Source: Fructobacillus parabroussonetiae (lineage in GTDB: Bacteria > Bacillota > Bacilli > Lactobacillales > Lactobacillaceae). Taken from it: 64,000 bases of DNA. Where the stretch lies: positions 1 to 64,000 of the forward strand of contig NZ_JAAMFL010000004.1 of NCBI RefSeq assembly GCF_018437265.1, in the 5' to 3' direction. Made by a program: the position numbers and the translations under genes. Positions 1-64,000 of the stretch are shown in pieces; the stretch's first letter is position 1; the number at the start of each line of letters is the position of its first letter. The notes beneath the pieces were generated by a model. The model was not told the origin of the DNA. It saw only the letters and a list, made by a program, of their open reading frames with translations, and did not search any database.

Positions 1-1
1 T

Positions 2-76
2 CCCTCGCAAGGAACAATAATTAGTATACTGACTTTGCAGGGGCAGGTCAATGGTTTTTTAGAAGAAAATGATTAA
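2..76 (+). CDS. C-terminal end of an unidentified gene (partial)
   Basis: One frame is open from the left edge to a TAA at 74-76 and gives about 24 residues ending in the acidic tail FLEEND. The stop lies only 8 bases before the convergent stop of the guanylate-kinase-like gene, as expected of a real gene end. Too short to assign a family. Confidence 0.4.
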   Translation, partial: PSQGTIISILTLQGQVNGFLEEND

Positions 77-84
77 GAAAGTCT

Positions 85-645
85 TTAGCTCTTCAAAGCC
101 CCTGCTACCAAGTCGTCAATCCGCGCTTTCGTTTCAGTCCAATCGTCATTTTTGATGACCGTCGCCACGCCTTCAAGATCCGCAGGCAGTGCCAAGTCGC
201 GTTGAAACTCCGCTGAAGTTAACCGCTTCTCAATCGCCTCTTTCGAATCGCCACGGGCCACTAAGCGCTTCTTTAATTTTGCTGGATCAGAAGTCGTAAT
301 GTACCAGAGCCAAGCTTCATCACCAAGAATCTTCCGGTAAGTCGAAGCCCCCTTTGTGTCCAAGACAATGGAGACAAGGGCTTTCTTTTCAAAAGCGCGC
401 TCAAGACCTTCCATTGAGGAACCGTATTGGTGACCCCCGTAATGAACGGATTCGAGATAGTGGTTTTGCGCAAAGCTTTGGTCGCTCTCGAAATAATAGT
501 CTCGCCCGTCTTCTTCTCCCTGACGCTTAGCACGCGTGGTATGAGTAATGACTTGTGGCACTTGCCATTTTTCTTTTATATAGGAAGCAACCGAGCTTTT
601 TCCGGCTCCTGCCGGTCCCATCAGGACAATGACGCGCTTTTCCAT
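85..645 (-). CDS. Guanylate kinase-family nucleotide kinase
   Basis: A 186-residue P-loop kinase predicted to transfer phosphate from ATP to GMP or a related nucleotide in the cytoplasm. The Walker A loop is GPAGAGKS at residues 10-17, and a TTRxxRxGExxGxDYxF block near residues 36-54 matches the GMP-binding segment of guanylate kinases. The ATG at 645 is chosen because GAGGAG lies just upstream; a longer open frame reaching 759 has no ribosome site and would overlap the divergent permease start. The protein is slightly shorter than housekeeping Gmk, and it is not next to rpoZ, the usual gmk partner, so it may be a paralogue. Family sure, exact substrate less so. Confidence 0.8.
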   Translation of the reverse strand: MEKRVIVLMGPAGAGKSSVASYIKEKWQVPQVITHTTRAKRQGEEDGRDYYFESDQSFAQNHYLESVHYGGHQYGSSMEGLERAFEKKALVSIVLDTKGASTYRKILGDEAWLWYITTSDPAKLKKRLVARGDSKEAIEKRLTSAEFQRDLALPADLEGVATVIKNDDWTETKARIDDLVAGALKS

Positions 646-703
646 TTCCACTTCTCCTCTCAATAATGGATTCATTCTACCATTAAAAGAATCGACAAGC
701 CAT

Positions 704-732
704 TTTATACCTGCTACAATTGTCCTTATAAT
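704..732 (+). promoter_or_regulatory. Probable promoter of the amino acid permease
   Basis: A perfect TATAAT lies at 727-732, 26 bases before the permease ATG, with a weak TTTATA at 704-709 (17-base spacer). On the opposite strand TAGAAT just upstream of the kinase gene is a candidate -10, so the interval probably holds divergent promoters. Confidence 0.5.
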
Positions 733-757
733 AATTAGAAAAAAGTGAGAAAACACC

Positions 758-2167
758 ATGCATCTATTATCACGTGCCTTTCAAAAGGAGTCGGTGGCCG
801 GCTACCTGGAAAAAGACGGTCAAATGGCCCGCGTCCTATCAACAAAAGACTTGATTGGACTGGGTGTCGGAACGGTTATCGGTTCTGGAATCTTTATTTT
901 ACCCGGCCACGAGGCTGCTAACAACGCCGGACCCGCTGTGGCCATTGCCTTTTTGCTGGCCGCTGTCTTTTCTGGTATTTGCGGTATGGCCTTTGCTGAG
1001 TTCTCTTCTGCAATGCCCGTTGCTGGTTCCGCTTATTCTTATGGATCAGTAATATACGGTGAAGTCATCGGCTGGCTGCTTGGCTGGTCCTTGATTCTCG
1101 AATACTTCTTGGCCGTCTCGGCCATCGCCACCGGCTTTGCTGCCTATTTGAATTCACTACTTAGTCAAATCGGTCTGGCGCTCCCAAAGGCCTTGCAAGC
1201 TGGACCGGACCAGGGCGGCTTCGTGAATCTGCTGGCCATCTTCGTCATTTTAATCGCCACCTTCATTCTTTTTGCCGGACTTTCCCAATCGAAAAAAGTC
1301 GAAAACGCGGGCGTTGTCCTAAAGATCGCCATCATTTTGCTTTTTGTCATCGGTGGCCTTTTCTTCATTAAACCAAGCAACTACGCCGACTTTTACCCCA
1401 AGCAATTCCAAACCGGTCTGTTCGGACTCGGCGGCATTACTGCAGCAACGGCTTCGATCATCTTCTCCTTCCTTGGTTTTGACACCATCGCTGCCCACGC
1501 TGCCGAAGTGAAGAACCCAACGAAAACTATGTCGCGTGGTATCCTTGGTACTGTCGTCATTTCCTCTACCCTGTACACGCTTTTTGCTATCGTCTTAACC
1601 GGGATCGTTAATTACAAAAAGCTCGGTGTCGACGACCCCGCCGCCTTTGCGCTGCAGACAATCAAGCAGACCCAGTTCTCCGTGGTCATCACGATTGGCG
1701 CGCTGATTGGGATGTTCACCGCCATTCTAGCTTTGATTTTTGCCTCGTCCCGTCTGGCCTACTCCTTTGGTCGTGATGGCTTGATGCCAAAGGGCTTGGG
1801 CCGCGTCAATGCCGCCCACCTGCCAAAGAACGCCATTCTACTGGCCGTCATTGTTGAAGCTTTCTTAGCCGGTTTCATTCCGCTTTCGACTTTGACCAAT
1901 TTGATTAACATCGGGACCTTAACGGCCTTTATGTTTATTACTTTCGGGGTACTCTTCCTTCGCAAGCGTTCGGACTTAGCACACGAAGGCTTCAAGATGC
2001 CTTTCTATCCCGTTTTGCCAGCCCTTGCCGCCGGCCTGTCCCTCTTTCTCATTATTCGCCTACCAATCCTCACCCTTAAGCTCTATGCTCTCTGGGTTTT
2101 GATCGGGCTGATTTGGTACTTCACTTATGGTATCAAGCACTCCGCTATTTCAACAAAACAGTCCTAA
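758..2167 (+). CDS. APC-superfamily amino acid permease (YfnA/CAT-like)
   Basis: A 469-residue integral membrane transporter with about 12 hydrophobic helices, expected to import an amino acid with protons. The N-terminal GxGxxIGSGIF element (residues about 32-43) is the substrate-backbone binding loop of APC transporters, and GSAYSY near residue 90 is a second family hallmark. The cationic amino acid transporter-like subgroup (Bacillus YfnA type) fits best, but the substrate cannot be read from sequence. It is monocistronic: a promoter lies just upstream and a strong hairpin terminator directly follows. The spacing to the start codon leaves a very short leader with only a weak ribosome site (GTGAG). 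Confidence 0.85.
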   Translation: MHLLSRAFQKESVAGYLEKDGQMARVLSTKDLIGLGVGTVIGSGIFILPGHEAANNAGPAVAIAFLLAAVFSGICGMAFAEFSSAMPVAGSAYSYGSVIYGEVIGWLLGWSLILEYFLAVSAIATGFAAYLNSLLSQIGLALPKALQAGPDQGGFVNLLAIFVILIATFILFAGLSQSKKVENAGVVLKIAIILLFVIGGLFFIKPSNYADFYPKQFQTGLFGLGGITAATASIIFSFLGFDTIAAHAAEVKNPTKTMSRGILGTVVISSTLYTLFAIVLTGIVNYKKLGVDDPAAFALQTIKQTQFSVVITIGALIGMFTAILALIFASSRLAYSFGRDGLMPKGLGRVNAAHLPKNAILLAVIVEAFLAGFIPLSTLTNLINIGTLTAFMFITFGVLFLRKRSDLAHEGFKMPFYPVLPALAAGLSLFLIIRLPILTLKLYALWVLIGLIWYFTYGIKHSAISTKQS

Positions 2168-2170
2168 CAA

Positions 2171-2204
2171 AAAGGAAGACCAGCAATGCTGGTCTTCCTT
2201 TTTT
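2171..2204. terminator. Bidirectional intrinsic terminator
   Basis: Inverted repeat GGAAGACCAGC / GCTGGTCTTCC with a 3-base loop, flanked by A-run and T-run, between convergent permease and ezrA. Confidence 0.9.
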
Positions 2205-2206
2205 AC

Positions 2207-3907
2207 TTATAAGGTCATTGGATCTTGGTTGGCAACCAAACGCGCATAGGCCTCTGGCTCCAATTCGTTTAACACCGGCTTGATTTGATCGATCACCTTC
2301 GCATAGTCATAGTTCTCGTCAAAGTCGCGCTGTGCTTCCTGCAGCGTCTGCTGCATCTTGCTGTTTTCTGCATAGCGAGAGGAATACTGTAACAAAGTAA
2401 CGGCCAAGTCCGCCTGTTCGGCGACGACTTTGGCCTCCTCTTCCAAGGTATCCAAGTCAGAGGAAACAATGTTTAACTGCCGTTGAACGCCATCCAAGTC
2501 GACTTGTGAGGCGTTGACGGCGTCATCCAAGCGGGTCATTTCATCAGACAAGGCAAAGAAGTGATCCAAGAAGATCTGCGGAAGCCCTGGTAAGTCCCGC
2601 CGTTCCAGGCTTCGCTTCAAGTCCTTCAATTGACTGATGGATTCGGCAGAATGGGCCTTGGCCGACTTTAGAGCGGGTTGGAAGCCTTCAATCTGCTTGT
2701 ACAAAGCCACTTGCTCCTGATCCATCTCTGCAAAAATCGTCAACCACTTTTCTTGCCGCTGGCAGGCCTGTGAATAGGTCATCGTCTTGTCTGCCAAAGC
2801 CGCACTGACTTCCTTTTGCCCTTCAACCAAGTCAGCGATTTCCTTGGCGGCTTCCTGTTGCTTCTTTTCTTCATCATGCGTCAGCTGGAAACGGCCTTTC
2901 AGGTAGGCCAGTTCAATCATCAATGAATGGTTTTGCTCGGAAATCCGATCAAAGGCTTGCTGAACCAGTTCGGCCTGTTTAAAGTAACGTTTGTAGGCCG
3001 TTAATTCGCCTTCTAGCAAATCATACAGGGCTTGAATTTGATCATTGATGTGCAACTGCAAATCAGTGGCTTCCTTTATTTTCAAGCCTTCCAAAGCGCT
3101 CAATGCCGACAGCCGATTCTGGTCGATTTGATCGAGTGACTGGGAAATAGCTTGCTGATCAAAGATCACGCCACGCTTTTCCAAGTCGGCCTGGCCATCC
3201 ACGATTTCTTGGATTTGTTCGACGAACTGGCCGTTCAACTTAGAGAAAATCAACGGAATTGACTGCAGGTAGTGCGTCAATTGACCAGCTTCCATGCCAA
3301 GCGCTTCAAAGGCTTCAGACGCTTCCATGGCCTTATCTTCTTCCACTAACCGTCGGTAATCCTGGTAATTTTCTTCGCCTTCCTTGATAAAAGTCGTTAA
3401 GGCCGTCGCCGATGGGCCAAAGGTCTCTGGCTCTTTTTCAATTCGCTCCAGAATCTTTCCATGATCATCGTGTAGTTGACGAATGGCTTCGTGATGGCGA
3501 TCGTTTTGCTTGTATAAATTATCGAGGCCGTCTTTGATGCTGGCTTGCACCTGAGCCGCTTCCTTTGTTAAAGCAAGCAGACGGTGCAGACTACTCTTTG
3601 TCGCCCACACATTGAGCCCGGCGGTCTTTGATTCCGCATAGGCCCGTTCTTGATCCATTTTGGCAAAGAGGTTTTTCTTCAAATAAGAATACTGGCCCTG
3701 AATGGTTTCGTATTCTTTCAAAGCCTGGCCGGATAATGAAATCTTCTTGGCCGCTTGAATTGCCTGATCCACGTGCTCATTCAAGAGTGCCCGCTTGGCC
3801 AACTCAAAATCAGCAACCTGACCGGCTGCCTTTCGTTGTTCCAAAATGGCCCAGGCGACTGCTGCAAATGCCAGCAGAACAAGAATGATGCCAATGATAA
3901 TCCACAT
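2207..3907 (-). CDS. ezrA: Septation ring formation regulator EzrA
   Basis: A 566-residue protein with one N-terminal membrane helix (residues about 2-20) followed by a long, heptad-rich spectrin-like coiled coil, the layout of EzrA. EzrA sits on the inner face of the membrane at the division site, binds FtsZ and tunes Z-ring assembly in Firmicutes. Length matches the family (about 570). The ATG at 3907 has GAGGG upstream. It stands alone, convergent with the permease and sharing its terminator; the rpsD promoter region lies upstream on the other strand. Confidence 0.9.
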   Translation of the reverse strand: MWIIIGIILVLLAFAAVAWAILEQRKAAGQVADFELAKRALLNEHVDQAIQAAKKISLSGQALKEYETIQGQYSYLKKNLFAKMDQERAYAESKTAGLNVWATKSSLHRLLALTKEAAQVQASIKDGLDNLYKQNDRHHEAIRQLHDDHGKILERIEKEPETFGPSATALTTFIKEGEENYQDYRRLVEEDKAMEASEAFEALGMEAGQLTHYLQSIPLIFSKLNGQFVEQIQEIVDGQADLEKRGVIFDQQAISQSLDQIDQNRLSALSALEGLKIKEATDLQLHINDQIQALYDLLEGELTAYKRYFKQAELVQQAFDRISEQNHSLMIELAYLKGRFQLTHDEEKKQQEAAKEIADLVEGQKEVSAALADKTMTYSQACQRQEKWLTIFAEMDQEQVALYKQIEGFQPALKSAKAHSAESISQLKDLKRSLERRDLPGLPQIFLDHFFALSDEMTRLDDAVNASQVDLDGVQRQLNIVSSDLDTLEEEAKVVAEQADLAVTLLQYSSRYAENSKMQQTLQEAQRDFDENYDYAKVIDQIKPVLNELEPEAYARLVANQDPMTL

Positions 3908-4043
3908 GGTGTTGCCCTCATCTCTTCTATATGCTACTTTCCACTCTACACTAGTTGTTCGTCAAAACTTTCCAGGATCGAACTTTTTAGACTTTTCTTA
4001 ACTTTTTCGCCCAAGTAAATTCCCCGCCCATTGCCAAAGTCGC

Positions 4044-4072
4044 TTGCCTTCAATCGTCTTATTTGCTATACT
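4044..4072 (+). promoter_or_regulatory. rpsD promoter
   Basis: TTGCCT at 4044-4049 and TATACT at 4067-4072 with an ideal 17-base spacer. Transcription should start near 4079, giving a leader of about 160 bases before rpsD. Confidence 0.8.
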
Positions 4073-4078
4073 AATCGA

Positions 4079-4239
4079 AGTTGTATTGAGTAGCAGTCTG
4101 CAAAGAAGCGCGTCAACAACGTCCCTACTCGTTAGTAAGAACTGAGCTACGGTTTCTGAGAAACGAATCAATTGACGTTGCACGCATCTGGTGTAGGCCC
4201 TCAAATGTACAGCAAACTACATTTTGGAGGACATATATT
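4079..4239 (+). ncRNA. rpsD mRNA leader, probable S4 autoregulatory element
   Basis: The roughly 160-base untranslated leader is far longer than needed for initiation and holds several short inverted repeats, for example GGTTTCTGAGAAACG around 4151-4165. In Bacillus, ribosomal protein S4 represses its own mRNA by binding a structured leader; position and length fit that here. The 332-base gap 3908-4239 holds nothing else I can recognise. Fold not computed. Confidence 0.5.
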
Positions 4240-4851
4240 ATGTCACGTTATACTGGACCAAAGTGGCGTGTTTCACGTCGTTTAGGTGTTTCTCTTTCAG
4301 GAACTGGTAAGGAATTGGCACGTCGTGCCTACGCCCCTGGTGACCACGGACAAGGTCGTCGCGGTAAGGTTTCTGAATATGGTGTTCAACTTCGCGAAAA
4401 GCAAAAGTTGCGCTTTACTTACGGTTTGACTGAACGTCAATTCCACGGTTTGTTCAACAAGGCCGGTAAGATCCGTCAAGGTACTCACGGTACCAACTTC
4501 ATGATCTTGCTCGAACGTCGTTTGGACTCATTGGTTTACCGTCTCGGTTTGGCAACGACGCGCCAACAAGCACGTCAGTTGGTTAACCACGGCCACATTT
4601 TGGTTGATGGTAAGCGCGTTGATATCCCTTCATACGAAGTGGTACCTGGCCAAGTGATTTCCGTTCGCGAAAAGTCAAAGAACATCGTTCCTATCCAAAT
4701 CGCTGTTGAATCAGTTGTTTCACGTCCACAATTCGTGGAATTCAACGCTGATAAGTTGGAAGGTAAGCTTGTTCGTTTGCCAGAACGCGAAGAACTCGAT
4801 GCCGACATCAACGAAGCATTGATCGTCGAATACTACAACCGTTTGGGATAA
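4240..4851 (+). CDS. rpsD: 30S ribosomal protein S4
   Basis: A 203-residue primary 16S rRNA-binding protein. The N-terminal [15 protein letters not shown] block and the S4 domain (residues about 92-155, [27 protein letters not shown]) are unmistakable. The N-terminus lacks the CxxC zinc motif, so this is the zinc-independent form. ATG follows GGAGG. Single-gene unit with its own promoter, long leader and terminator, as in other Firmicutes, where S4 feeds back on its own synthesis. Confidence 0.97.
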
Positions 4852-4876
4852 TTCTTTATCACTTCTGGTTGTATTC

Positions 4877-4907
4877 GAAAAGCCGCTGCAAATGCAGCGG
4901 CTTTTTT
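4877..4907 (+). terminator. rpsD terminator
   Basis: Stem AAGCCGCTGC / GCAGCGGCTT followed by a T-run. Confidence 0.9.
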
Positions 4908-4934
4908 GTGTCTGCCTTTCTTTTTCCGTATAAT
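4906..4934 (+). promoter_or_regulatory. Promoter of yueI
   Basis: TTGTGT at 4906-4911 and TATAAT at 4929-4934, 17-base spacer; its -35 begins in the T-run of the rpsD terminator. Confidence 0.6.
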
Positions 4935-4966
4935 AGTAGATAGCAGATAAAACGGGAGGCAATGAC

Positions 4967-5335
4967 ATGGACGTCAACGAACGACTCGAACAGAACCAAA
5001 ACGGCTCCGGCCCAAATTTAAAGCCCGACGAGAAAAGACTTTACCTCGGAACCTTTCGTGAGCGGGTCATTTTGGCCATCCACCTTTCACAAGTTGGCAG
5101 CCAAGCAAGTAAGGACGCCTTAGCCGACAAGTTAAAGGCTTATCCCGATGCCACCTTGCTGATCGACCAAGATCGAGCAGGAGAAGATTACATCGACTAT
5201 CTGCAGCTGGCCATCAAGTCAGGCAATCCTTACACCCTTCTTTCCAATAATGAAGTGTCGAAACAAACGACTGATCCCTATGCCTTTGTTCTAGCAAGCA
5301 AGACAGCCGTTAATTTACCAAATATCGATCTTTAA
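4967..5335 (+). CDS. YueI family protein (DUF1694)
   Basis: A 122-residue soluble protein of the YueI/DUF1694 family found across Firmicutes. The family signature is the segment KRLYLGTFRERVILAI (residues about 24-39) and a compact alpha/beta fold of small acidic-lysine-rich protein. No catalytic motif is visible and no biochemical role is established. ATG has GGGAGG upstream. It carries its own promoter and a terminator, then rarA follows on the same strand. Confidence 0.75.
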   Translation: MDVNERLEQNQNGSGPNLKPDEKRLYLGTFRERVILAIHLSQVGSQASKDALADKLKAYPDATLLIDQDRAGEDYIDYLQLAIKSGNPYTLLSNNEVSKQTTDPYAFVLASKTAVNLPNIDL

Positions 5336-5343
5336 TGTTACTG

Positions 5344-5378
5344 GGCTGACTTTGTGTCAGCCTTTCTTTTATTTTTTT
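5344..5378 (+). terminator. yueI terminator
   Basis: GGCTGAC / GTCAGCC stem at 5344-5362 followed by an interrupted T-rich tract. Confidence 0.75.
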
Positions 5379-5400
5379 GCCTCAAAAGAAAGGAGTCGTC

Positions 5401-6699
5401 ATGGCAGGACAAAAACCATTAGCTTTTCGCATGCGGCCACAACGCATTGAAGACATTGTCGGACAACAAGACCTTGTCGGCGAAAACAAAATCATCTGGC
5501 GCATGGTGGCAGCTAAGCGGCTCTCATCCATGATTTTATACGGACCGCCCGGAACCGGCAAAACCTCGATTGCTTCAGCGATTGCCGGCTCGACCAACTT
5601 TGCTTTTCGTGCGCTCAACGCGGCAACCGATTCACAAAAGGATCTGCAGGCAGTGGCTGAGGAAGCCAAAATGTCTGGTACCGTTGTGCTGCTCTTAGAT
5701 GAAATTCATCGACTCAACAAGGTGAAGCAGGACTTTTTACTTCCCCATCTTGAATCAGGAGCCATTATTTTAATTGGGGCCACAACCGAAAATCCCTATC
5801 TGAACGTCACACCGGCCATTCGTTCACGAACACAAATTTTCCAAGTCCACCCCTTATCGACGGCCGATATTGAAAAGGCCATTGATCGAGCGCTAGCCGA
5901 TAAGGAAAACGGCTTGGGCAACTACCAAGTCGCGCTTTCCGATGAAGCAAAGGCCCACCTGGCCCAGGCCACAAACGGTGACTTGCGTTCCGCGCTGAAT
6001 TCATTGGAGCTGGCCGTCTTGTCAACAAAGGAAAACGACGATGGCGTGATTCCGGTCACACTGGACGTGGTGGAAGAAACCTCACAGAAGCAGGCATTGG
6101 TGGCCGATAAGGACGGCGATGCTCACTACGATGTGATTTCTGCCCTGCAAAAGTCGATTCGCGGTTCCGACGTCGACGCCGCCCTTCACTATACAGCCCG
6201 ATTAATTGCTGCCGGTGACTTACCAATCTTGGTTCGCCGCCTGACGGTCATCGCCTATGAGGATATTGGCCTAGCCAATCCCAATGCGGCTTTTCGAGCA
6301 GTGACTGCCATTCAAACAGCGGAAAAGCTCGGCTTACCCGAAGCGCGAATTCCACTGGCCAACGCCGTCATTGAACTCGCTCTCTCGCCAAAGTCAAACG
6401 CCGCCTACACGGCAATGGACGCCGCCCTTTCCCAAGCCGGCCGCTCCAAAGCCCAAAGCATTCCTGCACACTTGAAGGATGCCCATTATTCCGGGGCCTC
6501 GAAGTTGGGGCACGGCAATGACTACGTCTACCCACACGACTTTGACAACGATTGGGTGCCACAGCAATATTTGCCAGATGCCATCAAAAAGGACCGCTAT
6601 TTTGCACCAAAGGGTAATTCGTCCTTTGAAAAGCAGCTAAAAGAGGTTAACGAAACCTTGAAGGACAAGCAAGAAAAAGGACTTCGCGGCCATTCATAA
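5401..6699 (+). CDS. rarA: Replication-associated recombination protein A (MgsA/RarA)
   Basis: A 432-residue AAA+ ATPase that acts at stalled replication forks and gaps. Walker A is GPPGTGKT at residues 48-55, Walker B LLLDEIHR about 96-103, sensor motif GATTENP and arginine-finger region RSRTQIF follow, then the RarA C-terminal tetramerisation region. I start at ATG 5401, preceded by AAAGGAG; a TTG eight codons upstream lies in the preceding T-run. Directly downstream is 6S RNA, the arrangement typical of lactic acid bacteria. Confidence 0.93.
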   Translation: MAGQKPLAFRMRPQRIEDIVGQQDLVGENKIIWRMVAAKRLSSMILYGPPGTGKTSIASAIAGSTNFAFRALNAATDSQKDLQAVAEEAKMSGTVVLLLDEIHRLNKVKQDFLLPHLESGAIILIGATTENPYLNVTPAIRSRTQIFQVHPLSTADIEKAIDRALADKENGLGNYQVALSDEAKAHLAQATNGDLRSALNSLELAVLSTKENDDGVIPVTLDVVEETSQKQALVADKDGDAHYDVISALQKSIRGSDVDAALHYTARLIAAGDLPILVRRLTVIAYEDIGLANPNAAFRAVTAIQTAEKLGLPEARIPLANAVIELALSPKSNAAYTAMDAALSQAGRSKAQSIPAHLKDAHYSGASKLGHGNDYVYPHDFDNDWVPQQYLPDAIKKDRYFAPKGNSSFEKQLKEVNETLKDKQEKGLRGHS

Positions 6700-6764
6700 G
6701 GAGCATGTCCGGTTAATAATGAAATTTCAGCATGTCAAGACTGTTATTTTAAGAATTTTTTCCC

Positions 6765-6770
6765 TATACT
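6765..6770 (+). promoter_or_regulatory. -10 element of the 6S RNA promoter
   Basis: TATACT six bases upstream of the predicted 6S 5-prime end; the -35 is weak (TGTTAT at 6742-6747, 17-base spacing). Confidence 0.5.
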
Positions 6771-6775
6771 ATAGA

Positions 6776-7000
6776 CGAATACTTCGGTATACGCGTTGCT
6801 GCAATACCAGCTTTTTCCTTACAACCTTTTTATTTGGACGGGAATTGCGACCAGTCAGCCAAGCCTTCTCATTTGGTAGGCCGGCTCAAGTATGCACCGC
6901 CCACCTCGATAACTTCGAGGAAAATCTGAGCAGCGATTAACGGTGCCAAGGAAGTATCGTAGGCATGACCTACGAGTCCACCTGCGGGTGGGCTTTTTTT
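6776..7000 (+). ncRNA. ssrS: 6S RNA (lacto-usp type)
   Basis: The 354-base space between rarA and usp holds a highly structured RNA. ATACTTC near 6779 can pair with GAAGTAT near 6951, and GCTGC near 6800 with GCAGC near 6931, forming the long closing stem; AGCC/GGCT segments form a distal hairpin, and CCTCGA/TCGAGG makes the small hairpin expected beside the central bubble. A hairpin with T-run (6978-7000) ends it. 6S RNA mimics an open promoter and sequesters sigma-A RNA polymerase. In lactic acid bacteria the RNA upstream of usp, first named the lacto-usp motif, is 6S. Exact 3-prime end may be near 6957 or after the terminator. Confidence 0.75.
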
Positions 7001-7001
7001 A
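6978..7001 (+). terminator. 6S RNA terminator
   Basis: CCACC / GGTGG hairpin with a TGCG-type loop followed by seven T. Confidence 0.8.
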
Positions 7002-7031
7002 TTGTCATTTTTTTCTGCCTTGGACTATACT
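7002..7031 (+). promoter_or_regulatory. Promoter of the universal stress protein gene
   Basis: TTGTCA at 7002-7007 and TATACT at 7026-7031, 18-base spacer, 22 bases before the ATG. Confidence 0.6.
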
Positions 7032-7053
7032 AAAGAAAAAAGGAGCACGATAC

Positions 7054-7506
7054 ATGTCTGAATTCTACCAACAAATTCTCGTTCCAATGGATGGCTCAAA
7101 GGAATCGCAGGCTGCGCTACAGCGAGCCATTCAGCTGGCCAAGAGTCAAGAAAAAGACCAGCAGAGTCAATTGACATTGGCCAATGTCATTGACACCCGT
7201 GCCATCCACAACATTTCAACCTTTGATAACAGCATGGTCGACACCGTCACGGAAGACGCACGTAAAATGCTCGAAAATTATCAGGCGGAAGCCAAAAAAG
7301 CAGGCGTTCAAACGGTCGATTATCGCATTGACTATGGCTCACCAAAGGCCATCCTGGCTCACGATATTCCAGAAGAGATTCATGCCGACCTGATTGTGAT
7401 CGGGGCTACCGGCTTGAACGCGGTGGAACGCCTGGTTGTCGGTTCCGTCACCTCTTACGTGACCCGCATTAGCACGGTCGACGTGCTGGTGGTTCGTGAA
7501 AAATAA
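7054..7506 (+). CDS. Universal stress protein, UspA family
   Basis: A 150-residue cytoplasmic Usp-fold protein. It begins with the family strand ILVPMDGS (D at the ATP-binding position) and ends with the nucleotide-binding motif GATGLNAVERLVVGSVTSYV (G-2x-G-9x-G-S), so it is an ATP-binding Usp. Start chosen at ATG 7054, eight bases after AAAGGAG; upstream codons of the same frame lie within 6S RNA. Such proteins support survival of stress, but no specific client is known. Confidence 0.92.
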   Translation: MSEFYQQILVPMDGSKESQAALQRAIQLAKSQEKDQQSQLTLANVIDTRAIHNISTFDNSMVDTVTEDARKMLENYQAEAKKAGVQTVDYRIDYGSPKAILAHDIPEEIHADLIVIGATGLNAVERLVVGSVTSYVTRISTVDVLVVREK

Positions 7507-7537
7507 GCTGATCATACCAAACAAATGTCGAAGCAAT

Positions 7538-7566
7538 AAAAAAGCAGACCAGAGGTCTGCTTTTTT
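7538..7566. terminator. Bidirectional terminator between usp and ddl
   Basis: AAAAGCAGACC / GGTCTGCTTTT stem with A-run and T-run on either side. Confidence 0.9.
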
Positions 7567-7567
7567 A

Positions 7568-8764
<1,197 letters not shown>

Positions 8765-9754
8765 TTATGATAAATAGTTTTTTGTTGTTTGGACGTACTG
8801 CCAAATGTCTTCTGGGCTCGCCGCTTCCCCAAAGGCTAAAATCTGTTGGAAAAAGTCGACTCGGTTATAAAGCATCTGCCAACTGGAGCGACTCGAATCA
8901 AAGGGCTCATTCACTAAGTCCTGACGCCATAGCTTAAGGGTTAATAAAAGATAATCGCCATAGAGCTTGTGCTTTTTGGCCAGGTTCAAAACCGTTCCAA
9001 CCAATCGGCCCATCTCCCCCATTGTCAAAGGCGTGTCCAAGGAGCGCAGGTTCGTCATCAAGCAGGCCAGCAGGTAAAGCTTATCTGCCCGCTTCAGGTT
9101 CTCTTGATCAAAGAGCAAGCCAAGCACATTGGCCAGGTGCGTATAAGCATGAACCCAGCCATGGCCTTCGACATAACCCCGACTGTCCTTTTCAACTAGC
9201 AGATAAATGCCTAACTGACTAACGATGCTTTCCATAAACGATTGGTTAAGGAAGGGTTCGTCGGCAGCGAGGTTTTCGTTCAACAGAATGGCCAAAATAG
9301 CTACCGCGTAAGAACGGTAATAGGCTCCATCGTTTTCTTCTTCAAAGAGATGGGAAAAAAGTCGATCATCGTCCATCACTTCGGCTGTCAGCCACTGTAA
9401 CTGTGGACGACTCAAATGCCCGTTTTGAATGGCGTTTCCTAAAAAGAAGAACGCCCCAGTATCACGGACAGGCTCCTTCGTCGATGAGAGCAAGAGGACG
9501 AAACGGCGGAGATCCTCATCGTCAAGATAGGCCGGAACCAACTGATCTTGATCCGCCCAACGACTCTGATAAGTCGTCATTTGGCGAACCGATTCCTCCT
9601 CAGACAAGATGGGACTGATTGGGCTAGCCGCTTCGTAATGAATTTCCTCTCGAATTGCTCGCAATAAATCAGGGAGCGACTCAAAAAGATCGCCCGCCCG
9701 TAATTGCCGAAGCAAGATCGCTTGCTTTTCTTGGATAGTTTGTAGTTGATCCAT
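8765..9754 (-). CDS. DUF2785 family protein
   Basis: A 329-residue, mostly helical cytoplasmic protein. The segment RDTGAFFFLGNAIQNG and the later KDSRGYVEGHGWVHAYTH are the recognisable blocks of DUF2785, a family of unknown function in Firmicutes. I choose ATG 9754, which has AAGGGGG upstream; an earlier in-frame start (9781) would overlap rodA. The gene starts 10 bases after rodA ends, so the two are probably cotranscribed. No catalytic motif is seen. Confidence 0.75.
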   Translation of the reverse strand: MDQLQTIQEKQAILLRQLRAGDLFESLPDLLRAIREEIHYEAASPISPILSEEESVRQMTTYQSRWADQDQLVPAYLDDEDLRRFVLLLSSTKEPVRDTGAFFFLGNAIQNGHLSRPQLQWLTAEVMDDDRLFSHLFEEENDGAYYRSYAVAILAILLNENLAADEPFLNQSFMESIVSQLGIYLLVEKDSRGYVEGHGWVHAYTHLANVLGLLFDQENLKRADKLYLLACLMTNLRSLDTPLTMGEMGRLVGTVLNLAKKHKLYGDYLLLTLKLWRQDLVNEPFDSSRSSWQMLYNRVDFFQQILAFGEAASPEDIWQYVQTTKNYLS

Positions 9755-9764
9755 GAATGCCCCC

Positions 9765-10976
9765 TTAGAGTGAGAAGTCATTCGATTCGTTAAAGGTCCG
9801 GCTCTGCTGCTGGTAAGACATCGACATAATCAACCCGACCCCAATCATATTCGACAGAAGGGAAGAACCACCCTGCGAAATGAATGGCAGTGGGATTCCA
9901 GTCAGTGGCAAAAGGCCGATGTTCATCCCGACGTTTTCGAAAACGTGGAACAAAACCATCACCACAACGCCCGTCGCAATATAGGCATAGAAAGAGTTTC
10001 GGGCCTTAAAGGTTGCCTTAATCATCAGGTACAACAAGAGGAAGTACACAGCAATCAAGAAGGCGCCCCCAACAAAGCCAAAGGATTCGCCCATGACCGA
10101 AAAAATCATGTCCGACTCACGAACGGGCACAAAAACCCGCATGTTACCAAAGCCGGAACCAAAGAACTGGCCAGAACCAATGGCCTTCAAGTTCTGATAG
10201 GTTTGATAACCCGTATCTGACGTATCTTGGCCTGGGTGTAACCAGGCATCAATTCGTGCAAACTGATAGGCCTGGAAACCAAAGGCACCCAAGATGTTTC
10301 GACCAACGGCGGAAGTCACCAGGAAGATCATAATCGAACCAAAGGTTCCAACGGCAATCAAGACCGGCCCTAAGATTCGCCAAGTAACGCCAGAAACCAA
10401 GGTAATTCCACCAAGAATGGCCATGAAAACCAAGAGGGTTCCCAAGTCGTTTTGCAAGGCAATCAACAAGCCAATCGGCAGGAAAACACCGACCATCTTA
10501 CCAATTAACAACCAGTCCGAATCCACCGTGTGTTCAGGATACAACCGGTTGTGATTGGCCACGACTTTGGCAAGCATTAAGATGAATGCCGGTTTGACTA
10601 CTTCGGAAGGTTGAAGGGAAATCGGTCCGAAGGCAATCCAAGATTTGGCACCCGCTGAGGCAGCTAAGGCACGGTTATAAAAGATCAACACGCCAATCAG
10701 TAACACAATCCCCAAGCCATAGGCAACGGGCGCCAGACGCCAGAGCTGAAAAGCATCAAAACGCATGATGAAGGCAATCATCAGGGCACCCACCACCCAG
10801 TAAAGCAGCTGCATAATCACTGCACGAACAGGTGAAGCACCCTTTCCGCCGTTTAAGATTGCAAAGTAAAGTGAATAGAGGCCAATCAGCAAAAGTAAGA
10901 TTAGCACCAGAATCATTCCCCAGTCCAATTCGGAGGCGGAGGTCCGGTTTGATTGATGAGCACCGATACGTTGCAT
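9765..10976 (-). CDS. rodA: Peptidoglycan glycosyltransferase RodA (FtsW/RodA/SpoVE family)
   Basis: A 403-residue SEDS polymerase with about ten membrane helices, which polymerises lipid II into glycan strands in the elongation complex. The C-terminal LPLTGIPLPFISQGGSSLLSNM block is the SEDS signature, and FARIDAWLHPG earlier is also typical. RodA rather than FtsW is favoured by the neighbouring mreB. ATG follows GGGAG. It lies downstream of the DUF2969 gene, separated by a hairpin that may reduce read-through. Confidence 0.88.
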   Translation of the reverse strand: MQRIGAHQSNRTSASELDWGMILVLILLLLIGLYSLYFAILNGGKGASPVRAVIMQLLYWVVGALMIAFIMRFDAFQLWRLAPVAYGLGIVLLIGVLIFYNRALAASAGAKSWIAFGPISLQPSEVVKPAFILMLAKVVANHNRLYPEHTVDSDWLLIGKMVGVFLPIGLLIALQNDLGTLLVFMAILGGITLVSGVTWRILGPVLIAVGTFGSIMIFLVTSAVGRNILGAFGFQAYQFARIDAWLHPGQDTSDTGYQTYQNLKAIGSGQFFGSGFGNMRVFVPVRESDMIFSVMGESFGFVGGAFLIAVYFLLLYLMIKATFKARNSFYAYIATGVVVMVLFHVFENVGMNIGLLPLTGIPLPFISQGGSSLLSNMIGVGLIMSMSYQQQSRTFNESNDFSL

Positions 10977-11009
10977 CGTTTTCTCCCTAATGATGAGTCT
11001 TTATGTACA

Positions 11010-11036
11010 AAAACCCCTTGCCGAGGCAAAGGATTC
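11010..11036 (-). terminator. Weak terminator between the DUF2969 gene and rodA
   Basis: On the minus strand CCTTTGCC / GGCAAGG form a stem followed by GTTTTTG; T-tract short, so probably partial. Confidence 0.45.
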
Positions 11037-11046
11037 TTTTTCAAAC

Positions 11047-11256
11047 TTAATAGTAAAGGTTGTAAGCTGCAAGCATGGCCTGCAATGCTTCGTCTTCTGA
11101 TTGGGCAGAAGCAATCACAACCTGCTTACCCAAGGTACCAACAAAAACGCCCTGGTTCTTTTCAATTTGACCAACTTCTCGTTCTTCAACGAAAACCTTT
11201 GTCAAATCGTCTTCCTGTTTTAAGGAAACAGCAAAGCTCTGATTTTTCTTCGACAT
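11047..11256 (-). CDS. DUF2969 family small protein
   Basis: A 69-residue charged protein (starts MSKKNQSFAVSLKQED). A short gene of the DUF2969 family habitually sits between mreB and rodA in lactobacilli, which is the position here. Function unknown; the context suggests a link to the cell-elongation machinery, but that is inference. ATG 11256 has AAGGAG upstream; a TTG one codon earlier is less likely. It starts 12 bases after the mreB stop. Confidence 0.75.
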   Translation of the reverse strand: MSKKNQSFAVSLKQEDDLTKVFVEEREVGQIEKNQGVFVGTLGKQVVIASAQSEDEALQAMLAAYNLYY

Positions 11257-11267
11257 CAAAAAACTCC

Positions 11268-12251
11268 TTAGTCCTTAGCCATCATGTGTTCGAGCAAAGC
11301 ACCCGTTCCCTTGGCAACGTTGTCCAATGGGGAATCCGCGATGAAGACAGGAACACCAAGACGGTCTGCCAAGAACTTATCAATTCCTTCAAGCAAGGCA
11401 CCACCACCGGTCAACATAATACCGCGGTCGATGATGTCTGCGGCCAATTCAGGTGGCAACTTTGACAAAGCCAAGTGGGCGGCGTCAGCAATTTGGGCCA
11501 ACGTTTCGTGCAAGGCAGATTCGATTTCGTTTGCGTTAACCGTAATCGTTTGAGGCATTCCCTGGAAGTTATCACGTCCACGGACAGCCATTGTCTTAGG
11601 GTTTTCAGAAGGCAAGGCAGAACCAATTTCGATTTTGATCGTTTCAGCTGAACGTTCACCAACAACCAAGTTGTGTTCGCGCTTCAAGTAGTTCACGATA
11701 TCGATATTCATCCGATCACCGGCGACACGGATGGATTCGGCAACCACGATGTCACCAAGTGACAAGATCGCGATATCAGAAGTTCCACCACCCATGTCGA
11801 TGACCATTGAACCAACGGGCTTGAAAATATCCAAACCAGCACCGATAGCGGCAACCTTTGGTTCGTAATCCAAGTAGACCTTGGCACCACCAGCCTTTTC
11901 AGCAGCTTGAATGATTGCCTTACGCTCAATTTCAGAAATGTTCGTTGGCGCACAGATCATGATGTTTGGCTTTGACATGAAGCCCTTCACGTTTAACTTG
12001 TTGACGAAGTATGTCAACATCGCTTCCGTAATGTCAAAGTCGGAAATCACGCCATCCTTCAAGGGACGAACGGCCCGAATGTTACCAGGCGTACGACCAA
12101 CCATTCGGTAGGCTTCCGCTCCAACAGCCAATACACGGTCGGTCTTGTCATCAACAGCGACAACGGATGGTTCGTTCAAAACCACTCCTTCGCCTTCAAC
12201 ATAGATCAACACATTGGCCGTTCCCAAATCAATTCCAATATCTCTTGCCAT
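11268..12251 (-). CDS. mreB: Rod shape-determining protein MreB
   Basis: A 327-residue bacterial actin. Phosphate-1 motif DIGIDLGTANVLIY (residues 4-17), the second phosphate loop MVIDMGGGTSDIAI and the adenosine motif LTGGGALLEGI are intact. MreB forms membrane filaments steering lateral wall synthesis, working with RodA, encoded two genes downstream. Leuconostoc-like cocci often lack it, so its presence favours a rod-shaped relative such as Fructobacillus. GGAG precedes the ATG. Confidence 0.95.
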   Translation of the reverse strand: MARDIGIDLGTANVLIYVEGEGVVLNEPSVVAVDDKTDRVLAVGAEAYRMVGRTPGNIRAVRPLKDGVISDFDITEAMLTYFVNKLNVKGFMSKPNIMICAPTNISEIERKAIIQAAEKAGGAKVYLDYEPKVAAIGAGLDIFKPVGSMVIDMGGGTSDIAILSLGDIVVAESIRVAGDRMNIDIVNYLKREHNLVVGERSAETIKIEIGSALPSENPKTMAVRGRDNFQGMPQTITVNANEIESALHETLAQIADAAHLALSKLPPELAADIIDRGIMLTGGGALLEGIDKFLADRLGVPVFIADSPLDNVAKGTGALLEHMMAKD

Positions 12252-12316
12252 GGTTCATTTACTCCAAAATTTAGCTTACTTGAGGAAGGATGAAACACTT
12301 CCCTAAAATCCTTTCA

Positions 12317-12325
12317 ATTATACCA
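12317..12325 (-). promoter_or_regulatory. mreB promoter, extended -10
   Basis: Minus strand reads TGGTATAAT, a perfect extended -10, about 65 bases upstream of mreB; no good -35. Confidence 0.6.
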
Positions 12326-12421
12326 TATTTAGCAATCGGAAAACCGGGCTTTCACCCGAAACCTAAGGATTTCTTAAGTTACCATCCCCAAGCAGCGCCA
12401 AAGTTTTGTGAAATTTTTTAA

Positions 12422-13120
12422 TCACCGGGCAAGTGTTTGACTAAAAACGGCGCTTGCCCCTGCCGCTAATAAGCAGTTTGCGGCGTGATAGAGTGTGCGG
12501 CCCGTCGTATACACATCATCGACGATGAGTACTCGTTTAAAGGCGATCGCTTGACGCGCTTCTTCTTTTAAAACAAAGGGCTGCTTGGCTGCCAATCGCT
12601 CGAATCTCGTTCGGCTCGATTGGTCACGATGCTTGCCAGGACGTACGGCCAAGGCATTGATGATCGGGCAGTCGTTTGGCAGAAAGGGCCTGACTTGGTT
12701 AAAGTCACGCTGATCCAATCGTTCTTGGCTCAGCGGAATGGGCACAATGGCGTTAATTTGGTCATCTTTCATTCGTTTTCGAATGGCTGCTTTCATTTCT
12801 TTTTGAAAAATCATTCTTAATCGGTAATCGCCAATGAACTTATAACGGGCCATGTAATCTTTCATTTGGTCATTATACTGATACAGGGCCTGGTTATTAA
12901 GCGCTCCCTGCCCCCTTTCCTGCCACAAACGACAGTCCGAGCACAAAGTGGTGCGACCCATTTGGCGACCACAGTTCGGACAAGCACTCGAATCGACTCG
13001 CTCAAAAGCCGCCCAACAATCTGGGCAAAGTCGATCCGACAGGCGCAATCGGCCCGTCAACAAGTAGGGCAAGCTCAACTCAAAGGGCACGGCCCCTTCA
13101 CAAAGCAAACAAGTCAGCAT
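12422..13120 (-). CDS. comFC: Competence protein ComFC (phosphoribosyltransferase family)
   Basis: A 232-residue protein needed for DNA uptake in competent Firmicutes. The N-terminus carries a zinc-ribbon-like set of cysteines (C4, C7, then CPDC, CPNC and CSDC pairs), and the C-terminal half is a phosphoribosyltransferase fold with the PRPP loop VLIVDDVYTTGRTL. It overlaps the end of comFA by 23 bases, so the two are translationally coupled. Both look intact. Late competence genes are ComX/ComK-type regulated in relatives, but no clear box was found here. Confidence 0.9.
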   Translation of the reverse strand: MLTCLLCEGAVPFELSLPYLLTGRLRLSDRLCPDCWAAFERVDSSACPNCGRQMGRTTLCSDCRLWQERGQGALNNQALYQYNDQMKDYMARYKFIGDYRLRMIFQKEMKAAIRKRMKDDQINAIVPIPLSQERLDQRDFNQVRPFLPNDCPIINALAVRPGKHRDQSSRTRFERLAAKQPFVLKEEARQAIAFKRVLIVDDVYTTGRTLYHAANCLLAAGASAVFSQTLAR

Positions 13121-14393
13121 CTTCGTCCTCCTCCGCCAATTGATTTAAATGGCGAATCATCTTTTCTGCTCGCCGAATTGACCGACTGGGTCCTTTGGCT
13201 AAGGCCAGCACCTCGCCTTCTCGATACTTTCGATCACGGCCAACACGACCAGCCATCTGAACCAGGGTTTCTGTTGTAAAAGTCGGATCATCGGCACCAA
13301 GAATCAGCACCTGCAAATTGGCAAGTGTCACGCCCCGCTCCAAAATCGTCGTTGTCAATAAAAAGTCATAGTCGCCCGCTCGCATGGCCTGGACTTTGTC
13401 AACACATTTCGGGTCGTTGGCATGAACGGTCGCCCCCTTAACTGTCGTCGGAAGCACCTTTTCAAGTTGCTGCCAAACACGGGCCAGATCAGCCACCGTT
13501 GGCACAAAGATGAAGAAGGGCTTGCCATCCTTCAACCAGCGCTTCAAAGACTCCAGCACCTTTTTAGGAAAACGGTCAGGCCAGGCAGCGCTGTATACCA
13601 CGGTTAATCCAGGGATTTTCCCACCATGAAAACGTTTTGGTAAGTTCACCATATCGATTTTGCCTGCTTTGACCTGCCGCTGTAGCAGTCGGTCCGGCGT
13701 TGCGGTTAAGTACAAGAAGCAGCCATCCACCTTCGCTGCACGCGCCACCGCTTTCTGCAGTGACTGATTGCCACGGAAGGGAAAGGCATCGACTTCATCG
13801 ATAATCACCAGGTCAAATGCCTTGTAAAAACGAAAGAGCTGGTGGGCAGTCGCGACAACCAGCTGACTATAATCATAAGGGGCTTCTTGATCGCCGTATA
13901 GCACCTGCAAGGAAACATCAAAAGCAGCCTGGATTCGAGGGGCCAACTCTAATACGACATCGACGCGAGGGGCGATAATGGCTACCCGCTGACGCTGACT
14001 GAGGGCCCAGTCAACAAGGGGATAGAGCATCTCGGTCTTGCCTGCCCCCGTGACCGCCCAAAGGAGTTGGTTTCTGCCGGCCTGTGCATGCTTCAGCAGC
14101 TGGTCACTGACTCGCTGTTGTTCCCTCGTTAGCTTTCCTTGCCAACGCAACTTACTCCCCGAGGAAAAGTCGTTTGGCTCCGCTATCGTTAAAAGGCAGT
14201 CCAACGAAGAAACCCGACCAATCATCAAACAGTCTAAGCAGTAAGAATGACCATTCGGCAGCGGGGCCCGGCTTCTTCCCTGGCAACGAAAACAGCGCCC
14301 CTTTTCTCGAACCGGTAAAACCTGAGCAGCCGGCGGAATGGTTTGGTTCTTCGGCCAAGTCTGCAAACGCCCGTATAACTTCTTCTCTTCCAA
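13098..14393 (-). CDS. comFA: Competence DNA translocase ComFA
   Basis: A 431-residue superfamily 2 helicase-like ATPase that drives single-stranded DNA import with ComFC. Zinc-finger pairs CFRC and CLDC lie at residues about 34-56, Walker A AVTGAGKTE near 114-122, DEVDAF Walker B near 200, and the helicase C motifs TTTILERGVTL and QMAGRVGR further on. Translation starts at TTG 14393, which is preceded by GGGAGG and fits the family N-terminus. Head-to-head with yvyE, a conserved arrangement. Confidence 0.93.
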   Translation of the reverse strand: MEEKKLYGRLQTWPKNQTIPPAAQVLPVREKGRCFRCQGRSRAPLPNGHSYCLDCLMIGRVSSLDCLLTIAEPNDFSSGSKLRWQGKLTREQQRVSDQLLKHAQAGRNQLLWAVTGAGKTEMLYPLVDWALSQRQRVAIIAPRVDVVLELAPRIQAAFDVSLQVLYGDQEAPYDYSQLVVATAHQLFRFYKAFDLVIIDEVDAFPFRGNQSLQKAVARAAKVDGCFLYLTATPDRLLQRQVKAGKIDMVNLPKRFHGGKIPGLTVVYSAAWPDRFPKKVLESLKRWLKDGKPFFIFVPTVADLARVWQQLEKVLPTTVKGATVHANDPKCVDKVQAMRAGDYDFLLTTTILERGVTLANLQVLILGADDPTFTTETLVQMAGRVGRDRKYREGEVLALAKGPSRSIRRAEKMIRHLNQLAEEDEDADLFAL

Positions 14394-14443
14394 GGTCGTC
14401 CTCCCTGAACTTTTTCATAAGACCAGGCTGCTTGCCGTCTCAC

Positions 14444-14472
14444 TTCGCAGCCCGAACCCTTCATGTTATAAT
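14444..14472 (+). promoter_or_regulatory. yvyE promoter giving a leaderless mRNA
   Basis: TTCGCA at 14444-14449, TATAAT at 14467-14472, 17-base spacer. The expected start of transcription (about 14479-14480) coincides with the yvyE ATG, and no ribosome site precedes that ATG. Confidence 0.65.
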
Positions 14473-14479
14473 ACGAAGC

Positions 14480-15115
14480 ATGACAGACTTTTACTTATTA
14501 AAACCTGAAGAAGGACACTGGCAGCAGACCATTAAGAAGTCCGACTTTCTCATCTACCTTGCCCGAGTCAACAGCGAAGAAGAGGCCCAGGAAAAAATTG
14601 AGCAAATCAATAAGGAACACTATAAGGCCACGCACAATGTCTTTGCCTATGTCATCGGCGATAACGACGAAATCAAACGCTACTCAGACAACGGCGAGCC
14701 ATCGGGAACCGCTGGTGTCCCCATTCTCGAAGTTCTCCAAAAGCAAGGTGTCCACAACGTTTTGGCCGTGGTAACCCGCTACTTTGGCGGCATCAAGCTA
14801 GGAGCGGGTGGTTTGATTCGCGCCTATGCTGGCACAACGGCTCAGGGTCTAGACGCTCTTGGTCTCGTCGTTCGGTTAAACCGACTGGTTCTTGAATTAA
14901 CCGTCGACTACTCCAATAACGACGAACTCTCCTATTGGCTTAAGGAAGAAGACTATCCAATTGTCGATACGACTTTTGACACGGCCGTTCATCACCAGGT
15001 CGCCGTCGATCCAGCGACGGCCACGGACTTTAAAAACGCCTTAACGAACCGCTTTTCAGGACGGATCCACTTCAAAAAGATTGGCGAGACTTACTTGGAA
15101 ATTCCAAAAAAGTAG
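14480..15115 (+). CDS. IMPACT/YigZ family protein YvyE
   Basis: A 211-residue two-domain protein. The N-terminal IMPACT domain has the diagnostic DNGEPSGTAGVPILEVL (residues about 73-89) and RYFGGIKLGAGGLIRAY (103-119) blocks; a ferredoxin-like C-terminal domain follows. Bacterial members bind nucleic acid or translation factors, and no enzymatic role is settled. ATG 14480 is the family start; longer open frames upstream run through the comFA region without ribosome sites. Divergent from comFA. Confidence 0.88.
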   Translation: MTDFYLLKPEEGHWQQTIKKSDFLIYLARVNSEEEAQEKIEQINKEHYKATHNVFAYVIGDNDEIKRYSDNGEPSGTAGVPILEVLQKQGVHNVLAVVTRYFGGIKLGAGGLIRAYAGTTAQGLDALGLVVRLNRLVLELTVDYSNNDELSYWLKEEDYPIVDTTFDTAVHHQVAVDPATATDFKNALTNRFSGRIHFKKIGETYLEIPKK

Positions 15116-15133
15116 GTTATAATAACATAGTTC

Positions 15134-15205
15134 GCGCGGTTGGTGTAATGGATAGCACGTAAGATTCCGGTTCTTGCAATCCGGGTTCGACTCCCGGATC
15201 GCGCA
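15134..15205 (+). tRNA. tRNA-Arg(CCG)
   Basis: 72-base cloverleaf. Acceptor GCGCGGT pairs with ATCGCGC, the T-arm is CCGGG-TTCGACT-CCCGG, and the anticodon loop TTCCGGT gives CCG, reading the arginine codon CGG. CCA is not encoded. Confidence 0.93.
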
Positions 15206-15214
15206 TATGATAAC

Positions 15215-15251
15215 ACTGGTATCACAACGTTTGTATGGGTTGTGATACAGT
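15215..15251 (+). other. Long perfect hairpin after tRNA-Arg
   Basis: TATCACAAC at 15220-15228 pairs with GTTGTGATA at 15239-15247, extended by ACTG/CAGT across one bulged base. It has no T-run, so it is not by itself an intrinsic terminator; the real terminator follows at 15261. It could protect the tRNA 3-prime trailer or bind a protein. Confidence 0.5.
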
Positions 15252-15260
15252 CAAACAAAA

Positions 15261-15292
15261 AGGAGGAAGCGCCCAGGCGCCTCCTCTTTTTT
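15261..15292. terminator. Bidirectional terminator between tRNA-Arg and tag
   Basis: AGGAGGaaGCGC / GCGCctCCTCCT-type stem with T-run on the plus strand and A-run on the other side. Confidence 0.8.
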
Positions 15293-15863
15293 AGTTCATT
15301 AAATCATGCCAATCACAGTCCTGATTATGCCCATTATGAATACCAACAGCCTGCAAAAAGGATTCCACGACAACCGGACCAGTGAATGAAAAGCCCGCCT
15401 GTTTTAATTCAGTCGAAATCACTTTGGATAAGTTCGTGCTGGCCAGTAACTTTTCCCCTGCTTTGGGGCCAATATCAATGCTTTGATTATCGGTAAAATG
15501 CCAGAGCCAGTCAATGAGCTGCTGATTCTGTCGATGCCAATCCATCAGCACTCGGGCGTTTTGAATGACCGCCTCGATCTTTCGACGGTTTCGAATAATC
15601 CGTGGATCGGCCATCAGCCGCTCCACATCAACAGGTCGCATGGCCGCCACGCGCTCAATGTCAAAGTCGAAGAAATCCTCTTGTAAAGCCGATCGCTTTT
15701 TCAAAATCGTCTGCCAGGACAAGCCGGACTGGAAAAGCTCCAAACAGAGATAAGCAAAGGCCTGTTGTTCATCGTGCAGGGGCCGGCTGTATTCATGATC
15801 GTGATAATCAATTAATTCTTGTAGTAACAAGCCACTCGTTACCCAGCGACAACGTGTTAACAT
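15291..15863 (-). CDS. tag: DNA-3-methyladenine glycosylase I
   Basis: A 190-residue helix-hairpin-helix base-excision glycosylase that removes 3-methyladenine from DNA. The family block YHDHEYSRPLHDEQQAFAYL...FQSGLSWQTIL (residues about 16-52) and RNRRKIEAVIQNA are clear, and the zinc-binding H/C pattern at the C-terminus (HNGHNQDCDWH) is present. ATG 15863 is preceded by AAAGGAG; an upstream in-frame start at 15884 lacks a site. Single gene between two terminators. Confidence 0.9.
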   Translation of the reverse strand: MLTRCRWVTSGLLLQELIDYHDHEYSRPLHDEQQAFAYLCLELFQSGLSWQTILKKRSALQEDFFDFDIERVAAMRPVDVERLMADPRIIRNRRKIEAVIQNARVLMDWHRQNQQLIDWLWHFTDNQSIDIGPKAGEKLLASTNLSKVISTELKQAGFSFTGPVVVESFLQAVGIHNGHNQDCDWHDLMN

Positions 15864-15912
15864 GGCAATTTCTCCTTTTCGCATTGGCTTTACTCAATAA
15901 TACGAATTTAAC

Positions 15913-15945
15913 TAAAAAAACGCTCCCAAAGGAGCGTCTTTTTTA
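15913..15945. terminator. eno terminator
   Basis: ACGCTCC / GGAGCGT stem flanked by A7 and T6, usable for minus-strand eno. Confidence 0.9.
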
Positions 15946-15951
15946 AACAAA

Positions 15952-17277
<1,326 letters not shown>

Positions 17278-17328
17278 TTAGCTGTTCTCCTTTTGTCTGT
17301 GGGTTATTCTTTAAATAATTCCAATTAA

Positions 17329-17357
17329 AGTATACCACCCTTATTTAGCAAATTGAA
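17329..17357 (-). promoter_or_regulatory. eno promoter
   Basis: Minus strand TTCAAT (17352-17357), 17-base spacer, TATACT (17329-17334) in an extended TGGTATACT context. Confidence 0.7.
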
Positions 17358-17390
17358 CAATAAACTAGAAGACTTCTGCTTTATTTTGGA

Positions 17391-17422
17391 ATAAAAAAGT
17401 CAGTTGACCAGGGTCAACTGAC
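17391..17422 (-). terminator. tpiA terminator
   Basis: GTCAGTTGACC / GGTCAACTGAC stem then T-run on the minus strand. Confidence 0.9.
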
Positions 17423-17457
17423 AATTTCGGTTATCTTGATGATTGACGGACGCTCAA

Positions 17458-18234
17458 TTAGCGAGTTTCTTGTGCAATATCAATTAATTCGAGGAACTTT
17501 TCAGGATCCAGCGCGGCTTTGCCCACTAGAATCCCATCAATGTCTTTTTGTGATAAAAAGTCGGCCGCGTTCTCTGTGGTCACTGACCCCCCGTAGAGGA
17601 TTCGCGTTCGATCCGCCAGCTCACGGCTATAGAGATTGGCCAGACTTGTTCGAATCAGGGCAGCGGACTTTTCAGCCTGAGCGGCGGAAGCTGCTTCGCC
17701 CGATCCAATTGCCCAGGTTGGTTCGTAGGCAATCGTCACGTCCTTTAGGTCCGTTTCAGTCAAGCCATCAAGTGCCTCTGCCAACTGCTTCAACACCACT
17801 TGACTCGCGTCGTCACCCTCATAGGCGGTTAGGTCTTCGTCCAGGTCGACAATGGGCTTCAGCCCGTTCCGAAGGGCAGCCTTGGTCTTCCAATTCACCC
17901 GTTCATCCGTTTCGTTAAAGAGCTTGCGCCGTTCAAAGTGCCCAATCAGCACATAATGAACGCCGACCTGGGCCAAAGCCTTCGGTGAGGTTTCACCCGT
18001 GTAGGCCCCATCATCGGTCCAATGGGCGTTTTCGGCAGCAATCATCAGACGACTCTGGCTACTCTGACGAACCATCTCTGCCAAATACAAGTCCTGAGCG
18101 GCAATGGCCACGTCAGCCGCCGTATCTTTTTCAACTTCGGGAATCACCTGGTCCAAGTAAGGTTGGACCTGGGCTGGCAGCATGTTCATCTTCCAATTGG
18201 CTAAGACCAATGGCCGACGCATTGCCCCGGTCAT
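17458..18234 (-). CDS. tpiA: Triosephosphate isomerase, divergent
   Basis: A 258-residue TIM barrel interconverting glyceraldehyde-3-phosphate and dihydroxyacetone phosphate. Catalytic Lys15 (ANWKMN), His99 and Glu171 (AYEPTWAIGSG) are present, as is the phosphate loop GGSVTTENA. Two positions that are almost invariant differ: the GHSERR motif reads GHFERR (Phe100), and the PIVCVGE motif reads PIVDLDE (Asp at the usual Cys, Asp at the Gly). In a heterofermenter lacking aldolase the enzyme would mainly supply DHAP for lipids, which may relax constraint. The ATG overlaps the stop of the upstream gene (ATGA), implying coupling. Confidence 0.9.
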   Translation of the reverse strand: MTGAMRRPLVLANWKMNMLPAQVQPYLDQVIPEVEKDTAADVAIAAQDLYLAEMVRQSSQSRLMIAAENAHWTDDGAYTGETSPKALAQVGVHYVLIGHFERRKLFNETDERVNWKTKAALRNGLKPIVDLDEDLTAYEGDDASQVVLKQLAEALDGLTETDLKDVTIAYEPTWAIGSGEAASAAQAEKSAALIRTSLANLYSRELADRTRILYGGSVTTENAADFLSQKDIDGILVGKAALDPEKFLELIDIAQETR

Positions 18235-18566
18235 TTCTCTTCACCTCGGCCCATGAAAATAATAAAGGCCGCTTCAATTAGAATTAACCATGGCAAATTG
18301 CTGTTGCGTTCCCCAACAAGCACCAAGACGGCGTAGGTGATCGCCAAAATAATCAGCCCCATCCCAATTCGCAGGACTCGGCGCTTGAAACCTGAACGTT
18401 CCAACATTTCCTGGAGACGCTTCTTTTCTGCTTCCAATTCTGTCACATCGAGCTTTAAGGACTCAATCTGATCTAAAAGCTGGTCGTTTTCTTCTTGTAA
18501 GAATTCCACCCGGCTCAATTCAGTTTTTCGTTGCTGGTCTTGTTTCGACCAATTAAATAACTTCAT
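18231..18566 (-). CDS. Small membrane protein with N-terminal coiled coil
   Basis: A 111-residue protein of no recognised family. Residues about 12-58 form a heptad-rich coiled coil (EENDQLLDQIESLKLDVTEL and on), and two hydrophobic helices follow near 65-82 and 89-104, ending in a charged GRGEEK tail. Start is set at the third codon of the open frame because GGAG then sits 8 bases upstream. Its stop overlaps the tpiA start, so the pair form an operon. Role unknown. Confidence 0.7.
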   Translation of the reverse strand: MKLFNWSKQDQQRKTELSRVEFLQEENDQLLDQIESLKLDVTELEAEKKRLQEMLERSGFKRRVLRIGMGLIILAITYAVLVLVGERNSNLPWLILIEAAFIIFMGRGEEK

Positions 18567-18688
18567 CAGCATTTCTCCAATCTTGTACTAGTTTATCAAA
18601 TATTTACGCCCCCGATGAAAAGAATAGCAATTTTTTCGATAAGCTTGACAAAAGTCGCCTTTCCCGGTAAACTTTTAAAAGTTAAGTT

Positions 18689-18774
18689 GCGGATGTGGCG
18701 GAATTGGCAGACGCGCAGGATTAAGGATCCTGTGTCCGCTTTAGGACGTGCGGGTTCGACTCCCGCCATCCGCA
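18689..18774 (+). tRNA. tRNA-Leu(AAG)
   Basis: 86-base class II tRNA with an extended variable arm. Acceptor GCGGATG/CATCCGC, anticodon stem CAGGA/TCCTG, loop TTAAGGA giving AAG (codons CTT/CTC after inosine). CCA is not encoded. Confidence 0.93.
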
Positions 18775-18786
18775 TAAAAACAGCAA

Positions 18787-18813
18787 TTGCAGGCCTTCAG
18801 GCCTGCTTTTTTT
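18787..18813. terminator. Terminator of tRNA-Leu
   Basis: GCAGGCC / GGCCTGC stem followed by seven T; the stop codon of the convergent SDR gene lies in its loop. Confidence 0.85.
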
Positions 18814-19555
18814 GTGCCCTTTTAAACGCGTGTAAGTCCAGTGTCTGTTCAAGAATTTGTTTTGCCTTGGCAAAATGATACTTCCCCTTTTTTAGCAAAA
18901 CGACTCGGCCGTCTTCATCAAAGAAAGTCCCACTGATATCAGCAACATTCTCAGACAATGCCAGGTAGGCACCCACCGGCACCTGCTCATTGGTTAACCG
19001 ACTGGTATAGGGCATTAGGCGGCTCTTGACATCACCCGGAAAGAAGGCGTTCACCGTCATCTTTTCCTTCTTTAATTGCTCGGCTAAATAGAGCATCAAA
19101 AATGTTTTTCGACTCAACATCCAGGCGGCACGAAGCAGGCCCGTCTTTTGGCTCCTCAACACGGGGGCGTGCTGAACGGCGACAGGATTTCCGGTCACCA
19201 TCAGCACCCGTCCTTTAGCCAAATATTTCTTCAAACGAACAGTTACATCATAATGGCCTTTTAAATTGAAACGCCGATTTTCTTCAGCATCCTTGGGATA
19301 GATGCCAGCGAAATGAATGAGAACGTCTAAACGGCCAAAGTGATCAGACACAAATTCATCAAGCCGTTGCAAATCTTCTTGAATCGTTATATCAGCAGAG
19401 AAAAAGGTGGCGAACTCGCCCAGGCTTTCCTTTACCGCCTTGCCTCTGCCGGCATTTCGACCAACCAAGATCACTTGATGACCAAGTTGCACCAGGTCTT
19501 TTGCAATCGCTAATCCCACCCCACTCGTTCCACCAGTTATCAGAATTTTTTTCAT
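18797..19555 (-). CDS. Short-chain dehydrogenase/reductase family protein, atypical active site
   Basis: A 252-residue Rossmann-fold protein. The cofactor loop TGGTSGVGLAIA (residues about 7-18) and ADITIQED and HFAGIYP blocks are SDR features. The catalytic triad is not: where classical members have a TGS serine there is TGNP, and where YxxxK is expected the sequence reads LRSQKTGL, keeping Lys but losing Tyr. It may be a nucleotide-binding regulator or a decayed enzyme. ATG 19555 has GGGGAG upstream. Single gene. Confidence 0.75.
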   Translation of the reverse strand: MKKILITGGTSGVGLAIAKDLVQLGHQVILVGRNAGRGKAVKESLGEFATFFSADITIQEDLQRLDEFVSDHFGRLDVLIHFAGIYPKDAEENRRFNLKGHYDVTVRLKKYLAKGRVLMVTGNPVAVQHAPVLRSQKTGLLRAAWMLSRKTFLMLYLAEQLKKEKMTVNAFFPGDVKSRLMPYTSRLTNEQVPVGAYLALSENVADISGTFFDEDGRVVLLKKGKYHFAKAKQILEQTLDLHAFKRAQKKQA

Positions 19556-19662
19556 TGCCACTCCCCTTCCCCTGATTGTTTTCTTACACTCATTCAAACA
19601 CAGGGACTGCTTAACTGCTAGAAAGTGACCGTTTTTTGGTCAGTTAGGCCAATTTTTTAACA

Positions 19663-19692
19663 CAAAAAACGCCTCACAACTGTGAGACGTTT
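19663..19692 (-). terminator. Terminator of the tRNA-Asn/tRNA-Thr transcript
   Basis: ACGTCTCACA / TGTGAGGCGT stem followed by T6 on the minus strand. Confidence 0.85.
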
Positions 19693-19696
19693 GGGA

Positions 19697-19769
19697 TGCC
19701 GACGAAAGGATTCGAACCTTCGACCCCAGGTTTACGATACCCGTGCTCTACCAACTGAGCTACATCGGC
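19697..19769 (-). tRNA. tRNA-Thr(CGT)
   Basis: 73-base cloverleaf. Acceptor GCCGATG/CGTCGGC, anticodon loop ATCGTAA giving CGT (codon ACG), T-loop GGTTCGAATCC. No encoded CCA. Confidence 0.93.
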
Positions 19770-19772
19770 ATA

Positions 19773-19845
19773 CTCCGAATGTCGGGCTCGAACCGACGAC
19801 AACACGATTAACAGTCGTGTGCTCTACCAACTGAGCTAATTCGGA
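19773..19845 (-). tRNA. tRNA-Asn(GTT), copy 1
   Basis: 73-base cloverleaf. Acceptor TCCGAAT/ATTCGGA, anticodon stem CACGA/TCGTG, loop CTGTTAA giving GTT. Three bases from tRNA-Thr and clearly cotranscribed. Identical to the copy at 22853. Confidence 0.95.
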
Positions 19846-19979
19846 ATAATGTCTTTGCTGTATCAAAACAACTATTTAATTATGCCATCTCACCCCATTA
19901 CTGTCAACGTTTTTTCGTAAAAAAGAAAAGTTTTTTTGAGACGAAAAGACCCATGAGACTTTTAAAAAAGAAAACCAAT

Positions 19980-20006
19980 AAAAAAGAGCCGCCCGTCGGG
20001 CGACTC
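19980..20006 (-). terminator. Terminator of the downstream MFS gene
   Basis: Minus strand GAGTCGCCCG / CGGGCGGCTC stem then T6. Confidence 0.85.
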
Positions 20007-20018
20007 GAATCATCGTCA

Positions 20019-21269
20019 TTAGAATTGAACGTCCTTGCGACGCAAAGCTGGAATCGTTAACATCACACAGAGTGAGAAAACGTAGATCAGCGTAAAGAAG
20101 AGCAAGACGTGGTTGAAGGTCAACTTGTCCATCAAAACACCGATGATAGCTGGGAAGAATCCACCCAAGAACTTACCACCAGAGGCAACGACAGAGTTGG
20201 CCGTGACACGTGCTTCTGCTGGGTACAAACGAGAGACGATTACACCGAATCCGGCATACATGCCGTTTGAGAAGAACCCAACGACAACCATGATGGCCAA
20301 AAGTGACCAGTAGCCCGATGCCAAAGTTGGCAAGTAAAGGGCAACGGCCGACATGGACAAGAAGAGTCCAAAGGCCTTACGTGGTCCGAACTTGTCCAAA
20401 AAGGCACCGAAAAGATACATTCCAAAGGACATTCCAACGACCATGGCAACCGTCCACATCGTCGACTTTCCAACGGACAAGCCCAAGTGAGCCTGCATCG
20501 TCTTTGGTAACCAGGTCAAGATACCATAGTAGCCACCGATTTGGACCATCATCATCAGAATCAAGGCAATCGTCTGGTAGGCCAAGGCAGGCGTCTTGAA
20601 GACTTCGAAAAGTGGCAACTGTTGCTTCTTCTTTTCTTCAGCACGCTTGCGACGGGCTTCTTCGAATTCGGCCGAATCTTTCAGGTTACGACGAACAAAG
20701 TAAGCAAAGGCGATTGGGAGCAAGCCGAAGAGGCAAAGCGCGTTCCAGCCATAGCGAGGCAGGATAACGGCAGATGCCAAAGCAGCCAAAATGGTTCCCG
20801 TCTGTCCACCGATGTGGGCTAGAGAAGTTAGCTTACCGATTTTCTTGCCGGCAAAACTTTCGGCAATCAACGTCACACCCGCCCCGTATTCGGCAGCGGT
20901 TCCAAAACCAGCGATGAATTTCAAGGCATAGATTTCATAGATGTTATCGGCAAAGTACAGTGCTGCCGTTGAAAAGGCAACAACGAAGATCGTCCAATTG
21001 AAGATCCGCGCACGGCCAATCTTGTCAGCCAAGATACCGAAGAAGAGACCACCCAAGAGGGTTCCCGTCATGGCAAAAGTCGTAATTAACCCTGCTGCCG
21101 CTTGCGTGACGCCAAGCGAGCTCACAATGGCCGCCGTGGCGATTGGAATCAGCGAGTGATCCATGTGTTCCAGACTGAATCCGGCAGTCGTCGAAAGCAT
21201 GGTCACCTTCTGCTGCTTGGTAAAGTCCTTGTAGTGGATGGCATCAGCATCATTTGATGTTTTTGTCAT
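20019..21269 (-). CDS. MFS transporter (paralogue 2)
   Basis: A 416-residue major facilitator with 12 predicted membrane helices. The loop 2-3 signature GILADKIGRAR and the helix-4 block GFGTAAEYGAGVTLIAESF place it near the aromatic-acid/sugar-type symporters (AAHS-like). Substrate unknown. It is clearly paralogous to the gene at 21448. ATG 21269 is preceded by GAAAGGA; the open frame extends to 21302 but that part is the conserved leader hairpin, not coding. Own promoter and terminator. Confidence 0.85.
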   Translation of the reverse strand: MTKTSNDADAIHYKDFTKQQKVTMLSTTAGFSLEHMDHSLIPIATAAIVSSLGVTQAAAGLITTFAMTGTLLGGLFFGILADKIGRARIFNWTIFVVAFSTAALYFADNIYEIYALKFIAGFGTAAEYGAGVTLIAESFAGKKIGKLTSLAHIGGQTGTILAALASAVILPRYGWNALCLFGLLPIAFAYFVRRNLKDSAEFEEARRKRAEEKKKQQLPLFEVFKTPALAYQTIALILMMMVQIGGYYGILTWLPKTMQAHLGLSVGKSTMWTVAMVVGMSFGMYLFGAFLDKFGPRKAFGLFLSMSAVALYLPTLASGYWSLLAIMVVVGFFSNGMYAGFGVIVSRLYPAEARVTANSVVASGGKFLGGFFPAIIGVLMDKLTFNHVLLFFTLIYVFSLCVMLTIPALRRKDVQF

Positions 21270-21280
21270 TAAGTTGATTT

Positions 21281-21317
21281 TCCTTTCAAAATCGACGCTC
21301 ACAGGCGTCAGTTATTT
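21281..21317 (-). promoter_or_regulatory. Conserved leader hairpin, MFS paralogue 2
   Basis: Minus-strand AAAT...GACGC-(6)-GCGTC...ATTT immediately before GAAAGGA. The same element, with one compensatory base-pair change, precedes the other MFS gene. Confidence 0.55.
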
Positions 21318-21354
21318 CTGTGGGTGTTTGATTTTGTCTTTTTCACCAAGAGTA

Positions 21355-21383
21355 ACTATACAGAATGTCTTGGCCATAGGCAA
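21355..21383 (-). promoter_or_regulatory. Promoter, MFS paralogue 2
   Basis: TTGCCT (21378-21383), 17-base spacer, TATAGT (21355-21360) on the minus strand; leader of about 80 bases. Confidence 0.7.
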
Positions 21384-21399
21384 GCTCTTTTTCACAAAG

Positions 21400-21423
21400 A
21401 AAAAAGAGCCGCAAAAGCGACTC
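21400..21423 (-). terminator. Terminator of the upstream MFS gene
   Basis: GAGTCGC / GCGGCTC stem with T6 on the minus strand. Confidence 0.8.
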
Positions 21424-21447
21424 TCGAATGGTTTTAATTAACTTTTA

Positions 21448-22704
21448 TTAGAACTCAATATCCTTGCGTCGGAAGGCCGGAATGGTCAACATGATCAAGA
21501 ATGAGAACAGGTACATGGCCGTGAAGAACATCATAACGTGGCTCAAAGTGTATTTATCCATTAGCCAACCAATGATTGGTGGGAAGAAGCCACCAAGCAA
21601 CTTACCAACTGATGAAACAACCGAGTTGGCCGTCACACGGGCAAAGGTTGGGTACAAACGTGAAACGACCACGCCGTAACCGCCATACATACCGTTCGAG
21701 AAGAAACCAACGACCATCATGATGAAGAGTAGTGACCAGGCCGTCTTGGCAAAGAGCAAGAGGTAAATGGAAACACCGGCTAAGAGCAAGAATGTTCCAA
21801 AGGCCAAACGAGGGCCGAAGTTATCAAGGACAAAGCCAAAGATGTACATCCCAAGCGACATGCCGACAATCGTCACAATCATCCAGAGCGATGAACCGGA
21901 GATAGACAGGTGCAACTGCTTTTGCATGATCTTTGGCAACCAGTTCATCAAACCGTAATAACCACCGATCTGAATCATCATCATCATGATCAAGGCAAAG
22001 GTCTGGTAGGCTAAGGCTGGTGTCTTAAAGACTTCCAAAATCGGCGCCTTTTCAACAACCGATTCCTTGCCGTTTCGACGGGCCTCTTTTGTTTGGATAA
22101 ACTCGTCGGATTCCTTGACGTGTCGGCGCAAAACAAAGGCCAACAACACGGGAATCAAGCCAACCAAGAAGAGGGCGTTCCAACCAAAGGTTGGAATGAT
22201 AATGGCGGAAGCGACAGCCGACAAGACGGCACCAACTTGGCCACCGATTTGCGTCAAGGACGTCAGCTTTCCAATCTTCTTACCAGCGAAGTTTTCGGCG
22301 ATCAGGGTAACCCCTGCCCCATATTCGGCACCGGTACCGATACCGCCTATGAATCGAAAGGTATAAACCAGCCAAATGTTATGGGCGAAGTAGATGGCAC
22401 CCGTCGCAAAGGCGACGATGACCAGGGTCCAAGTAAAGACCCGGACACGACCAATTCGGTCAGCCAACATACCAAAGAAAAGGCCACCCACAAGGCTTCC
22501 AAACATTGAAATCGTCGAAATGAAGCCGCCGGCAAAGTTTGAAATGTGCAATGAAGCAATGATTGATGACATGGCAAAGGAGATGAAGAGCTGATCCATG
22601 TGCTCTAATCCAAAGCCTGCCGTCGTTGACCAGAGCGTCAGCTTCTGGTTGGTCGAGAAGTCACGATAGCGTAAGTACTCAACTTCCGTAGTGGGTTCTT
22701 GCAT
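21448..22704 (-). CDS. MFS transporter (paralogue 1)
   Basis: A 418-residue 12-helix major facilitator closely related to the next gene: GMLADRIGRVR, GIGTGAEYGAGVTLIAENF and the conserved C-terminal FRRKD ending recur. Helices and loops align throughout, so this is an old tandem duplication. Substrate unknown, AAHS-like subgroup by pattern. ATG 22704 follows GAAAGGA; the longer open frame to 22740 is the leader hairpin. Separate promoter and terminator, so each copy can be expressed on its own. Confidence 0.85.
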   Translation of the reverse strand: MQEPTTEVEYLRYRDFSTNQKLTLWSTTAGFGLEHMDQLFISFAMSSIIASLHISNFAGGFISTISMFGSLVGGLFFGMLADRIGRVRVFTWTLVIVAFATGAIYFAHNIWLVYTFRFIGGIGTGAEYGAGVTLIAENFAGKKIGKLTSLTQIGGQVGAVLSAVASAIIIPTFGWNALFLVGLIPVLLAFVLRRHVKESDEFIQTKEARRNGKESVVEKAPILEVFKTPALAYQTFALIMMMMIQIGGYYGLMNWLPKIMQKQLHLSISGSSLWMIVTIVGMSLGMYIFGFVLDNFGPRLAFGTFLLLAGVSIYLLLFAKTAWSLLFIMMVVGFFSNGMYGGYGVVVSRLYPTFARVTANSVVSSVGKLLGGFFPPIIGWLMDKYTLSHVMMFFTAMYLFSFLIMLTIPAFRRKDIEF

Positions 22705-22712
22705 GATTTTAT

Positions 22713-22751
22713 TCCTTTCAAAATCGATGCTCTCGGGCATCAGTTATTTTG
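22713..22751 (-). promoter_or_regulatory. Conserved leader hairpin, MFS paralogue 1
   Basis: Minus-strand CAAAAT-aac-T-GATGC-(6)-GCATC-G-ATTTTG directly before GAAAGGA. The middle pair of the inner stem (22728 with 22739) is T-A here and C-G in the other copy. Confidence 0.55.
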
Positions 22752-22785
22752 CGAGCGAAGCAATTCGATTATTTCGCTATTGGCT

Positions 22786-22814
22786 ACTATACAAAAAAAG
22801 GACTTTAAAAGCAA
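22786..22814 (-). promoter_or_regulatory. Promoter, MFS paralogue 1
   Basis: TTGCTT (22809-22814), 17-base spacer, TATAGT (22786-22791) on the minus strand. Confidence 0.7.
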
Positions 22815-22815
22815 A

Positions 22816-22842
22816 TAAAAAAGCCGCCTCAAATAAGGCGAC
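22816..22842 (-). terminator. Terminator of tRNA-Asn copy 2
   Basis: GTCGCCTTA / TGAGGCGGC-type stem then T6 on the minus strand. Confidence 0.8.
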
Positions 22843-22852
22843 GTTTTCGTCA

Positions 22853-22925
22853 CTCCGAATGTCGGGCTCGAACCGACGACAACACGATTAACAGTCGTGT
22901 GCTCTACCAACTGAGCTAATTCGGA
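22853..22925 (-). tRNA. tRNA-Asn(GTT), copy 2
   Basis: Base-for-base the same 73-base tRNA as at 19773, with identity continuing a few bases on either side. The two copies are direct repeats enclosing both MFS genes. Confidence 0.95.
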
Positions 22926-22993
22926 ATAATTAGTGCTTAACTAACTCAATAAGTATACAAAGAAAAGTTAAGCACGTCAATAAAGAAAGTCAA

Positions 22994-24478
22994 TTAAGGA
23001 CGCATTGTTGGGAAAAGAATGGCGTCACGGATAGTGTCCGTATCCGTCAAAAGCATGACCAGCCGGTCGATTCCAATCCCCAATCCACCTGTTGGTGGCA
23101 TGCCGTATTCCAGCGCTTCGATGAAGTCTTCATCGATCGCTTCGGCCTCGTCATTACCGTTTTCGCGTTCGGCAACCTGTGCTTCAAAGCGGGCACGTTG
23201 ATCGATCGGATCATTCAATTCGGTAAAGGCGTTTCCGTATTCAGAACCCATGATAAAGAGCTCAAAACGGTCCGTGAAACGTGGATCATCGGCGTTCTTC
23301 TTAGCCAATGGTGATACTTCAACGGGGTGACCATAGACAATCGTTGGCTGTTCCAACGTATCCTCAATGAATTCTTCGAAGAAGGCGTTAATGATGTGGC
23401 CAACGCCCCAGAACTTTTCGTACTTCACGCCCTTGTCATCCGCCAGCTTTTGGGCTTCTTCAACGGACATTTCAGGCCAAAAGTCGACCCCGGACTGTTC
23501 CTTAATCAAATCAACCATGTGCTTGCGAGCAAATGGCTTGTTTAAGTCAATTTCCGTTCCCTGGTAGGTAATCTTCAAGTCGTCTGAAACAACCGCCGCA
23601 GCGGCCTTAAAGATGCCTTCCGTTTCATCCATCACGTCTTTGAAGTCCCAGTATGCCGCATAGGATTCCATCGTCGTAAATTCAGGGTTGTGCTTGGCAT
23701 CCATTCCTTCGTTACGGAAGATCCGGCCGATTTCAAAGACCCGTTCCATGCCACCCACAATCAACCGCTTCAAATAAAGCTCCGTGGCGATTCGCATGTA
23801 CATGTCAATGTTCAACGCGTTGTGGTGCGTAATGAATGGCTTAGCAGCCGCACCACCGGCCTGGGTTTGCAAAATTGGGGTTTCCACTTCCAAGAAGTTG
23901 TTCTTTTCCATGTAGGCACGAATGGCTGAAACAATCTTTGACCGTTGTTGGAAGCGTACCAGTGAATCATTGTTGGCAATGAAGTCCAGGTAACGCTTAC
24001 GGTAGCGGGTTTCAACATCTGAAATACCGTGGAACTTGTCGGGCATTGGGCGCAAGGCCTTGGAAAGGTGGGTCAAGTGTGAAACCAAAACCGTCAACTC
24101 GCCGGCTTCCGTCTTCATCATCTGTCCTTCAATACCTAAAAAGTCACCCAAGTCGGAACGCTTAATAATGGGATAGTTCTCCCCCAAGTCGTCACGACGG
24201 GCATAGATTTGAATTTGACCCGAGCGGTCGCGGATGTCAGCAAAAATGACTTTACCAGCCCCACGCTTGGCAACCATTCGGCCGGCGATGATCACCTTAA
24301 CCGGGTTTGCTTCCAGTTCTTCCTGACTCTTGCCATCGAACTTTTCGTGGAGATCTGCAGCCAACGAATCGCGATCGAAACGGTGGCCAAAGGGATCGAT
24401 ATGAAGATCATCTTGCAAAGCGGCCATCTTTTGACGGCGCGCACGCATCTGATCGTTAAGGGCTTTTTCTTCAGCCAT
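22994..24478 (-). CDS. lysS: Lysyl-tRNA synthetase, class II
   Basis: A 494-residue enzyme charging tRNA-Lys. N-terminal OB-fold anticodon domain (residues about 50-150), then class II motif 1 ([18 protein letters not shown]), motif 2 ([17 protein letters not shown]) and motif 3 ([11 protein letters not shown]) are complete. Upstream are an extended -10 (TGCTATACT) and a GGAAGG ribosome site. It ends the conserved cluster hpt-ftsH-hslO-lysS but has its own promoter after the hslO terminator. Confidence 0.97.
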
Positions 24479-24550
24479 GGTTCATTACCTTCCTGTCGGC
24501 GATTTTCTCGCATTTATCTACTAATCAGTATAGCAAATGCCAAAGCATTT

Positions 24551-24576
24551 AAAAAGTCGGCCAAAGCCGACTTTTG
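24551..24576 (-). terminator. hslO terminator
   Basis: AAAGTCGGC / GCCGACTTT stem with short T-run between hslO and lysS. Confidence 0.75.
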
Positions 24577-24580
24577 ACGA

Positions 24581-25510
24581 TTATTTCGTTGAATCGGAAG
24601 AATCGTCTTCTTTTTCCTCAGCTTCACGTTTCAAGACATCTTGTAAAATAATGTCTAATTCGTGAGCTGTAAACTGGTGGCGCTTACCAGAGAACTTGCC
24701 GCGCACTTCGGCGCCCCCATCTTCGTCAATCATCGCTTGGATTTCAGAGGATGGCAGGGTCGCCAACTGCTTGGCATAGGCTTCCTTGTCCGGCTCGGCA
24801 GCCAAGCCAATTGTCACCGCCTGTAACTTGCTGTAGTTTTCTTTTCCGAGAATGGCATCTAAGATGGCCAAGGGGCCCTTCTTGTCGCCTAAGAGACTGG
24901 CCAAGGATGGCATGTTTTGCAACTTTTCATTAAGGTCTGCTAATTGTGCATCACTAGCCCCTGGCAGAGCTTGAACCAAGAAGCCGCCGGCGGCTTTGAC
25001 TGTGTCATCTGGATTCATGGTCACCCCAACACCAATAACGGAGGGAATCTGTTCGGAATGGGTTAAGTAGTAGGTAAAGTCGTCACCAATCTCACCAGAA
25101 ACCATAATCGATTGGCCAATGTAAGGGTTGGAATAGGGCGCAAACTTCGTGACCTGGAAGGCGCCATTGTTGCCAACGGCACCCGCCACGTTCAACTGGT
25201 TATCATCGTTGACGATTGGCTCGATGGTTGGATTGGACACATAACCACGAACCGCTCCCTTTGTATCGGCTTCCGTTACAATTTGGCCGATCGGACCACG
25301 GCCAGCCATCTTCACGTTGAGCCGCTCTTCACCCTTTAACGTTGCCTGGGCCAAGATTTCGGTCGCTAAGAGGGCCCGGCCCAAAACAACGGTCGCCAGG
25401 CGCGAGGTTTCATGTGCACTAGCTGCTTCTTGGACGAGCTTTGTCCCGTCAACGGCAAAGGCACGAAAGGCCTCATCCTTTGTAATAACTTTGATTAATT
25501 GATCTGCCAT
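24581..25510 (-). CDS. hslO: Hsp33 family chaperone without redox cysteines
   Basis: A 309-residue Hsp33: the N-terminal fold (residues about 1-235) contains RGPIGQIVTEAD, RGYVSNP and YYLTHSEQIPS, all family blocks. Normal Hsp33 ends in a CxC...CxxC zinc domain that unfolds on oxidation to activate the holdase. Here that domain is kept in outline (IQAMIDEDGGAEV) but there is no cysteine anywhere in the protein: CxC aligns with A-E-P near 238-240 and CxxC with GKFS at 271-274. The tail is acidic. It either lost redox control or is regulated otherwise. ATG follows AAAGGAG; sits between ftsH and lysS as in other Firmicutes. Confidence 0.9.
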   Translation of the reverse strand: MADQLIKVITKDEAFRAFAVDGTKLVQEAASAHETSRLATVVLGRALLATEILAQATLKGEERLNVKMAGRGPIGQIVTEADTKGAVRGYVSNPTIEPIVNDDNQLNVAGAVGNNGAFQVTKFAPYSNPYIGQSIMVSGEIGDDFTYYLTHSEQIPSVIGVGVTMNPDDTVKAAGGFLVQALPGASDAQLADLNEKLQNMPSLASLLGDKKGPLAILDAILGKENYSKLQAVTIGLAAEPDKEAYAKQLATLPSSEIQAMIDEDGGAEVRGKFSGKRHQFTAHELDIILQDVLKREAEEKEDDSSDSTK

Positions 25511-25527
25511 TACTTTCTCCTTTCAAG

Positions 25528-25557
25528 AAAAAAAGCTGGCCGAAGCCAACTTTTTTG
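25528..25557 (-). terminator. ftsH terminator
   Basis: Minus strand AGTTGGC / GCCAGCT stem, then T6. Confidence 0.8.
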
Positions 25558-25562
25558 TGTTC

Positions 25563-27650
25563 TTATGCCTTTGAATCGTCATCTGAAGGCGTGTCGTCAG
25601 GGCTTTCCTTGGCCTCTGCATCGTCATCCAATGCTTGGTCAGGATCGGCCTTGCCGCTTTCTTCCGCCTCTTCAACTTCGTCTTCCTTGTGGTTCAAGGC
25701 TTCCTTCGTTTGGTCATAAGACTTGGCATCATCGTCCTCTTCTTCGCTCTTTGGCGTGAAGTGACCCGTTTCATAGATGTCTTTAATTTGCTTTTCATCA
25801 AGTGATTCGACTTCAAGCAAGGCGTTGGCGATTTGGGCCAACTTTTCCTTGTTTTCAGTCAAAATCTTCGTTGCTTCTTCAAAGGCCTGCTTAGTCAATC
25901 GACGAACTTCTTCATCAATCAAAGCAGCCGTTTCCTCTGAATAAGACTTGGCACCGCCACCCTCGTTGTATGAAACGGAGGCGTTTCCTTCCAGTTGAAC
26001 CATGCCCAACTTGTCAGACATTCCATAGGCCGTCACCATCTGACGGGCCAAGTTGGTTGCCTGTTGGAAATCGTTGGCAGCCCCTGACGAAGCTTCGTCA
26101 AAGGTTGCTAATTCGGCAGCACGGCCACCCATCAAACCAGCCAATTGCTCCAAGGCTTCGGAGTAACGGATGTTATAACGATCCGTCTTTGGCGTCATCA
26201 AGGCGTAACCACCAATGCGGCCACGGGGAACGATGGTTACCTTACGGACAACGGAGGCGTTGGACTTAACCAGACCAACCAAGGCGTGACCAGCCTCGTG
26301 AAAGGCGGTCGTCTTGCGCTCAAGGTCTGACATGGTCTTGTTTGCCTTCGCTGGTCCTTGGAAGATCCGGTCTTCGGCTTCGTCCAAGTCAGCAGCATCA
26401 ATGGTCTTTTTGTTACGACGAGCAGCCAGCAAGGCAGCTTCGTTCAACAAGTTTTCCAAATCGGCCCCGACATAGCCAGGGGTCTGGTGGGCGATCGCCT
26501 TCAAGTCAACGGAATCAGCCAATGGCTTATTCTTGGCGTGGACCTTCAAGATGGCTTCACGGCCCTTCACGTCTGGTGCACCAACCATGATCTTCCGGTC
26601 AAAACGACCAGAACGAAGCAAGGCGGGATCCAAGACGTCCGAACGGTTGGTTGAGGCCAAAATAATGACCCCTTCCGAATTATCAAAACCATCCATTTCA
26701 ATCAGGATTTGGTTCAGCGTTTGTTCCCGTTCGTCGTTTCCACCACCAACACCGGAACCACGACGACGGCCAACGGCATCAATTTCATCGATGAAGATGA
26801 TGGCCGGCGCGTTCTTCTTGGCCTGTTCGAAGAGGTCACGGACACGTGATGCCCCGACACCCACAAACATTTCGACAAAGTCGGATCCAGAAATTGAGAA
26901 GAATGGCACGGATGCTTCACCAGCAACCGCCTTGGCCAACATCGTCTTACCAGTTCCCGGAGGTCCCTCGAGCAAGACACCCTTTGGAATGCGGGCACCC
27001 ATTTCGGTAAACTTCTTTGGTGACTTTAGGAATTCAACAACTTCGACAAGTTCTTCCTTCTCTTCGTCGGCACCAGCCACGTTTTCAAAGCGGGTCTTGT
27101 TGTCCTTTGGATCAGAAGGCTTAGCCTTTGACTTACCAAAGTTACCCATCATGCCGCCCTGGCCACCCTTACCGGCTGACTGAGACATCATCATGTAGGC
27201 GATTCCCAAGATCAACAGCATTGGGACAACGGAGATGATCAAGTTCAACCAGAAACCAGATGAAGCCGCTGGTTTCGTCGTCATTTCGGTGTTAGTCTTC
27301 TTGGCTGCCGCCGTAATATCTTTGATTGATGAATCGTTTTGCAAGACCGACGTTTGGAACTTAGTTGTCGATGATTGCTGGGCAATCAAGGCGTTCAAGC
27401 CAGAGTTCGAACTCTTTTGTGATTGGCTCTTCTTATAAGTTCCGCTAACGGTGTAAACATCGTTTCCAGGTTGAATCGTAAAGGAATCAATTTCCTTATC
27501 GGAAAGTGACTTGACAAACTCGGACTGTGAAACCGTCTTCGTTGTTGTTTTTGAGCCACCCATGAAAGAGTAAATCCCAGCGATTACCGCCAGGAAGATG
27601 ATGACATATAGGAAGGAGCTTCGAAAGAAGCCGCCGTTTTGGTTTTTCAT
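25563..27650 (-). CDS. ftsH: ATP-dependent zinc metalloprotease FtsH
   Basis: A 695-residue membrane AAA+ protease degrading membrane and regulatory proteins. Membrane helices at about 12-30 and 133-154 flank an extracellular domain; Walker A GPPGTGKT 229-236, Walker B IIFIDEID 284-291, second region of homology RSGRFDR 346-352, zinc site HEAGH 451-455. The C-terminal 60 residues are very acidic. ATG has AGGAT upstream. Downstream of hpt in the classical tilS-hpt-ftsH order. Confidence 0.97.
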
Positions 27651-27717
27651 CTGAAATCCTCAATCCTTATCTAAAAATTTTCAATTCCCCTAAAAGAATT
27701 GACGAGCAAACACCCGC

Positions 27718-28254
27718 TTAACTATAAATACTTTGTTTTAAAATGCCAACGTATGGCAGGTTGCGGTAGAGGCCCTTGTAATCAAGGCCGTAACCAACAA
27801 CGAATTCGTTGCGGACGTCAAAGCCAACGTAGTCGGCTTTGATGTCGACTTTGCGGCCTTCCTTCTTATCCAAAAGAGTGGCCACTCGAACCGAATGGGC
27901 GCCGCGCGACAGCAAGAGGTCCTCTAAGAACTGCAGCGACTGACCCGTATCGACGATGTCTTCTAGAATCAAGATGTCGCGACCCTTCACGTCTGATTGA
28001 ACGTCGGTCACGAGGGCGATTTCGTTCGAAGAAGAAACCCCACCATGATAAGAAGAAATCTTGATAAATTCCAGATCAACGTACAAATCAATCTTTCGGA
28101 TGACATCGGCCGTCCAGAGGTAAGCCCCCTTCAAAACGGAGAGCAGCAAGGGCTTTTGACCGGCGTAATCCTCTGTGATCGTCTGACCGAGCCGATCAGC
28201 AGCCTCTTGGATTTGCTTTTGGTCAAATAATACTTCTTCAATATCGTTATCCAC
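27718..28254 (-). CDS. hpt: Hypoxanthine phosphoribosyltransferase
   Basis: A 178-residue type I phosphoribosyltransferase salvaging hypoxanthine and guanine with PRPP. PRPP loop ILEDIVDTGQSL at residues 96-107, the flexible-loop SSYHGG at 68-72, and the purine-stacking region VGFDVRNEFVVGYGLDY are intact. Starts at GTG 28254, whose first base is the last base of the tilS stop (TAGTG), with GAGGA seven bases upstream; translation is coupled to tilS. Confidence 0.95.
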   Translation of the reverse strand: MDNDIEEVLFDQKQIQEAADRLGQTITEDYAGQKPLLLSVLKGAYLWTADVIRKIDLYVDLEFIKISSYHGGVSSSNEIALVTDVQSDVKGRDILILEDIVDTGQSLQFLEDLLLSRGAHSVRVATLLDKKEGRKVDIKADYVGFDVRNEFVVGYGLDYKGLYRNLPYVGILKQSIYS

Positions 28255-29591
28255 TAGTTTTCCTCAATTCGCCATACTAAGCTTTGCTTGCCACTTGGTC
28301 GATCCTTTGGCCAATGGCTGGTGAAATACCAGCGCCGTTGGCCTAAAAAAACCGCCAAAACATTCTTTTCTCGGTCCTTAAGAAGATCGGTTTGCGGCCT
28401 TTCTTCTGCTGGTATTTTTTCATCAATTAACAGGCGGCGAACGCTCTTATGCCCCTTTTTCAAGGGGATTTGATCGTCTTGCCTGGCCCTTTCTAAGACC
28501 AACGGACCAGCCAAATCGTCGGGCAAAGTCAACGACTCAAGCCCTGCTTTTCGCTCGTCTTTTGATTGGTGTCGAATGCATAAACCATGCCAGAAATACC
28601 ATTGGTCTAATTCTAACACAAGAGAGCCGGCCTGTTGCCCGACTTTCTTGTTTTTTTCTTGCGAATTTCCCTTTTCCGGACTGGCTCTAAAAAAGCCAAG
28701 ACGCTGGTAGCTTTTTTGGAAGTAAAAGCCGTCCGCCAAATCCATTCGGCCCTGAGGCTTTTGCGAATTGGACAGCAGGGTCAGCATGGCCGTCAGCTGG
28801 TTTTTTGTCAGCTGATAGAGGCCGGCCTGCTTGGCCAAAACAATCAAACAGGGCTGCCACCAGTCCTCCTCCACCGAGCAAAAGTCCCTTTCAAAAGCCG
28901 GCAGATAGTGCTTGGCCGTCCTCTCAATCAGCGCCTCATCGGCCTGTAGCTGCTCGGCCAGTTGCAGGATGTGCTGACCCGCCTGGGCATTGACAGTCGT
29001 TAGTGCCGGCAGCACGACCTGGCGCAATTGGTTACGTCCGGTGTAATTGGCATCCTGATTGGTCAGGTCTTCTCGCCAGGACAGGCCCTGTTCTTTGGCA
29101 TAAGCCAGCAGGGCAGACTTTGGCAGGTCGAGAAAGGGCCGTAAAAGTCGCCCTTGTCGTTTGGACATCCCCGTTTTCTTCTGCAACAAGCCACCGCGAA
29201 CCATCTGCAATAAGACCGTTTCCACTTGGTCGTTTTGGTGCTGGGCGAGCACGACGGCCGTTGCTTCGTGTGCTTTGCTAACTGCCTCAAAAAAGTCAAA
29301 GCGAATGGCCCGCGCCTTTTCCTCGACGGCCGAAGCCTGCTGGGATAAATCGGCAACCCGTTCTTCAAAAGCCATCTGATAGTCAGCCGCCAAGGCTTTG
29401 ACAAAGTCGGCATCCCCATCGCTTTCTGCTCGCAGCCGATAGTTGACGTGGGCGACAACCACCTCAACGTCCGGGCGAAAGCGGTGCAGACTGTCGACTA
29501 GGACCGTCGAATCGAGCCCGCCCGAACAACCAACCACCACCCGCTTGGGTAGGTCGAATGCTTGAATTGTTTCCTGAATCGTTTTTTGCAT
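28254..29591 (-). CDS. tilS: tRNA(Ile)-lysidine synthase
   Basis: A 445-residue N-type ATP pyrophosphatase that converts C34 of the CAU tRNA-Ile to lysidine so it reads AUA. The PP-loop SGGLDS is at residues 23-28, AHVNYRLR and the TilS domain RxxHxxG-like QHQNDQVETVLLQMVRG follow, with substrate-binding and C-terminal TilS domains behind. ATG 29591 gives the normal N-terminus; AAGG lies only one base before it, and a GTG 14 codons upstream is a weaker alternative because a hairpin falls between them. Confidence 0.9.
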   Translation of the reverse strand: MQKTIQETIQAFDLPKRVVVGCSGGLDSTVLVDSLHRFRPDVEVVVAHVNYRLRAESDGDADFVKALAADYQMAFEERVADLSQQASAVEEKARAIRFDFFEAVSKAHEATAVVLAQHQNDQVETVLLQMVRGGLLQKKTGMSKRQGRLLRPFLDLPKSALLAYAKEQGLSWREDLTNQDANYTGRNQLRQVVLPALTTVNAQAGQHILQLAEQLQADEALIERTAKHYLPAFERDFCSVEEDWWQPCLIVLAKQAGLYQLTKNQLTAMLTLLSNSQKPQGRMDLADGFYFQKSYQRLGFFRASPEKGNSQEKNKKVGQQAGSLVLELDQWYFWHGLCIRHQSKDERKAGLESLTLPDDLAGPLVLERARQDDQIPLKKGHKSVRRLLIDEKIPAEERPQTDLLKDREKNVLAVFLGQRRWYFTSHWPKDRPSGKQSLVWRIEEN

Positions 29592-29599
29592 ACCTTCTA

Positions 29600-29626
29600 G
29601 AAAAGCCACCCCAAAGGGTGGCTTTT
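29600..29626 (-). terminator. Hairpin between divIC and tilS
   Basis: Minus strand AAAAAGCCACCC / GGGTGGCTTTT with a short T4 tail. Either a weak terminator of divIC or a structure affecting tilS initiation, since it ends 9 bases before the ATG. Confidence 0.5.
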
Positions 29627-29636
29627 TAATCACTGC

Positions 29637-30023
29637 CTAGTTTGGCAGGTTGTAAATCGTTTCGTTTTTCTTGGAGTAACCATAGCGGTCACGCAAGATT
29701 TGCTTCAGGTAGTTTTCATCCTGCAGCTGACTGGCTTCCTTCTTTAAGGAGTCGTTGCTCTTTTGGACAACGGCCAGTTGGTTTTCTGATTTGGTCAAGG
29801 TTTTGTTGGCTGCGTGCAAGCGAACCTGACCAAAAATCAATTGGAGCATGAAGACCGAAGCAATCGCCAGACCGACGAAGACGATCTGTTTTTTGCGACG
29901 GCGGTGGGCCCGGGCGTAGTGTTGTCGGGTCGCCTCACGCTTGGCGTCCGAAGCGGCGATTTGCTGTGCAATTCGTGCGTTTAATGGTCGAATATTTGGT
30001 TGTAAACGACTGTTATCTGCCAT
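29637..30023 (-). CDS. divIC: Septum formation initiator DivIC (FtsB family)
   Basis: A 128-residue bitopic membrane protein: basic cytoplasmic N-terminus, one membrane helix at about residues 48-66, then an extracytoplasmic leucine-rich coiled coil (LTKSENQLAVVQKSNDSLKK) and the family end ILRDRYGYSKKNE. Works with FtsL/DivIB at the division site. ATG 30023 has AAGGAGG at ideal distance. Position between rqcP and tilS matches Bacillus order. Confidence 0.9.
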   Translation of the reverse strand: MADNSRLQPNIRPLNARIAQQIAASDAKREATRQHYARAHRRRKKQIVFVGLAIASVFMLQLIFGQVRLHAANKTLTKSENQLAVVQKSNDSLKKEASQLQDENYLKQILRDRYGYSKKNETIYNLPN

Positions 30024-30099
30024 CGCCACTCCTCCTTAGATTTTATTTTTACACATTTTAAGCCAACTTACAAGACGAAGCCTGAAGTTTTGCTCTTTC

Positions 30100-30375
30100 T
30101 TAATCTTCGTTTTGGTAATCCCGTTCGTAGCTTTCGCTCACGATTTCGTAGAGATCAGCCGCCTCATCCTTTTTGACAATGTCTTGCAATTTCAAGACTT
30201 TAAAAGTCGACGTCTTGTTTCCAAAGCGAATCTCGACTTGGTCGTTGGTGCCAACGTTCGCCGAAGACTTAGCGACTTTGCCATTGATTGAGATTCGCCC
30301 CTGGTCAGCCAATTCCTTGGCGACCGTCCGCCGCTTAATAATTCGTGATAGTTTCAAAAATTTATCAATCCGCAT
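30100..30375 (-). CDS. rqcP: S4-domain RNA-binding protein RqcP (YabO)
   Basis: A 91-residue S4-domain protein ([22 protein letters not shown]...GRISINGKV). Its Bacillus counterpart helps RqcH add alanine tails on stalled 50S subunits in ribosome quality control. ATG 30375 has AAAGGA upstream and overlaps the end of mfd by 11 bases, so coupling is likely; a longer frame to 30405 is inside mfd. Acidic C-terminus. Confidence 0.9.
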
Positions 30376-33300
30376 CTTCTGCTTCCTTTTCTTTTGTCTG
30401 GGCATCCGCCATTTCCGCCATGGCCGCTTCCAAAAAGTCCTTGACGGCGTTTAGCCAGTAGGCCGACTCCTGCTTCAAATCAACGGTCAGCACAACCGCC
30501 AGCTGGGCGGACTTGCCATCCACCACCGCCTTGTAAGGAACGTCTTTCAAAGCGGCGAAAATCTTTTCGCCGGCCAGTTCCTTGGTCATTGCCTCGTTGA
30601 AACGAATGGTGACCTTGTCTTTTTGCCGGCGAATTTGAGTGACCTGCGCCTGATCGGCCACCGTCTTCAAACGAGAAACCAAAATCAGCCGGACCGCCTC
30701 GTCTGGTAGTTCACCAAAACGATCGGTCAAATCATCTTCGACTTGGTCAAAGTCCTCGTCACTGCGGGCTTGTCGAATTTGCTGGTAGAGGGCGACTTTT
30801 TGCGCGTTATCCGAGACATAGTCGTCCGGCAAGAAGGCCAAAACGCCAAGGACCAATTCGGCATCGGTCGCCGGCTGCTCAACCGTTGGTTGGTCACCCT
30901 GCTTCTTTGCGACCGCTTCTTTGAGCATCTGCGTATAGAGGTCGTAACCCACTGAATCGATAAAGCCGTGCTGCTGCTTACCCAGCAGATCACCGGCCCC
31001 TCGAATGGACAGATCGCGCATGGCAATCTTGAAACCAGAACCCAATTCGGTAAAGTCGCGAATCGCCTCCAAGCGCTTTTCCCCTTCTTCCGAAGGCGTT
31101 CTTGTAAAGGGATAGGTGAAGTAGGCGTAGGCCAAACGAGCCGAACGGCCCACGCGACCACGTAACTGATAGAGCTGGGACAGCCCCATGTGATCGGCGT
31201 TGTCGACAATCAGCGTGTTGGCGTTTGGAATATCGACCCCGGTTTCGATAATGGTAGTCGTCACCAAGACATCGTATTCCTGATTCAAAAAGTCATAGAG
31301 AATCGACTCCAACTGCACCTCGGACATCTGCCCGTGAATGACAGCCACGCGGGCATCGGGCACGACGTCTTCAATCTGTGAACGAATCCGGTCCAAGTCA
31401 GCCACCCGGTTATGCAGGTAGAAGACCTGACCGTTGCGGGCCAGTTCCTTTTGAATCACGTCCCGGATCAAGGTCCAGTCGAGTTCCACCACGTAGGTCT
31501 GAATGGGAAAACGGTTCAAGGGTGGCGTTTCAATCACGGAAAGGTCCCGGGCCCCCACCATCGCCATGTTCAGGGTACGGGGAATGGGTGTTGCCGTTAA
31601 GGTCAACACGTCAATGTTGGCCTTCAACTGTTTCAACCGTTCCTTGTGCTTCACCCCAAAGCGCTGCTCTTCATCAATGACCAAGAGGCCAAGGTCGGCG
31701 AAGGCAACATCCTTTGACAACAAGCGGTGAGTGCCGACCACGATGTCGATTTCGTGTTTTTCCAAGGCCTCGATGGTCTTCTTATTTTCGGCCGCTGTTT
31801 GAAAGCGGGATAGGTGGCCAATCCGAATTTCTGGAAAGTCCGAAAAGCGGTCAACCAAAGTCTCATAGTGCTGCTGGACCAAAATCGTCGTCGGCGCCAA
31901 CAGGGCGACCTGCTTCCCAGCATGGGCGGCTTTAAAGACGGCCCGCAGCGCCACTTCGGTCTTTCCAAAGCCGACATCACCGACAAGCAAGCGGTCCATT
32001 GGCCGTTTCTTTTGCATATCGACTTTGATCTCTTCAATGGAGCGAATCTGATCGGGCGTTTCGGGATAGGGAAAGGCCGTGTCAAACTTCAGCTGGGCCT
32101 GGTCATCCTTTGGAAAGGCGTAACCCTGCTTAGCCTCCCGTTCGGCATAGAGGGCCAGCAAATCGTCGGCAATGTCTTCAATCTTTGCCTGTACCTGGCC
32201 CTTGGTCTTCTGCCATTCGGTCCCGCCCAACTTGTTAATCTTGGGCTTTTTACCGGCATCAGAACCACCGATGTATTTTTGAATCAAGTTCAGCTGCGTG
32301 ACGGGCAGAAAGATTTTGGCGTTCTTTTGATAAGCAATGACCAGGTAATCCTGCTTACCGCCATTGGCTTCCAGGGATTCGAGTCCCTGGTACTGCCCAA
32401 TCCCGTGGTTTAAGTGGACGACGTAATCGCCGACGGCCAGTTCGTTATATGACTTGAGCCGTTCGGCGTTTTGCAGTTTCTTCTGCTTGCGGGCGATGGG
32501 CTTGCGAGCCTTGGCAAAAAGTTCCCGTTCGGTCAAAACCGTCAGGTGGGCCATCGGCCATTCGAAGCCAGACGACAGGTTGCCAACGACCACCTGAACC
32601 TGGTTTTCCTGCACCTGTTCATGGATGGGTACTTGAAAATCACGGGCGTCCAGGAATTCGACGAGCCGGTCCGCCTGACTTTGTGAGCCGACTAAAAGGA
32701 CCCAGGTCAACCCACGTTCCTTTGCAAAAGTCAGGTCCGGTAGCAAGGCGTCGAGCTGGCCAAAGTATTGCTTAGCCGGACGGGAGGTCCATTCGAGCAG
32801 GTGGTCAAAGGTCAACTGGTTCAGGCCACGCTTCAAATTGGCCAAGTAGGTCGAAGGTCCCCGAAAGGCTGCTAGGCGGTCCGCTAGCTCGGCTCGTAAG
32901 GCCAAGGGCGGTACCAACTGCTTGTTTTCAACCTGCAGATCGAACCAGTCCTGGTCCAAACCGGTCTGTGTTAGCAAGGATTCCTGTAAACGTGCGTATT
33001 CGTCGATCAAGAGCAGGCCGTCTTCTGGCAGGTAATCTTGAATCGTTTGCTTTTCGGGATAAAAGTAAGCCAGGTAGGGCAAAATGGCCTCGTCCCGGCG
33101 TTTTTCCTCAAGGGCCCGTTGGGTTGGAGCAAAACCTTCCGTAATGTGCTTCTTTTCCACCCCGTCGGCCTCGCGCCGATAAGCCGCAAAGGCTTCTTCC
33201 AGGTCCGCCTTTCCCTTTTCGTAAGCGGCGTCATACATCACCAAATTAGAGGCGGGTAGGATCTCAGCGCTTTGGACGGCACCCGTCGACTTTTGGCTAA

Positions 33301-33922
33301 CCGGATCAAAGGTCTTGATGGCGTCGAGTTCATCATCAAAAAAGTCGAGTCGGAAGGGCTCGTCTTGGTCCGCCGGATAGATGTCGATAATCGAACCACG
33401 CTGGGCGAATTGACCAATTTGCTCGACTTGGGGGGCATTGACGTAGCCTAAGGTCACCAAACGTCCTTTCAAGGAAGCAAAGTCGTATTGCTGACCGACT
33501 TGGACGTCAAGACAGGCGTCAAGCAGTGTTTTAGCTGTTGGTTCGTAGCGCGCAAAGGCGGCCGAATTCGTGACAAAAACACCCCTTTGGCCCTTAGCCA
33601 AAGCGGTTAATGCCGCCACGCGATCGGCGACGTGACTATTGGACGAAATGGCCAGCTCCGTGGCCACAGCTTCTTCGGCAACAAACCGGTAGATTGAATC
33701 AGCGCCGAGTAAATCCGTCAGATCCTGCGCGATTTCTTCCACGTGTGCGACCGTGTCGGTCAAAACCAGAATGGGCCGCTTTCGATTTTGGTAGAGGCTG
33801 GCAATCCCCGCCGCCTTGGCCGAACCGTTCAGTCCCAAGAGGAGCTGGCGCTGCCCGACCCTTTCGTCTGCTGCTAATTGTTGAAAGCTTTTTTCTTTTT
33901 GTAAGTAGTCCGTTAACTTCAT
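30365..33922 (-). CDS. mfd: Transcription-repair coupling factor Mfd
   Basis: An 1185-residue SF2 translocase removing stalled RNA polymerase and recruiting UvrA. UvrB-like N-terminal module, RNA polymerase interaction domain (residues about 495-565, [19 protein letters not shown]), Walker [22 protein letters not shown] box, helicase motifs GQMSE and QLRGRVGRS, and the C-terminal TRCF domain occur in order. Starts 2 bases after the pth stop, so the two are coupled. Full length. Confidence 0.96.
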
Positions 33923-33924
33923 TA

Positions 33925-34491
33925 CTATCCGTTGTAGCGGTTACTCAAAGCCGCTGCGTCTGCTCCTTTAATCCAGTCCAGCAAGGCCTGATCCGTCTTT
34001 TGGAAGGTGTCGTCCCAGTGGGCCAAATCTTCCTTTGAAAACTTACCAAGCACGTATTTGATGACGGCCTCATGCGTATGCTCGGGGTGGGCAATCCCAA
34101 ACTTCAAACGAAGAAAGTTCTGCGTTCCCGTGTGGGCAATAATCGACTTCAGACCATTGTGGCCACCAGCCGATCCCTTGGCCCGAAAGCGCAACTTGCC
34201 AAAGTCGGAATCCAAATCATCGTGCAAGATCAACAAATCGTCGGCCGTTCCCCCATAAAAGTCCAGGAAGGCACGAACCGCTTGGCCCGAATCATTCATA
34301 TAAGTGGTTGGCTTAACCAGCCAAACCGTTTCGCCATCGATCTGCAGTTTAGCAGCCGAAGCAAAGAGCTTTGTCGGGGTAAAGGAAACACCCTGGCTTT
34401 CTGCAAAGTGATCCAAGGCCATAAAGCCAATGTTATGCCGTGTTTGATCGTATTGCTTGCCGATATTACCTAAGCCAAAGATGAATTTCAT
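33925..34491 (-). CDS. pth: Peptidyl-tRNA hydrolase
   Basis: A 188-residue enzyme releasing peptides from peptidyl-tRNA. GLGNIGKQYDQTRHNIGF (residues 6-23) contains the catalytic His, and the MNDSG, LHDDLDSDFGKLRFRAKGSAGGHNGLKSI block is complete. ATG 34491 is preceded by GGAGG; the 14 codons upstream in frame are noncoding. First gene of the pth-mfd-rqcP-divIC-tilS-hpt run. Confidence 0.96.
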   Translation of the reverse strand: MKFIFGLGNIGKQYDQTRHNIGFMALDHFAESQGVSFTPTKLFASAAKLQIDGETVWLVKPTTYMNDSGQAVRAFLDFYGGTADDLLILHDDLDSDFGKLRFRAKGSAGGHNGLKSIIAHTGTQNFLRLKFGIAHPEHTHEAVIKYVLGKFSKEDLAHWDDTFQKTDQALLDWIKGADAAALSNRYNG

Positions 34492-34605
34492 GGATTTTTC
34501 CCTCCAAAATGTCTTGTACTTTAATCTTAACATGTAAAGCCGCTGATTTTCGGCAAAAGTATGCTAGGATATAGGAAAGAGCGCCATTTTAAAAGAGGTT
34601 TTTTC

Positions 34606-35256
34606 ATGTTTCCAAAGTCAATGATTATCAAAAAGCAAGATCTGCTGACCATCACCGAAGACACGACCATCGGACAAGTCTACGAGCTCTTCGAAGAATC
34701 CAAGGAAGGCAAGCACCTGCGCACCATCCCCATTCTTGATGCGACCGGCCACCTCTTCCGTGGCAACATCTACCGCCAGCACGTCTACGAATACGTGGCG
34801 GCCAAGGGTGATCTCAGTCAAAAAGCAACGGCGATCATGCGCAACTCCACGAAGTTCATCTCGACCAAGGCCGACTTTTACGAATTATTCTTCGCCATTC
34901 GTGACCTGCCCTACATCGCCGTCGTCGACGATGGCCACCACTTCGTTGGGATTTTGACCCACTCGGCACTGATGGATTTGCTTTCCAAATCATGGTCGCT
35001 GGCCAAGGGTGGCGTTGCCATCGCCGTTAAGGATCGCGAACGCCGCGGCGACCTGCAACGCATGGCCCGCATTATTACACGGTACACCAACATCGAATCC
35101 GTGTTGTCCCTCCAGGTACAAAACCAAGGGCCATTGGCCGTGCTCTTCACCCTTCCGCTGACCGTCGATTCACCCGTTCTCCGAAAAATCATTACTAAGT
35201 TGGAACGCAAGCGTTTCTTCGTGGTCGCCCAAGAAGACCTCTCCCAATTCATGTAA
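34606..35256 (+). CDS. cbpB: CBS-pair protein CbpB (c-di-AMP-binding type)
   Basis: A 216-residue protein with two CBS motifs (residues about 8-65 and 75-135) followed by an ACT-like region. It matches the CbpB/DarB group, which binds cyclic di-AMP and controls stringent-response synthetase activity in relatives. ATG 34606 has AGAGG upstream; the frame opens earlier without a site. Divergent from pth and closed by a terminator. Confidence 0.75.
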   Translation: MFPKSMIIKKQDLLTITEDTTIGQVYELFEESKEGKHLRTIPILDATGHLFRGNIYRQHVYEYVAAKGDLSQKATAIMRNSTKFISTKADFYELFFAIRDLPYIAVVDDGHHFVGILTHSALMDLLSKSWSLAKGGVAIAVKDRERRGDLQRMARIITRYTNIESVLSLQVQNQGPLAVLFTLPLTVDSPVLRKIITKLERKRFFVVAQEDLSQFM

Positions 35257-35284
35257 AAAGTCGTCCTCACGGACGGCTTTTTTT
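35255..35284 (+). terminator. cbpB terminator
   Basis: AGTCGTCC / GGACGGCT stem then T7. Confidence 0.85.
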
Positions 35285-35329
35285 GTGTCATTTTATTCTG
35301 TCCAAAACGCCATTGATGACGGCGCGACG

Positions 35330-36553
35330 CTACCAGACAAAAAGCCCGGCCATGGCCGAAGACAACAAGGAAACAAGAATCCCCGCTAAGAGCATTTCCG
35401 GCACACGAGCCGCGATGTAATCGTTTGTCTCCTGATTAACTAGGCCCTTGAAGCAGGCGACAATCATGCCGATCGTGCCAAAGTTTGCAAAGGAGGTCAA
35501 AAAGACCGCCAGTACAATCCGCGCGTGGGCGTTTTGAAAGAGTCCGCTACCCGCCATCATCGTCTTGGAAACCTCGCCCATGACAACGAATTCATTGGTC
35601 ACCAACTTCGTTCCCATGTACTGGGCCAGTTGGAAGGCATCGCTCACAGAAAAGCCGAGGAGCCAGGCAAAGGGAAACATCAGCACGCCAAAGATGTTTT
35701 CCAGCGTCAAAAAGGACCAACCCGTAAGCCCCAAAATCTGATTGATCAATTCCCCCAAGGAAACAAAGGCAATGACCGTGGCGGCAATAATCAGCACTAA
35801 CTTTCCCGCCCCTAAAATCGAGCCACCCAAAAAGGAGAAGAAGGGTTCCCGTTGGCCGGCTTCGCCCTCAACTTGGACAATCACGTCGTCTTTTGCTGGC
35901 ACGTGAACGGGGTTGAGCAAGGCGGAAACCGCAATCGAGCCCAGAATGTTCAAGGGAATCGCCGTTAACACGTACTGACCAGGCACCATTTGGGTATAGG
36001 AACCAATGATGGCCGCCGACACGCAGGACATGGCCATCATCGCCAAGGTCAGGTTTCGTTGCGGCGAAATTCTTTGCAGCTGGGCCTTTGAAACGGCCAA
36101 GACCTCGGTGTTCCCCAAAAACATCATTTCAATGGAAAAGAAGGCCTCGAACTTTGGTTGCCCAGTAATCTTCGACAGGCTCTTGCCCACCCATTTAATG
36201 ACCCAGGGTAAAAAGCGTAGGTAGGCCAAAATATCAAAGAGGGGCACCACCAGTAACATGGGCAAGAGCGCGGCAGTCACAAAGTTTGGTCCCCCGTTAT
36301 TTGAGGTCAGCCATTCTGGAAAGGCGAAGGCAATCCCCTTCGAAGCAGCCGAAACCAGCCAACTAAAGGCCTGGGCTGACAAGAGGACCGCTGCCCGTCC
36401 GGCGGAAAACTGGGTGAATAGCCAGGCCAGCAAGAGTTCCAAGGCCAAGACTGTGCTCACCGACCGCCACTGAATTTGCCGGCGATTGTTGGACAATCCA
36501 TAGGCAATCAGGACAAAGGCCCCGATGCCAATAATGTTCACGACGACTAACAT
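35330..36553 (-). CDS. nupC: Concentrative nucleoside transporter, NupC family
   Basis: A 407-residue membrane protein of the CNT family importing nucleosides with protons. The N-terminal gate region, the nucleoside-binding block FFSIEMMFLGNTEVLAVSKAQL (middle), the QMVPGQYVLTAIPLNILGS loop and the C-terminal helices SALMAGLF-like end agree with the family; length is normal. Upstream, between it and the ribose genes, lies a structured region that could be a leader RNA. Nucleoside uptake next to rbsK-rpiA suggests use of nucleoside ribose. Confidence 0.88.
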   Translation of the reverse strand: MLVVVNIIGIGAFVLIAYGLSNNRRQIQWRSVSTVLALELLLAWLFTQFSAGRAAVLLSAQAFSWLVSAASKGIAFAFPEWLTSNNGGPNFVTAALLPMLLVVPLFDILAYLRFLPWVIKWVGKSLSKITGQPKFEAFFSIEMMFLGNTEVLAVSKAQLQRISPQRNLTLAMMAMSCVSAAIIGSYTQMVPGQYVLTAIPLNILGSIAVSALLNPVHVPAKDDVIVQVEGEAGQREPFFSFLGGSILGAGKLVLIIAATVIAFVSLGELINQILGLTGWSFLTLENIFGVLMFPFAWLLGFSVSDAFQLAQYMGTKLVTNEFVVMGEVSKTMMAGSGLFQNAHARIVLAVFLTSFANFGTIGMIVACFKGLVNQETNDYIAARVPEMLLAGILVSLLSSAMAGLFVW

Positions 36554-36609
36554 TCTTTACCACCCTCTTCTTTCTTCCATTGCAAAGTCAACCGGCACCA
36601 TTGGCAGCC

Positions 36610-36693
36610 AACCCGGGTCCCCCCTCCTTTTCTTTTCCAAGAAAAGGCAGGGCAACACTTACTACCTGTAGTCAAGCAAAACGGGACCGGGTT
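36610..36693. other. Three-helix RNA-like element between nupC and rbsK
   Basis: An 11-pair stem (36610-36621 with 36683-36693, one bulge) encloses a 13-pair hairpin (36622-36634 with 36639-36652, one bulge) and a smaller hairpin of about 7 pairs (36659-36665/36670-36677). Read on the minus strand it ends about 57 bases before nupC. The rest of the gap 36554-36812 shows only a good ribosome site for rbsK. The compact three-way layout is riboswitch-like, but no known class is recognised. Confidence 0.45.
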
Positions 36694-36812
36694 TGCTAGT
36701 TCTTCTGGCAGATTTTGTTATTTAGGACAAAAAAGTACCCTCTTTTGCCACAGCCCTTCTATTTCCCAGCAGTTGCTCCTTAAACTAAAAGAAAACCCAG
36801 GAGGAGCTAACA

Positions 36813-37744
36813 GTGAAAAACATTGTGGTGATTGGTAGTTTGAACGTGGACGTGTTGATGCAAATCGACCGGTTACCCGTCGAGGGGGAAACGTTAATCA
36901 TCCAAAACAAATCCAGCAATTTTGGTGGCAAGGGGGCCAACCAGGCCGTGGCAGCGGCTAGGCAGGGTGCCGCCGTTTCCTTCATCGGGGCCATCGGTTC
37001 CGACCCGGAAGGGGGCAGCTTCCGGGCCCTACTGGAACACGAAGGCATCAACACCCGCTTTCTCTCCGTCAAAGATGGGCCAACGGGTAAGGCCTATATC
37101 ATGCTGGAAGAAGACGGCCACAACACCATTCTGGTTCACGGTGGCGCCAACGCCGCCCTCAACGTACAAGACGTTGAAGAGGCCCGGGGCCTAATCGAGG
37201 TGGCCGACGTGGTCATCGCGCAGTTGGAAGTGCCCCGCCCAGTCATTCAACGGGGCTTTGAAATTGCAAAGGCAACTGGTGGCATGACCATTCTCAACCC
37301 GGCGCCAGTCACCGAGCGAATCGAGTCCGCCATTCTCGAAAACACGGATCTGCTCGTGCCAAACGAAACCGAAGCCGCCGCTTTGTTAAACCTTCCCCCA
37401 ACAACCGACTACCACACACTAAAAGACCGCCTGCCACTCTACCGCGAACAGCTGGGCATCCACTCGTCATTACCCTTGGCGAGGACGGCGCCTTCTTTGC
37501 AGTCAACGACCGGGTCGGCCCGGTGACAAACTTTGCGGTCGAAGTATGCGACACCACGGCGGCCGGTGACACCTTCATCGGGACCATTGCCACGACGGTC
37601 GAGCCCGACTTTGCCAACATGGAACGAACCTTACAAAAGGCCAGCGCGGCTTCGGCCATCGTCGTTTCAAGGCCCGGCGCCATTCCAGCGATTCCAACAC
37701 AGGAAGAAATCGCCCGCAAGCTTGCGCCCATGGCGATGAACTAA
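36813..37744 (+). pseudogene. rbsK: Ribokinase, frameshifted
   Basis: Ribokinase phosphorylates ribose at O5. The first frame (GTG 36813, with AGGAGG upstream) encodes GSLNVD, the GGKGANQAVAAAR substrate motif and residues to about 218, then runs off into unrelated sequence and stops at 37526. The correct reading resumes in the -1 frame with VITLGEDGAFFAVND and the catalytic ATP/anion-hole block DTTAAGDTFIG. The shift lies near 37461-37468 (CACTCGTC); one missing base, likely G, restores the protein. A real mutation or a sequencing error. The downstream rpiA is intact and 9 bases away. Confidence 0.85.
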
Positions 37745-37753
37745 GGAGGCCCA

Positions 37754-38443
37754 ATGAACCAAAACGAACAAAAGCAACACGCTGCCCAAGTAGCCCTTGC
37801 CCGCATTCAAGACCACATGACGGTCGGTCTGGGAACCGGTTCCACCGCCGCTTACTTTATCAAAGCGCTGTCCAAGCGCGTTCACGAAGAAGACTGGCAG
37901 CTGACAACCGTTGCCACCTCCAAAGAGTCCGCCGAACTCGCCCGTTCTCTCGGCCTGCGGGTCCAAGACATTGACGACGTGGCGGCCATTGACGTCACCG
38001 TCGACGGCGCCGACGAGGTCGACCCGAATCTCGACGGGATTAAGGGTGGCGGTGCGGCCCTGCTCTTTGAAAAAGTCGTGGCCCTGCGCTCCAAGAAAAA
38101 CATCTGGCTAGTCGACGAGTCCAAGCTCAGCCCACGACTGGGTAGCTTTCTCTTGCCAATCGAAGTCATCGAGTTCGGAGCCCAGCAGGTTTACCGCACC
38201 CTGGTGCACATGAACTTGCATCCCCGCTTCCGCATGAAAAACGAAGAAGAACGGCGTTACACCGACTCCGGCCACCAGATTATCGACGTCGATTTGTCAC
38301 AGCAAAACGATTTACCCGCCCTGGCCCGCCAGCTCAAAGCCATTACTGGGGTGGTTGAGCACGGCCTCTTCCTAGGAATTTGCGACGAGGTCATCATCGG
38401 CAGTCAGCCCATCAAAACGCTGACGCGACCAAGAGAAGCGTAG
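37754..38443 (+). CDS. rpiA: Ribose-5-phosphate isomerase A
   Basis: A 229-residue enzyme interconverting ribose-5-phosphate and ribulose-5-phosphate. GLGTGSTAAYFI (residues about 26-37), DVTVDGADEVDPNLDGIKGGGAAL (the active-site Asp pair and Lys) and DESKLSPRLG blocks are intact. ATG after AAGGAGG. With rbsK it forms a ribose-use operon that feeds the phosphoketolase pathway. Confidence 0.95.
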   Translation: MNQNEQKQHAAQVALARIQDHMTVGLGTGSTAAYFIKALSKRVHEEDWQLTTVATSKESAELARSLGLRVQDIDDVAAIDVTVDGADEVDPNLDGIKGGGAALLFEKVVALRSKKNIWLVDESKLSPRLGSFLLPIEVIEFGAQQVYRTLVHMNLHPRFRMKNEEERRYTDSGHQIIDVDLSQQNDLPALARQLKAITGVVEHGLFLGICDEVIIGSQPIKTLTRPREA

Positions 38444-38537
38444 GAGGAATTGCCAAAGAAGTGACCGCTGGCAGAAAAGCTCGCAGCAGCAAAGCCGTGG
38501 CAAACGACAAATTCCAAGCAGCCAAAGAAGCAATCAG

Positions 38538-38565
38538 AAAAAGTCTTCCAACGAAGGCTTTTTTC
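38538..38565 (+). terminator. rbsK-rpiA terminator
   Basis: AAAAGTCTTC / GAAGGCTTTT stem with one wobble, then T6. Confidence 0.75.
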
Positions 38566-38623
38566 TAATGCCAGCTCGTTCGCCCACTTCCTTCAGGTCA
38601 AACCCGTCCCACTTTCCTCAAAA

Positions 38624-38666
38624 CAAAAAAAGACGCCTTTCAAAGCCACTGGCTTCAAAAGCGTCC
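38624..38666 (-). terminator. Terminator of the DUF421 gene
   Basis: Minus strand GACGCTTT...AAGCC/GGCTT...AAAGGCGTC long stem, then T7. Confidence 0.8.
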
Positions 38667-38684
38667 ATCTATTCTAAAATTCAC

Positions 38685-39329
38685 TTATTTCTTCGTGCCA
38701 TCGTATGGCGTTAAGCGAACGTCGCCAGAGATGTATTCGCCGACGAAAATATCCCCGATGCCGTCGTAGCCTTGGGCCACGACCTGCTCTCGAAGCCAAT
38801 CCTCATCTTTTTCAATGGCATCCAAGACATCGTCATTAGACTGACCATCGTAGATGATTGGATACTTGGGTGATTCATCGCCATACTCAATGACCGTCAA
38901 CTGGCCGTTTTGCTCCAAGACGGCACGCTTGACTTTGGAAATGTCATAAACTTCTTGTTCACGAAGCTTAAACATCAAATCAGCGGCCGACTGTCCTGCC
39001 TGCATGACGGCGTGGACCTTGATTTTCCCGCGATCGATTAAAATCGTGGGCTTCCCATCGAGCAGCACCTTGGCAAAGCGGTTGTGCTCCTTGGCAAACT
39101 TAAGCACTAAGACCAGCAAAGTCCAGATGATCATGACCATCATGAACTGGAAGACCGTGATGGCCTCGGAATAAATCGTTCCACCAATAATACCACCAAG
39201 TACATAGTTTTGGACCTGGTCTAAGGCGTTGGTTGGCGCTAGGTTTCCCTTACCAAAGATGTTGATCTGAATGATGATGACAACCAGACCAATTCCTAGC
39301 TTTAAAAAGATTGGCATGTAAACTGACAT
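38685..39329 (-). CDS. DUF421 domain membrane protein (YetF-like)
   Basis: A 214-residue protein with about three N-terminal membrane helices (residues 7-80) and a C-terminal cytoplasmic alpha/beta domain containing GKPTILIDRGKI and LREQEVYDISKVKRAVLEQNGQLTV, typical of DUF421/YetF. Family function is not established. Its ATG overlaps the stop of the DUF3290 gene by one base (TAATG), and the two are regularly paired in lactic acid bacteria, so they likely form one complex. Confidence 0.85.
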   Translation of the reverse strand: MSVYMPIFLKLGIGLVVIIIQINIFGKGNLAPTNALDQVQNYVLGGIIGGTIYSEAITVFQFMMVMIIWTLLVLVLKFAKEHNRFAKVLLDGKPTILIDRGKIKVHAVMQAGQSAADLMFKLREQEVYDISKVKRAVLEQNGQLTVIEYGDESPKYPIIYDGQSNDDVLDAIEKDEDWLREQVVAQGYDGIGDIFVGEYISGDVRLTPYDGTKK

Positions 39330-39772
39330 TATTGGGCCACCTCCGCTTTGGCATTAATCAAGTACACCTGGGTCCGGCTGTAGGACTTTTGATCCTTGGA
39401 CAAGGCGATTTGGTAGAACTTGCTGCCTTCTTTAGCAATCATGCCGTCTTGCATGGTCGTCGAGTTAAAGGCCAGGTCGGATGCCTTGACCTTCTGGTCC
39501 TTTTCATAGGACTTGGCAAAGGCCGCCATCTCGTTTTGCTGCAGGTTTTGCGTCTGCGTGTTTTGCAGGTTGGTGTAGGTCAACCCGGCAAAGAAGAGAA
39601 AGGCCAAAAAGGCGATGATTGTCAGGTCCCGGTAGCGCATGTTAAAGCGGTGCCGGAGCGAGGCGACGAGACCGACGCCAACGGCAATAAAGGTGATGAT
39701 CAACAGGGCGATGTAGACCTTGTTGGTCAGGTTGTTTTGGTTCACAAGGTAGTTTAGGGAATAAAATGTCAT
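39329..39772 (-). CDS. DUF3290 family membrane protein
   Basis: A 147-residue protein with two membrane helices (about residues 17-37 and 48-66) and an extracytoplasmic C-terminal domain with SKDQKSYSRTQVYLINA. Matches DUF3290, the habitual partner of DUF421 genes. ATG 39772 follows GGAGG; the longer open frame passes through the groEL terminator. No known function. Confidence 0.82.
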   Translation of the reverse strand: MTFYSLNYLVNQNNLTNKVYIALLIITFIAVGVGLVASLRHRFNMRYRDLTIIAFLAFLFFAGLTYTNLQNTQTQNLQQNEMAAFAKSYEKDQKVKASDLAFNSTTMQDGMIAKEGSKFYQIALSKDQKSYSRTQVYLINAKAEVAQ

Positions 39773-39842
39773 GAGACCCTCCATGTCATGTATTGTAGCA
39801 CAAGAAATGGGCTGGCAGAAGGATTTCCAGCGGCTTTCCATT

Positions 39843-39868
39843 AAAAAAAGCGAGCATTCGCTCGCTTG
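39843..39868 (-). terminator. groESL terminator
   Basis: AAGCGAGC / GCTCGCTT stem with T7 on the minus strand. Confidence 0.88.
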
Positions 39869-39908
39869 TCTGACCGCCATTTTAACGATGACAGAGCCCT
39901 GATTTTTT

Positions 39909-41896
<1,988 letters not shown>

Positions 41897-41917
41897 CACA
41901 ATGACCTCCAAGATTTT

Positions 41918-41944
41918 TTAGCACTCTTTGTATAAGACTGCTAA
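41918..41944. promoter_or_regulatory. CIRCE operator (HrcA)
   Basis: TTAGCACTC - 9 bases - GACTGCTAA, one mismatch from the consensus inverted repeat, between the groESL promoter and groES. HrcA binding represses the operon until heat shock. Confidence 0.9.
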
Positions 41945-41955
41945 TTACTATCTCT

Positions 41956-41984
41956 AGTATACCCCAGCAGGCATTAAATGCCAA
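41956..41984 (-). promoter_or_regulatory. groESL promoter
   Basis: Minus strand TTGGCA (41979-41984), 17-base spacer, TATACT (41956-41961), sigma-A type; CIRCE lies just downstream. Confidence 0.85.
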
Positions 41985-41986
41985 TT

Positions 41987-42010
41987 AAAAAAGACCGTCC
42001 GGAGGCGATC
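41987..42010 (-). terminator. Terminator of the nitroreductase gene
   Basis: GATCGCC / GGACGGTC-type imperfect stem followed by T6 on the minus strand. Confidence 0.65.
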
Positions 42011-42020
42011 TCGTCATTTC

Positions 42021-42764
42021 TTATTTCAAGTTCAAGCCCTTATCCATTGGGTACTTAGACAGGCGTGGATCGGCTGGAATCATATTGAACAACTTGGCGT
42101 TGTGCTTGGTCCAGTTCGTGTCCATGCCACGTTCCTTGTAGTAGTCAGCCATGGTCTTGTCGTAATCCTTAACGGCAGATTCGACTTTGCCTTCGTCATA
42201 GCGATCTTGCATGACGGAACCAGACAATGGCAACTTAGGCTTAACCCCTGGCGTCTGGTCAGGATAGCCGACTGAGAAGCCCATGATTGGCTTGACGTAC
42301 TTTGGCAGGTCCAGTTCCTTCTCATACAATTCGAAGGCGCCCATGACTCCGGCCATCGTGACTGTTCCCAAACCAAGTGATTCGGCTGCGACCTGTGCAC
42401 GTCCCAAGGTAATGGCCGTGGAAACAATTCCACCTTCTAAGAACTGGTAGTGTTGGATGCGGTCTTCAATGATGGCCTTGTTTTCATCTGACTGGCCGAT
42501 CAAATCACGGTTCCAATCAACACAGGCCACGTAGAAACGGGGTGCTGAGGCAATGTAGCCCATGTGGACCGTGTCGGTGATCTTCTGCTTCAAGTCCTGG
42601 TCTGTAATCTCAATAAAGGTAACGGGTTGGTAGTTTTGCATGTTTGGTCCGGCAAAGGCCGCTTTAAAAATCGTGTCCATCGTTTCATCTGACACGGGCT
42701 TTTCTTGAAAGGCACGAATCGATGCGTGCGCCTGCAATTGCTTTAAGACTTCGTTATTCTCCAT
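42021..42764 (-). CDS. NADPH-dependent flavin/nitroreductase family protein
   Basis: A 247-residue FMN enzyme of the NfrA-like nitroreductase group. HASIRAFQEKPVS (residues 12-24) is the FMN phosphate-binding start, FAGPNMQNYQP the family middle block, and LGLGTVTMAGV and IMGFSVGYPDQTP the later ones. It probably reduces flavins, nitro compounds or quinones with NAD(P)H. ATG 42764 has AGGAGG upstream. Single gene. Confidence 0.88.
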   Translation of the reverse strand: MENNEVLKQLQAHASIRAFQEKPVSDETMDTIFKAAFAGPNMQNYQPVTFIEITDQDLKQKITDTVHMGYIASAPRFYVACVDWNRDLIGQSDENKAIIEDRIQHYQFLEGGIVSTAITLGRAQVAAESLGLGTVTMAGVMGAFELYEKELDLPKYVKPIMGFSVGYPDQTPGVKPKLPLSGSVMQDRYDEGKVESAVKDYDKTMADYYKERGMDTNWTKHNAKLFNMIPADPRLSKYPMDKGLNLK

Positions 42765-42854
42765 GACAACCTCCTGTAATCGGTGTATACTTTTATACTT
42801 GTGTGGCTCTAGGGCCATCTTACACTTTTCAAAAAATAATTTCTAGGAGCACCC

Positions 42855-43418
42855 ATGAATTTCTTCCATGTCCACATTGGCTTACGGACATTTAAAACCG
42901 GCCTGGCCGTCATGCTCGTGATGATGGCTTACCACTTTATCGACCGTCCCGCTTTCGTTCCCGCCCTGGCGGCTGTCTTTGCCCTGCGGGAGAGCTGGGA
43001 TAACACCCTCTCCTTTGCCAAAGTCCGACTGGTTTCCAACGCAGTCGGTGGTGGCTTAGCCATCATCTTCTACCTCTTTCGCGAATACACCCACAACGCG
43101 GACTGGATCACGATCATCCTCGTGCCCGTTCTGGTCATGGTCGGCATCATCATTCACAACAAGCTCGACCAAAGCATCGGCATCGTTGGCGGTATGGCCG
43201 CTTTCCTCATGATCGCCCTAACCATCCCCCTCGACGCCACCATCGACTACGTCTTCTTGCGGGTCATGGATGTCTTCGTCGGTGTCCTCTTCGCCATTGC
43301 CATCAACCGCTTCGCCATGCCTGACGAACTAAAAAAGGTCGAATCCGAAGTGGCCAAGGTCGAACAAGAGGCCAAAAAAGTGATCCAAAAAATCGAACAC
43401 AAACCAAGCGAAAAATAA
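42855..43418 (+). CDS. Aromatic acid exporter/FUSC-type membrane protein
   Basis: A 187-residue protein with about six membrane helices in its first 155 residues and a charged coiled-coil tail (ESEVAKVEQEAKKVIQKIEH). The IGLRTFKTGLAVML start and VFALRESWDNTLSFAKVRLVSNAVGGGLA block match ArAE/DUF939-type proteins; YgaE-like. Substrate unknown. ATG follows AGGAG. Last host-like gene before the A+T-rich island. Confidence 0.75.
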   Translation: MNFFHVHIGLRTFKTGLAVMLVMMAYHFIDRPAFVPALAAVFALRESWDNTLSFAKVRLVSNAVGGGLAIIFYLFREYTHNADWITIILVPVLVMVGIIIHNKLDQSIGIVGGMAAFLMIALTIPLDATIDYVFLRVMDVFVGVLFAIAINRFAMPDELKKVESEVAKVEQEAKKVIQKIEHKPSEK

Positions 43419-43419
43419 A

Positions 43420-43448
43420 CAAAAGCCTTCCAGACGGAAGGCTTTTTA
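43420..43448 (+). terminator. Terminator at the island edge
   Basis: AAAAGCCTTCC / GGAAGGCTTTT stem then T-run. Confidence 0.9.
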
Positions 43449-43495
43449 TTATCTAAGCTGATTATAAGAAATTCTTTTCCCGAGCTCTCAACAAA

Positions 43496-43545
43496 ATTTT
43501 AGCAATTTCATGTGTACAAAAATGATGAAATTTCGTATTAAAACA
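43496..43545. repeat. 3-prime element repeat, copy 1
   Basis: TTTAGCAATTTCAT...ATGATGAAATTTCGTA, an imperfect inverted repeat that recurs at 44110. Each copy lies directly after the stop of a small minus-strand membrane-protein gene. Confidence 0.6.
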
Positions 43546-43558
43546 AATTAATCAAAAA

Positions 43559-44041
43559 TCACTTTCTTGTATCACGACCACTATATTCCGAACGATACGC
43601 AAGTAAACGCTGCTCCGATTTTTTTATTCCATGACGAGTAAAAAAATATATCGGTACATATAAAGCACATAATACTATTGCAGAAACTTTAAATATGCTT
43701 AATCCCTTTATCTGGGACACAAAGAAAAGTATTGAAAAATACGCAGGTAAATATACGGTTATATAAGAACGTGACGAATCGATTTCATTCGTTAATTCTA
43801 AAATAAGATATTCCAAATATTCATCATCATAATATTTGGCCTCTTCTTTTAATTTTATATAGTCATTAAATCTTTTCACATCTTTCTGATCGAAATGAAA
43901 GAAAAAACCAATACCTGACACAATTCTATCCCACGTAGATTGTCGATCATTCCTTTTCTTTATACGAGAAGGATTTTCTATTTCTTCTATAGCCTTCTTA
44001 ACTACGTTTCTAACATTGAATCGATCCATCTCATTCTTCAC
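43559..44041 (-). CDS. Hypothetical membrane protein, island gene
   Basis: A 160-residue protein of no recognised family: a basic soluble N-terminal half (NDRQSTWDRIVSGIGFFF), an acidic stretch, then two membrane helices near residues 92-110 and 117-134 and a basic tail. Start may be GTG at 44041 (GAGGG upstream) or the ATG four codons later. Low G+C, unlike flanking core genes. Its layout and 3-prime repeat resemble the next gene, suggesting they belong together. Confidence 0.6.
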   Translation of the reverse strand: MKNEMDRFNVRNVVKKAIEEIENPSRIKKRNDRQSTWDRIVSGIGFFFHFDQKDVKRFNDYIKLKEEAKYYDDEYLEYLILELTNEIDSSRSYITVYLPAYFSILFFVSQIKGLSIFKVSAIVLCALYVPIYFFTRHGIKKSEQRLLAYRSEYSGRDTRK

Positions 44042-44109
44042 GACTTGTTGCCCTCACTTCATTTTATCTACACCGGATACAACTTATTATTCCTTCAGAG
44101 AATCAAGTT

Positions 44110-44157
44110 ATTTTTAGCAATTTCATATATAAAAATGCTGAAATTTCGTAGTAAAAA
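44110..44157. repeat. 3-prime element repeat, copy 2
   Basis: TTTTAGCAATTTCATAT...ATGCTGAAATTTCGTA, close match to the copy at 43496. Confidence 0.6.
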
Positions 44158-44166
44158 AATCTCTCA

Positions 44167-44532
44167 CTATTTTTTATCAGCCTCTCTCTTTTCATCTAGC
44201 GCGTCTTTATAAGTCGCTAATTCTGCATAAATTTTTGGCCGAACTGAAATTAAAAGCATTAATTCGATTCCAATAAAAATCATCCCCAGTATCATAATAA
44301 AAGATAAAACAGCAGATGCAGGAACGTACCCCTTCAAAAAAAGGCCTACAATTGCCGAAAGAATTGGCACAACAATCGACACGGTTGAATCGCAAAGTTT
44401 CAAATTATTTTCAGTATTTATTATCCCCGCTTTGATCGCATCAACTGTTTTTTCTTGTACGTAATAATTCTTTTTATTCGTGTATTCTTCGTCAGACAAG
44501 CCGCTAGTCATAAAATCCCAAATTCGTGTCAT
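44167..44532 (-). CDS. Hypothetical membrane protein, island gene
   Basis: A 121-residue protein: soluble N-terminus (YTNKKNYYVQEKTVDAIKAG), two membrane helices near 51-69 and 75-96, and a charged tail rich in Lys/Glu. No family recognised. ATG 44532 has AAGGTGA upstream. With the neighbouring gene it forms a pair of small two-helix membrane proteins beside a recombinase; such pairs are common effectors in defence loci, but nothing in sequence proves that. Confidence 0.6.
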   Translation of the reverse strand: MTRIWDFMTSGLSDEEYTNKKNYYVQEKTVDAIKAGIINTENNLKLCDSTVSIVVPILSAIVGLFLKGYVPASAVLSFIMILGMIFIGIELMLLISVRPKIYAELATYKDALDEKREADKK

Positions 44533-44673
44533 AAATCTTCACCTTTTATATTCCAATTTTTCATAAACCTAATTGTTACAAACGATTACTCTATTATATA
44601 TAAAAACAAAGAAGAAAAAGCAGTCTTTCCCGGCTGCTTTTTCACTAACTAGATTAACTTGAAAGGACACTAC

Positions 44674-45603
44674 ATGACCAAGGCGAACCAAAACGAGCTC
44701 TTCCATCGCTACTACAAACGCTGGATTAGTATGTATAAAGAAGGTGCCATTCGTAAAGTCACGATGAATAAATACCTAATGACCCATCAATGGGTAATCA
44801 AGCTAGCGCCCTCTTTAAAAGTCAGCGAAATGACTCGAATCAATTATCAGCAACTATTAAACGACTATGCAGAGGGGCACGAACGACAAACGGTTATGGA
44901 CTTCCATCATCAATTAAAAGGGGCGATTTTAGATGCTGTCGACGATGGTTTAATCGAACGTGATCCAACACGCAAAGCGATTATCAAAGGACGAACACCA
45001 CGTACGAAAAAGCCAAAGTATCTCAATCAATTCGAACTACACACCATGCTAACGCAACTTGATCTTGGTTCAGAGGTCAATTGGGACTGGTTTATCCTTC
45101 TCATTGCCAAAACCGGCATGCGCTTTTCCGAAGCACTCGCATTAACTCCAAACGATTTCGACTTTGCGCATCAAATGCTAACCATCAACAAAACCTGGAA
45201 TTATAAAGAAAGCGGCGGCTTTTTACCCACTAAAAACCAGTCTTCCGTTCGTAAAATCCAAATCGATTGGCAAACCGTCATCCAGTTTTCTGAATTACTC
45301 AAAAACCTTCCCGAAGACGAACCAATTTTTGTGCAAGAAAAAGAAAAGGTTTATAACTCAACAATCAACAACCTACTCTTTCGTCACTGTAAAGATGCCG
45401 AAGTCCCAACCATCTCCATTCACGGTCTTCGACATACACATGCCTCTCTCCTTCTCTTTGCCGGTGTTTCGATCGCCAGTGTAGCTCGGCGACTTGGTCA
45501 TGCCTCCATGACCACCACACAGAAAACCTATCTTCACATTATCCAAGAATTAGAAAACCAAGACGTCGATTTAGTTATGCGTTCATTATCAGGTTTAAGC
45601 TAA
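44674..45603 (+). CDS. Tyrosine recombinase (phage-type integrase family)
   Basis: A 309-residue site-specific recombinase. An N-terminal core-binding helical domain (residues 1-105) precedes the catalytic domain with Arg150 (TGMRFSEAL), Lys about 187, His250-x-x-Arg253 (HGLRHTH), His276 (LGHASMTTT) and nucleophile Tyr286 (KTYLHI). All six active-site residues are present. ATG 44674 has AAAGGA upstream. In other lactic acid bacteria recombinases of this type next to type I hsdS genes exchange their recognition domains; here three silent hsdS halves lie 1.1-2.9 kb away. Confidence 0.9.
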   Translation: MTKANQNELFHRYYKRWISMYKEGAIRKVTMNKYLMTHQWVIKLAPSLKVSEMTRINYQQLLNDYAEGHERQTVMDFHHQLKGAILDAVDDGLIERDPTRKAIIKGRTPRTKKPKYLNQFELHTMLTQLDLGSEVNWDWFILLIAKTGMRFSEALALTPNDFDFAHQMLTINKTWNYKESGGFLPTKNQSSVRKIQIDWQTVIQFSELLKNLPEDEPIFVQEKEKVYNSTINNLLFRHCKDAEVPTISIHGLRHTHASLLLFAGVSIASVARRLGHASMTTTQKTYLHIIQELENQDVDLVMRSLSGLS

Positions 45604-45613
45604 GAATGGATCA

Positions 45614-45650
45614 TAAAAGGCGTTCAGCTATGCAAGCTGAACGCCTTTTT
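45614..45650. terminator. Recombinase terminator
   Basis: AAAAGGCGTTCAGC / GCTGAACGCCTTTTT stem, usable in both directions. Confidence 0.88.
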
Positions 45651-45676
45651 CAAAGTAACAAGAAAACCATGGCTCA

Positions 45677-46105
45677 TTAATGATCATACAAATCAAACTT
45701 TGTATCCACCGCCAGAACATAAAACAAATTACCGTTTAACTTGCCAATCAATCGTCCCTTTTTACTAATACGGACGACACAGAATTTATCATCACATTCC
45801 TTTTCACGTTCTGTTTGAATAAATTCCTCAGGTGTAATGACGTGTTTTAGTCGTTCAATGAATTCAACACCCTGTTCTTTTGGTCGATTCAAGATAATGG
45901 TAATGTGTTCATTCGACAACTTTTCGACTGCATGAAAAAGCGCTTTGTAAACATCTTTCTCCAATTTTGAGAGACTATATTTTTTATGCTTTGTGAGAAA
46001 TGAAAAATTAAACACCATACATTCATTGTGCATATTCCTTTGATTCACACTCAACTTGGTCGGAAAAGCAGAATCACTTTCACGTAAATCAATCTTTTTC
46101 GGCAT
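45677..46105 (-). CDS. Putative toxin partner of a Panacea-type antitoxin
   Basis: A 142-residue protein of no recognised domain. It has a mixed alpha/beta look with FSFLTKHKKYSLSKLEKDVY and a C-terminal segment FCVVRISKKGRLIGKLNGNLFYVLAV resembling small beta-rich effectors. It begins 15 bases after the DUF4065 gene on the same strand, the usual antitoxin-toxin order of Panacea modules, so a toxin role is inferred only from context. ATG has AGGTAG upstream. Confidence 0.5.
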   Translation of the reverse strand: MPKKIDLRESDSAFPTKLSVNQRNMHNECMVFNFSFLTKHKKYSLSKLEKDVYKALFHAVEKLSNEHITIILNRPKEQGVEFIERLKHVITPEEFIQTEREKECDDKFCVVRISKKGRLIGKLNGNLFYVLAVDTKFDLYDH

Positions 46106-46120
46106 CGTATCTACCTGAAC

Positions 46121-46603
46121 TTAAGCAAGAACGTTCATTTTAAAGTAATCCTGAATCAACCGAGGACTAATGATTGAACTTTGTGCTGTTTCTTTCCAGG
46201 GTGTTTCCTGATGGGTCATATTCATTAAATCAATGGCGCTTCGATCACCATACTTCGCCATAACCGCGCATAAGACAGAAACGGCCTCTTCATCACTTGC
46301 TACCAATTGAAAATCATCTAAATCCGCATTACTAAGCGTTTCTATTCCATCAGAAGGAACAATTTCTTTTTGTCCCTTGTACTTAGCATGAACACTTTCA
46401 ACCGCTGGACCGTACTTCCAACAAACAATATCGTCCGAAAAAAGTTTCCGGTCATAGGCAGCCAGCATGACGCCCTGTGCATAGTAAAGTAACTTCATCA
46501 CCTTCATCTGCGATAACGGCTCCACCATTTCTTTATGCTGCATATCAGCATAATTCGTGGCACGGAACCAATTTGTAATTTGTAAAGCGCTAAATTCAAC
46601 CAT
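46121..46603 (-). CDS. Panacea-domain (DUF4065) antitoxin-like protein
   Basis: A 160-residue protein of the SocA/Panacea family: MKVMKLLYYAQGVMLAAYDRKLFSDDIVCWKYGPAVESVHAKYKG is the characteristic block (residues about 33-77), and a helix-rich C-terminus follows. Members neutralise very diverse toxins encoded beside them. ATG 46603 with GAAGGAG upstream. First gene of a two-gene operon between the silent hsdS cassettes and the recombinase. Confidence 0.8.
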   Translation of the reverse strand: MVEFSALQITNWFRATNYADMQHKEMVEPLSQMKVMKLLYYAQGVMLAAYDRKLFSDDIVCWKYGPAVESVHAKYKGQKEIVPSDGIETLSNADLDDFQLVASDEEAVSVLCAVMAKYGDRSAIDLMNMTHQETPWKETAQSSIISPRLIQDYFKMNVLA

Positions 46604-46753
46604 GGATTGGACACTCCTTCCTGTTCAATCTTTAAATCAAATTATTCTTCTGAATTCAATATACTACATATTTTAAAACCAGTCATCAACAAAGCCCTAA
46701 CTCGCATTAACGCCAAAAATTAATTCTAAAATATGAGGATACAAGAATTTTCA

Positions 46754-47296
46754 TTACTGATGAAGAGTAATAAGCTTATCGACTTTACTGGTCAACTCAC
46801 CAATACTTTTTTGTTCTTCGTATCCAGGAATTTTAACCTGAAAGTCCGATAGGGCTTTTTTGGTTATTGTTTTAATAATTCCGCCAGGGGCCTTTCTGCT
46901 TTCAATATTAAATTTATTTTGAATCACGTACGCCCAGAAGTGGTCATCAGTTTTCCTAAGATAGTTCTCAAAAATCAAAAGGGTTCTGTCTACGTAGGAA
47001 TCGTACGGCGTGACGGCAACACGTCCAATACTACCTTGAAGCGTGACAACAACGGTACCTTTGGGAACAAACACACTTTTTGGTTGAGCTACTTTGCTAA
47101 TTTTCTGCTTTGTTTCAGGAACTAACGATAAATCTTTATTTACATCAACAACTTGAATAAACGGCATAGCCCCTTTCCCGCCATACCATTCTGGATTACC
47201 GTATGGCTGTGGGAACGATCCGCGCCGAAAGAAAGCGTATTCCCCTAACCTACGCTGTTCCCAAGGACTCACGTGAGAAGCTATTTTGTAAAACAA
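46754..47296 (-). CDS. Silent half-HsdS recognition cassette C
   Basis: One target-recognition domain of a type I specificity subunit. After a non-homologous lead (MFYKIASHVSP) it reads WEQRRLGEY, then a TRD with RKAPGGIIKTITKKALSDFQVKIP, and stops exactly after VDKLITLHQ, the point where the complete HsdS continues into its conserved helix. The open frame begins with TTG and lacks a good ribosome site. It is about half of a normal HsdS and lies downstream of the hsdS terminator, so it is best read as a stored cassette; expression of a half subunit cannot be excluded. Confidence 0.8.
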   Translation of the reverse strand: MFYKIASHVSPWEQRRLGEYAFFRRGSFPQPYGNPEWYGGKGAMPFIQVVDVNKDLSLVPETKQKISKVAQPKSVFVPKGTVVVTLQGSIGRVAVTPYDSYVDRTLLIFENYLRKTDDHFWAYVIQNKFNIESRKAPGGIIKTITKKALSDFQVKIPGYEEQKSIGELTSKVDKLITLHQ

Positions 47297-47387
47297 AATA
47301 AATAATAAAGTTTAGTATACAATGCGTCTTGAAGAATTTACTTATCTTTCTAAACTCAATGTATAATAGTTACTTTGTATTTTCTAT

Positions 47388-47906
47388 TTACTGATGAAGA
47401 GTGATGAGCTTATCAACTTTTTTTATTAACTGTCCCACTTGCTGCTGTTCAACAGAATTTGCAGGAACATTGATCTGTTGTAGCATCAATTCTGTTTTAG
47501 TAACCCCTTTAATTGAAGTTCCTTGTGCTGCATTACCTAACTTGTTCATCAATTTGAATAATAAATATACAGCAAAATCAGGCTTAACTTGCAAGTTACT
47601 TAGAGAAATAAAATCCTGGCTAGTGGAATACTCATTTCCTATAAACGCTAATTTACCAACTCCTACACGGGTAACAAGCGCGATAGAATTTTTAGGCACT
47701 AGCTTTGCTGCCGATTTTTGAAGTCCTTCATTCGTGATCCATTTTCGATAATTAACATCATACAAATTATTTTCTTGTAAGTCTGATGATTGAATCCAAG
47801 GAAGACTACCACCCCAGTATTTTGTAACTCCGGTTTTTGGTGTTCCTCCTCCAGAATAAATAGATGCTAATTCTGAAAGCTTACGCTGTTCCCAATAATT
47901 TTTCAT
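47388..47906 (-). CDS. Silent or half-size HsdS cassette B
   Basis: 172 residues: MKNY, WEQRKLSELA, a TRD (YSGGGTPKTGVTKYWGGSLPW at the start, typical of HsdS TRDs), then VEQQQVGQLIKKVDKLITLHQ and a stop. Unlike the other cassettes it has a proper ATG with AAAGGATG upstream and a TATAAA box nearby, so it could be made as a half subunit; half-size HsdS proteins can dimerise into a working specificity subunit in known systems. Same orientation as hsdS. Confidence 0.8.
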   Translation of the reverse strand: MKNYWEQRKLSELASIYSGGGTPKTGVTKYWGGSLPWIQSSDLQENNLYDVNYRKWITNEGLQKSAAKLVPKNSIALVTRVGVGKLAFIGNEYSTSQDFISLSNLQVKPDFAVYLLFKLMNKLGNAAQGTSIKGVTKTELMLQQINVPANSVEQQQVGQLIKKVDKLITLHQ

Positions 47907-48026
47907 TAAACATCATCCTTTTATACATTAATCTGTATTTAGTTTGGAAATATGTCCGTCGAAAAATCGTAACTATTATTTTAAAACATAACTGAATATG
48001 CAATGCTTATATCTCTAAACAAAATG

Positions 48027-48527
48027 TCATGTACGCCGATGAAGAGTAAGAAGTAATTCAATTTCGATTAATAATTCACCAATCTTTTTTTGTTCTACAT
48101 ATTTTGGAACAACTACATTCTGTTTTAAAAAATCTTTTGCTACAAGATTACTCATCATTGTAGCTTTTGTTGTAGACCTCATTAATTTCCGCCCCATAAT
48201 AGGTTCATAATTAATAAAGTATTTCCAGTAAGAACTATCAAAAGAAATCCTTGGTCTAAACACATCAAAAACATGGGATACTATACCCTCTCCGATAGTA
48301 TTTTCAACAAATCTTCCATAAGCAAAATTTTTACTTTTATTACCTTCAAACGCTATGTCCCCCTGTCTGAAAACATTATATGTTTTCATATAATCCATAG
48401 TAGATTTATTTACATGTGAATCTTTAAAGTACATATTGGCGACAGAAATAATTTTACTTGAATCAAATTATCCGTCATTTTTTTCTATCACTTTACTGTA
48501 TATTTCGCCAAACTTACGCTGTTCCCA
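48027..48527 (-). pseudogene. Silent HsdS cassette A with an in-frame stop
   Basis: Starts at WEQRKFGEIYSKV (48527) without any start codon and continues in one frame to LLLTLHRRT, but codon 48468-48470 is TAA (NDG-stop-FDSSKIISVANM). The rest of the TRD (VFRQGDIAFEGNKSKNFAYGRF) looks healthy. It follows the hsdS terminator immediately. Moving it into hsdS would give a truncated subunit. Confidence 0.8.
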
Positions 48528-48529
48528 AC

Positions 48530-48565
48530 CAAAATAAAAAACTGATAGTATTTTATACTATCAGT
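48530..48565 (-). terminator. Terminator separating hsdS from the silent cassettes
   Basis: ACTGATAGTAT / ATACTATCAGT perfect 11-pair stem, then TTTTTTATTTT on the minus strand, three bases from cassette A. Confidence 0.85.
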
Positions 48566-48709
48566 TCACATTTATCTTATTGTTTTGATGAAGCTATTCT
48601 ACTTATAACTATTCGTATAAAGCAGTAGAAATGTTTAAATAGAATTATACTTATCAGGAATAAAAATATTTTTTCTAAATATTAAAGCAAACGATGGTAT
48701 CTTCTCTTC

Positions 48710-49900
48710 CTAAACAAACAAATTTTGCAAAAGAGATTTTTTAACTGATTCAAGTTTTTCCAACTTTCGTTGATGAAGAGTGATGAGGCTACCTAGACTT
48801 AACAAAATAGTTTCAATTTGCTTTTGCTCTTGGGTACCAGTAATAGAATAGATAATTTTTGAAAGTGATTTTGAATTAATATGACGTATTGTAGTTCCAG
48901 TTACAAACGGAATAATCTTATTTGGTACTGCATTAATCTGATAAGATAAAAAACCTGCCTCAGTGTCCTTATTCAATTCAGCAATAAGAACATCTCCACC
49001 AATTTTCACACTATTATCAGTTAAATACGATGTTCTAGCAAGCCCTACAGAGGTTACATCAGACATTGGGAATAACAACGAATTACTTTTTAAGTCATAT
49101 CCCTCTTCACTAGTCGTCCAATGAATCACATCACGCTCTACGGGTTTAAATTTATACAAATCAGCATAATGCAATGCTTTGGATCCAACCCCTTCACTAT
49201 TCAGCTTATCTTTCGATAGTTCAAATCCTTTTGACCAAGTAGTCAGTTCACCTAACTTACGCTGTTCCCAATCATCAGTAAATCCACTGAATCTCAATTC
49301 AGGAACCGACTCTCCATTTTGGGGGAACATTTTTTGGAGAAGTAGTTTTTTGAGTTTCTCGAGACCTTCCAACTTACGTTGATGAAGAGTAAGAACGTTA
49401 TCAACTTTGTCTAACAACGAGCCAATTTCTTTTTGTTCTTGATATTCGGGCAACTTAAATTCTAATTTCATCATCACATCAGAATTTAACTTAGCCCTTC
49501 CACCTCCAACAAGAAACGGCTCTATATTTATGGTTTTAAATGAATTCGACAGGAATCCATTATCGGCTGCATCCATCTTTCCGGCTACAACGTGGGCATG
49601 GTTATTCACCCAAACCTTACCGTTAACCCTACGAACAGGATAGTTAGACAGGTCGCTTGCCCCATCTTCTGCGATTAATAAAAAGTCACCGTCGTGTGTA
49701 TATCCGTCGACATAATCTTGGATTCCGTTAGCCCCGTAATACGGAATATCCCCATTAACACGTTTACCGGCTGTTATGGGTTCTCTCAAATTATCAAAAC
49801 GATCTGCGAATGTACTCAACTTACGCTGTTCCCAATCGTCCGTGAAGCCTTTGAAACGGATGTTGGGGACCATTTTTTTATCGTTTTTTAGGCCTGTCAT
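48710..49900 (-). CDS. hsdS: Type I restriction-modification specificity subunit
   Basis: A 396-residue complete HsdS that fixes the DNA target of the complex. TRD1 (about residues 23-172) and TRD2 (211-370) each begin at DDWEQRKL and end at LTLHQRKLE; the conserved spacer helices LEGLEKLKKLLLQKMFPQ and LEKLESVKKSLLQNLFV follow each. The ATG overlaps the hsdM stop (ATGA). It is the only complete copy in the array and therefore the expressed form. Confidence 0.93.
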   Translation of the reverse strand: MTGLKNDKKMVPNIRFKGFTDDWEQRKLSTFADRFDNLREPITAGKRVNGDIPYYGANGIQDYVDGYTHDGDFLLIAEDGASDLSNYPVRRVNGKVWVNNHAHVVAGKMDAADNGFLSNSFKTINIEPFLVGGGRAKLNSDVMMKLEFKLPEYQEQKEIGSLLDKVDNVLTLHQRKLEGLEKLKKLLLQKMFPQNGESVPELRFSGFTDDWEQRKLGELTTWSKGFELSKDKLNSEGVGSKALHYADLYKFKPVERDVIHWTTSEEGYDLKSNSLLFPMSDVTSVGLARTSYLTDNSVKIGGDVLIAELNKDTEAGFLSYQINAVPNKIIPFVTGTTIRHINSKSLSKIIYSITGTQEQKQIETILLSLGSLITLHQRKLEKLESVKKSLLQNLFV

Positions 49901-51540
49901 TTCAACACCTGCTTTATCAGATCGAGCGTTTTCTGGCTTTCGGGGTTAGTAGCCACAAGGTCGTCCATTTGTTCATTAATTTGCTTCGTTAAATCGGCGA
50001 TTTCAGAATCGATTTCGGTCATGTCTTTGAGAAGGGCTTCAGCATCGACTGGTTCTTCTTCTTCAAACGTGTCAACGTAGCGGGGAATGTTTAAGTTGAA
50101 ATCATTTTCTTTGATTTCGTCCATCTCGGCAACGTGCGCATATTTTTCGACATCTTCGCGCTTTTCATAGGTTTCGATAATTTTATCGACATCTTTATCA
50201 CGCAAAATGTTCTGTTTCTTGCCTTTTTCATAATCGTTCGAGGCATCAATAAAGAAGATATTCTTATTCGTCCGGTTCTTCTTGAAAACCAAAACGACCG
50301 TTGGAATTCCGGTTGAGAAGAAAATCCCTTCTGGTAAACCAATGACAGCGTCCAGGTAGTTCTTTTCAATGATAGCCTGACGAATCATTCCTTCAGCGGC
50401 ACCACGGAAAAGAACACCGTGAGGCAAAACAATGGCCATCGTTCCTTCACGGTCCAAGTGGTAAAGGCCGTGCAAAACAAAGGCATAATCAGCCTTTGAT
50501 TTCGGTGCCAACTTACCAAAGTCCTTGAAGCGTGGATCCTTCATCTTGTTATCGTTGTTATCCCACTTGGCAGAGTATGGTGGGTTGGCAACGACAGCAT
50601 CGAAAGTGACAGGAGACAAAACACCGTTACTCTCACGTGATGGCCAATCATCTTCCAAAGTGTCAGCATTACGCAAATCCATATTTTGATAATCAACACC
50701 GTGCATCATCAAGTTCATACGAGCCAAGTTATAAGTGGTTGTGTTCAACTCCTGACCTTCAAAGGCGACGCGTCCCTTGTCATGACCATTCTTTAACTGG
50801 TCTTGCACTGTAAGCAAAAGGGAACCAGACCCCATGGCCGGATCATAGACCGTAAATTGTCCGTCTTCCTTGGCATCCAAAGCAACCAACTTAGCCAAGA
50901 TTTTTGACACTTGGTGGGGCGTATAGAATTCTCCAGCCTTTTTACCAGAATTACCGGCAAATTCGGCGATCAAATATTCGTAAACATCTCCTAAAATGTC
51001 ATGCCCGTTTTCATCTTCATAATCAAAAGTATCAACGGATTCCACAACGGCACCCAATGACTTGGCACGAGCAGCGGTCGAGTTACCAAGACGGGAATTT
51101 CCCAAGTTAACGTCAGCAAAGATTTCACTAAAATCTTCCTGAGCAGACTGGTTAAGCTGAGCGTTTTTGTTAAACTCATCGAACATGTCTTGGTAGTCAG
51201 ACGGCTTAATATCTCCGGAGTGTACCTTGTCGACAATCGTCTTCCAAGTAAACTCAGGCTCGATGGCATAACCTAAACTACGGGCGATGTCTTCAATGTA
51301 TTCTTCACGGTCGTCACCTTGAGCTTCACGACGATAAGCATCGTTGACACTTTCGCCTTCTTTAACATCCAAGAGCTCTTCTCGAACCATATAGTCTTCT
51401 TGGTGTTCTGAAAGGTACCGATAGAACATGAATCCCAAAATATAGTTTCGGAATTCGGACGCATCAAGGTTTCCCCGCAAGTCATTGGCCATGGACCACA
51501 ATTGGCTGGTAATTGACTGTGCCGTTTTCTGTTCAGACAT
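49897..51540 (-). CDS. hsdM: Type I restriction-modification methyltransferase subunit
   Basis: A 547-residue N6-adenine methylase. The N-terminal HsdM bundle (residues 8-150), AdoMet motif DPAMGSG at 233-239 and catalytic NPPY at 319-322 are intact, and a C-terminal helix pair (LTKQINEQMDDLV) contacts HsdS. ATG has AGGAGA upstream and follows hsdR by 21 bases. Modifies host DNA in M2S1 and restricts with HsdR. Confidence 0.96.
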   Translation of the reverse strand: MSEQKTAQSITSQLWSMANDLRGNLDASEFRNYILGFMFYRYLSEHQEDYMVREELLDVKEGESVNDAYRREAQGDDREEYIEDIARSLGYAIEPEFTWKTIVDKVHSGDIKPSDYQDMFDEFNKNAQLNQSAQEDFSEIFADVNLGNSRLGNSTAARAKSLGAVVESVDTFDYEDENGHDILGDVYEYLIAEFAGNSGKKAGEFYTPHQVSKILAKLVALDAKEDGQFTVYDPAMGSGSLLLTVQDQLKNGHDKGRVAFEGQELNTTTYNLARMNLMMHGVDYQNMDLRNADTLEDDWPSRESNGVLSPVTFDAVVANPPYSAKWDNNDNKMKDPRFKDFGKLAPKSKADYAFVLHGLYHLDREGTMAIVLPHGVLFRGAAEGMIRQAIIEKNYLDAVIGLPEGIFFSTGIPTVVLVFKKNRTNKNIFFIDASNDYEKGKKQNILRDKDVDKIIETYEKREDVEKYAHVAEMDEIKENDFNLNIPRYVDTFEEEEPVDAEALLKDMTEIDSEIADLTKQINEQMDDLVATNPESQKTLDLIKQVLK

Positions 51541-51561
51541 ACTGTCTCCTTCAATCTTTTC

Positions 51562-54500
51562 TTAGTATTCTTCGACAAAGGCATCCGCAAACTTTGTAAA
51601 GGCTTCACTGAAAGCATTGCGGTACTTAATTTTCTTCAAGTTTTTTACTTCAGGATCATTGGCTAGTTCTTTATAATTTGCCTGACCATTTTGGCGCAAT
51701 TCATCCAACTGTCCCATCGTATTCAAATCATCTGAACCCTTTTGATGTTCGTCCAAGACTTTTTGAATTTCAGCAACTTTTGCGTCCAGTCCCCACTGGT
51801 TAATGAACTGACGGATAGTTCCTCGTTTGGAAACATTTTCTGAATCCTTCAATAGGCCTTCAACATCATCAGCCTTCACTGGATAATCCCCAGCTTTCAT
51901 CTCTCCCGAACGGAGTCCAGATGCTGTTCGCTGAACTTGCTTAGCGTACTTTTGATCATCCAACTGCTTCGTTTGCTTTTGAATATCTTCATATGTTTTA
52001 GTGGCCTTTTCGTGTTCATTGTCGTGAACTTGATTAGCCAAGTCGGCAAGTAAATCTTTCAGATAATCATAGTTCACTTTAACATCTGAAATGTGAGTCA
52101 TTTCAAGGTCAAGCTCACTAATTTCAACACCTTCTCGTTTGGCAACTTTTTCTTTGATTTGTGTCGTCAATGAACCAGTTAACGTGCGTTCCTGCTCTTC
52201 GTTCAGGCCAATCTTTTCAAGAAGGGCTTCAGGTTCATCGTAGTTATATTCTGGGTATTGCTTTAATTGGTTAACCAAGCGATTATAGCGACGTAAGTCC
52301 TTCATCATTTCTTCTTGATCATTTTCAGAATTTGGCGTGTCGATAAAGTCTTGAGTGAAGGCACGAAGATTGTTGACTACTTCGGATGCATCTTCGATGA
52401 CTTCCTTGAATGGTTTAGCCAGGATGGGGCCGTTTCCGTCTCCTTCATCTTTATCTCCCGAATTATCAATATCAGCTGAATTCTTGTTCGAATACAGTTC
52501 CAAAGCTTGATTCATAATTTGCTTTGACAATTCTGGCCAACGGTAGTTGATAATCAAACCATATGGTTTTGTCGTGTTGTTTTCGATACGGTTTGTACGT
52601 GAATATGCCTGAATTAAACCAGCGCCCGCAAGGGTACGATCAACGTAAAGCGTGTTCATTTTTGGTGCATCGAAACCAGTTAAGAAACGGTTAACAACAA
52701 TAACCAAATCCAGGACTTTGCCATCACCAGACGAACGGTTTAAGTGGGCTGCAACATCTGCCGTATATTCATCCTCGTTTTCTTCCGAGAACTTACCCCC
52801 AAACATTTCAGAATAATCAGACACCGCTTCACGCCATGCCTCATTATTCTCATTCATGTTGTCGTCGTTACTCTTATTTAACGAGAAGGTAATCGCGATA
52901 TTCAGCTTTCGCTTTAGCTTTGGATTATCCTCTGTGTTTTGTCTCTTAAATTCACGATAGTACTTCATTGCCAGTGGAACGGATGGCTTGTTTCCTGAAG
53001 CGTGAGTCGTAAAGAGGGCGTTGTACTTATAGTCAGCCGAACGGTTTTGCCAGTGTTCCAAAATTTCAGAAACAACTTCTTCAACGTGCTTATCGTTGTT
53101 ATCATAAATATTTGGTTCAACAGCCTGATCGATATCGGCAGCTGTCATCGTATTAATCTTTTGCTGAATCTTAGTGTCATCCCAATCTGGATGTTGCCCC
53201 GCATAATACTGTGGCAGATACTCTTCCTTCACCGTTTTTTCAGGCAAAGTAGTTCGGAATTCGACATTAAAACCAAGCACGTTGTGATCAGCGATGGCCT
53301 CACGAATCGTATAGGAATGAAGTAATCCACCAAAGATATCTTGAGTACTTGGATTCTTTTCGAACATCGGCGTTCCAGTATATCCAATCCAAGCAGCATT
53401 CTTAAAGAATTTACGTGCTTTTTCAAAACCTTCTCCACCAGTTGAGCGGTGTGCTTCGTCAACCACGAAAAGAATATTTTTATCGAATTTGTCTCGCTCA
53501 GCTGCATACTTATCAGCTAAACGATTCATCTTTTGGTTCGATGTGACGATAATCCCTTTTACATCTTTTGATTGAAGTTTTTTCTTCAAATCAGACACGT
53601 TAGCCGTATCTGAAACCACTGACGTTTTACTATCTGATGTAGCGTCTGGATCAAAAGCTGTGTACTGTGAAGTGGTTTGATCCGTTAAGGCGACACGATC
53701 AACCATGAAAACGACTTTTTCAACATTCGGCTTACGTGATGCTAACCAAGCTGCTTTAAAAGAAGAAATCGTCTTTCCTGACCCCGTCGTATGCCAGACA
53801 TAACCAAGCTTTGGATCATCGATGCCAAAGTGATGACGTTCGACTTTATCAAGGACACGCTTCGTTGCGTATACTTGGTACGAACGCATGACCTTGAGCA
53901 TTTCACGGCCCTTCGTCCCATCCAAAACCATAAAGTTTGTCGCCATTTGATGCGCCATTGGGATTGATAGAAATTCGTTTGTAAACTCCTTCCAATCGTT
54001 AACACGGGTATTATCTTTCTCTCGCTGCCAACGGAAGGCAAAAGCCTTGTTAAACTTGTCAGCCGTTGCAGCCGCCATGTACTGAATGTCAGATGGCGTC
54101 ATGGCAATCAGAATCTGAATCATTGAAAAAATATCTGAGTACTGCCCTTCTTGGGTGTACTTTTCCATCTGATTCAAGGCTTCAGAAGAAGGATGAGAGT
54201 TCGTCTTTTCTTCAATCTGAATGATTGGCAATCCGTTAATAAGCAAGGTTGTATCAAAACGTCGATTTTCGCGGCCGGCTTGTACTTTGGGACGCTGAAT
54301 CTGGTTCACGACTTGATAAACCGTATTTCCTGCCCCGATTTGTGAAGAATCAAAGACGTCCAAAAAGACGTGTGTGCCATCATCTAAATCAACTTCAATT
54401 TGGGAAGTACCGTTTGATCCATACAGAAATTGTCCTGCTTCATACGGTGTTTGGATATTTGTAATAACTGTTTGAACTTGCTTGAATTCTTGATCTGAAA

Positions 54501-54681
54501 GTGGCTTATCCAACTTCGGATTATTGCGTTCTAAAATTTGCTTAAAGTTCGCCCATAACTGTTCGTTTGTCTTAATATCTGAACGATATTCCCATTGCTT
54601 AGTTCCACCTAGTTGTTGAAGAAAAGCAATGAGTTCATCTTCAAATTCCAATTCACGTTGTTGATCGGCTATGGCATTCAT
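51562..54681 (-). CDS. hsdR: Type I restriction enzyme endonuclease/translocase subunit
   Basis: A 1039-residue motor-nuclease. N-terminal PD-(D/E)xK nuclease with RRFDTTLL and IIQIEEKTN (residues about 140-160), helicase Walker A TTGSGKT at 298-304, DEAHRST box near 400, motif VVNRFLTGFDAPKMNTLYVD and QAYSRTNR (motif VI) further on, then a C-terminal helical HsdM-contact domain. No disruption. First gene of hsdRMS; the module appears fully functional. Confidence 0.96.
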   Translation of the reverse strand: MNAIADQQRELEFEDELIAFLQQLGGTKQWEYRSDIKTNEQLWANFKQILERNNPKLDKPLSDQEFKQVQTVITNIQTPYEAGQFLYGSNGTSQIEVDLDDGTHVFLDVFDSSQIGAGNTVYQVVNQIQRPKVQAGRENRRFDTTLLINGLPIIQIEEKTNSHPSSEALNQMEKYTQEGQYSDIFSMIQILIAMTPSDIQYMAAATADKFNKAFAFRWQREKDNTRVNDWKEFTNEFLSIPMAHQMATNFMVLDGTKGREMLKVMRSYQVYATKRVLDKVERHHFGIDDPKLGYVWHTTGSGKTISSFKAAWLASRKPNVEKVVFMVDRVALTDQTTSQYTAFDPDATSDSKTSVVSDTANVSDLKKKLQSKDVKGIIVTSNQKMNRLADKYAAERDKFDKNILFVVDEAHRSTGGEGFEKARKFFKNAAWIGYTGTPMFEKNPSTQDIFGGLLHSYTIREAIADHNVLGFNVEFRTTLPEKTVKEEYLPQYYAGQHPDWDDTKIQQKINTMTAADIDQAVEPNIYDNNDKHVEEVVSEILEHWQNRSADYKYNALFTTHASGNKPSVPLAMKYYREFKRQNTEDNPKLKRKLNIAITFSLNKSNDDNMNENNEAWREAVSDYSEMFGGKFSEENEDEYTADVAAHLNRSSGDGKVLDLVIVVNRFLTGFDAPKMNTLYVDRTLAGAGLIQAYSRTNRIENNTTKPYGLIINYRWPELSKQIMNQALELYSNKNSADIDNSGDKDEGDGNGPILAKPFKEVIEDASEVVNNLRAFTQDFIDTPNSENDQEEMMKDLRRYNRLVNQLKQYPEYNYDEPEALLEKIGLNEEQERTLTGSLTTQIKEKVAKREGVEISELDLEMTHISDVKVNYDYLKDLLADLANQVHDNEHEKATKTYEDIQKQTKQLDDQKYAKQVQRTASGLRSGEMKAGDYPVKADDVEGLLKDSENVSKRGTIRQFINQWGLDAKVAEIQKVLDEHQKGSDDLNTMGQLDELRQNGQANYKELANDPEVKNLKKIKYRNAFSEAFTKFADAFVEEY

Positions 54682-55161
54682 TCCCTAAAATACTCCCTTT
54701 TACTTCTCTAAATTAATAGATATTCTCCTATTAATTGTATCGAAAATCGGTCTCTCTTGTTGGACCGAATCATAAAGGATATTATACGCTTTTTGTGAAT
54801 TTAGTTCGATTGATAATTGCAGGTAATCCAGGGTGATTGAGTGCTGGTTTTGCCCGGATTTCTTCCATCATTTCTACCACTACACAATCTTGAATGTGAT
54901 TCTCGGATTCACTTTCGAGAGTCCTAAGCAAGTGGAAGTCCCACGGAGGTATTTTAAAAAATAATAGGTATCGGAGCCTTAATATTTTTTTATAAATTCC
55001 AAAGATCACTTCACCAATCAGTAATAGATAAAACACCTGGATAAGTTGAACATATTTGACAAGAATGGCCGATGGTAATCAGCTAGCAGGAAATTATATA
55101 AAGAAAACAATTCCAAATATTAAGTTAAAATAGGATAGTAAGGACTAAATGGAGAATAAAA
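54682..55161. other. 480-base gap upstream of hsdR
   Basis: No gene can be supported. A minus-strand open frame (54782-55036, GTG start, no ribosome site, stops FTKSV) could be a remnant; its C-terminal half has a protein-like look (EEIRAKPALNHPGLPAII). The hsdR promoter should lie next to 54690-54760 (TATTAAT-like boxes), and TAGGAT near 55130 may be the -10 for the rightward gene. Confidence 0.35.
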
Positions 55162-55857
55162 ATGAATCCTGAACAATATTTCTTTAATTTTCACCTAGGA
55201 AGAGAACTATCTCTTTGCGGCGAACTCTTGTATAACGGATTTGAAGCGATGGAGAATGATGAGCCTCTTTATCCCAAAAACAGTAAAGAGGTTTCCTATT
55301 TAGACAATTCTGCAGCCTTTATTTTTTTAATTAATCACAGCGTTGCTTTTGAACGAATGGGTAAAATTATTAGTTTATTTCTTCTAAAGGAACAGTATCC
55401 CAACAAAATAAACGGTCTACTAAAAGACTATTATCTAAGCATTGATGAAGAATATGACAAAATGACGGAGTATTCCTCCTTCGAAAAAGAAGAGGATGAA
55501 GTCTTGCATTCACATAGCAACATCAAGATAAACAAGTTGATAAATACCATTAAACAAGGATCTTTAGAATTAAACGGATCCGAAAAATACGTTTTACAAA
55601 TTTTTGATAATTTTTATTCAAAATATCGGTATGGTCATTTCAATCCACAAGATATAAATTTCCAAAAAGAAGCAGAAATAGTAAACAGCCTTTTAAACTA
55701 TGCCTTAAAACATAAGTTTATGCAGGGTTTGCCTGACTCATTATCAGATAAAGAAAAAGCGCTATATTCTATCGGAGTTGTTATACAAAATTTAACTAAA
55801 AAGTATTTCAAAAAAATTGATTGCTTTATCAAGAAACATGAAACTCTATACTACTGA
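55162..55857 (+). CDS. HEPN-like helical protein, island gene
   Basis: A 231-residue all-helical protein. The pattern AAFIFLINHSVAFERMGKIISLFLL (residues about 52-76), an HSHSNIKINKLI segment and FYSKYRYGHFNPQ further on recalls HEPN-like families linked to abortive infection, although the classical Rx4-6H motif is not clear (only RYGH). ATG has GGAG upstream. It overlaps the next gene, so they form an operon on the opposite strand to the restriction genes. Function unknown. Confidence 0.55.
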   Translation: MNPEQYFFNFHLGRELSLCGELLYNGFEAMENDEPLYPKNSKEVSYLDNSAAFIFLINHSVAFERMGKIISLFLLKEQYPNKINGLLKDYYLSIDEEYDKMTEYSSFEKEEDEVLHSHSNIKINKLINTIKQGSLELNGSEKYVLQIFDNFYSKYRYGHFNPQDINFQKEAEIVNSLLNYALKHKFMQGLPDSLSDKEKALYSIGVVIQNLTKKYFKKIDCFIKKHETLYY

Positions 55858-56194
55858 GACTAAATGCGATAGTAAATCCCAATCCACCTTATTAAATTAC
55901 GAAAAATCAACACACTCCATTTTTGTAAAAAAACAAATTACCCGAAATGAATTAATGTTCTATACTTCAAGAAGTTCAAATAATCATTGCGCATATGATC
56001 CGCTAGACTTAGATTTATCTGAAAATATGAAAAGTCAATTTATGAAACTAGGAATGTCCAAAGATATGGAAGACATGGTTATGGATCTATTGGAAGAATG
56101 GGTAATGGACAACAAGCTCCCCACAGAAAGTAAAATGGAAACATCGTACAATCGAGAACTTGAAATTGAGAAAGTTATGGAGTGTTATTTCTAG
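55838..56194 (+). CDS. Hypothetical protein overlapping the HEPN-like gene
   Basis: A 118-residue acidic protein with a helical C-terminal half (MKSQFMKLGMSKDMEDMVMD, then LLEEWVMDNKLP). No family recognised. The ATG 55838 lies inside the last 20 bases of the upstream gene, so translation is probably coupled and the two products may act together, as toxin and antitoxin or as complex partners. Weak ribosome site (AAGAAAC). Confidence 0.5.
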   Translation: MKLYTTETKCDSKSQSTLLNYEKSTHSIFVKKQITRNELMFYTSRSSNNHCAYDPLDLDLSENMKSQFMKLGMSKDMEDMVMDLLEEWVMDNKLPTESKMETSYNRELEIEKVMECYF

Positions 56195-56308
56195 AAAGAC
56201 CCTACTCAGTTTAAATATTCCCAGGGTTAATCCGTGCCTATTGGTTTAGGCCCCTAGTCGGCGTTTTCATGGGATCGTGGTAGATTAACCTTCCGTATTT
56301 AGCCAAAG

Positions 56309-56336
56309 AAAAAAGACAGCTTGCGCTGTCTTTTTT
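56309..56336. terminator. Bidirectional terminator
   Basis: AAAAAAGACAGC / GCTGTCTTTTTT stem between convergent genes. Confidence 0.9.
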
Positions 56337-56347
56337 ACTTGGTTTGA

Positions 56348-56842
56348 TTATCCTACTCCAGTTGCAAGGTGTTCTAGGGATCCATGAATCGAATAGGCCA
56401 TTCTACGAAGGGCGTTTTCAATCGTGCCTTCCTTGGTTAAGATGATGGCATTTCCTTCATAGGTGAACTTTCCGGTCTTTTTATCAAGCCAAGCATATCC
56501 ATCGATGATTTGCTGACCATAGCTGATTTCATATTTCAAAATGTCATCGTCATCTTGAAGACGAGTCATTGAGATAAAGTAGAAAGAGCCCATTTTTCGT
56601 AATGGCTGTCCAATTGAAAAGTGCTTGTCGAGCGACACCCCGTGTTGCAGCATTTTTTGTCGGACAGCTTTTTCGATTTTATCAGGAAAGAGGTTAGTAT
56701 ACTCTTCTTCCACAAAGCCAGAATAGTGGTATTCACCAGTTTCTTTGAAAACAGTTACGAGTGCTGTTTCGCCATTATAAAAAGTGACTTTATAAACTCT
56801 TTTAAGAGCATTGTCTAATAGTTCGTCAAAGATAGCTTGCAT
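56348..56842 (-). CDS. Hypothetical protein, island gene
   Basis: A 164-residue soluble protein without recognised domain. It appears to hold two similar alpha/beta segments: an ALVTVFKETGEYHYSGFV strand pair near residues 27-45 and YAWLDKKTGKFTYEGNAI near 115-133, possibly an internal duplication. ATG follows AGGAAA. Its G+C is higher than that of the island neighbours. No function can be assigned. Confidence 0.6.
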   Translation of the reverse strand: MQAIFDELLDNALKRVYKVTFYNGETALVTVFKETGEYHYSGFVEEEYTNLFPDKIEKAVRQKMLQHGVSLDKHFSIGQPLRKMGSFYFISMTRLQDDDDILKYEISYGQQIIDGYAWLDKKTGKFTYEGNAIILTKEGTIENALRRMAYSIHGSLEHLATGVG

Positions 56843-56890
56843 AAAAATTTCCTATCGTATGGTGCTTAGTGACATCCATTTTGTTTCAAT

Positions 56891-57121
56891 TCACAACATC
56901 ATCCCCTCTTCATATTCTTCTTTGAAGGGTTTGTTCATGAAAAAAATGAGGTGGTAGAATAGGCGCATGCGGCGAGCGGTGATGCAGCCTCCTTTAGTTG
57001 ATTTAAGCCAATCAAAGACGCTGTTTAGTATTGGAAAATCTTGGTGAAACTTTTGCTGATAGCGTTCTTGTGCGCGCTCGTACCAGATGTCGGCGCCGGG
57101 GCCAAGGTAGTGTAGCAGGCT
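56891..57121 (-). pseudogene. C-terminal remnant of an unidentified gene
   Basis: A frame on the minus strand stays open for 76 codons but begins straight after a TGA with no start codon: LHYLGPGADIWYERAQERY near its start, then DFPILNSVFDWLKSTKGG and a terminal FKEEYEEGMML. It looks like the tail of a real protein whose front is lost. Family not recognised. The rest of the 347-base gap 56843-57189 is A+T-rich without features. Confidence 0.55.
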
Positions 57122-57189
57122 TCAAACCTCATTGATTCGATCAATAAATAGAAAACACGCAGCTCTCTTTTTTGAACAAACATCATCTT

Positions 57190-58512
57190 TTAGAAATCAT
57201 CCATAATAATCGTTATGTCATCACTGTTTATTTCAGGAGTAGGTAGAGATGAAAAGTCGGTCTTTTTATATTTTTTATTATAGTAAAATACCGAAACTAC
57301 ATATTGATGATACAAGTTTCGCAAGCTTTTCATCTCTCCTTTTCCATCAAAAAAACTAATGTCCAATTCAGGCTCATCATTATTCAAGCCCTTCAACAAT
57401 TTCATTGCCCAAAGGGCATTAGAGGCATCACCATGTCGTTGTCCTTCATCAGGTAGATTGCTTAAGTCTTCTATAACTTCAGGTCTCAAATATAAATTTA
57501 ATTTTTCTTGTTCATAAAAAAGGCTCCGACCAATTCGTGAAGCCAACGTTTTTAATGAAGGCTTCAAGACCCTATTGATTCTTTCAATCGAATCGTTTTC
57601 ATCATTCAATGATATTGGTCGACTAAAATCCATTTCTTGAAGTTGTTTTTTATACAACCAAACCGCATTTTTAAGATATTCGACAATTTCGACTTTGTTT
57701 TGTTCTTTAGCATACTTGATGATTTCGTAAACATCTTTTAAGGACCAGGAGTAGGACGAAAGAATTTCAGGATAACGTTTTATGGTCTCATCCTTCAAAA
57801 TCTCAAAATCCTTCTCATTCAACTCAGTCGACAATTTTATTTCCCTGTTGATATACTCCTGCTCTTTATTTCTTATTTTTTCTAATAGACCATCATTTAC
57901 CATTTTCATTTTGTCATCAACGATTCTGGCAACTTCAAAAATTTCACTATCTAAGTTCACAGGTAGATTGTTAAACGATTTAATAGTTAATTCATCACCT
58001 TCCAATTTGATATATTTGAGTAAAAAATCAGTCTTTTCATAATTCGTTCGAATAAGATGTGAGTTGTTGGGTTCCTTTAAATCCACAATTTCTTCAAGCC
58101 AAACTGTTCCATCCAGTCCATACTTTTTATGTTTATCTGTCCCAATTGGATGCGCAATAGTCAAACTTCGAAAAGCTAAAAATCGGTTTGTTATTTCCCA
58201 AGTCCCATCTGTATCACTCTGTTCCTTAATACTTTTAATAACCTTCAGTTTTTTTGCAACAGCTATAAATGTTTCGTACAAAGTATGCACTTTCACCACC
58301 AACTTATAAAAATCACTTGTACTAAACTTTTCCGAAGTATATTTTTGATATAAATTTACGATGTCCAGGATTGATAACTGCATATAAATGTTTGATGAAA
58401 TAATTTGCGCTTTATCTTTTTTATCGAATTCTGGATTCAGCTCAAAATAGCGTGACACTATTTCGTAAAACGCCTTTGAATTAGCTTGAAATAATTCAAC
58501 CTTTTGATTCAT
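57190..58512 (-). CDS. Partner of an ApeA-like HEPN protein; possible HEPN motif
   Basis: A 440-residue mostly helical protein, no known family. Around residues 110-125 it reads RFLAFRSLTIAHPIGT, an Rx5H arrangement (Arg115, His121) like HEPN ribonuclease motifs; a long coiled-coil stretch follows (DGLLEKIRNKEQEYINREIK). ATG 58512 has AGGAGG and overlaps the HEPN gene end by 17 bases, so the two are translationally coupled. Context suggests a two-gene anti-phage operon. The earlier open frame to 58545 is inside the upstream gene. Confidence 0.55.
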   Translation of the reverse strand: MNQKVELFQANSKAFYEIVSRYFELNPEFDKKDKAQIISSNIYMQLSILDIVNLYQKYTSEKFSTSDFYKLVVKVHTLYETFIAVAKKLKVIKSIKEQSDTDGTWEITNRFLAFRSLTIAHPIGTDKHKKYGLDGTVWLEEIVDLKEPNNSHLIRTNYEKTDFLLKYIKLEGDELTIKSFNNLPVNLDSEIFEVARIVDDKMKMVNDGLLEKIRNKEQEYINREIKLSTELNEKDFEILKDETIKRYPEILSSYSWSLKDVYEIIKYAKEQNKVEIVEYLKNAVWLYKKQLQEMDFSRPISLNDENDSIERINRVLKPSLKTLASRIGRSLFYEQEKLNLYLRPEVIEDLSNLPDEGQRHGDASNALWAMKLLKGLNNDEPELDISFFDGKGEMKSLRNLYHQYVVSVFYYNKKYKKTDFSSLPTPEINSDDITIIMDDF

Positions 58513-59788
58513 CAGTCGCCTCCTGAAATTCTTTAATTTTCGCAACCAAAACTCTGCCTAAAATATCTTTAAATTTCCATAGTTCCGGTACTAATTCAGC
58601 ATCATTTTCATAAGCGCCCGGCCCTTTCCCATGCATGATAAAGTCCCTTCTACTTTTAATTGATTCATAAAACTCAGTATTTTTTCCTTTTGGTAGATTC
58701 AATATCTCATCGAGAAGGAGCATTTTTTTAGCAGCATCTTTAATTTGTTTACCATTAATATGATATTTAGCGTCTTTAAAATACGACTCAACAGCCCCAA
58801 CCAGCGAAATCAGCTGTGGCTCAACAGGAATATTAAACCGCTCAGTCATTAAAATAGTAGAAGTGAATTGTTGAAAATTACTATCCTGTAAATACTTTTC
58901 TAAAACGGTTTGCTAATTATCCTTAATATCAAAGTAGTTAATTGGATATTGATTTTTCTCAGAAAAGTCTTCTTCTGAAAGCACCGACTGGCTTGCAAAC
59001 CAATTTTCAGCATTATCAGAATCAGTTATCATTTCTCCGTTTTCATCTTTATCCGATTTATTGAGTAGTATTTTTTGAATACCAAGATTGTCTCCCATAA
59101 CAATTTGGAAAAAATTTCGAATTGTTGTTGATAAGTCAAAAATGAATGCTCGACTTTGTCTTTCCTCGAAGAATAGTTTCACAACTAAAGATACTCTTTT
59201 ATTAAGCGAATATCTTTCTGTTTTACTCCATTTCTTAGCAATGATCTTTAAAGTAAATTTTTTATTTTTGTAAATCAGATTTTTAAAATCCAATGTAGGT
59301 ACATCAGATAATTCCTGTGATATTCTAAAAATCTTAAACCAGAACTTTAGGTTTGTTATATCGATTTCGGCAACATCAAATTCATTTTTTTCAGGCAATT
59401 TCTTTTGAATAGAAAAATCCAGAATTTCCCATTTTGATGTTTTTGCTCCAAATTGATTCTCACCGGCATAAAGCCCACTACCCGTACAGAGATATTTTCG
59501 AATAACAAAGTTCAACTCTCCGTTCCAGGACCTGGCATACCAAATGCCACCATTCTCATCACTATCGACAAACTTTACTTCCCCATTTTGAGATGAGCTA
59601 TTTTGATCGATAGGATAATCATTGATTTCAAGGGTAGTTTTACCATTTTCACGCATGATAATTCCTGAAGCACTCTTTTCCGAACTTACCCCTTGTATTC
59701 CGTTTATTTCTTTTAAAGTGCCCGTTACTATTACTGGCAACGTAAAGCTTTCCAGCATATCAATTTGATTAAATTTTTTATCCAACAT
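58496..59788 (-). pseudogene. ApeA-like HEPN anti-phage gene split by an in-frame TAG
   Basis: The N-terminal part (ATG 59788, after GAGG) encodes a beta-rich domain like the ApeA N-terminal domain (VIVTGTLKEINGIQG, WEILDFSIQKK) and stops at TAG 58913-58915. The same frame continues without another stop: QTVLEKYLQDSNFQQFTS, then RFNIPVEPQLISLVGAVESY and the HEPN motif R-D-F-I-M-H (Rx4H, 58631-58648), ending at TGA 58496. Full length would be about 430 residues. Separate translation of the HEPN half from ATG 58849 (117 residues) is possible. ApeA proteins are abortive-infection HEPN nucleases; the family call is by pattern. Confidence 0.65.
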
Positions 59789-59886
59789 AAACTTTACCTC
59801 AGCCATTAATTAGAATTATTCAATGATTTGATTATATCAGTAGCCGACCAAATGCCATGTGCCAAATGAATGATCCATTCCCACAG

Positions 59887-59895
59887 TGCTATACT
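59887..59895 (+). promoter_or_regulatory. Promoter of the DUF6287 gene, extended -10
   Basis: TGCTATACT about 75 bases before the start codon; no clear -35. Confidence 0.55.
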
Positions 59896-59970
59896 ATTTA
59901 CGACAGAAGAAGCAAGGTTGCTTACTTTTCCTGCCTGATTTGATGTTGAATTGGAGAAATGGAGAGTAAA

Positions 59971-61011
59971 ATGCTTACGAAAGCAAGTAAGATTGCCATC
60001 GCAGCCGTTGGTGCTGTGGTGGTGATCGGTGGTGCATCATTTGGTTATGTGGCCAGTCAGTCACATGATAAGGATAAAACGACGACTGCGACGGTGACAA
60101 AGACTGCCAAGTCGTCAGCCAAGTCCGATAAGAAATCAACAGGAATGGATTTAACGGCGATCTCAAAGGGTGACTTTTCATCGGTTGAAGGAACATGGAA
60201 GAGCCTTGATGGGAAGAGTACTTTTACTTTTAACAAGAATGGTCTTGTTTCCCACGTATACAACGGTTCTGCTGCTACCAATGACCAAGAGGTTTACCTG
60301 ACAAAGGAAAATGACTCAACACCTGAAGCCCGCATGATAAACGGCTACCTCAGTACCACCGTCGGACCTAAGGGTGGTCTTCCCGAAGACACCATCTCAG
60401 CCACCAACCTGGACTTCGTTCCCAAGGGGGTCAAACACGAAGGTATGACCGACACCGAAGACCATCTCTTCTCCGGTCAATCGATAGGTGACGGAAGCGT
60501 CTTTACCAAAGTCGTTGAAAGCAAAGACGAGAAGGCGGTTAACCAACTTTCCACGAAGAAAAAGCAAGCGCTCGTGCTTCTTGGCATCCCCAATCAGTTC
60601 CAAACTGACTACGGCTCTGCAGTAACCGTGAGCGACCTCTTAAACAAAAAGACCAAGGCCTACGTTGAAAATGACGCCTCCGCACAAACTAACGAAGTGG
60701 GTCACTATGTCGACACAACATTCAAGCAGATTAAGATTGTTCCGCACACGAACATGGATATTCACGACAACAAGGTGACCCTCGAGGGCGTTCCAAGCGA
60801 TGTTGCCGATCACAACCGAGCTGAAAGCCACGGTGTCTACACGATCGACGGAGATACCATTACCTATCGCACACAGGGTAATCGTGTTGAAGGTGACCCC
60901 GATGAAAACCTCCGTCGAGGTCAACAAATCGGGACGAACTCCCTTTCAAAACTCTATAAGCAGTATAAGGGCACAACCAAGTTAAAGGAAATGATGGCTT
61001 TACTTGATTAA
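59971..61011 (+). CDS. DUF6287-containing secreted/anchored protein
   Basis: A 346-residue exported protein. Residues 3-28 form a hydrophobic signal or anchor (KIAIAAVGAVVVIGGASF) followed by a Thr/Lys/Ser-rich linker; then ISKGDFSSVEGTWKSLDGKS, the DUF6287 motif, and a lipocalin-like beta-rich region. No cysteine lipobox, so it is an anchored or cleaved protein rather than a lipoprotein. ATG 59971 has GGAG six bases upstream; the ATG four codons earlier is too close to its own site. Function unknown. Confidence 0.75.
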   Translation: MLTKASKIAIAAVGAVVVIGGASFGYVASQSHDKDKTTTATVTKTAKSSAKSDKKSTGMDLTAISKGDFSSVEGTWKSLDGKSTFTFNKNGLVSHVYNGSAATNDQEVYLTKENDSTPEARMINGYLSTTVGPKGGLPEDTISATNLDFVPKGVKHEGMTDTEDHLFSGQSIGDGSVFTKVVESKDEKAVNQLSTKKKQALVLLGIPNQFQTDYGSAVTVSDLLNKKTKAYVENDASAQTNEVGHYVDTTFKQIKIVPHTNMDIHDNKVTLEGVPSDVADHNRAESHGVYTIDGDTITYRTQGNRVEGDPDENLRRGQQIGTNSLSKLYKQYKGTTKLKEMMALLD

Positions 61012-61068
61012 GACAAGCGATGATCAAGTGATTGATTCCAAAAATTTTAACTTATTATTAAGCAAGTT

Positions 61069-61110
61069 AAAAGGACGAACGACCGATAATCTCGGCGCTC
61101 GTCCTTTATT
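61069..61110 (+). terminator. Terminator of the DUF6287 gene
   Basis: AAAGGACGA / TCGTCCTTT stem with a second small hairpin in the loop, then TTTATT. Confidence 0.7.
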
Positions 61111-61232
61111 CTGGGATTCATGTCATATAGCTTTCGGGTATACATCAACAAACGTGTCATTTTTTCAATAAAGCCCAGGATTAGGTTGCTTTTTATCGTA
61201 AAAATGACTTTTTTTTAAAGAACGAAGGCGAC

Positions 61233-61305
61233 TTTTCGACAGGGCATTTTCTACTTATCGACAGGTAATGTGGATTTCGTGCACTTATCGACTGAGTTAT
61301 CGACA
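61233..61305 (+). repeat. Four TTWTCGACA-type repeats
   Basis: TTTTCGACA (61233), TTATCGACA (61255), TTATCGACT (61285) and TTATCGACA (61297) occur in the 342-base gap 61012-61353, each preceded by AC or AG. They differ from a DnaA box (TTATCCACA) at one position. Nothing else except two terminators was seen in the gap. Confidence 0.65.
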
Positions 61306-61318
61306 GCCTGATAGACAA

Positions 61319-61346
61319 CAAAAGCAGTCCGAATGGACTGCTTTTT
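61319..61346. terminator. Terminator of the surface-protein gene
   Basis: AAAAGCAGTCC / GGACTGCTTTT stem, active for the minus-strand gene. Confidence 0.85.
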
Positions 61347-61353
61347 GCTTGTT

Positions 61354-62868
61354 TTACTTGTGCTTGGTTGAATACCAAACGAGGCCGGCGGTCAAAACCG
61401 TAGCGGTCAGTAACAGAAGGGAACCCTTCCGGCTAATCACTTGGGCCGTTGCTGGCAAAGTCTTGCCGATGCGGTACTTGTTTCCAACATCCGATGGGAT
61501 CAGCGGTGTCGTGTCCGCTTGGGCATTTCCAGAAGCATTCTTTGCCGAATCATTCGACTGTTTTCCCTTCTCATCGCTTGGCTGCTTACCCTTATTGGGA
61601 ACGGGAGCAGGTGTTGGATTAGGGGTTGGCGCTGGTGTTGGTTCAGGTTTTGGCGCAGGGCTTGGTGCCGGCGTGGGCTTTGGACTAGGATTTGGACTTG
61701 GTGCCGGACTGGGACTAGGGCTTGGCGTAGGATTTGGCGTCGGTGCCGGGTTTGGGCTAGGCGCTGGACTAGGATCCGGCGTTGGCTTATTACCAGAGTT
61801 CGCCGAACCCGAACCATTGGTGAGTCCCTGCCAGACAGTCACGGAATCGCCCGGCAAGTTGCTGGCAGTATATTTTGCCGTATTGCCGTAGGAAGGCGAC
61901 TCGCGGTCATCGGTGATTCGCGTATCGTAGGCGACGACGACGGCGCCGTGAGTATCGCCGATATTCACGGTAAAGTCTTGTCCGGAAGTCTGATGAATTT
62001 GATCACTGGCGATTGCCGCCCCAACGGTATAGTTTTGCCCATCCGTGAAGGTCGCATAGTTTGCCGTGATAGGCGATACAATCTGATGGCCCGACAGGAC
62101 TTGGTCAGTAATGACGCCGTTTTGAATGGCCAACTGGGCATTGGCGTTTAACCGGATTCGCCAGTGAACCAGATCCTTGTCGGTTGGGTCAAACCAGGAC
62201 CACTTGAAAATCTGCTCCTGTTTGGCTGGCCCGGCGATGGGTCCGACGGGAACCGTCGTCGACAAATCGCCAATTCCCCAAGGAATGACGTTATTCTTAT
62301 CAGGCGTAATCGCACCAGCATTGAAGGTCAGCGGCAATTTTAGGCTTCCAGTCAACGTATGGGTTTTAATCGCCTGGGCGGTGTAGTCATTAAAGGTCAC
62401 GACAATCGTCTTGGCGCTCCTATTCACGTGAACCGCGGCAAAAATGTTGCCCGCCGTTGATTTAATATTAAAGTCGTCATCGGTCAAGGCATCGAGTTGT
62501 GCGGGAATCGGCAGTGTGAGCGTATCCCCCGCCGACAACTCGGCGTTATTTGGCACAGCAAAGTTCCAAGTGGCCAGGACTTTGTCATAAAAGCCCATGG
62601 GATTGGCACCCGGATCGGATACATCCGACAAATTGATGCTCGTAATGTAATCCTTGGGATTTAACACGGCAGCGGCGGCAGCCGACCGGCTATTATGAAA
62701 GCCCTGAAATTCATCCTGGTTATTGGAAGAAAAGGTCAGCGCATTCAGACCTAGCAACAACAGGAAGGTCAGCATTGCTAATGAAATGAAACGTTGAACA
62801 GGCTTCTGTTTACTGGTTGGCTGTGTGCTTTGATGATCTGCCAACCCCTTTTTCTGATGATTTGTCAC
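61354..62868 (-). CDS. Cell-wall-anchored adhesin with proline-rich stalk
   Basis: A 504-residue surface protein. A basic N-terminus and membrane-signal helix (residues about 29-46), a bacterial adhesin Ig-like region (about 70-345; W-N-F and GDTLTLPIP blocks as in SdrG/Cna-type domains), a stalk of PSP/PNP/PTP repeats at about 360-424, and a C-terminal sorting region. The sorting motif is LPATA (471-475) instead of LPxTG, then a hydrophobic helix and KHK tail. Starts at GTG with GGGAG upstream. Likely mediates adhesion; ligand unknown. Confidence 0.82.
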
Positions 62869-62951
62869 GGTTCACTCCCTCATTGATTGGTTCAATTAAT
62901 CGGCCAGGCCTTAGCGCTCTGCCGACTCTTACCAATCGCTCTCTAATGCCC

Positions 62952-62980
62952 ATTTTCCCGCTCTTTTACAAAGATGTCAA
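62952..62980 (-). promoter_or_regulatory. Promoter of the surface-protein gene
   Basis: Consensus TTGACA (62975-62980), 17-base spacer, GAAAAT (62952-62957) on the minus strand. Confidence 0.65.
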
Positions 62981-63026
62981 AGAGAAAATTAGACGATAAG
63001 AAAACTCCTTTCAGTCAATTGTTCAA

Positions 63027-63059
63027 ACAAAAAAAGCCCAACCAATTGGTCGGACTTTT
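63027..63059 (-). terminator. rplM-rpsI terminator
   Basis: AGTCCGACC / GGTTGGGCT stem with wobble pairs, then T7 on the minus strand. Confidence 0.85.
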
Positions 63060-63079
63060 GTAAAACGATAATCGTAAAA

Positions 63080-63475
63080 TTAACGCTTTGAAAACTGTGA
63101 TGCCTTACGGGCCTTCTTAAGACCTGGCTTCTTACGTTCCTTCATACGAGCGTCACGAGTCAAAAGACCAGCTTGCTTCAATGCTGAACGGAAGTCAGGG
63201 TCAACCGTCAACAAGGCACGGGCGATACCGTGACGAGTTGCACCAGCTTGACCTGAGAATCCACCACCGTTAACGTTAACAAGTACGTCGTAGTTACCCA
63301 ACGTATCCGTTGCGTTAAATGGTTGCAAAACAACTTCACGCAAGTTAGGGAAAGGAATGTAGTCTTCAATTGACTTGCCATTCATCGTAATTGCGCCAGT
63401 ACCAGGTACCAAACGTACACGGGCAACTGAGTTCTTACGACGACCAGTTCCGGCATATTGTGCTGCTTCAGTCAT
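63080..63475 (-). CDS. rpsI: 30S ribosomal protein S9
   Basis: A 131-residue ribosomal protein: [38 protein letters not shown] and the [17 protein letters not shown] tail that reaches the P-site tRNA. ATG after AAAGGAG. Second gene of the rplM-rpsI operon, 17 bases after rplM. Confidence 0.97.
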
Positions 63476-63492
63476 ATTCTTGGTCTCCTTTC

Positions 63493-63936
63493 TTAAACTA
63501 ACTTGTTGATGTCAAGCACTTCAGGCTTTTGTGCAGCGTGGTCGTGATCGGCTCCAGCGTAAACGTGGAGGTTCAAACCTTGCTTGCGACCCAAAGAAGT
63601 CTTAGGCAACATACCCTTGATTGACAATTCCAACAACTTTTCAGAATCGTATTGACGGTAGTTACCAGCAGTACGTTCCTTCAAGCCACCTGGGTGGTTT
63701 GAGTGGTGGTAGTAAATCTTGTCTGTTGCTTTCTTACCAGTCAACTTCACTTCTGAAGCGTTGATGATGATGACGTTGTCACCCATGTCAACGTTAGGCG
63801 TGAAAGTTGGCTTGTTCTTACCACGCAAAATGGCAGCAACAACCGTTGACAAACGTCCTAATACGACGTCCTTTGCATCAATGATGTACCACTTCTTTTC
63901 GATTTCGCCTGGCTTTGCTAAAAATGTTGTACGCAT
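63493..63936 (-). CDS. rplM: 50S ribosomal protein L13
   Basis: A 147-residue early-assembly 23S rRNA-binding protein. [32 protein letters not shown] and [13 protein letters not shown] are the family blocks. ATG follows AAAGGAG. First gene of rplM-rpsI, preceded by a leader hairpin. Confidence 0.97.
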
Positions 63937-63960
63937 GGCGCGCTCCTTTAATTAGTTGTT

Positions 63961-63994
63961 TACAATGTCTGAGCGTTCCTTCTCAGACGGTTAC
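63961..63994 (-). ncRNA. Candidate L13 ribosomal leader hairpin
   Basis: GTCTGAG / CTCAGAC (63967-63973 with 63982-63988) about 30 bases upstream of rplM, with flanking TTGTAA segments. Firmicutes rplM mRNAs carry an L13 leader that lets the protein regulate itself; the window ends before the full leader can be seen. Confidence 0.5.
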
Positions 63995-64000
63995 AATAAG

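Follow-up and report, generated by a model that had tools for sequence, protein, structure and literature searches.

Hsp33 is the textbook redox-regulated chaperone. In the window analysed here, which comprises 64,000 nucleotides of a Fructobacillus parabroussonetiae contig, its gene hslO (Table 1) encodes a protein devoid of cysteine, and the locus poses the question of what such a protein can still do and what has become of the domain that served as its switch. The first-pass annotation had assigned the gene to Hsp33 and reported that no cysteine occurs in its 309 residues; the latter was confirmed in the ORF translation and the former by two family models. Pfam PF01430 spans the product fully (model positions 1-273 of 273; 251.8 bits versus a cut-off of 21.4), and the NCBIfam HslO equivalog NF001033 scored 265.9 versus a cut-off of 244. 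The source genome assembly, which is 93% complete, contains this single Hsp33 match. The closest named protein in a scan of named genomes, among the 80 best-ranking stretches out of 232 confirmed, is Hsp33 from Fructobacillus papyrifericola (94% identity), and relatives of solved structure include B. subtilis 1vzy, described in passages of PMC7423844 as the reduced form of that protein, and T. maritima 1vq0.

Table 1. Coordinates of hslO, its former switch domain and motifs, and its flanking genes in the window.
Feature	Position	Strand	Basis
hslO / Hsp33, 309 aa, no cysteine	24581..25510	(-)	ATG start; ORF list and family models
Former redox-switch (C-terminal) domain, residues 231-291	24638..24820	(-)	Alignment to Cys-bearing relatives; predicted folded, ten-residue pLDDT means 85-95
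Codons 238-240, Ala-Glu-Pro where CxC expected	24791..24799	(-)	Alignment
Codons 271-274, Gly-Lys-Phe-Ser where CxxC expected	24689..24700	(-)	Alignment
ftsH, directly upstream of hslO	25563..27650	(-)	ORF list, named loci
lysS, directly downstream of hslO	22994..24478	(-)	ORF list, named loci

With a full-length model match, the ftsH/lysS neighbourhood and a predicted three-part fold of core, linker and C-terminal domain, the product is by sequence homology a full-length Hsp33/HslO. Alignment placed Ala238, Pro240, Gly271 and Ser274 at the four zinc positions, in agreement with the earlier claim that the zinc-binding cysteines had been replaced, and the motif MIDEDGGAEV, by which the redox-switch domain had been recognised, corresponds to residues 260-269. 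Neither the CxC nor the CxxC of the redox-regulated zinc Hsp33 is present, nor is any thiol available for the activating disulfides (0 Cys in 309 residues), and by mechanism the protein, as far as its sequence tells, fails the defining test of that group.

Among the 80 named loci, an ftsH ORF was found in 79, the remaining locus lying at a contig end, and lysS in 77. The position of lysS differs between two sets of genomes: it directly follows hslO in 43/43 loci of the clade of food and fruit bacteria comprising Leuconostoc, Fructobacillus, Convivina, Oenococcus and Weissella (hereafter, the clade), and lies approximately 1 kb further on in 34/34 other loci with lysS in reach. At one of the latter that was checked, from Pediococcus acidilactici (L112), the hslO-lysS gap holds a dihydrouridine synthase gene (dus); a gene of roughly 1 kb between hslO and lysS is absent at window positions 24479-24580 and in the 43/43 clade loci. 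On the other side of hslO, a hairpin with a T-run was seen by eye at 25528-25556, between ftsH and hslO, with paired changes (likewise by eye) in several Fructobacillus and Leuconostoc, and could be an attenuator preceding hslO; no terminator, this hairpin included, was called in a scan of the hslO region. Elsewhere in the window, positions 46757-54681 hold what we take to be a type I restriction-modification-like locus, where longer entries of the ORF list are accompanied by several short fragments resembling specificity subunits, and positions 20022-22740 hold two adjacent genes, presumably for MFS-like transporters, with similar N-termini, perhaps a tandem duplicate.

The lack of cysteine is not in itself a notable fact. 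The mechanical ORF set of the window contains 48 cysteines in 18365 residues, 37 of its 59 ORFs have none, and the chance of finding zero in 309 residues at this frequency is 0.45. What is far from chance is the loss of four zinc sites that all the relatives read hold. Sequencing error, which the first-pass annotation had raised as a possible problem, was excluded because the same cysteine-less state recurs in 13/13 genomes of the genus, in five related genera and in the named genomes. Nor did the clade lose its zinc-cysteine sites in general, since the zinc ribbon of RpoC is retained in 28 of the 29 loci read, and 17 of these 28 belong to clade genomes; the odd row (G174/L192) is short or in a wrong frame, and G194 gave no RpoC match. 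Cysteine is somewhat rarer in the N-terminal part of RpoC in the clade than outside it (0.57% versus 0.92%).

The loss had been presented as a property of this gene, and it is real here, but it is shared by the Leuconostoc, Fructobacillus, Convivina, Oenococcus and Weissella loci read. Hsp33 was found in 13/13 genomes of the genus and in 194 of the 201 genomes of the family sample, and cysteines were read in the genus genomes, in the 30 best-scoring family-sample matches and in 45 chosen genomes, of which 38 had a match. None of the four zinc cysteines was present in 38/38 intact loci from the window's genus and five related genera, the window's own included. Outside the clade all four were present in 40/40 intact loci, a set that leans to the best-scoring matches, which supply 30 of the 40; two more cysteine-bearing genomes have a split gene, with the four cysteines in the C-terminal piece. 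The 80 loci of the named-genome scan, which are the best-ranking of 232 confirmed stretches, agreed: all four zinc cysteines were missing in 42/42 intact clade loci (10 from Fructobacillus, 2 from Convivina, 13 from Leuconostoc, 2 from Oenococcus, 12 from Weissella and 3 from unclassified relatives), and CxC...CxxC was found in 37/37 intact loci outside the clade, from Pediococcus, Secundilactobacillus, Furfurilactobacillus, Apilactobacillus, Lentilactobacillus and others, together with Bacillus, Sporolactobacillus and Turicibacter. The overlap between the two surveys is large, so that their counts are not additive; among the intact loci of either, none had lost the four cysteines only in part. 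The hslO of L. fallax (L111 and L072; genome G018) is broken by stops; these two entries probably represent one genome, because they are identical over 228 residues. Its dnaJ is frame-broken too, which suggests assembly errors.

Beyond the family, an Hsp33 match was obtained in 293 of 295 sampled genomes of the order and in 147 of 249 of the phylum. Cysteines were read in 36 low-scoring genomes, 20 from the phylum sample and 16 from the order sample (two of the latter from the window's family), the phylum picks not being strictly the lowest scorers, as G681 and the partial matches of G496 and G459 were passed over. CxC...CxxC was found in 34 of these 36 (in G378 the gene is split and its C-terminal part carries the motif), although such low-score sampling would miss any high-scoring cysteine-less Hsp33 elsewhere. 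The two exceptions are a divergent fragment (G551) and a Lactobacillales protein (L213 of G229) that lacks the second zinc cysteine only, with CPY replacing CxC and the other three cysteines remaining. Within the genomes sampled, complete loss of the four cysteines was seen only in this clade. Separately, no Hsp33 match was found in 4/4 sampled genomes of genus g9 (G020, G058, G088 and G114, two of which are 85% complete) or in 2/7 sampled genomes of genus g8 (G113 and G161).

A tree built on FtsH, LysS and the core of Hsp33, with the C-terminal domain omitted, grouped the 21 rows of the cysteine-less clade, L. fallax included, as one clade with an SH-aLRT support of 100, which was still 100 after removal of the long Turicibacter row. 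An unrooted RpoC tree of 28 genomes under a mixture model, without the G174 row, separated the clade from the other genomes by a branch with a support of 98; a first RpoC tree with that flawed row had given the split only 46. Both the concatenated and the RpoC trees came from quick searches, with SH-aLRT as their sole support measure. In an FtsH-only FastTree the cysteine-less group was not one clade, and Weissella stood beside cysteine-bearing Lactobacillaceae. The gene order, with lysS directly after hslO in the clade, agrees with the single-clade trees. As the cysteine-less state is common to all clade loci read, the loss most likely dates to the ancestor of the clade.

The former switch domain has been retained along with the gene. 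Omitting the four cysteine columns, the rate of the C-terminal domain relative to the core was 1.51 in the clade versus 2.18 in cysteine-bearing relatives. Column bootstraps (24 each) overlapped, with a median of 1.57 (sd 0.29) for the clade and 1.98 (sd 0.55) for the relatives, and we therefore limit the claim to the absence of relaxation, not to stronger constraint: from these alignments, the domain appears not measurably relaxed compared with its cysteine-bearing counterparts. Values of pN/pS, which derive from hand-chosen pairs (15 and 12) with synonymous differences near saturation in many of them, were 0.142 in the clade versus 0.169 in the relatives for the C-terminal domain, 0.103 versus 0.074 for the core, and 0.174 versus 0.114 for the linker. 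Core and linker thus seem, if anything, slightly freer in the clade, so that selection on the entire gene is not tighter there. At the residue level, Tyr245 is invariant in the 43 cysteine-less rows, where all 37 cysteine-bearing rows have Phe, and Pro253, Asp264, Phe273, Phe280 and Leu285 are likewise unvarying in those 43 rows. At the former cysteine positions, Ala, Pro, Gly and Ser are fixed in 28/28 rows from Leuconostoc, Fructobacillus and Convivina, with other residues occurring in Weissella and Oenococcus.

Structures predicted with AlphaFold2 for the window protein and for Hsp33 from Oenococcus oeni had mean pLDDT values of 91.5 and 92.9, respectively, and in both models the C-terminal domain was about as confident as the rest. 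Residues 2-293 of the window model superposed onto 1vzy, a structure that we assume to contain zinc, with 290 residues aligned (Z 37.1, rmsd 2.0), and Foldseek gave a target-normalised TM of 0.92. The sequence is therewith predicted to be compatible with the closed fold in the absence of zinc. AlphaFold2 tends to return the familiar metal-bound fold also for proteins that have lost the metal site, and the model is no proof of the closed state because the program likely knows this fold.

The partner chaperone DnaJ shows a parallel change. A search with DnaJ_C identified dnaJ in 30/30 genomes, with a dnaK ORF at the same locus in all 30. The dnaJ frame is without cysteine or zinc finger in 20/20 clade genomes checked (one, G018, being the frame-broken case), and carries 8 cysteines and four CXXCXGXG motifs in 10/10 other Lactobacillaceae, including two without Hsp33. 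In keeping with this, the DnaJ zinc finger PF00684 scored above cut-off in 6/6 other genomes and in 0/16 clade genomes; weak matches in 12 of these 16 (20-24 bits) fell in frames of 762-973 aa, which are too long for DnaJ. Pfam analysis of two clade DnaJ proteins and one control agreed with loss of the zinc finger in the clade. The DnaJ of G000 (L265, about 1123-2043), for example, has a J domain and DnaJ_C, no PF00684 match and 0 Cys, and thus lacks the central zinc finger with four CXXCXGXG that marks a type I DnaJ. According to passages of PMC4428491, E. coli DnaJ deprived of most of its zinc-finger domain could still assist DnaK as a co-chaperone in vitro when conditions were reducing, and 2.5 times more of it was required to reach the half-maximal rate. 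The matching losses in the genomes checked suggest that the chaperone relay may have changed together, bearing in mind that two changes marking the same clade amount to a single coincidence and not to a replicated correlation. Tentatively, and at somewhat less than even weight, we propose that the Hsp33-DnaK/DnaJ relay was freed of zinc and thiols as one unit in the ancestor of the clade, with both losses falling on the same branch. An oxidation-gated relay would thereby have become thiol-free and gated by unfolding stress, and the former sensor domain would have been kept for a new or previously hidden function.

As for Hsp33 itself, oxidation of its own cysteines cannot, judging by the residues present, be the trigger in the clade: with no zinc cysteines remaining, oxidants have no disulfides through which to open the protein, as the first-pass annotation had maintained. 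We see about even chances that it is instead a zinc- and thiol-independent holdase gated by unfolding, with the former sensor serving as a folded clasp. The C-terminal domain would fold metal-free and clasp the linker over the client-binding surface, and the clasp would open upon direct unfolding of the metastable linker and C-terminal domain by heat, acid, ethanol or similar stress. The opened protein would then hold unfolded proteins and hand them to DnaK with its zinc-free DnaJ, so that in the clade a holdase once gated by oxidation would now answer to unfolding stress alone. No mark of a heat or acid trigger was found in the Hsp33 sequence. The unfolding-opened clasp has a precedent in the algal Hsp33 of Chlamydomonas, which has lost one cysteine and, as described in passages of PMC7423844, does not bind zinc and shows an increased sensitivity to mild heat or oxidation.

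The conserved and probably folded sensor domain argues for either such a clasp or a job of the closed form. The latter could consist in a task of the reduced state that was kept when holdase activity was given up with the cysteines: by analogy with E. coli, where passages of PMC8614738 state that only reduced Hsp33 binds EF-Tu, does so through the folded redox-switch domain and requires that domain to unfold EF-Tu, the folded C-terminal domain would bind a specific client such as EF-Tu and promote its unfolding and removal. Such a role predicts a folded domain conserved without its cysteines, as seen, but the E. coli route ends in Lon, and the Lon_C matches found in 22/22 genomes searched, cysteine-bearing ones included, were all listed as partial. 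They cover about 58-113 of 205 positions at 19-37 bits, most of them passing the Pfam cut-off, in frames of 179-485 aa, and look like other S16-type proteins rather than Lon; if so, the Lon step would need a substitute. We consider this role unlikely, if still a serious candidate.

That the protein is a constitutive holdase, whose C-terminal domain and linker are undocked for want of zinc and whose client site is always open, we regard as improbable. A single linker-destabilising mutation makes Hsp33 constitutively active, according to passages of PMC10598452, and loss of zinc should, by our reasoning, weaken the clasp. An idle domain should drift, however, and the C-terminal domain shows no measurable acceleration, relative to the core, over its counterparts in the relatives, keeps the six invariant positions listed above and is predicted by AlphaFold2 to be folded and docked; a conserved switch domain argues against a simply constitutive chaperone. 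Drift of hslO toward loss, finally, is disfavoured and very improbable. The broken copy of L. fallax would fit it, but the dnaJ of that genome is similarly damaged, which points to the assembly; the remaining clade loci read are all intact (38 and 42, in overlapping sets), and pN/pS is well below 1 in every domain of the clade proteins (0.10-0.17), which upholds the earlier view of a conserved core that is not decaying.

In the open-access literature, searched through titles, abstract starts and some passages, no prior report of a clade-wide loss of the Hsp33 cysteines was found, and none of the DnaJ zinc-finger loss in the clade was found among the matches listed. A clade that keeps both the gene and the sensor domain without the cysteines constitutes a natural experiment, in which the function of Hsp33 is separable from its switching, and it provides some forty orthologues in which redox-independent functions, such as an unfolding-triggered holdase or EF-Tu handling, can be tested.

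Compared with known systems, Hsp33 of the clade shares with the zinc proteins of E. coli, B. subtilis (1vzy) and T. maritima (1vq0) full-length homology and the predicted fold, C-terminal domain included, and with those of other Lactobacillaceae the ftsH and lysS neighbourhood; unlike the E. coli, B. subtilis and T. maritima proteins, it is without the four zinc cysteines and hence has no such zinc site and no disulfide switch. Passages of PMC7423844 report a survey of 1579 Hsp33 homologues in which the four cysteines are called fully conserved and fewer than 10 lack the second one. The latter group and L213 resemble the clade in having an altered zinc motif in bacteria, but L213 keeps three of the cysteines. 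Chlamydomonas Hsp33, as presented in the same passages, is alike in that the protein was retained after zinc binding was lost, which in the clade corresponds to the disappearance of the zinc cysteines; the alga, however, lost one cysteine and still responds to oxidation, whereas the clade bacteria lost all four. DnaJ of the clade, in turn, resembles type II J-proteins such as CbpA, as described in passages of PMC4428491, in having J and C-terminal domains and no zinc finger, with the difference that in the clade it is the dnaK-linked dnaJ itself that is without the zinc finger.
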